Of a stretch of DNA of 23,223 nt, positions 1 through 23,223 are shown one piece after another. Source of the stretch: a virus; IMG/VR virus record IMGVR_UViG_3300036791_000005, positions 1 through 23,223 of that record, one strand, 5' to 3'. Each line of letters starts with the position of its first letter. The stretch's first letter is position 1. The notes below the pieces were generated by a model. It saw nothing but the letters and a program-made list of their open reading frames with translations, was not told the DNA's origin and did not search any database. Made by a program: the position numbers and the translations under genes.

Positions 1-10
1 GGGTTCTGTC

Positions 11-1873
11 ATGATCCTCGATACGGAAACCTACATCAATTATCACCTTGTTTGTATCAAGCATTGCGACACCGGCAAGTACCTAACATTTGAATGGCCG
101 TTCGGTCGTGAAGGAAAGCTGATGTGGATTCTTCAGCGTTTCCTGATCATTGGTTTCAATTTACGTGGATACGATATCCCGATGTTGACAATGGCCCATG
201 CCACTTTCAAATACAGCATTGAGGATTTGAAAGAACTGTCCAACAAAATCATCATCGGCAAAATGTTCCCATATCAAATTGAACAGATGTACAAGTTCAA
301 ATTCATTCAGTGCAACTCTATCGACTTACTTGAAGTATGCCCACTCGGTTACACGTCTCTCAAGCTGTACTCAGGACGGCTGCACTGCAAACGAATGCAG
401 GATATGCCCATTCCAGATGATCAGACTCTAACCTCAGACCAAAAGTTAATTGTCAAAGACTACTGCCTGAACGATGTGGACAACACGGAACTCTTGTTTA
501 ACTTTCTCAAGCCTCAACTTGAACTGCGCTATTCAATGTCCAACGTCTACAACATCGATTTGCGCTCCAAGTCCGATGCTCAACTAGCCGAAGCTGTTGT
601 AGGCAAAGAACTGGAACGGCGCACCGGAGTCAGACCCGCTCGTTCGTTGGATCACAAAACATGGTTCTACTACCAGTGGCCCGACAACTTAAAATTTCAT
701 TCTCCAATATTGCAAGAACTAGGCGAAACCATCGCTAACACATCCTTCTACATTGACGATGATGGAAAGGTCAAAATCCCAGATGCCATCAGCAAGAAAC
801 AAATTGAATTTGGAAACAATGTGTACAGAATTGGAATCGGCGGATTGCACAGTTCAGAAAAGCGCAAGGGACTCAAAACTGAAGGTGGCATGTTGTTGTT
901 TGATCGTGACGTTGCCAGTTATTACCCTTCTATTATTCTTAATCAAAGACTATTCCCGCGACACTTGGGAACGTCGTTTCTTGAAGTCTACAACGATCTG
1001 GTTCAGCGAAGACTAACAGCCAAAAGGACCGGCGACAAAGTAACAAGCAATGCTCTAAAGATTTGCGTCAACGGAATCTTTGGCAAGTTAGGTAGTCAGT
1101 GGTCGTTTCTTTACTCGCCAGAACTCTTGATTCAAGTTACGATCAGCGGTCAATTATTCCTCTTGCAACTGATCGACATGCTGAACACATACGGTGACAA
1201 CTTCGTGCGTGTGAAGTCAGCCAACACCGATGGAGTCTTGATTTACTGCGAGTGCGAACACGTCACACTCATGCACCAAATCATCGAATATTGGGAAAAG
1301 GAAACAGGGTTTGCCACAGAAGAAACACAGTATCAAGCGGTGTATGCGCGTGACGTGAACAACTACGTTGGCGTGAAGATGGATGGTGAAGTAAAAGTCA
1401 AAGGTGCCTACAGTGAACGAGGATCAGCCGGGGATTCCCCGCTTGCGCGAAACCCGGAAGCGTTTATTTGCGGAGACGCGGCAAAGGCTTTCTTAACTAA
1501 GAAAACACCACTGAAAGACACCATCTATGGGTGCAACGATATTCGCCGCTTCGTGTTCGTTCGCAACGTCAAGGGTGGTGGTGTCAAGAGCGGTGTCCCT
1601 CTTGGCAAAACAATTCGCTGGTATTATTCCACAAAAGCGAAGGGGGAAATCAATTACCTCACCAGTGGAAACAGAGTTGCGAACACAATCGGCGCAATGC
1701 CGCTGATGGAGCTACCCGAAACGTTTCCTGATGATCTTGATTACGCTCGTTACATAAACATTGCGGAAAGTATTCTATACGATATCGGTGCTACCGAAAA
1801 ACCACCTTTAGATTTTGATGACAAGTTCACCAACAACTTTGCCACTCGCATTATGGCTTTCTCAGAGCTATAG
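11..1873 (+). CDS. Family B DNA polymerase with 3'-5' exonuclease (5' end may lie outside window)
   Basis: Replicative phage DNA polymerase. Exonuclease motifs are visible: Exo I DTE (residues 4-6), Exo II FNLRGYD (49-55) and Exo III YCLND (151-155). An IGIGGLHS stretch (274-281) resembles the YxGG linker motif between the exonuclease and polymerase parts. Polymerase motif A is DVASYYPS (300-307), motif B is K350-x3-N-x3-G358, and motif C is NTD (405-407). A KxKG element follows. All catalytic acids appear intact, so the enzyme should be active. At 620 aa it is compact for family B. The first ATG sits directly before the Exo I strand, has no Shine-Dalgarno in the 10 bases before it, and the frame is open to the window edge, so the true start may be upstream. 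It is the only long gene on the + strand and converges on the late operon, overlapping its last gene by 23 bp. Confidence 0.93.
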   Translation: MILDTETYINYHLVCIKHCDTGKYLTFEWPFGREGKLMWILQRFLIIGFNLRGYDIPMLTMAHATFKYSIEDLKELSNKIIIGKMFPYQIEQMYKFKFIQCNSIDLLEVCPLGYTSLKLYSGRLHCKRMQDMPIPDDQTLTSDQKLIVKDYCLNDVDNTELLFNFLKPQLELRYSMSNVYNIDLRSKSDAQLAEAVVGKELERRTGVRPARSLDHKTWFYYQWPDNLKFHSPILQELGETIANTSFYIDDDGKVKIPDAISKKQIEFGNNVYRIGIGGLHSSEKRKGLKTEGGMLLFDRDVASYYPSIILNQRLFPRHLGTSFLEVYNDLVQRRLTAKRTGDKVTSNALKICVNGIFGKLGSQWSFLYSPELLIQVTISGQLFLLQLIDMLNTYGDNFVRVKSANTDGVLIYCECEHVTLMHQIIEYWEKETGFATEETQYQAVYARDVNNYVGVKMDGEVKVKGAYSERGSAGDSPLARNPEAFICGDAAKAFLTKKTPLKDTIYGCNDIRRFVFVRNVKGGGVKSGVPLGKTIRWYYSTKAKGEINYLTSGNRVANTIGAMPLMELPETFPDDLDYARYINIAESILYDIGATEKPPLDFDDKFTNNFATRIMAFSEL

Positions 1874-3089
1874 CAACCATCGGCGCATTAGCAACAGCAG
1901 CATTGAACGTTGCCCCCACCGTGAGCGCCCCGGCATTCACTTGAACACCATAGCCAAGAGTTATGGCACCAGCACCGTTTGCTTGCGAAGCTAGCACTCC
2001 ACCAATTGTCGTAAACGTGGTAGTTGCAGTTGTAGTTGAGTTAGCATAGACCAACACTGCTGGTGCCGCCGAAGTAATCGAAACAGATATGCTGCTTTGA
2101 GCAGTAGCACTGGCTACAACTTGTGCCGTACCAACAAGGGTAGTTGAAAGATTGGAAAACTCAGCAATAGAGACACTGCGGGTTCCACCACTATACCCAT
2201 TTACAGTAACCGTATTCGCACCCGATGCTGCCGCTGTGCCAGTGTATATCCAGATAGTATTTAACGAACTACCCGTTGATTGTGAGGCAATGGTATAGAC
2301 AGTTCCAACTGTATCAGTGATCGATGTTGGAGCGGTGGCACTAATACTGCTGAATGCCACGACTAGGATGTTTCCTTTGGTGACGTTGCTATTAAATGCA
2401 AGTGTCGGAACAGTGGCAGTTGAAAACGACTTCGCTTGCAGCATCAAAGGTGCCGGTACACTTGAATTTGCCGCCGCCCAATTTCCAGTATCAAATCCGC
2501 TTACATTAACGTTGTTTTCATCAAAGCCAAACAACGGTCCAACCTGCCCGGTCTGATAGTTGTATTGCACCCCTTCTGGACGGGGAACGATCATGCCGTT
2601 ATTAATTAAATCAGTGATGATGGAGCTAAGGGTTCCGGTTGTCGTGACCGATGCGGTCATGTTCTGATTGTCAGTAAGTATGATTGAGCCTGTTTGAAAA
2701 ATGCCTTGCATCGTCGAATAGATCGATGACAGTTTGCCATCCCAATTATCATTAGCTCTAGTCGCGTACAGCAAGACTCTGTAGGTAGCATCATCGAGTA
2801 TTGGTGATACACCATTGGACGGTTGAAACGGCACATGTCTGGACACACCCAACAATTGGCCCAGTACGTCAAGCTGAATGCCAACCGCACAATCAATATC
2901 GTAGTTACCGTTGAATCCCTGAATGCAGGTAGCCAAGTCATCAATCGGCTGCATTAACGCTTGCTGCCATGCCTTCAAGTTTGGCGACATTTGATATTGC
3001 GATGCGAACAAGGCAAGGTAATACTGCATGTTCTGCTTCATTTGCAGTATCGGGACCGGGCAAGCTACCGGTGTGAGTCGCGTCTTCAT
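1851..3089 (-). CDS. DUF2612 baseplate protein with C-terminal beta-rich extension
   Basis: Last gene of the late operon. Residues 1-205 look like the DUF2612 family, which occupies the tail-protein-I/gp53-like baseplate position after baseplate J. Typical elements are GIQLDVLGQLLGV near residue 70 and a GFD..GFDTGNWA ending near 188-205. Residues about 210-412 are rich in Ser, Thr, Ala, Val and Gly with an alternating pattern suggesting a beta-sandwich, like modules found in surface proteins and phage fibres. I infer a receptor- or surface-contacting role for this part. The start is the ATG at 3089, which shares one base with the upstream stop (TGATG); a TTG one codon earlier is less likely. 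The 3' end overlaps the convergent DNA polymerase gene by 23 bp, leaving no room for a terminator between them. Confidence 0.85.
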   Translation of the reverse strand: MKTRLTPVACPVPILQMKQNMQYYLALFASQYQMSPNLKAWQQALMQPIDDLATCIQGFNGNYDIDCAVGIQLDVLGQLLGVSRHVPFQPSNGVSPILDDATYRVLLYATRANDNWDGKLSSIYSTMQGIFQTGSIILTDNQNMTASVTTTGTLSSIITDLINNGMIVPRPEGVQYNYQTGQVGPLFGFDENNVNVSGFDTGNWAAANSSVPAPLMLQAKSFSTATVPTLAFNSNVTKGNILVVAFSSISATAPTSITDTVGTVYTIASQSTGSSLNTIWIYTGTAAASGANTVTVNGYSGGTRSVSIAEFSNLSTTLVGTAQVVASATAQSSISVSITSAAPAVLVYANSTTTATTTFTTIGGVLASQANGAGAITLGYGVQVNAGALTVGATFNAAVANAPMVAIALRKP

Positions 3090-4267
3090 CAACTCACCGT
3101 CACATTTGCCGCAATGCCTTGACAGACTTGATTGAATAGAATCGGAATGTCCGTTGTACCTTGACTGCCACTTGCCGTACCAGCTTTCATGCTTGTAATT
3201 GAAAACATCGGTTGAGTTAAATCAGGCATAACGGATAACGCGGCACCGTACAGAGCAGAAATAGTTAGAAGTTCTCCTATCTGCAATTTGTTTAAGTAAC
3301 TTACCATCGCGGCTTGAATTGCTGTGGTCGTCGCAGTGGTGTACCCGGCAAGGTGGGTCGTAACGCATGTCACGAATATTGGCACATAGGTAGGACGGAA
3401 GAAACTAATGTTCATGATCTGCCCGGTATTGGGGTCCGTCACCGGTACCGTGGTTGTTCCGTTGGTCAAGCAACCGGGAGTCTTATTTAAGTAAATAGCG
3501 TTGGCTACAGCGGCATCCAAACCACCTTCGACAACCATGCTAATCGAGTGCGGAGGATTGCCGTAGCTGTCCGTTACACCGGTAGGATTCTCGACCCCCA
3601 CAGTTCCATAGCGTGTGACGCCCGGAACGGCTGCTATCCCTGCTATGGTGCCATTCACAAGCGTCTGCGATGGAAGGACCACGCTAAGTGTCTGTCTCTG
3701 CCTGAAAGCCGAATCAGCTTCAACAGGCGTACCGGGCGCGGCAGCGGCGGGGTTCGTGACCGTCGTCCACCCCTGAATAGGATTCTGCCTGACTGTGATC
3801 GTGTTGATACCTGCCGTGATCTGCCCCGGTGTTTCACATGTTGCTCCAACGTTGATTGTTCCACCAGCGGGGATTTGAAATGAAGCAAGTAAATCCCAGA
3901 GATTACCGTTAGCATCTTGAGCTATCCTGTTGTTCATTTGAGTGTTTGGAGCACCCGTAACTGTCAAAGTCACAGTTGAAAACGTAGCGCCTAGTCGCGC
4001 AATACCATTTAATTTATAGAGCGAGTCTTGCTGCACACCAATTGCCGTCATCGGACTCATGCCATTGAACACGGCTTGTGCAAGTTGCATTAGATCGTTT
4101 GCCATCAAAGCGAAGACGGCAATGCTTTGAATGTCCGTAGTGCTGATGTTTTGTGTAACAGATTGCCCGTATATGCCGGTGTACTGAGTGACAAGATAGT
4201 CCCTTATGTCCTGATACAAGGGAGTGTGCAACCCGGTTGCATCGACATATGGAGCAAAGTAAGACAT
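3089..4267 (-). CDS. Baseplate J-like wedge protein
   Basis: Baseplate wedge component of the baseplate J/T4 gp6-gp47 family, which forms the ring that triggers sheath contraction. The 392-aa length is normal. The N-terminus reads like the family (DIRDYLVTQYTGIYG near 20-35, then a DIQSIAVFALMANDL helix). A central VEADSAFRQRQTLSV stretch near residue 180 is the hallmark baseplate J element, and PGV....V.N follows. It lies between the gp25-like gene (4 bases upstream) and the DUF2612 gene (1-base overlap), the usual order. An AGGTGA Shine-Dalgarno precedes the ATG. Confidence 0.92.
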   Translation of the reverse strand: MSYFAPYVDATGLHTPLYQDIRDYLVTQYTGIYGQSVTQNISTTDIQSIAVFALMANDLMQLAQAVFNGMSPMTAIGVQQDSLYKLNGIARLGATFSTVTLTVTGAPNTQMNNRIAQDANGNLWDLLASFQIPAGGTINVGATCETPGQITAGINTITVRQNPIQGWTTVTNPAAAAPGTPVEADSAFRQRQTLSVVLPSQTLVNGTIAGIAAVPGVTRYGTVGVENPTGVTDSYGNPPHSISMVVEGGLDAAVANAIYLNKTPGCLTNGTTTVPVTDPNTGQIMNISFFRPTYVPIFVTCVTTHLAGYTTATTTAIQAAMVSYLNKLQIGELLTISALYGAALSVMPDLTQPMFSITSMKAGTASGSQGTTDIPILFNQVCQGIAANVTVS

Positions 4268-4271
4268 TCAA

Positions 4272-4691
4272 TCACCTTGTTTGAACGGGTATCGTTGCCG
4301 AATCTCCCGGTACGAATTGAGTCTGCAATGTCCCAAATTGCGTGTAGGTAGTACACACATATGTGAACGTTCTTGATTTTGAGTCATAACCAATAGCAAC
4401 GTTTCCGATCCCGGTCACATACGGAACTGACATTATCACTTGCTGAATTAGCAATCCAGCAATTTGAGGGTTATTGCCTACACCAGCAACACCAACGATC
4501 TGTTGAAACAGCGGCAACCCGGCATCTAGGTTCTCCCACCACTCGCCTTGCAACAACAGCAACGATGTGTCAATCAATTGAGCAACAGCGTACAAATCAG
4601 TGTAAAAATCCTGTAGACCATTCCCGTATATCGGGTCATGGTGCGCGTCCAGCTTGCGAACTGAAATCGTTGGTGTGACTGCTGTACTCAT
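4272..4691 (-). CDS. gp25-like baseplate wedge protein
   Basis: Small (139 aa) baseplate wedge subunit of the T4 gp25 / GpW class, which links the wedge to the first sheath ring. Visible family features are the GNGLQDFYTDLYAVAQ segment near residues 23-39 and LLLLQGEWWENLDAGLPL near 44-61, containing the conserved GEWW turn. It starts with an ATGA overlap with the spike gene, so translation is coupled, and it precedes baseplate J as in other contractile phages. The assignment is by motif and position. Confidence 0.85.
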   Translation of the reverse strand: MSTAVTPTISVRKLDAHHDPIYGNGLQDFYTDLYAVAQLIDTSLLLLQGEWWENLDAGLPLFQQIVGVAGVGNNPQIAGLLIQQVIMSVPYVTGIGNVAIGYDSKSRTFTYVCTTYTQFGTLQTQFVPGDSATIPVQTR

Positions 4692-5416
4692 ACCAAAGGT
4701 CCGGTGTTACTGCCGCCCGACTGCACACCGCTATGCACATGGGCAGCGAAGGACTTACCGTTAATTGTTGCATTGCCGGTTGTGGTCAAGGTTCCATTTA
4801 CCGTTAAGTTACCCTGCACAACGATACCACTTGGACTAATAGTGATCGACTGACCTTGCATGTTAATTTGAATCTGGGTAGCGGTCATCGATATAGCAAC
4901 GTTACCTGCCATGTTTCTTAGCTGCACAGCGGACGTGGAAAAGCTAGGAATTGTGAGCGGTTGACTTCGCGGAGCAAGAATTGCAAACCCATCTGATAGA
5001 TCGTGTCGGTGTTCTAGTTCCTGTTTACGGCCAATTGTCTTACCATTAGCATCAGTTGCAAAGCCATATGTTGACCATGCGTTCACGCACATGTCAGCAA
5101 AGCATACGTAGCACTCGCATCCGATTAAATTAGGAAATGTCAAACACCAATCGTGATCACCGGGAAACAGCACTAACACATCATGAAGCAGCGGCAATTC
5201 AACCGGTAGTTTAGTTCCGTCCGGTAAGTGAACATGCTCCATGATTGCCAGTTGCACACTTGCATACTGCTTCACTGGGTCAAACGATTTGATGATTCCT
5301 GGCAACCCGCAACGTGTGTTTTGAGCAATACGCTTTATCAGAGTCTTGTAAATGAGACTCTGCATATGAACACGTTCAGCGAGTGTCGAAGTTCCGGTAT
5401 AGACGTTTGTGCTCAT
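4688..5416 (-). CDS. Baseplate central spike protein (gp138/GpV-like) with HxH tip
   Basis: Membrane-piercing spike at the centre of the baseplate. The N-terminal half carries an OB-fold-like region of the phage gp138/GpV type (GIIKSFDPVKQYASVQL near 40-56, then a LFPGD strand-turn). It is followed by a hydrophilic beta-prism region with regular short strands (ITISPSGIVVQGNLTVNG and similar) leading to the C-terminal tip. The tip has the paired histidines H226-x-H228 followed by a Gly/Ser-rich end. In known spikes this HxH motif binds an iron ion at the apex. Several cysteines lie in the middle (CECYVC near 100-105), which is unusual for this family. It overlaps the hub and gp25-like genes by ATGA junctions. 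Confidence 0.87.
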   Translation of the reverse strand: MSTNVYTGTSTLAERVHMQSLIYKTLIKRIAQNTRCGLPGIIKSFDPVKQYASVQLAIMEHVHLPDGTKLPVELPLLHDVLVLFPGDHDWCLTFPNLIGCECYVCFADMCVNAWSTYGFATDANGKTIGRKQELEHRHDLSDGFAILAPRSQPLTIPSFSTSAVQLRNMAGNVAISMTATQIQINMQGQSITISPSGIVVQGNLTVNGTLTTTGNATINGKSFAAHVHSGVQSGGSNTGPLV

Positions 5417-6432
5417 ATCTGCATTATCAAACCCAACAGGTTAGCGTTCTTGATCATCCCAGTCATTTCCGTATACCAGTCGTTCCCTCTGGTATCCCCG
5501 ACATGAGTAACCTTAGCGATTGTGTACTCTCCACCAATGTCTAACATGGTGGGGTAATCTTTTTGATCGGAGTCAAGATTAGGAGTGAATTGCTGTTGCC
5601 GAATAACAACGCTTGGCGCAAGCTTTAGTTGCATCAATAACTTTGCCCTTGAATCAAGCAACACTCTGACAGTAACACCGTTTTCCATCATCTCTGGTAC
5701 ATCTATCAATCCGTTGTTTTCGTCGTATTCAAGTTCTTCTACCAATGTGCTTGACTGCAAACTTTTCATAACCAATTCTTCATTCTTCCACCACATCAAG
5801 CTATTGGTTGTCGAAGCCATATACCGCGCCATCTCATCCGGTTGCCCGAAGAATGCCGTAGCTCTGGTAATAGGATCAGCGTTTGCATAAACTTCAGGGT
5901 CCATCGTGACCTTGAATGTGTACTTGCTGCCAGCAGCCATTGCAGCAACAATGTTCCGAATTGAGTTATAGCCTGAAACAGTTGTCCACGCATAGTTAAA
6001 ATCACCGGCCACCAGATGCCCGGTTAGACACCGCAACGTCAATTTTAGATTGATTCCACCTTCTCTTTCCCATATCGGCTGAAAGATCGTTCCTTCGTAA
6101 ATTTGCCCCGGCTGTTGATCGGATTGATACCCGGCGAATAGCTTGACGGTCATACCGTACTTAATCATCTTTTGCAGTGTTGGACGATTTAGATTGTAAA
6201 TGACGATATTAGCAAACCACAAAGAAGTTATCGCCACTGTATTAACTTCAAACTGAACGTGCAATTGCTCCGGTTGCCACGCGTTCACGCCTTCAGAACC
6301 AAATGTGATTACTTGTTCTTGAACAACTTCAGCGTTCGGTTGCTTCACAGCCGTGTTGATTTCAACTCTCCACGTGCGCCCGAAGCGTTTAGTTTGCGAG
6401 AGCGATTGCACAGTTTGCGGTGTGCTAGACAT
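5413..6432 (-). CDS. Baseplate hub protein (XkdQ/gp27-like)
   Basis: Baseplate hub that sits between tail tube and spike. The protein (339 aa) has the mixed beta layout of gp27/XkdQ-type hubs. An N-terminal strand set contains RTWRVEINT and a FEVNTVAI...ANIVIYNL segment, a motif common in hub proteins, where tail-tube-like beta domains begin. A VKLFAGYQ...GQIYEGTIF segment follows. It is encoded between plug and spike, the expected place. I chose the ATG at 6432, preceded by GGGGTG at suitable spacing and overlapping the plug gene by 8 bases. A GTG two codons earlier is possible. Confidence 0.8.
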   Translation of the reverse strand: MSSTPQTVQSLSQTKRFGRTWRVEINTAVKQPNAEVVQEQVITFGSEGVNAWQPEQLHVQFEVNTVAITSLWFANIVIYNLNRPTLQKMIKYGMTVKLFAGYQSDQQPGQIYEGTIFQPIWEREGGINLKLTLRCLTGHLVAGDFNYAWTTVSGYNSIRNIVAAMAAGSKYTFKVTMDPEVYANADPITRATAFFGQPDEMARYMASTTNSLMWWKNEELVMKSLQSSTLVEELEYDENNGLIDVPEMMENGVTVRVLLDSRAKLLMQLKLAPSVVIRQQQFTPNLDSDQKDYPTMLDIGGEYTIAKVTHVGDTRGNDWYTEMTGMIKNANLLGLIMQI

Positions 6433-6763
6433 TATCACCCCACAGCAATATGAATTGTGTTCCTAACTCAAATGCATTTGGGTAGTCAGCATCGACAACG
6501 CTTCCAACATTGAGCACATAGGCATCTCCAATTTCCATGTACCCGTATTGATTAAGAATGTTCGCTGCCGGATAAGCACCGGTCAACAGCGGAATATCAG
6601 TTAGAAGAACATTGCGGTTCTGATCAGCAATCAGCATTACCCAATATCCGGCCATCTCATTGAACGAAAGAGACAGATACAAGGTTAATTGCGCCCCGTT
6701 GATAGCCAAGTTCACCGGGAACGTCTGATTCGGTGCTGTAGTTAGCGGTACGATCTGATCCAT
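6425..6763 (-). CDS. Baseplate plug family protein
   Basis: Small 112-aa protein that resembles the phage baseplate plug family (DUF6983-like). It starts with IVPL...PNQTFPVNLAING, continues with a short all-beta pattern (LTLYLSLSFNEMAGYWVMLI) and ends in FILLWGDN. In this gene order the plug closes the tube lumen near the hub. It overlaps the upstream Dit-like gene by 22 bases and the hub gene by 8 bases. The function is taken from the family and the position. Confidence 0.78.
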   Translation of the reverse strand: MDQIVPLTTAPNQTFPVNLAINGAQLTLYLSLSFNEMAGYWVMLIADQNRNVLLTDIPLLTGAYPAANILNQYGYMEIGDAYVLNVGSVVDADYPNAFELGTQFILLWGDNV

Positions 6764-7581
6764 GACTTTTTCTTAAACGGAAGCGGTAAGGTTGGAAACA
6801 CACCCGATAAACCATCCTCAATGCCTATGCGTACTGAATCCCACAATCCGGCAGCGGGAATACCTGTAATAGCTTGAATCGGGTCTATCTTGTGTTGATC
6901 GATAGTTGTTTGATCTGGTGTCTGAGTTTGCACATCTCCTAATTGAGTTTCACCGTATGACTGCAATCTAACTGCATTGGTAGTTGTCGCAACATCAGCT
7001 ACAAAGATTTCCTGAAACTGCAACGTCATAAACAAACCACCGAAATACGTTCTCGCTGAATCCTCCGATGCGATATCAACCAAAATCATGTTGTTGTAGA
7101 CATTCAAGCGAGTGTTTACGGTCATGACAATTCGTTTTGCCATGAGTATTTTCATGCGCTGATAAGCCGCAACACTTTTTGATCGATCATCGGACCACAT
7201 CTTTTTGAATCCAGCCATCGCATACATTGCCAGTGCATCCGTCATCAGCACTTCAAGTTGAAGCGTTGACGGCTGCAAGATCACATGATCAGTGATGTTG
7301 TATCCAGCTTGAACAGGATGCGTTGTAGGTGTCGCGGTCTGCCGGTGATGTGCTCTCCTAATGCCATCAAACACAAACATGTAAGTGTCAGTCTGATTGT
7401 TGTATCCCGGTCCATCGATGATACTGGGACGATCTTGCGACTGTGCACCACCTTGATACGTTATGGCATACAACGCCTTCTGATCAGTCCAATTCGGAGG
7501 ATAGTACTTCTGAACCAAATCAAGAGGATTTGGAAGATTTGCACCAAACACCGTTGGAAGATTAGTTATGAATCCGCCCAT
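6742..7581 (-). CDS. Dit-like tail/baseplate protein
   Basis: Protein of 279 aa directly downstream of the tape measure. An N-terminal part of about 200 residues (LQPSTLQLEVLMTDA then a helix-rich AYQRMKILMAKRIVMTVNTRLNVYNNMIL region and LFMTLQFQEIFV) fits the Dit-like phage tail protein N-terminal family, which joins the tube to the hub. The C-terminal 70 residues are low-complexity (Gln/Thr/Asp-rich) and then basic. The start is the ATG at 7581, which shares one base with the tape-measure stop (TAATG) and has a GGGGGTGG Shine-Dalgarno. A GTG at 7587 is possible. Its last 22 bases overlap the plug gene. Confidence 0.72.
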   Translation of the reverse strand: MGGFITNLPTVFGANLPNPLDLVQKYYPPNWTDQKALYAITYQGGAQSQDRPSIIDGPGYNNQTDTYMFVFDGIRRAHHRQTATPTTHPVQAGYNITDHVILQPSTLQLEVLMTDALAMYAMAGFKKMWSDDRSKSVAAYQRMKILMAKRIVMTVNTRLNVYNNMILVDIASEDSARTYFGGLFMTLQFQEIFVADVATTTNAVRLQSYGETQLGDVQTQTPDQTTIDQHKIDPIQAITGIPAAGLWDSVRIGIEDGLSGVFPTLPLPFKKKSWIRSYR

Positions 7582-9263
7582 TACCACCCCCGCATTTCAG
7601 CAAGATTCATGTGCAACTTCATCGCATCATCTTGAGCGGTTGCATCTTTAATTTTCTTTAGAACGGTCTGCAAATCTGCACTCGGTTGCATAACATTCAC
7701 TTGCGCGATATTAATTGTCGGACCGCTGCCTACACCAGCAGCTTTGCTATACCCGGCAGAACGTCTCATCGTGTCGGCTTCGTACTTAGCTAAGTTGTCT
7801 TCAAAATACTGTCCACCGGAACCCTGTTTCAAATCGGTAAGGTATTCGTGAAGACTCTTTGCTCCAACCGCTGCCGGAAACTTTCGAGCAATGTACTTAA
7901 CCCAATAATCCTCGTAGGCTTGAGCGTTTGGAAACACGCGATAGCTCTTTAGATCAGGCGTTTTCAAACCACCGAAGTTCTGCCGCGCAATCGCTGGACC
8001 GTAGGTAAAATCGTTCGTTTCGTGCGCCCATTGCCCATAAACCCACTCGGCAGGGATACCCAATCTCTTCCCTGCATCAGCCGCTAGCAACGCCATTTGA
8101 TGCTTGTCAACAGCCCCGGTTGCTGTAGGTTTAGTTGGCGTTCCTCTGAACGGATTTTGAAACGTGAATCTAGGCTTCGTCGCCAATTCTTTTAAGGCAT
8201 CCGCGCCCGTAGGACCACCCTTGGACGCGTTCTCCACCATCGAACCAACCCCGACACCCAAACCCGCGCCACCCACCACACCAATCGTTGTGCCTATAGC
8301 ACCACCAACAGCCGCACCGGGTACGCCACCAATCGCGCCACCTATGGCCGTACCTAGCGCCCCGCCACCCGCGCCACCAGCTACACCACCGGCGAGAGCA
8401 CCAAAAATCCTTGGATGTGAGACGATCTTCTGGATCACCCAATCAATAGTTTCAAGCAATAACGCCAACCAATGAACAACCTGCTTGACGGCTTCGGCAA
8501 ACTTATGAAAATCAAGTGTCGTACTCTCCAAAGCATTGTTACCGGAAAGCAATCCAATTAAGTTTGTGAAATCCAGAGCTAGACCTTTGAAGATATCCCA
8601 AACGCTGCCTAACACAGCTTCAGTGTCTTTTAGAATTGGTGTAATGTAGGTTGTGAACATGTCCGACCACAACGGAATGTGAGCGACTATGTAATCGTTG
8701 AACGTTTTTAATTTAGCTGCAAGGTTCTGCCCACCTAGCGCCTTGAACACTTTGGCAACAACATTCATCAGAAAATATTGACCCTCTAGTCCTAATCTCT
8801 GAATCTCAAGACGCACGTCTCTTATTTGCACCATCGTGCGCTCAAAGCCAATTGTTTTTAGTTGCTTCTCCATGATACCAAAGCTGCCAAGCAACTCTCT
8901 GCCACGATCACGTAATTCAGGATCATGCATAATCTCGCCAAGAGTTGCGCCTAGAGTTTCCGTCATAAGTTTCAGTTCACGGGCATGTTGTACGTCCATG
9001 AACATGTGTTCGCCCCAAAGACGGTACTTCTGATCAGCCATCGCTACTTTGTCCGCTGCCGTAATCGCTGCTGTACCAATAGCAGCAAACACACCTACAC
9101 CAGCGGCATAGGCTTTAGCGAACTTACCTATCCACTTGTTTGTGTGGTCCTCAACTGATGTTGAGGCAGATTTCATTGCGTTATTGAATTGCTGGAGTTG
9201 GGAGTTGTTTACTGCGAAGCCTAAAGATATGAGGTAGCTCTTGAGGGACTTGGTATCGGCCAT
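7581..9263 (-). CDS. Tape measure protein with C-terminal glucosaminidase-like domain
   Basis: Tail length-determining protein, 560 aa, short for the class, suggesting a fairly short tail. It is mostly helical up to about residue 285. A Gly/Ala glycine-zipper-like stretch follows at about 285-345 (AGGVAGGAGGGALG and similar), which could insert in a membrane. The region at about 385-505 resembles FlgJ-type glucosaminidase/muramidase domains: LGIPAEWVYGQWAHET with the candidate catalytic Glu in AHET, then N-FGGLK and a F.....YEDYW segment. This part probably cuts peptidoglycan during DNA entry. The gene lies between the chaperone extension (4 bases upstream) and the Dit-like gene, the standard place for a tape measure. 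Confidence 0.9.
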   Translation of the reverse strand: MADTKSLKSYLISLGFAVNNSQLQQFNNAMKSASTSVEDHTNKWIGKFAKAYAAGVGVFAAIGTAAITAADKVAMADQKYRLWGEHMFMDVQHARELKLMTETLGATLGEIMHDPELRDRGRELLGSFGIMEKQLKTIGFERTMVQIRDVRLEIQRLGLEGQYFLMNVVAKVFKALGGQNLAAKLKTFNDYIVAHIPLWSDMFTTYITPILKDTEAVLGSVWDIFKGLALDFTNLIGLLSGNNALESTTLDFHKFAEAVKQVVHWLALLLETIDWVIQKIVSHPRIFGALAGGVAGGAGGGALGTAIGGAIGGVPGAAVGGAIGTTIGVVGGAGLGVGVGSMVENASKGGPTGADALKELATKPRFTFQNPFRGTPTKPTATGAVDKHQMALLAADAGKRLGIPAEWVYGQWAHETNDFTYGPAIARQNFGGLKTPDLKSYRVFPNAQAYEDYWVKYIARKFPAAVGAKSLHEYLTDLKQGSGGQYFEDNLAKYEADTMRRSAGYSKAAGVGSGPTINIAQVNVMQPSADLQTVLKKIKDATAQDDAMKLHMNLAEMRGW

Positions 9264-9267
9264 AACG

Positions 9268-9920
9268 CTACTCCCGCCGTTTCTTTAGCCATTCGCTAAC
9301 CACATTCTTATTGACTTGTGTAACATCCAATATCTCATGTGCAACCAGCAAATCATGGAAGTTGTACGTACCGTCCGTTGCCTCTTTCTGTTTCCACATC
9401 CCTTCAATCACCGGACGATAGAGAAAAACATCGATGCTTGGAAACGGAATTAATTCGCAGCTTCCAGTGTCAGAATGTTGTCGAATCCTCCGGTTAAGAA
9501 AAAAGGGGAGAGATTGAAGTACAACGAATGTGATGTAAGCATGACAACGGTCACAATGTCACTTTTCAATGCAGGAGTTGCAAAGTTGCCATTGGGCATC
9601 ATAACCGGCAAAACAACCTCTTTCTCTCCGACCATCGCATACTGTCCAACGACCTTGAGTGCTTCGCGCTGCACTTGTTCAAACAAGTCCCGGTCAAGAG
9701 TCATTAGCATCCCTTGAATCAAGGCGCGTGTAGCACCTTCCCTCTTTGTTAAATCACTTTCCTCTTCAACCTTCACATCCGGTTCGGTTGAGTTTTGCGA
9801 AAACAACTTGCGGAGAGAATCAATTAACTTAAACAACAGCCATGATCCAACCGCCGCATCCATTCGTTTGATTTGATATCGGCTACCACCGACAACAATG
9901 TCCCTCGTATCACCGTCCAT
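9268..9920 (-). CDS. Tail assembly chaperone, -1 frameshifted long form (G-T like)
   Basis: A -1 shift on the slippery run at 9498-9507 joins the first 141 residues of the chaperone to a 76-residue extension in the overlapping frame, ending at TAG 9268-9270, 217 aa in total. The extension frame is open from the slip site through the zero-frame stop. It encodes a plausible protein (YRPVIEGMWKQKEA, then HDLLVAHEILDV, ending EWLKKRRE) with no start codon that has a Shine-Dalgarno. This is the GT architecture known from lambda and many myophages: the short form coats the tape measure and the long form recruits tube subunits. The TAG stop is 4 bases from the tape-measure ATG, leaving no other gene in this stretch. 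Confidence 0.78.
9450..9920 (-). CDS. Tail assembly chaperone, unshifted product
   Basis: Tail assembly chaperone (TAC, counterpart of lambda G) of 156 aa, encoded between tail tube and tape measure as in nearly all long-tailed phages. The start MDGDTRDIVVGGSRYQIKR and the helical body with many charged residues fit the class. The stop TAA is reached after LEAAN. A canonical -1 slippery sequence lies 15 codons before this stop and gives a longer product listed separately. The family assignment is by position plus the frameshift architecture. Confidence 0.82.
   Translation of the reverse strand: MDGDTRDIVVGGSRYQIKRMDAAVGSWLLFKLIDSLRKLFSQNSTEPDVKVEEESDLTKREGATRALIQGMLMTLDRDLFEQVQREALKVVGQYAMVGEKEVVLPVMMPNGNFATPALKSDIVTVVMLTSHSLYFNLSPFFLTGGFDNILTLEAAN
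9498..9507 (-). other. Programmed -1 ribosomal frameshift slippery site
   Basis: On the coding strand the sequence CCCTTTTTTC is read as C CCT TTT TTC. It contains two overlapping X-XXY-YYZ heptamers in the right register: C-CCT-TTT and T-TTT-TTC. The second is a classic slippery sequence. A GGAGG lies shortly downstream in the sense strand (ACCGGAGGATTC) rather than upstream, so any stimulator is more likely downstream mRNA structure, which I could not identify with confidence. Confidence 0.75.
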
Positions 9921-9938
9921 GCAATCACCTTCAATTGT

Positions 9939-10442
9939 TTACAGGGTTTTCAAATGACAAGCTAGCAGCGTCCATGTGATCATCGTTGGTTGCGCTGCAT
10001 ATGCCTTATCGGGAATCTTTGTAGGAAAGACGCCCAATGCTTCGTGAGACGTGCCGTCCAGCGTATTGCGTAACAGAAGGGCAGATGATGCCCACTGACT
10101 AATATCAGCGGCATTGCACTTTTGCTCATGCAAGTTATGCCAGAACACAAGGAATTTATGCAAAATGCTGGTTTGCAAACACTCAATCGTGAGGCGTCCT
10201 GATCTGCCAGCAACAAAAACAGGCAACACAGTGCCGTCAGCAGCCGTTTCAGACGCACCGTGTTCAGTGATGTATTCGACCGTGACCTTGCCTTCACCAA
10301 TCGTTCCGGCAAATACCATGACACCGGCAAGCGGTGAAGTCATGGCACCGGTCAAATCCTTGAAGCTGTAAGTTGTGGCAACACCTTTGAAAACACCGGA
10401 AAACTGACTAATAGGATTCAAATTCGCAAGCGAAGTTGCCAT
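9939..10442 (-). CDS. Tail tube protein (DUF3277-like)
   Basis: Inner tail tube subunit, 167 aa, encoded immediately after the sheath as in other contractile phages. It resembles the DUF3277 family: short N-terminal segment, FKGVATTYSFKDLTGAMTSP, alternating beta strands (GKVTVEYITEHGA, GRLTIECLQTS) and a C-terminal strand MITWTLLACHLKTL. Only 3 bases separate it from the sheath gene, and the chaperone gene follows after an 18-base gap. Confidence 0.87.
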   Translation of the reverse strand: MATSLANLNPISQFSGVFKGVATTYSFKDLTGAMTSPLAGVMVFAGTIGEGKVTVEYITEHGASETAADGTVLPVFVAGRSGRLTIECLQTSILHKFLVFWHNLHEQKCNAADISQWASSALLLRNTLDGTSHEALGVFPTKIPDKAYAAQPTMITWTLLACHLKTL

Positions 10443-10445
10443 GTT

Positions 10446-11573
10446 TTACTCCTGAACGTAGACGCCAATCAAAACAGATTGAACTCCTGCCGTCAGAATC
10501 ACGGCACAATAGATTGGTACCGCTGCCCGGTTTGCAGGTTTAGCAACTGATGCATAGGTTGGCGATTGATTCAAATAACCCGGCACCACCATTCCCGCTG
10601 CTAATTTAAGAATGGTTTGACCGCTCCAAACGCCCGAAGACAACCAACCACGATTCACGGACTGACTGCAAGCAACGTTCGCGCCATGAAGCAAAATCGA
10701 CTGCCCTTCATCGGTTTGTGGTACCGCTGGAAACTGATAGAGAATGTTAGTCAAGCCGTACTGCAAATCAGAGCAGAGCATGTCTATGCCCAAAATCTGA
10801 TCGAAGTATTCACCGGTCCCTGTCTTACCCGGCGAAAGACTGTTGTAGGTATTGGCGTAACTCGCGTACACGTTGCCATTGTTGCCAGAAATAATGCTGA
10901 ACTGGGATGCAGTAACCGGTTCAACAGTCATGCCAATAAGGTTCTTGAACGGAAGAATGAAATAACTTCCGGCAAGCCCGGTGTTGCGTCCCATCGCAAC
11001 ACCCATCAAAGCGGCAGAGAGATACGCGTTACTAGGTGCGGCACCAGTTTGCGTTGTGGTGTAAACACCAATATACCGATTAAGAGTCAATGCTTTTAGC
11101 GCACTGAAAATATCGCCGGTTCCGGTTAATACCGCTGGAGTAGCAGTCTGAAAGAAAAGATAGGTTCGCGGGGATGCAGTTTGCGCCCATGATGCTATCG
11201 CCTGATTGTCGGAATCTGCGGCAGCGGGTACGGTAACTGCATACCATGCCGGTGAAGCAACACGACATGCCTGTACAGCTTGCAAAAGTGTTTCACCGGT
11301 TGCCGCTTTGACTCCCATCCACAAATAGTACGGAGTCGGTATCTGACTAAAATAAGCTTGCGCTGCCAGATAATCAGGAGAACTAATTAAGAAACCGTCC
11401 GTGACCATCTGCGCCAATGCCGACAAACCACCGGAATACAAACGGCAACGTTCAGTAGTTGGGATAACACTACTGCTGCCAACAATCAAAGCTTGATTGA
11501 ATTGCGGTCCTTGAACCGCTGCCGGTGAGACTTGAACTGTTACCTGTACGATGCTATCTAAAGCAAGAGTCAT
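10446..11573 (-). CDS. Contractile tail sheath protein (DUF3383-like)
   Basis: Sheath subunit that contracts to drive the tube through the envelope. The 375-aa sequence has the hallmarks of DUF3383 sheath proteins: VTVQVSPAAVQGPQFNQALIVG at the N-terminus, RCRLYSGGLSALAQMV, an ALMGVAMGRN segment and a C-terminal GVQSVLIGVYVQE strand. DUF3383 sheaths are shorter than T4 gp18. It lies between the neck protein and the tube gene. An ATG at 11573 is used and gaps on both sides are 3-4 bases. Confidence 0.88.
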   Translation of the reverse strand: MTLALDSIVQVTVQVSPAAVQGPQFNQALIVGSSSVIPTTERCRLYSGGLSALAQMVTDGFLISSPDYLAAQAYFSQIPTPYYLWMGVKAATGETLLQAVQACRVASPAWYAVTVPAAADSDNQAIASWAQTASPRTYLFFQTATPAVLTGTGDIFSALKALTLNRYIGVYTTTQTGAAPSNAYLSAALMGVAMGRNTGLAGSYFILPFKNLIGMTVEPVTASQFSIISGNNGNVYASYANTYNSLSPGKTGTGEYFDQILGIDMLCSDLQYGLTNILYQFPAVPQTDEGQSILLHGANVACSQSVNRGWLSSGVWSGQTILKLAAGMVVPGYLNQSPTYASVAKPANRAAVPIYCAVILTAGVQSVLIGVYVQE

Positions 11574-11577
11574 AGTC

Positions 11578-12192
11578 TTAACTCCCGGTCACTTTTACGT
11601 CGAATGATTCGCCTGTATCCGTCTGCCCGATGACTTCAACAGAGGCTACGTTTCCTGCGGTGAGCGTTTCATCAATTTGCTCTAAAAAGTCAGCATTGAA
11701 ATCGACTTGTTCCCACCAACGACCCTCATACAGTTCCGGCGCTCTTACCGGTGTTCCCATAACTGTAATCATGTACAACTTAGACTGTGCCAAGCTATCA
11801 TGCGTCCAATCTTCCAATAACATTGACTTAATCAGTCGAATCGTGTCAAAGGAATTCGGACCCCTTGCGCGAAAGAACACGTTCCACATGCGCGAGTAAG
11901 TTCTAGTTCGGTTGTGACTACCGTCACCGTTGTCAGTTCGTACTTCATCGCGCACTTCACTGTAAGGTGTGCTTTCTTCCCGGCAACGAATGAACAACAC
12001 ATCGTCATCAATCGTGTACGCTGGTGCTCCGCTTGTTTGCCACGACAATCTTACTTTGGTATTCGCTAGTGGATCAGTGCTAGCAAGTCCAAGCATCAAC
12101 GTTGTTAGTGCCTGAAACGTAGTATCCATCTGACCCGGCGATAATGCCGAACTGGTGTAAATATCGCCGTTTGGAAACGTGACACTGCTCAT
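11578..12192 (-). CDS. Neck/tail terminator-like protein
   Basis: Protein of 204 aa between the head-tail adaptor and the sheath, the slot of tail terminator or neck proteins. It shows an N-terminal FQALTTLMLGLAS helix and a beta region (KVRLSWQTS, VLFIRCREE). A WNVFFRARGPNSFDTIRLIKSML segment is similar to LIC_12616-type/phage neck terminator proteins. The start ATG at 12192 gives an ATGA overlap with the preceding gene. A longer version starting at 12225 would overlap it by 37 bases and lacks a reason. The family call is by resemblance and context. Confidence 0.65.
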   Translation of the reverse strand: MSSVTFPNGDIYTSSALSPGQMDTTFQALTTLMLGLASTDPLANTKVRLSWQTSGAPAYTIDDDVLFIRCREESTPYSEVRDEVRTDNGDGSHNRTRTYSRMWNVFFRARGPNSFDTIRLIKSMLLEDWTHDSLAQSKLYMITVMGTPVRAPELYEGRWWEQVDFNADFLEQIDETLTAGNVASVEVIGQTDTGESFDVKVTGS

Positions 12193-12554
12193 TGTCCACT
12201 CATCCGGCAAGCCAACGCTTTCCAATAGCCGTAGTCATTCCACGGAAACACTTTTATCACCCGGTACTTTTCGCCGTGCCACAACACTATGTCACTGATG
12301 CCGTGACTGTGATCAACGTTCGTTTCGTAAATCTGTTGTGTGCAGTGAATAGCAATGATAGCCGTTACTCTGTCACCTTCGGGAACCTGATCCAATTCTT
12401 CTGGTGTAGGTGGTTGAAGTGAACCCCACATGCCTACAGTCACAATTGAATCAACCCATGCACCCAATACCCAATTCCCGCCTTGACTTCGCGTGATCGT
12501 GAACGATTGGGCGAAATCAGGATCATCAACGATTTCTGCAATTGAGAATGGCAC
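12189..12554 (-). CDS. Head-tail adaptor/neck protein, unknown family
   Basis: Protein of 121 aa in the head-completion cluster. The pattern is mainly beta strands: FTITRSQGGNWVLGAW, TVGMWGSLQPP, VTAIIAIHCT and DIVLWHGEKYRVIKVFPWNDYGYW. The last resembles head-tail joining proteins (head closure knob types), where a GxxYRV-x-Dwxxyg element is common. It starts with GTG, sharing one base with the previous stop (TAGTG), with AAGGTG at suitable spacing. The role as stopper or adaptor is inferred from position and this strand pattern. Confidence 0.6.
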   Translation of the reverse strand: MPFSIAEIVDDPDFAQSFTITRSQGGNWVLGAWVDSIVTVGMWGSLQPPTPEELDQVPEGDRVTAIIAIHCTQQIYETNVDHSHGISDIVLWHGEKYRVIKVFPWNDYGYWKALACRMSGQ

Positions 12555-13297
12555 TACGGCACCTTCGGCACAACATTAACGCCACCAAACATTCCACCAC
12601 TAGTAGCTGGTGGAATAGGCACGCCAACTGTTGTGATAGGTGGTTGCTGAGGCGTTTTAATAGGCTGAATTTCCTCGATCACGTAAGTAATCGACCGGCG
12701 CAACTCACCGGTATCGATAAGCGGAGTATTAATTGTGTCTAGCGGTGTCAGACCGTACTTAGGACGAAACTTATTCACGCTTTGCAACACAGCTTGAGCG
12801 GCTATGAATTCTCTGTTCGCTGCCGGTCCTGCACTAACCCTTACACCTTTCTTGTTCTTGCGGAACTTTTGCAGCTTGGCGATTTTCCTAGCAATAGTCG
12901 AAGGCGCGTCTTGCGCCCAACCGTTTCGCCGGTCAAAGAACCATTCTTTTGCCCGATTCGCCGCATACTGTCCGCACAATCTTAATTGAGAATTAGCAGC
13001 AACCGTTTTGCCGTCCAGTGCCAACGATGCCGCACTGTTCAAGTACTGCTGTATCTTTTCCTGATGTGCTTCTATGGACGGTTCAATCACCGGGCGCGGC
13101 GGAAAATTCCACTTCACACTACCGTTGGTGTGGATGTACATTAAACCGGCGTTTGTGACCGGTGCATACTTTGTTGGCGGACGGTTCGTTTCCTTTTCAG
13201 GAACCCCGACATACACCTTGCCTTCAGCGAGTCCTTTGACCGCTTCCCGCATGAACGAAAGATCACCGGTACTTGAAACTGACAGCGTTGGATTCAT
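12554..13297 (-). CDS. HK97 gp10-like / virion morphogenesis neck protein
   Basis: Neck or tail-completion protein of 247 aa. The C-terminal half carries the PLIDTGELRRSITYVIEE element typical of the HK97 gp10 / Mu G virion-morphogenesis families. The basic middle (KLQKFRKNKKGVR) is also usual. The start is the ATG at 13297, forming an ATGA overlap with the DUF4054 gene. The same frame stays open for 92 more codons upstream, but that stretch is antisense-quality sequence overlapping the DUF4054 gene and has no matching composition. Confidence 0.7.
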   Translation of the reverse strand: MNPTLSVSSTGDLSFMREAVKGLAEGKVYVGVPEKETNRPPTKYAPVTNAGLMYIHTNGSVKWNFPPRPVIEPSIEAHQEKIQQYLNSAASLALDGKTVAANSQLRLCGQYAANRAKEWFFDRRNGWAQDAPSTIARKIAKLQKFRKNKKGVRVSAGPAANREFIAAQAVLQSVNKFRPKYGLTPLDTINTPLIDTGELRRSITYVIEEIQPIKTPQQPPITTVGVPIPPATSGGMFGGVNVVPKVP

Positions 13298-14028
13298 ATG
13301 CAGAGCACCCCGCCTGATCCAACCGCTTTGCCAAACGTAATTAACTGTTGTCCGTAAGACGTTAGAGCGTAGCTGCCCCAATCCTCGAAACTCTTGAGTG
13401 GTTGTGAACCTACCGATACATCCCCGACTGATTTGGCAATCTGAATCCCCATTGCCAACCCTGCCGCCGCTACCTGCCCCGGTGTGGACCCCACACCACC
13501 AGCTACCAACCGCAAGTACAGCGTTAGGTAATGCGCGATGTAGAGCGCCATGACAAAGGACCACATCTCGCAATACCGAACCTGCAAGATTGAATTCGTA
13601 GCAAGATAGATATAAGAATTCAGGACCGGCAACGGCACCAGCGGAGCAACGTAGACGGTGAGCGGAGCAACCCCGGTGTAGGTAGCCGGATTGGATAAAA
13701 CCAAACTTGTCCCGGCAACGTTCACACTGGCAATGGTCGTTCCGCTAGGAATGCCCGTTCCGGCCACAGCTTGACCCGCTGCAAGCCCCGTCATGCTCGA
13801 AACGGATGTGACACTGGCGGAACCGCTGGTGAGCGTTCCTAGGGGCACAGCGGGGGTTCCCCCGAACTGCGGGAACCATGCGAAGAAATCGGTTGCGGAG
13901 TAGGGGGGATTGGTACCAATGAGAATGTTGGACGCGGAACTTAAATAGGGCCACCAGAACGCAAAGTCAGTTTCGTCATCCCACCCCCAGAGGTTTTGTA
14001 GACTCTGCTCGTAATCGGGATACGCCAT
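13294..14028 (-). CDS. DUF4054 head-tail connector with inserted beta domain
   Basis: Head-tail connector of the DUF4054 class: FFAWFPQF near residues 47-54 and, after an interruption, VLNSYIYLATN (134-144), the helical MWSFVMALYIAHYLTL segment and a GSGGVLCI end. Normal members run from the FP-F element straight into the helix. Here about 75 residues (roughly 56-130) are inserted with a GSASVTSVSSMTGLAAGQ..., GTGIPSGTTI pattern, a small beta module often seen in phage fibre and surface proteins. Total length is 244 aa. The ATG follows the previous gene's TAG directly. Confidence 0.75.
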   Translation of the reverse strand: MAYPDYEQSLQNLWGWDDETDFAFWWPYLSSASNILIGTNPPYSATDFFAWFPQFGGTPAVPLGTLTSGSASVTSVSSMTGLAAGQAVAGTGIPSGTTIASVNVAGTSLVLSNPATYTGVAPLTVYVAPLVPLPVLNSYIYLATNSILQVRYCEMWSFVMALYIAHYLTLYLRLVAGGVGSTPGQVAAAGLAMGIQIAKSVGDVSVGSQPLKSFEDWGSYALTSYGQQLITFGKAVGSGGVLCI

Positions 14029-14298
14029 CTATTTTTTCCATGCTGCCGGTGCTGCCGCTGGTAGACCTGTACCCGACTTGACGTGTCTCACTCTTGGATC
14101 AACGGGTGTTTCGCCCTCTTCCTTGACGGGTGGTGCTTCCGTCACCACAATCGATTCCTCTTTCCGCGCCAAATCGAACAACCCGTCATCTTTAATCCAG
14201 TCTGGTACCTCTTCCTGATGCGCTGTTGCCGCTACAGCAAATTGTTCCTGAGTGACCGGATTGATAAACAGAAAACGTCTGTGAGCGATGATCCACAT
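14029..14298 (-). CDS. Unknown small protein downstream of major capsid gene
   Basis: I do not recognise this 89-aa protein. It begins with a short hydrophobic/basic segment (MWIIAHRRFLFINP), has a QEEVPDWIKDDGLFDLARKE middle, and ends in an acidic Pro/Glu-rich, then Ala/Pro-rich low-complexity tail (GLPAAAPAAWKK). Small proteins of this kind often follow the major capsid gene in phages. It has a strong AGGAG Shine-Dalgarno 9 bases before the ATG, is preceded by a hairpin at 14318-14344, and is followed without a gap by the DUF4054 gene. It is probably a real structural or accessory protein. Confidence 0.65.
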   Translation of the reverse strand: MWIIAHRRFLFINPVTQEQFAVAATAHQEEVPDWIKDDGLFDLARKEESIVVTEAPPVKEEGETPVDPRVRHVKSGTGLPAAAPAAWKK

Positions 14299-14317
14299 AA
14301 AGAACTCCTAACATTTT

Positions 14318-14344
14318 GAGGGACCGTTTTTTAATTGGTCCCTC
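14318..14344 (-). promoter_or_regulatory. Perfect 8-bp hairpin between capsid gene and next gene
   Basis: GAGGGACC and GGTCCCTC pair perfectly around an 11-base loop that contains an A6 run on the coding strand. It lies 32 bases after the capsid stop. The sequence after the stem is AAAATG, so there is no U-tract and it is not a standard terminator. A processing site or a 3' end stabiliser that raises capsid mRNA relative to downstream genes would fit. Confidence 0.6.
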
Positions 14345-14375
14345 ATAAAGTACGACAAGTGATTGGACGATGGAA

Positions 14376-15392
14376 CTACGAGATACCGTCAAGGTAGTAG
14401 AAAGACTGATTCCTTTTGAATTGCGGTTGTCCGATGCAGCCATTGAACAACGTTTCGTAGGAACCGCCATCTTTCACGCTTGGAACGGTAAATACCTTTT
14501 GCGGTGGTTGCGGAGCATGAAGCAAGACGTTGTTCTCATCATTGCGATAGAAACATGCTCTGCCCACACCACCAGTGCCGATGGTGCTGATCCACGGATT
14601 AGCAACCGGCTTGAACTTGAAGTCAACACCGTTCGCTCTGGCAATGTTGTTCGCTTCGATGTAGCGCCCAACACTCTCAAATCCGCCAACCCCGCCCAAC
14701 ACCATTGGAGAGAAGAGACTATTGAACGCGCCATAATCAATCAAGCATGTATCGGGGAAAGCATCAGCAGCGTACACGGCTTGTCCGACTGCTTGAGTCA
14801 AAGCGAAATTCACATCAGATTGAATTTCAGATGGTGCCTTACGGGACCAATTGCGCGAAGTGGCGGCAGCATTCATCGGCGCAAGAGAGTTAGTCACAAC
14901 TGGATTGTTCAACAACCCCGGATCACCCATCCAACCGTTGTATGTGACCACTTCCATTGCTTTATTCCAAACCAGCGTCACACCGTCCTCAAGTAGAGTC
15001 TGCAAGCTAAATGGAGCGGGTTGACCGCTTCGTGCCGCTGTTTCGAGTTTCTTCAAATCAATGACTGTAATCAGGAATCCAACTTGCCACAGCCACGTAT
15101 GCCAAACACCCTTGACCACGTTCACTTGGATCATTGGCACGTCTGTATTGTTGGTACCTTGTAACCCGTACTGATTCGTGCCGGTGGACGCATAGTCAGA
15201 TGCATAGGCAGTCAAGTAATCAGGCATACCCCCGCCAAATTTAACTGAGATATCGCGGGGATGCGTCATGCTTGACAACGGTTTGACAAGCGTTGGCGTA
15301 ACAAGTTCAAGTTGAGCACTTAAAAACGCCAAAGATGAAGATGTTGCGGCATCGAAAGCATATGGTCCGTTGGTGCCACTCTTTTTGAACAT
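14376..15392 (-). CDS. Major capsid protein (DUF2184-like)
   Basis: Main head protein, 338 aa. The sequence resembles the DUF2184 HK97-fold capsid family: FLSAQLELVTPTLVKPLSS at the N-terminus, a DVPMIQVNVV strand, LLEDGVTLVWNKAMEVVTYNG with the GWMGDPGLLN turn, an LIDYGAFNSLF segment, and a C-terminal ETLFNGCIGQPQFKRNQSFYYLDGI end. The position after protease-scaffold and cement genes is canonical. A 56-base spacer with AGGTGG upstream separates it from the cement gene. A hairpin lies just past its stop. Confidence 0.9.
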   Translation of the reverse strand: MFKKSGTNGPYAFDAATSSSLAFLSAQLELVTPTLVKPLSSMTHPRDISVKFGGGMPDYLTAYASDYASTGTNQYGLQGTNNTDVPMIQVNVVKGVWHTWLWQVGFLITVIDLKKLETAARSGQPAPFSLQTLLEDGVTLVWNKAMEVVTYNGWMGDPGLLNNPVVTNSLAPMNAAATSRNWSRKAPSEIQSDVNFALTQAVGQAVYAADAFPDTCLIDYGAFNSLFSPMVLGGVGGFESVGRYIEANNIARANGVDFKFKPVANPWISTIGTGGVGRACFYRNDENNVLLHAPQPPQKVFTVPSVKDGGSYETLFNGCIGQPQFKRNQSFYYLDGIS

Positions 15393-15448
15393 AGCCTTAA
15401 TGATCCACCTTTCAAAGAGTAATGTAGCTTTCGATGGTTGCTTGCAAG

Positions 15449-16033
15449 TTACGCGGCTACACGCTGCATTAACGTGACTTCCGCGACACCGTTTGAATCA
15501 AGAACACCGGTACGAAACACGACATTTGGAATAACAACGGAGTTAGTACCATCAGCAACCGCTTCAAACCCACCCACTACACCGGCAGGAATCGCCCCGT
15601 TAAAAACGGTCCTGATGTACACCGGGTTTTGAGATACCGGTTGACCATTGTTGATTTTCACTGTGATCGAACCACGTTCCAAAACTTCAGCCATTGCTCC
15701 CGGCGTAAAATTTCCGAACTGTGCCGACTGAACATTGCCCCATGCAACAAACTGCAACATGGTTTTCACGTTCCGTACTGCAACCCCGGCGAATCGAACA
15801 GCCGTAAAAGTACCGGGAGTTGCAATGAAGTCAGCAACAGATTGATATGTTCCACCCAATGAATCGGCAACAATCACAACCGGATCACCGAACTTAATCG
15901 GGTTTGGTGTTGCTGGTAACACTTGTCGTGCAGCAATAACCCGCTCACCTAGACGCGAAGCATTACCGGGATAGCCAAGATTGAGACTGGTTACAGGAAT
16001 CACACCACCGAAGCTTGTAATAGGAGACGCCAT
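15449..16033 (-). CDS. Structural cement/capsid decoration protein (Gp24-like)
   Basis: Protein of 194 aa directly before the major capsid gene. It resembles the structural cement Gp24-type family: an N-terminal LNLGYPGNASRLGERVIAAR arm with the PG...SR element, KFGDPVVI, FAGVAVRNVK and a beta-rich body (EVLERGSITVKINNGQPV). Such proteins trimerise on the capsid surface and stabilise it. A GAAAGGA Shine-Dalgarno precedes the ATG. A 58-base gap separates it from the protease gene. Confidence 0.82.
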   Translation of the reverse strand: MASPITSFGGVIPVTSLNLGYPGNASRLGERVIAARQVLPATPNPIKFGDPVVIVADSLGGTYQSVADFIATPGTFTAVRFAGVAVRNVKTMLQFVAWGNVQSAQFGNFTPGAMAEVLERGSITVKINNGQPVSQNPVYIRTVFNGAIPAGVVGGFEAVADGTNSVVIPNVVFRTGVLDSNGVAEVTLMQRVAA

Positions 16034-16091
16034 CAGGGAATCCTTTCACTTCTAAATTGAGAGGGACGAACCCCCGTAACCCGAATGTCAA

Positions 16092-17492
16092 TTACAGTTC
16101 CGTGTCAACCTTGGCACGTTTGTTGAAACGGTCCTTGTACTGCTTCTCAGCGTCGGCAATGCGCTTCAAATTCTGTTTGTTCACTTCAGACGCTTCTAAC
16201 GAATCCTGCGCTGCCCGACTGCGCTTATTTGCAGCAACGGCAACGCTGCCGTACCCACCGCTGGTTTTGCCGGTTGATTTGCCAAGTGCCATCTTGCTAG
16301 CAGTGTCGAATACAGCAATGAGTTTCTTGTCGCGAGAATCAGCGATAATAGGCTTCAAAAGCCTGACAAAATTCCGCACCGCTTGCTTGCGAATCTCACG
16401 CGCATCTGCTGCATCAACACCGGCACCGGGTTTTTCGGGACGATCAGAAGGTTCGATGGTCAAAGCACCGGCAGTATCGCTGCCTTCGTCGTTGCCTTCG
16501 TCTTCGCCCTCGCCCTCTTTTTTCTCTTCCTCTTCATCTTCAGCATCGGAACCGGACTTGCCCCACTTTTTAACTAAGTTACTCAACTCTTCAGCGTCGG
16601 CATCCTTCGATGCTGCCGCCTCTTCTGCACCATCTAACATCCGGTCTAATGCATCGTGGAAACGCTTGCGAGCATCGGAGGCATCTTTGCTTTCCGGTTC
16701 CTCTTTCTTCTCCGGTGGTTTCTCTTCGTCCTTCGCCGCTGCCTTCACTTCATCAACCATCGTTGGAGTTTTCTTCTCCAACTCAGTTGACATAGTGTCC
16801 AACATTTCCGCAACCTCATCAGGCTTGGCGTCCTTTGCCCATGCTGCAATTTGTGCTTTGCGACTGCGGGTAATCATTCTATCGAAGACGGCGAGAACGC
16901 TCATTGTGACCCTTTCTGTAAGTGCTGGTTCCTTTGAATCTCCAATTGCTGCTTCGTGCCCCGCTCTACCGCTTTCTACTATCGCTACATGATTGCCGAT
17001 GATATCGACTTGTCTAATCAATTCCCCATCTTTGAGGACGTGATAATTGTAGCCACAACTTAATTCGCGGAGTCCAGCTTTTATTTTGTCGATCAAAGGT
17101 TTTGACTTCACGATTAAGTCAGCAAGCAGCGGTAAGTCACCCGATTCAAGCGGTTCCGTACCCCGGCGAACATTCAATACCTGTCCCTGTTCATGGTTCT
17201 TGACGGTATCGACATTCAGTAATTCACTTGGATGCCCGTCCGTGACGGACTTACCTTCAAAGCTTGCAATCGTCTTCGGAGAGAAGACTTCATCAGGATC
17301 ACGGTACAAATTAACATCATCTTCGTCATCAACAACAATGTCTTGAGCCTTCAGTTCATCCGGGTCCAGTTCCCGCCCCTTGTAAGCTTGGAACCCGGTG
17401 CGCCCGATCACCGCATTCTTAAAGATCACGTACTCTTCAGGCGTTTCAACCCAATTCGGGGATAGGCTCACACCGTAATATGCAATTGGCAT
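16092..17492 (-). CDS. DUF2213 prohead protease fused to scaffold
   Basis: Head maturation protease with a built-in scaffold, 466 aa. The N-terminal 185 residues fit DUF2213: VTDGHPSE with H87, ELSCGYNY with S145, and IGNHVAIVESGRAG with H168. I infer a Ser-His-His triad as in the herpesvirus-assemblin type proteases. The remaining 280 residues are highly charged and helical, with Lys/Glu-rich blocks and a very acidic run (EDEEEEKKEGEGEDEG) in the middle, as expected for scaffolding protein. The ATG lies one base after the previous stop, with GGAGGA as the Shine-Dalgarno. Confidence 0.87.
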   Translation of the reverse strand: MPIAYYGVSLSPNWVETPEEYVIFKNAVIGRTGFQAYKGRELDPDELKAQDIVVDDEDDVNLYRDPDEVFSPKTIASFEGKSVTDGHPSELLNVDTVKNHEQGQVLNVRRGTEPLESGDLPLLADLIVKSKPLIDKIKAGLRELSCGYNYHVLKDGELIRQVDIIGNHVAIVESGRAGHEAAIGDSKEPALTERVTMSVLAVFDRMITRSRKAQIAAWAKDAKPDEVAEMLDTMSTELEKKTPTMVDEVKAAAKDEEKPPEKKEEPESKDASDARKRFHDALDRMLDGAEEAAASKDADAEELSNLVKKWGKSGSDAEDEEEEKKEGEGEDEGNDEGSDTAGALTIEPSDRPEKPGAGVDAADAREIRKQAVRNFVRLLKPIIADSRDKKLIAVFDTASKMALGKSTGKTSGGYGSVAVAANKRSRAAQDSLEASEVNKQNLKRIADAEKQYKDRFNKRAKVDTEL

Positions 17493-17493
17493 T

Positions 17494-17700
17494 TTAACTA
17501 TCCTCCACCTTGCCTACAAGACTTGCGCGAACGAAACAATCCTTTGCTTCTAGCAGCTTCCGCAAACCAGCAGACTTTTCGGGACCATCAGGAATGTTTG
17601 CATCAAACCGATGCGCCAAGTCATGCATGAGTCTGCTCACCGGTTGCAACTCAGTCGATAGGTGCGAATACTCGAAAAACTTCAGAATAGGTGCCGCCAT
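17494..17700 (-). CDS. Acb2/Tad1-hairpin-like small protein (possible cyclic-nucleotide sponge)
   Basis: Protein of 68 aa with the pattern FFEYSHL (8-14), LQPVSRLMHDLAHRFD (18-33), PDGPEKSAGLRKLLEAKDC (37-55) and FVRASL (56-61), predicted as two helices. This pattern is widespread in phages and resembles the Acb2/Tad1 hairpin family. Characterised members bind cyclic di-/trinucleotides or gcADPR and block CBASS or Thoeris defence. I assign the family from memory of the pattern; ligand and activity are untested here. The ATG at 17700 lies 2 bases past the MuF stop and has AGG 8 bases upstream. A GTG at 17706 is less likely. It sits between minor head protein and protease, so it would be made late if the operon promoter is its only source. 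Confidence 0.65.
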   Translation of the reverse strand: MAAPILKFFEYSHLSTELQPVSRLMHDLAHRFDANIPDGPEKSAGLRKLLEAKDCFVRASLVGKVEDS

Positions 17701-17702
17701 TT

Positions 17703-18524
17703 TCACAACCTCATGAATTGCGTCTTTGAAAGCCGAAGAATCCTACCGTTCGTAAAGACTTTACTAGGCCAATCGACATCATCAACAGCAACCACAGGCA
17801 GAGCGATACACCGGCAGTTATAGATATTTCCGGCGTGATAGCTACCTGCGTTCTTCTCATGGACCAATAGTTCTGGAGAGGGCGCATCATTCCAATTCAC
17901 CAATACTTCGCTCATATGACGATGCGACTTTCTGACTCGCGCATCGTGTGATGTTGACCACTTGTACCAATTAAGATTTAATTCCTCTGCTCTGGTACGC
18001 GTGATTGCAGTGTCAGCTTTTGCAACTTCTGTTCTCGCTATCCGGCGAATCTGCCACTTTTTCAACTCGCGCATGTACGGCGCAAGATCGTGCAAGATAT
18101 CTTCCGACCTTCGCCCCGCCATCTGTTCCTGTTGCACATGATGTACAGTTCGTGCGGCAACCTCTTGCGGGATAGTCGAAATGAACTGCGCGTTCGATTG
18201 AATTAAGAAATACAACCTGTCCCGCATCTTCGGTTGATTCATTTCCGTGCGGAGCAAGTTGTAAATCAAACTCCCTCTACCGGCAGTGTGGGCAGCTTCC
18301 CGCCATGAATTAGCGTTCTGAATACCTACATGGGTAATCATGTTTGAAGCTAGCTTCTGAGCGAACCCAAACAAGTATTTGACTGTCGTAGCGTATTCAT
18401 GCACCAACTGCTGTGCTTCGTTCCACGTTTCAAAGGTTGGTATCTTAAAAAAATGTTGAAGCAATCTGGTGATGGCGTTCTCATACGCCACTTCCAAGCG
18501 CAATGGACGTTCAAAGGGTGTCAA
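17703..18524 (-). CDS. Phage head morphogenesis (SPP1 gp7/MuF-type minor head protein)
   Basis: Minor head protein of 273 aa, needed early in head assembly and found with the portal. The C-terminal half has the MuF/SPP1 gp7 domain: RIARTEVAKADTAI (161-174), D194-ARVRKSHRHM-204, and the closing NCRC (236-239) after YHAGNIY. The N-terminal half is helical. It begins with a TTG that overlaps the preceding stop as TTGA. AAGG lies 6 bases before it, and no in-frame ATG occurs before residue 62, so the TTG start is supported. Confidence 0.87.
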   Translation of the reverse strand: MTPFERPLRLEVAYENAITRLLQHFFKIPTFETWNEAQQLVHEYATTVKYLFGFAQKLASNMITHVGIQNANSWREAAHTAGRGSLIYNLLRTEMNQPKMRDRLYFLIQSNAQFISTIPQEVAARTVHHVQQEQMAGRRSEDILHDLAPYMRELKKWQIRRIARTEVAKADTAITRTRAEELNLNWYKWSTSHDARVRKSHRHMSEVLVNWNDAPSPELLVHEKNAGSYHAGNIYNCRCIALPVVAVDDVDWPSKVFTNGRILRLSKTQFMRL

Positions 18525-18703
18525 GATGCCTTACCACATTCACAATGGTCATCTGATTCTTGTCTAATATCTTTGAAGCATTTGTCACAGATGTACGGAC
18601 ACGCCAATCCGCTGCCGAAATGCAAGCCATCGCAAAACCTACACCTATCCAATCCCGGTTTTAATCCGCTATTTACAACTACTGTTTGACTCATCATTGT
18701 CAT
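18521..18703 (-). CDS. Cys-rich zinc-ribbon-like mini-protein
   Basis: Protein of 60 aa placed between portal and MuF genes, with overlaps of 4 bases on both sides (ATGA at the start, TTGA at the end). It contains C21-x2-C24, C35, C39-x2-C42 and C54-x-C56, plus histidines at 28 and 53, enough for one or two zinc sites. I do not recognise the family. Its tight coupling suggests a real gene made in step with the portal. Possible roles are a small DNA-binding or assembly factor; nothing in the sequence decides between them. Confidence 0.7.
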   Translation of the reverse strand: MTMMSQTVVVNSGLKPGLDRCRFCDGLHFGSGLACPYICDKCFKDIRQESDDHCECGKAS

Positions 18704-20253
18704 CCGTTTCCACGTTCCCTAGCTCCGGGGTCTTTAATTCCTTCAGCTTTTCCTTCGACTCCCTCGCCTATTTCCAAATCCTGCCATTCACCGGTATCAG
18801 GATCAAGAACCTTACCGGAACGTGCAGCCATCGTTTCAACCTCAAGCGGGATACCGATTTCAGGATTAGCAGCATCAACATCATCCTCACTGATGTTGGT
18901 GTAAATTTCCGTCTTGTCAGACAGTGCCTTCAATTCCATGACTGCTGTTCGTTGCGACACCAACCCGGCAGTGAACGGTTTGACAATCGCTTCCGTCCCT
19001 GTTTCCGCAAGTTCAGCTTTCTCTTTCTCGCCCAAAACGCGAATGCTTGGAAAGACGTAATCAAGATCATCCGGCACCTTGCCGAATTCAGACATGCAAA
19101 TAAGCGGATAGAGCACATCCAACTGCGGTTTCATCTGATCGTTTTGGTACTGTGCAATTGTTTCCTCGTAGTTACGTTCATCAGCTTCGTTCGTCTGCCC
19201 CAAAGCAGACACATTGCGTCCAAACATCTTTGAATAAGGAATTCCAAAGCTACCAGAGACAGACACTTCAAACCTGTCAAGAACTTCGGATATACCCCCA
19301 AAGGCGTATTGGTGGGTTTCAAGTTTCCCATCCTTCGGAAGAATCAGCATCGAATTGATATTCAACAACTGATTCTGCGCTTCCATGATTTGATAGTATT
19401 TTTGCGCTGCCTGTTGACTCGCGCCCAACCCGCTTACGATCTGCGCTAACTCCGGGTTGACTTGAGTAAGTATCTGCGCTCTGAACATCAATTGAAGAAT
19501 GCTCCAACTTGCGTTGTCTCTTTTCCGCAACTCTTCAAAAGCCAATTCCAGAACAGAAATGCCCCAATACGAACTAGCTTCGTATTCCGGTGTAGGCACT
19601 TCGGGACCACAGAAACGAAGAATACGACTAGCATGAACATCAAACAGTGCCTCATACCCGTTGCCAAACACGGTGTAATACTCTGGCAATCCAAACGTCA
19701 ACGGGTCGTTGATATCTTTTGCAATCTGATCACGCGGCGTGATACCACTCCAGCGGTCAAAGATGATTAAGCCTTTGTAAGTGCCGGGGTTCACATCATC
19801 AAGTTCAAGCGGTTCATCCAAACGGTTTTCATGCCCATCAATCACGATCAGAGCACCGGCACCACCGTACAGCCGCGCCCATGTTACCGCTCTCTTGATT
19901 TTGATTTTAGTTAAGGTTTTGTTCAGGGTGTTCTCAAAGTTACGAATCTCTTGCGGGGTCAAGCTACACTTCAGGCGCGGCCATGCCTTACAAGCATCAG
20001 CAGCGGGTATCTCCACCCCTTTACGCGCTATCCAGTGATTGCGAAACAACGTCACCATCAACCAATAGTTGAGTGACCACCGGACTAATGTATACTCTGT
20101 AGCTTCGGCAACAGACGGTGTTTCGTATCCCATCCGTGCGGCAGGGTTCGTAAATGCATCTTTGCCTACAGAGTCCTTACCCTCATCAATGGACACCACC
20201 GGCTTGCGTAGCGCATTGTCGGCAAAGGTGCGGTACCGTGGACCCTTCGGCAT
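18700..20253 (-). CDS. Portal protein (DUF1073 / HI1409 family)
   Basis: Dodecameric portal through which DNA enters the head, 517 aa. Family features include YTLVRWSLNYWLMVTLFRNHWIARKGVEIPA near residues 53-83, KRAVTWARLYGGAGALIVIDG near 138-158, a HASRILRFCG segment and GIPYSKMFGRNVSALGQTNEADERNYEE near 345-372, which matches the DUF1073 class. The C-terminus is acidic (DTGEWQDLEIGEG) and then Lys/Arg-containing. The ATG follows the terminase stop directly with GGAAAG as Shine-Dalgarno. It ends in an ATGA overlap with the Cys-rich mini-gene. Confidence 0.92.
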   Translation of the reverse strand: MPKGPRYRTFADNALRKPVVSIDEGKDSVGKDAFTNPAARMGYETPSVAEATEYTLVRWSLNYWLMVTLFRNHWIARKGVEIPAADACKAWPRLKCSLTPQEIRNFENTLNKTLTKIKIKRAVTWARLYGGAGALIVIDGHENRLDEPLELDDVNPGTYKGLIIFDRWSGITPRDQIAKDINDPLTFGLPEYYTVFGNGYEALFDVHASRILRFCGPEVPTPEYEASSYWGISVLELAFEELRKRDNASWSILQLMFRAQILTQVNPELAQIVSGLGASQQAAQKYYQIMEAQNQLLNINSMLILPKDGKLETHQYAFGGISEVLDRFEVSVSGSFGIPYSKMFGRNVSALGQTNEADERNYEETIAQYQNDQMKPQLDVLYPLICMSEFGKVPDDLDYVFPSIRVLGEKEKAELAETGTEAIVKPFTAGLVSQRTAVMELKALSDKTEIYTNISEDDVDAANPEIGIPLEVETMAARSGKVLDPDTGEWQDLEIGEGVEGKAEGIKDPGARERGNG

Positions 20254-21516
20254 TTAATTACTTTCCATTGGCAGTGTTATGCGCCAATTTGGAACCTTCG
20301 TGTTGACGAAGTATCTAAGAGCATCGGGCGCGTGATCGTGAACTTTCAAAGGAACGTCTTCGCCCTTTTTCTCCTGCTTAGTGTCCCACGCGTAAGTCTG
20401 CAATTCCAACCTAAGCATCCGGCAGCGTCTATGTATTTTGATTTTGCGCTGTGCCAGCAGACTACTTGTCTTACGGATACCATCTTCAACGTTGTTATCA
20501 GCATCCGTGTGCCAGATGCCGCGCAACGCCATTTCCGCCTTGAATGATGCCGCCGATGGATCAACGACAACCATTGCCCCCTGCGGAGCTACCTTGTCGC
20601 GGAACTCTATCAAGTCCGAAGCGTATTGTCCATCAGTCTTTTGTGCCGCTTCAACTTTCGAGTCCCAGTAATACTCTCGATCTACCCAATAGATTTGACC
20701 GTCGTCAATGATATGGAGAAACACCATTGGATTTGTTGTGCCGTAATCAAGCGGAATGCACTGCTCTACAAAACCACCGCTATTGCCAAGACTGATAGGA
20801 CGCGAAGCATCATCATAATCATTTAATTCTGGTGAATAGGAATCGCGGTATATCGCGCCTTCAGCAACAACCCATTCGCCAAGAATCATGCGCTTGTGAA
20901 ACACGCCCCGGTACATCGATTCATAACGCTTGATCGTATCTGCACTAAGACTTGTGTTGTCATGAATGTTGAATTTAATAACCCTCACCAATCCAGATTG
21001 AAGCTTGTCCACATCCGTTATGTAATCGACATATAACCAGTGGAAGGGATTATCCGGGTTGGTCGTACCGTACAGCCTAGCGCCCTCTGGTGACATGCGC
21101 CCCAACATCATAGTAAAAAACGACTGTGGGGTTAGTACCAACTCGTCACCGTAAGCTAACCCCACCGTCGCACCCCGAATGAATTTCTCTGATCCTTCAT
21201 CCTTCGCGCCAACGACACGCCACTTAACACCATCAAGAAAGAAAGCACCAGTTTGTCTGTTGTAGCTGTAATGTCCTGCTCCAACAAACTCACACAAATC
21301 GTTCAGCACATTATTCCAAATCGTCTCTTTTGTAACGCCAAAAAAGATGCGCTCTCCTGCTACCGGATAACGATTCAACTCCCCGGCTATCTTTGGAATC
21401 ATCGTCCATGTCTTGCTTGAACGTATCGGTCCCTCAAGGATGTTTATGAATGCATCCTCTGCCGGGTTACGCAATATGAAGTCTGTTGACTTCTTTGAAA
21501 ACGGTTTGAAGTTCAA
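20254..21516 (-). CDS. Terminase large subunit (PBSX/Terminase_3-like)
   Basis: ATPase-nuclease that cuts and packages phage DNA, 420 aa. A Walker A-like motif is at residues 29-36 (GPIRSSKT, K35). Walker B is VGLAYGDE with D124-E125. The C-terminal RNase H-like nuclease part shows acid residues in PLDYGTTNP and VVVDPSAAS and a final HDHAPDALRYFV. The start is a TTG overlapping the small-subunit stop as TTGA. The next in-frame ATG is past Walker A, so the TTG is needed for function. Expression should be coupled to the small subunit. The portal gene follows without a gap. Confidence 0.93.
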   Translation of the reverse strand: MNFKPFSKKSTDFILRNPAEDAFINILEGPIRSSKTWTMIPKIAGELNRYPVAGERIFFGVTKETIWNNVLNDLCEFVGAGHYSYNRQTGAFFLDGVKWRVVGAKDEGSEKFIRGATVGLAYGDELVLTPQSFFTMMLGRMSPEGARLYGTTNPDNPFHWLYVDYITDVDKLQSGLVRVIKFNIHDNTSLSADTIKRYESMYRGVFHKRMILGEWVVAEGAIYRDSYSPELNDYDDASRPISLGNSGGFVEQCIPLDYGTTNPMVFLHIIDDGQIYWVDREYYWDSKVEAAQKTDGQYASDLIEFRDKVAPQGAMVVVDPSAASFKAEMALRGIWHTDADNNVEDGIRKTSSLLAQRKIKIHRRCRMLRLELQTYAWDTKQEKKGEDVPLKVHDHAPDALRYFVNTKVPNWRITLPMESN

Positions 21517-21932
21517 GTCTCAACAGGATGCTTCAACGCATCAACCATTTGTTGAAAAGTGTCTAGGTTCTTGTTTGGTGACGATGGTTCATCGCCCTTC
21601 GTCCACCGCATCAGTTCGGCGTACAGACGCTTGGCTTGTATCCGGTCCTTTGGTTCAATGTTCGGATTGGTAGCATCTGACCACGTTTCCAGCAACAAAC
21701 GTTCGCGTGTTTTGGGGATAGCGTCTAACCTGTCAACCTCTTCGATGACTTCAGGATCATGCGGCCATTCATCCCCGATTTGTAGTACGTACTGACTGTA
21801 TTTAAGTGCGTTTTCTCTTCCAACAACTTGCTTGGCGATCTGATGCGCGTATTGCAAACGTAGCGGTTTGTCGATGCGTTGCAACAGTTTTGCAAACATC
21901 ATTTTGTAATCGTGTAGGGACACGTCCGCCAT
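21513..21932 (-). CDS. Probable terminase small subunit
   Basis: First gene of the late operon, 139 aa, directly before the large terminase and overlapping it by 4 bases. The protein is helical and charged. Its C-terminal part (DRIQAKRLYAELMRWTKGD) resembles the ends of small terminases, where AKRLYAEL-type helices are frequent. No other motif is conclusive, so the call rests mainly on position. The Shine-Dalgarno is weak (AAGG 13 bases before ATG), which is notable because the leader ahead of it is highly structured. Confidence 0.65.
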   Translation of the reverse strand: MADVSLHDYKMMFAKLLQRIDKPLRLQYAHQIAKQVVGRENALKYSQYVLQIGDEWPHDPEVIEEVDRLDAIPKTRERLLLETWSDATNPNIEPKDRIQAKRLYAELMRWTKGDEPSSPNKNLDTFQQMVDALKHPVET

Positions 21933-21982
21933 GCCGGATAGGGTACCTTAATTCAATTTCAAAGGGAATTTGTTTGAGCGAA

Positions 21983-22016
21983 CTGCAATAATTGCAGCGG
22001 CGGCAGATGTGCCGCT
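21983..22016 (-). promoter_or_regulatory. Two adjoining inverted repeats upstream of small terminase
   Basis: CTGCAAT-A-ATTGCAG (21983-21997) is a perfect palindrome with 7-bp arms, operator-like in size. It shares two bases with AGCGGC-N9-GCCGCT (21996-22016), a 6-bp hairpin. Because they share bases they may compete. They lie 51-84 bases before the small terminase ATG. Binding by a regulator or a leader RNA role are both possible. Confidence 0.5.
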
Positions 22017-22022
22017 AAATAC

Positions 22023-22049
22023 GAAAGCCCCCGGTGGACGGAGGCTTTC
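22023..22049 (-). terminator. Terminator-like hairpin in the leader, without U-run
   Basis: On the - strand GAAAGCC-T-CCG and CGG-G-GGCTTTC pair as an 11-bp stem including one U-G wobble, with loop TCCAC. The arms resemble common phage GAAAGCC..GGCTTTC terminators. Downstream the - strand reads GTATTT, so the U-tract is poor. It may be a weak or conditional terminator or attenuator between the candidate promoter and the terminase gene. On the + strand it lies just before the small ORF's Shine-Dalgarno. Confidence 0.45.
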
Positions 22050-22067
22050 ATAACTGGAGGTACCCCG

Positions 22068-22184
22068 ATGGATAGGCCACCGGAAACCCCGGTGATGCTT
22101 CGGAGAATGGCCGTTCTCCTAAGCATCCTGCGATCTATTGTGAACCTTGCCGTAGCTGTAGTCAAGCTATGGCAAGCACTATAG
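22068..22184 (+). CDS. Possible 38-aa amphipathic membrane peptide
   Basis: Small + strand ORF with a strong Shine-Dalgarno, GGAGG, 7 bases before its ATG. After a Pro-rich start (MDRPPETPV) the peptide is hydrophobic (VLLSILRSIVNLAVAVVKLW). S19, R22, N26, K33 and Q36 fall on one side of a helix, an arrangement like small membrane-acting peptides such as TisB. It runs antisense to the candidate leader of the late operon and contains two strong inverted repeats, which argues for RNA function instead of coding. Its coding status is therefore uncertain. A holin-like, toxin or chance ORF explanation all remain open. Confidence 0.35.
   Translation: MDRPPETPVMLRRMAVLLSILRSIVNLAVAVVKLWQAL
22078..22127 (-). 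promoter_or_regulatory. Tandem abutting hairpins in candidate late leader
   Basis: Two hairpins abut. CACCGG-N5-CCGGTG (22078-22094) has a 6-bp stem. GATGCTT-x-GGAGAA-N6-TTCTCC-x-AAGCATC (22094-22127) has 13 bp interrupted by one mismatch. They share one base at 22094, so they could stack end to end. On the - strand they would be transcribed first from the candidate promoter, ahead of the terminator-like hairpin. The layout recalls antitermination leaders such as HK022 put RNA, though I see no sequence similarity. Confidence 0.5.
22146..22176. repeat. Inverted repeat near candidate promoter start site
   Basis: CTTGCC-G-TAGCT and AGCTA-T-GGCAAG form a 12-bp stem (one G-U pair if + strand RNA) with a 7-base loop. 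It covers the predicted start site of the - strand promoter, so as RNA it would be complete only in a + strand or read-through transcript. As DNA it could be a regulator site. Confidence 0.45.
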
Positions 22185-22208
22185 ACCACATCAACCCCGG
22201 TCTGTCAA
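22178..22208 (-). promoter_or_regulatory. Candidate sigma70-type promoter for late operon
   Basis: On the - strand a perfect -35 TTGACA (22203-22208) and a 5/6 match to the -10, TATAGT (22178-22183), are separated by 19 bases, longer than the optimum of 17. Transcription would start near 22171 and give a leader of about 240 nt before the small terminase. It lies just after the terminator of the upstream genes, where an operon promoter is expected. Confidence 0.5.
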
Positions 22209-22225
22209 ATCACCGGCAGACCGGG
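22196..22225. repeat. Perfect 9-bp-arm inverted repeat around the -35 element
   Basis: CCCGGTCTG (22196-22204) and CAGACCGGG (22217-22225) are perfect inverted repeats with 12 bases between. The -35 TTGACA overlaps one arm and the spacer. No U-tract follows on either strand, so it is not a standard terminator. An operator for a late-gene regulator is the simplest reading. Confidence 0.55.
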
Positions 22226-22226
22226 C

Positions 22227-22265
22227 AAAAAATACCCCTTTGGCAAAATTTCACACCAAAGGGGT
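22227..22265 (-). terminator. Rho-independent terminator after DUF7303-like gene
   Basis: On the - strand ACCCCTTTGG and CCAAAGGGGT form a perfect 10-bp stem with a 12-base loop, followed by ATTTTTT. It starts 22 bases past the stop of the gene at 22288. It should end transcription of the upstream genes and insulate the late operon promoter. Confidence 0.88.
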
Positions 22266-22287
22266 TTCCCAGTTGCCGTTTACTCTA

Positions 22288-22827
22288 CTACTGAACACGA
22301 TAGACTCGCGCACCAGTGGTTGTTTCCACCGCACCGTTGGGGTACGTGTCGCCAGCAGTAACCCGGCGAAGACGAAACACCTTGCCTTCGTCCTTGTACC
22401 GGCGAGTTGCACTGGTAACGGTGCTACCAAACGACACCCACGGTTCAGCCTTCTCTTTGGAAGCGGGAATCACGAAACTTTGCCCAACTTCCATGAATTT
22501 GAATGGGTACTGTTCGCCCTTGACTCCCCGCTTAGTTTGCATCGGGAAATCGTTAAACAACGGATGATTTGCAAGAATTGTTTCTCTCTCAAGCATCGCT
22601 GCCGCTCCATTGGGTTTTGGTGCCGGGTTGTCGTTGAAATGAACAGCGATCATCGTACCTTGCCGTAGTTCTTCGGCAAACTCGATATGATCTGGGTCAT
22701 TTTCCTTCAGTGCAATCAAATCAGCATCGGATTCTTCCAACATCAGGTACCGGGGTTCCTCTTGCGCTTCCGATGCTTCTTTGATTCTCGCCAACAACGC
22801 TTTCTGATTCTTGTTCAACTTTGCCAT
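22288..22827 (-). CDS. DUF7303-like phage protein, function unknown
   Basis: Protein of 179 aa. The N-terminal half is charged and helical (KNQKALLARIKEASEAQEE). The C-terminal third reads PFKFMEVGQSFVIPAS, then WVSFGSTVTSATRRYKDEGKVFRLRRV and GARVYRV. This pattern (MEVGQSF..., S-x-ATRRY, F-x-x-R, ARV-x-R) resembles the DUF7303 domain of phage proteins, for which I know no firm function. The ATG at 22827 has GGGGAGAG about 10 bases upstream. An earlier in-frame start at 22872 lacks this. A strong terminator follows, so it closes the upstream transcription unit. Confidence 0.7.
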   Translation of the reverse strand: MAKLNKNQKALLARIKEASEAQEEPRYLMLEESDADLIALKENDPDHIEFAEELRQGTMIAVHFNDNPAPKPNGAAAMLERETILANHPLFNDFPMQTKRGVKGEQYPFKFMEVGQSFVIPASKEKAEPWVSFGSTVTSATRRYKDEGKVFRLRRVTAGDTYPNGAVETTTGARVYRVQ

Positions 22828-22877
22828 CTTTTGCACTCTCCCCTGTAGGAATTCTAGTCCTGCAAGGAACAACGATA

Positions 22878-23168
22878 CTAATATTTTTTGTGTTCAGCAA
22901 GTAAAAGTTCTCTAATCTTCGCAATCCTGTCTTCACATTGTTGACAATTCGGTTGACAAGAATAAACCGGCTTGATAGAGCGAATGAAACCATTCTTTTG
23001 CGTAACATGAACCTCTAAAACGTTGCCGCAACTAGATTTAAACTTGCGAACAACCATCGTTGTAGAAGCGTTTTCTGTTCCGCGACTACATGAAAAAGCA
23101 GTCACCAACCCTTTAGGTAGAAACGGGATATCGCTCTGGACTGGCATCATGGCATGTTTTACATTCAT
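22878..23168 (-). CDS. Small Cys-containing protein, unknown; start uncertain
   Basis: I do not recognise this protein. If the ATG at 23168 is used it has 96 aa. GAGGGTGA lies just upstream, but the start would overlap the preceding gene by 56 bases in another frame. Shorter versions are possible, for example the ATG of MVVRKFKSSCGN about halfway in. The C-terminal half has a beta-like stretch (NVLEVHVTQKNGFI) and a Cys cluster C-x3-C-x2-C (SCQPNCQQC) followed by a charged helix (EDRIAKIRELLLAEHKK). With C48-type upstream cysteines it could bind zinc. A 50-base gap separates it from the DUF7303-like gene. Confidence 0.55.
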   Translation of the reverse strand: MNVKHAMMPVQSDIPFLPKGLVTAFSCSRGTENASTTMVVRKFKSSCGNVLEVHVTQKNGFIRSIKPVYSCQPNCQQCEDRIAKIRELLLAEHKKY

Positions 23169-23223
23169 CAGGATCACCCTCAAGATATTGAACGATGTAT
23201 TCCCTGCGGTCTGCCAGTGGTAG
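23113..23223 (-). CDS. C-terminal end of an unknown small gene (cut by window edge)
   Basis: The last 36 codons of a - strand gene enter from the right edge and end at TAA 23113-23115. The visible part reads ADRREYIVQYLEGDPDEC followed by KTCH and DASPERYPVST. The acidic/aromatic make-up and C-x2-C pair look like real coding sequence, better than the alternative frame over the same bases. Nothing more can be said of its function. Confidence 0.55.
   Translation of the reverse strand, partial: LPLADRREYIVQYLEGDPDECKTCHDASPERYPVST

Follow-up and report, generated by a model that had tools for sequence, protein, structure and literature searches.

A 68-aa protein encoded between the minor head protein and protease genes in the window (the entire 23,223-nt stretch of viral DNA analysed here, an IMG/VR record) belongs to a family that, judging from profile comparisons, is very probably homologous to the Acb2/Tad1 hairpin superfamily. 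Taken together, our analyses suggest that it probably acts as a nucleotide-signal sponge of a divergent clade. As a small helical hairpin that, by analogy, most likely oligomerises, it would bind a nucleotide second messenger from host defence (CBASS, Thoeris, type III CRISPR or a similar system) and keep it from its effector, so that the infected cell would not be killed before phage release. Its expression would be late, together with the head genes.

The gene is confirmed as a real ORF, reading on the minus strand from an ATG at 17700 to a stop at 17496-17494, and it is tightly packed, with the MuF stop 2 nt before it and the protease start 1 nt after it. PHROG matches define the operon neighbours as minor head/MuF, maturation protease, portal and terminase, in agreement with the placement between minor head protein and protease given in the original prediction. 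The relevant features are as follows:

17494 to 17700, minus strand: 68-aa divergent Acb2/Tad1-hairpin-type protein, putative nucleotide-signal sponge (ORF, PHROG, AF2)
17709 to 17712, minus strand: likely ribosome-binding site GAGG, read in the sequence 8 nt 5' of the ATG
17703 to 18524, minus strand: MuF-type minor head protein, upstream neighbour (PHROG 324, head morphogenesis, 1.3e-47)
16092 to 17492, minus strand: head maturation protease, downstream neighbour (PHROG 530, head maturation protease, 5.3e-42)
18700 to 20253, minus strand: portal protein (PHROG 146, 5.3e-95)

The gene occupies the same place in a 51-kb contig (L301) with 99.99% identity to the window across the 9,398 bp compared, and likewise in a second contig (L001), where the protein is 97% identical. 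Elsewhere in the window, a cysteine-rich ORF of 60 aa, located between the portal and MuF genes (18521-18703, minus strand; CRFC...CPYICDKC...CEC), appears zinc-ribbon-like and returned nothing significant in a Pfam search, and a 620-aa ORF on the strand opposite to the structural genes (11-1873, plus strand) looks DNA polymerase-like by eye.

By tblastn, at least 362 phage records in GenBank contain relatives of the 68-aa protein; a scan of viral contigs yielded at least 591 relatives, and 197 came from bacterial contigs searched with one genome per species, the last representing prophages of Proteobacteria, Actinobacteria, Cyanobacteria, Chloroflexi, Verrucomicrobia and other phyla. Nearly always, these genes are annotated as 'hypothetical protein'. 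The best PHROG matches of the window protein, phrog_1761 (2.7e-26) and phrog_5120 (9.6e-22), are of unknown function; a third, phrog_1454 (0.0014), is considered below. Because about 77 positions of the phrog_1761 profile precede the matched part, some members should carry an N-terminal extension or fused domain. Two annotation-related observations also concern this family. In Citrobacter phage phiNP (L091:4001-4183), a member lacks a CDS of its own and overlaps only the end of the annotated endopeptidase Rz gene. In the records of Brevibacterium phages 2C, 5C and AGM13, the gene of this family (24518-24754) exceeds that of AGM1 by approximately 51 bp and is overlaid by features annotated as 'repeated sequence in phage genome', a possible case of repeat expansion within the gene.

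An alignment of 119 relatives required no added gap columns, and F9, H13, E41, R47, K48, L49, L50, E51, A52, K53, D54 and R58 are 99-100% conserved in it, a figure that partly reflects ascertainment, as loci were retrieved by patterns such as RKLLEAKD; a divergent member, roseophage DSS3phi2 gp31, reads IRSLWEAKN. The FEYxHL...LRKLLEAKDCxVRA-type pattern on which the original prediction was built is thus present and conserved far beyond chance among these relatives. The near-invariant set comprises F9 and, further along, H13, S22, E41, R47, K48, E51, K53, D54 and R58.

When the family is placed on Acb2 (T4 Vs.4, PaP2 p26; PDB 7uq2, 8h2j) by transitive alignment, the pocket positions do not all agree. 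Acb2 itself is a homohexamer that binds cyclic oligonucleotides and thereby inhibits CBASS. The residue aligned to Acb2 Tyr11 is likewise aromatic (position 11 is Y or F in 92% of the family), whereas the position of Lys26 is taken by Ser22 (97%), with Lys/Arg23 beside it, and that of Arg67 by Pro/Ala40. Tyr11 and Lys26 are dinucleotide pocket residues of Acb2, and Arg67 is treated here as a further pocket position. Since aligned positions differ, the ligand specificity of the family probably departs in some way from that of Acb2. We entertain, tentatively, a stronger version of the sponge reading, in which the family would form a very widespread separate clade whose near-invariant pocket is particular to it and suited to an immune nucleotide outside the binding range of Acb2 and Tad1, possibly an undescribed one.

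A comparison of T4-like Acinetobacter phages suggests equivalent roles for the window family and Acb2. The interval between topoisomerase and rnlB carries a member of the window family in ZZ1 and Acb2 in Ac42 (PF24729, 6e-19), with flanks that are 64% (topoisomerase) and 52% (rnlB) identical. The two cassette proteins themselves have no similarity in a direct pairwise comparison, and their small neighbouring genes have been rearranged in part; the swap thus involves a variable interval rather than one exact slot. No locus carrying both the window family and Acb2 was encountered among the loci examined, which were mostly short.

The conservation pattern is also what lends some weight to a less probable explanation, namely that the protein is a true homologue of the Acb2/Tad1 hairpin with another job, binding a nucleotide or metabolite for a different purpose, acting as an enzyme or binding a host protein. 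The near-invariant residues from H13 to R58 differ from Acb2, a protein engaged in an arms race would not usually be conserved from host to host with almost no gaps, and enzymes do belong to another sponge family (PMC13232231). However, both the distribution of the family as mobile cargo, described below, and the cassette common to the window family and Acb2 in T4-like phages fit counter-defence, and we consider a different job unlikely.

The relationship to Acb2 and Tad1 is most visible through intermediates. The window protein alone had no matches in sequence searches of Pfam, NCBIfam, PADLOC and the PDB; it gave no match to PF24729 (gathering threshold 27 bits), and only 19 of the 119 relatives matched this profile, weakly (best E 0.029). 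Weak Pfam matches to Occludin_ELL and DASH_Dad3 were set aside as generic helix matches, and Gp22 (8jaj), from a PDB profile search (E 0.014 over 44 residues), as chance. By contrast with the window protein, a bridging family of the phrog_1454 type passes the PF24729 threshold, its members scoring 71-86 bits on this Pfam profile, and phrog_1454 and PF24729 match the same genes in four genomes. The phrog_1454 profile matches 104 of the 119 members of the window family (best 1.5e-5) and T4 Vs.4/Acb2 (7e-4), the latter with the C-terminal helix in the same register; through it, window L49-x-E51-A52...R58-A59 aligns on Vs.4 L70-x-E72-A73...R79-A80. The window and bridging families have in common their length, three-helix layout and the register in which P-x-S/G-x-E-K-S and L-x-E-A occur, but the SRE and MWANA motifs of the bridging family (FTYHxPK...SREKSLAxTxLEEAVMWANASIARN) are lost in the window family.

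Profile-profile comparison by hhalign connected the window family to the bridging PF24729 proteins (probability 86-89, P 2e-6 to 5e-6), with a real score of 31.4 against a best of 20.5 in 200 column shuffles, and the bridging family to Acb2 (probability 98). The enrichment is reciprocal: 113 of the 124 sub-threshold matches of the bridge/Acb2 HMM fall in the window protein's family, and 79 of the 90 non-family matches of the window family's HMM are bridge/Acb2 proteins, with <1% expected by chance in either direction. One relative, L009, leads to the superfamily directly, as its single-sequence PDB search returned 9ptq, 'Acb2 homolog 43', as the best match (E 0.0011; next 1.7), with approximately half of 40 ungapped residues identical; it is the only relative shown to do so, and the window protein itself has no match to 9ptq. 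Compared with Acb2 proper (Vs.4/p26), the family failed in hhalign (probability 0.3, P 0.19), and HMMER gave no significant cross-match. The profile evidence for the predicted Acb2/Tad1 resemblance runs through the bridging family.

The AF2 monomer model (pLDDT 92.6) has helices at residues 4-9, 19-35 and 40-67 and no strands, that is, a short N-terminal helix followed by two long antiparallel helices, a layout matching the published Acb2 protomer (PMC12043709, PMC10419184). When the BFVD was searched with this model, six members of its own family came first, and the named matches down to rank 33 were mostly Acb2/Tad1 hairpin proteins. In a Foldseek search against the PDB, Acb2 was absent from the list, whereas the model of the bridging family, as a positive control, recovered Vs.4 first and Acb2 third; hence we consider the window family to be related to Acb2 but further out than the bridging family. 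A VIA-align comparison with CbTad1 (Z 5.4, 49 residues) was not above unrelated helical hairpins.

A generic helical hairpin with no Acb2/Tad1 homology would account for the weak outcome both of comparing the family directly with Acb2 and of searching the PDB by fold, but we regard this explanation as improbable in view of the reciprocal HMM enrichment, the shuffle control, the L009 match to 9ptq and the named BFVD matches. As for the identity of the protein, it falls below the threshold of PF24729, gives no direct alignment to Acb2 proper and, at 68 aa in total, shares with Tad1 (CbTad1, PDB 7uav) the C-terminal helical hairpin but lacks the N-terminal antiparallel beta-sheet domain. On these sequence grounds, it is neither Acb2 nor Tad1, and the kinship originally proposed is upheld at the level of the superfamily, by way of the bridging family, L009 and the model, rather than as membership of either family.

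The 68-aa gene is mobile cargo and very probably not a head component, as indicated by relatives of the head module that lack it, carry it one position over or have other genes in its place. In L303 and L304, MuF adjoins the protease with nothing between them, and in L058 a family gene lies between portal and MuF. The gap in L302 (1945-3752) holds two ORFs, glycosyltransferase-like by eye; the MuF-protease slot thus holds different cargo in different phages. Elsewhere, family genes are scattered among unrelated phages, beside holin and endolysin genes, within a tail operon, by thymidylate synthase and exonuclease, by DNA ligase or near a CI repressor, and an Acinetobacter Vieuvirus has one at a head-operon position similar to that in the window. 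Within the superfamily, Acb2 of Pseudomonas phage CF78a lies downstream of head genes, and the bridging gene of Gordonia phage Chidiebere directly 3' of portal. A late-operon location, previously described as striking, is therefore not exceptional, given the several phages in which proteins of the family or superfamily adjoin head or tail genes. A role in the virion (as a minor component) or in head assembly, which the tightly packed position of the gene and the Vieuvirus case might suggest, is very improbable considering the varying cargo of the slot in L302, L303, L304 and L058 and the family's association elsewhere with lysis, DNA-metabolism or repressor genes.

Acb2 is considered relatively rare and limited to specific phage groups (Chang et al., PMC11722364). 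The branch represented by the window protein has neither a name nor a solved structure, although it may already be known to specialists or sampled in the newest sponge surveys. Because the family is so strictly conserved, a single purified protein would allow the question of its ligand to be tested directly. Should signals be sequestered by this clade as well, the reach of the hairpin superfamily would grow by at least 362 phage records in GenBank and would include prophages of Proteobacteria, Actinobacteria, Cyanobacteria, Chloroflexi and other phyla.
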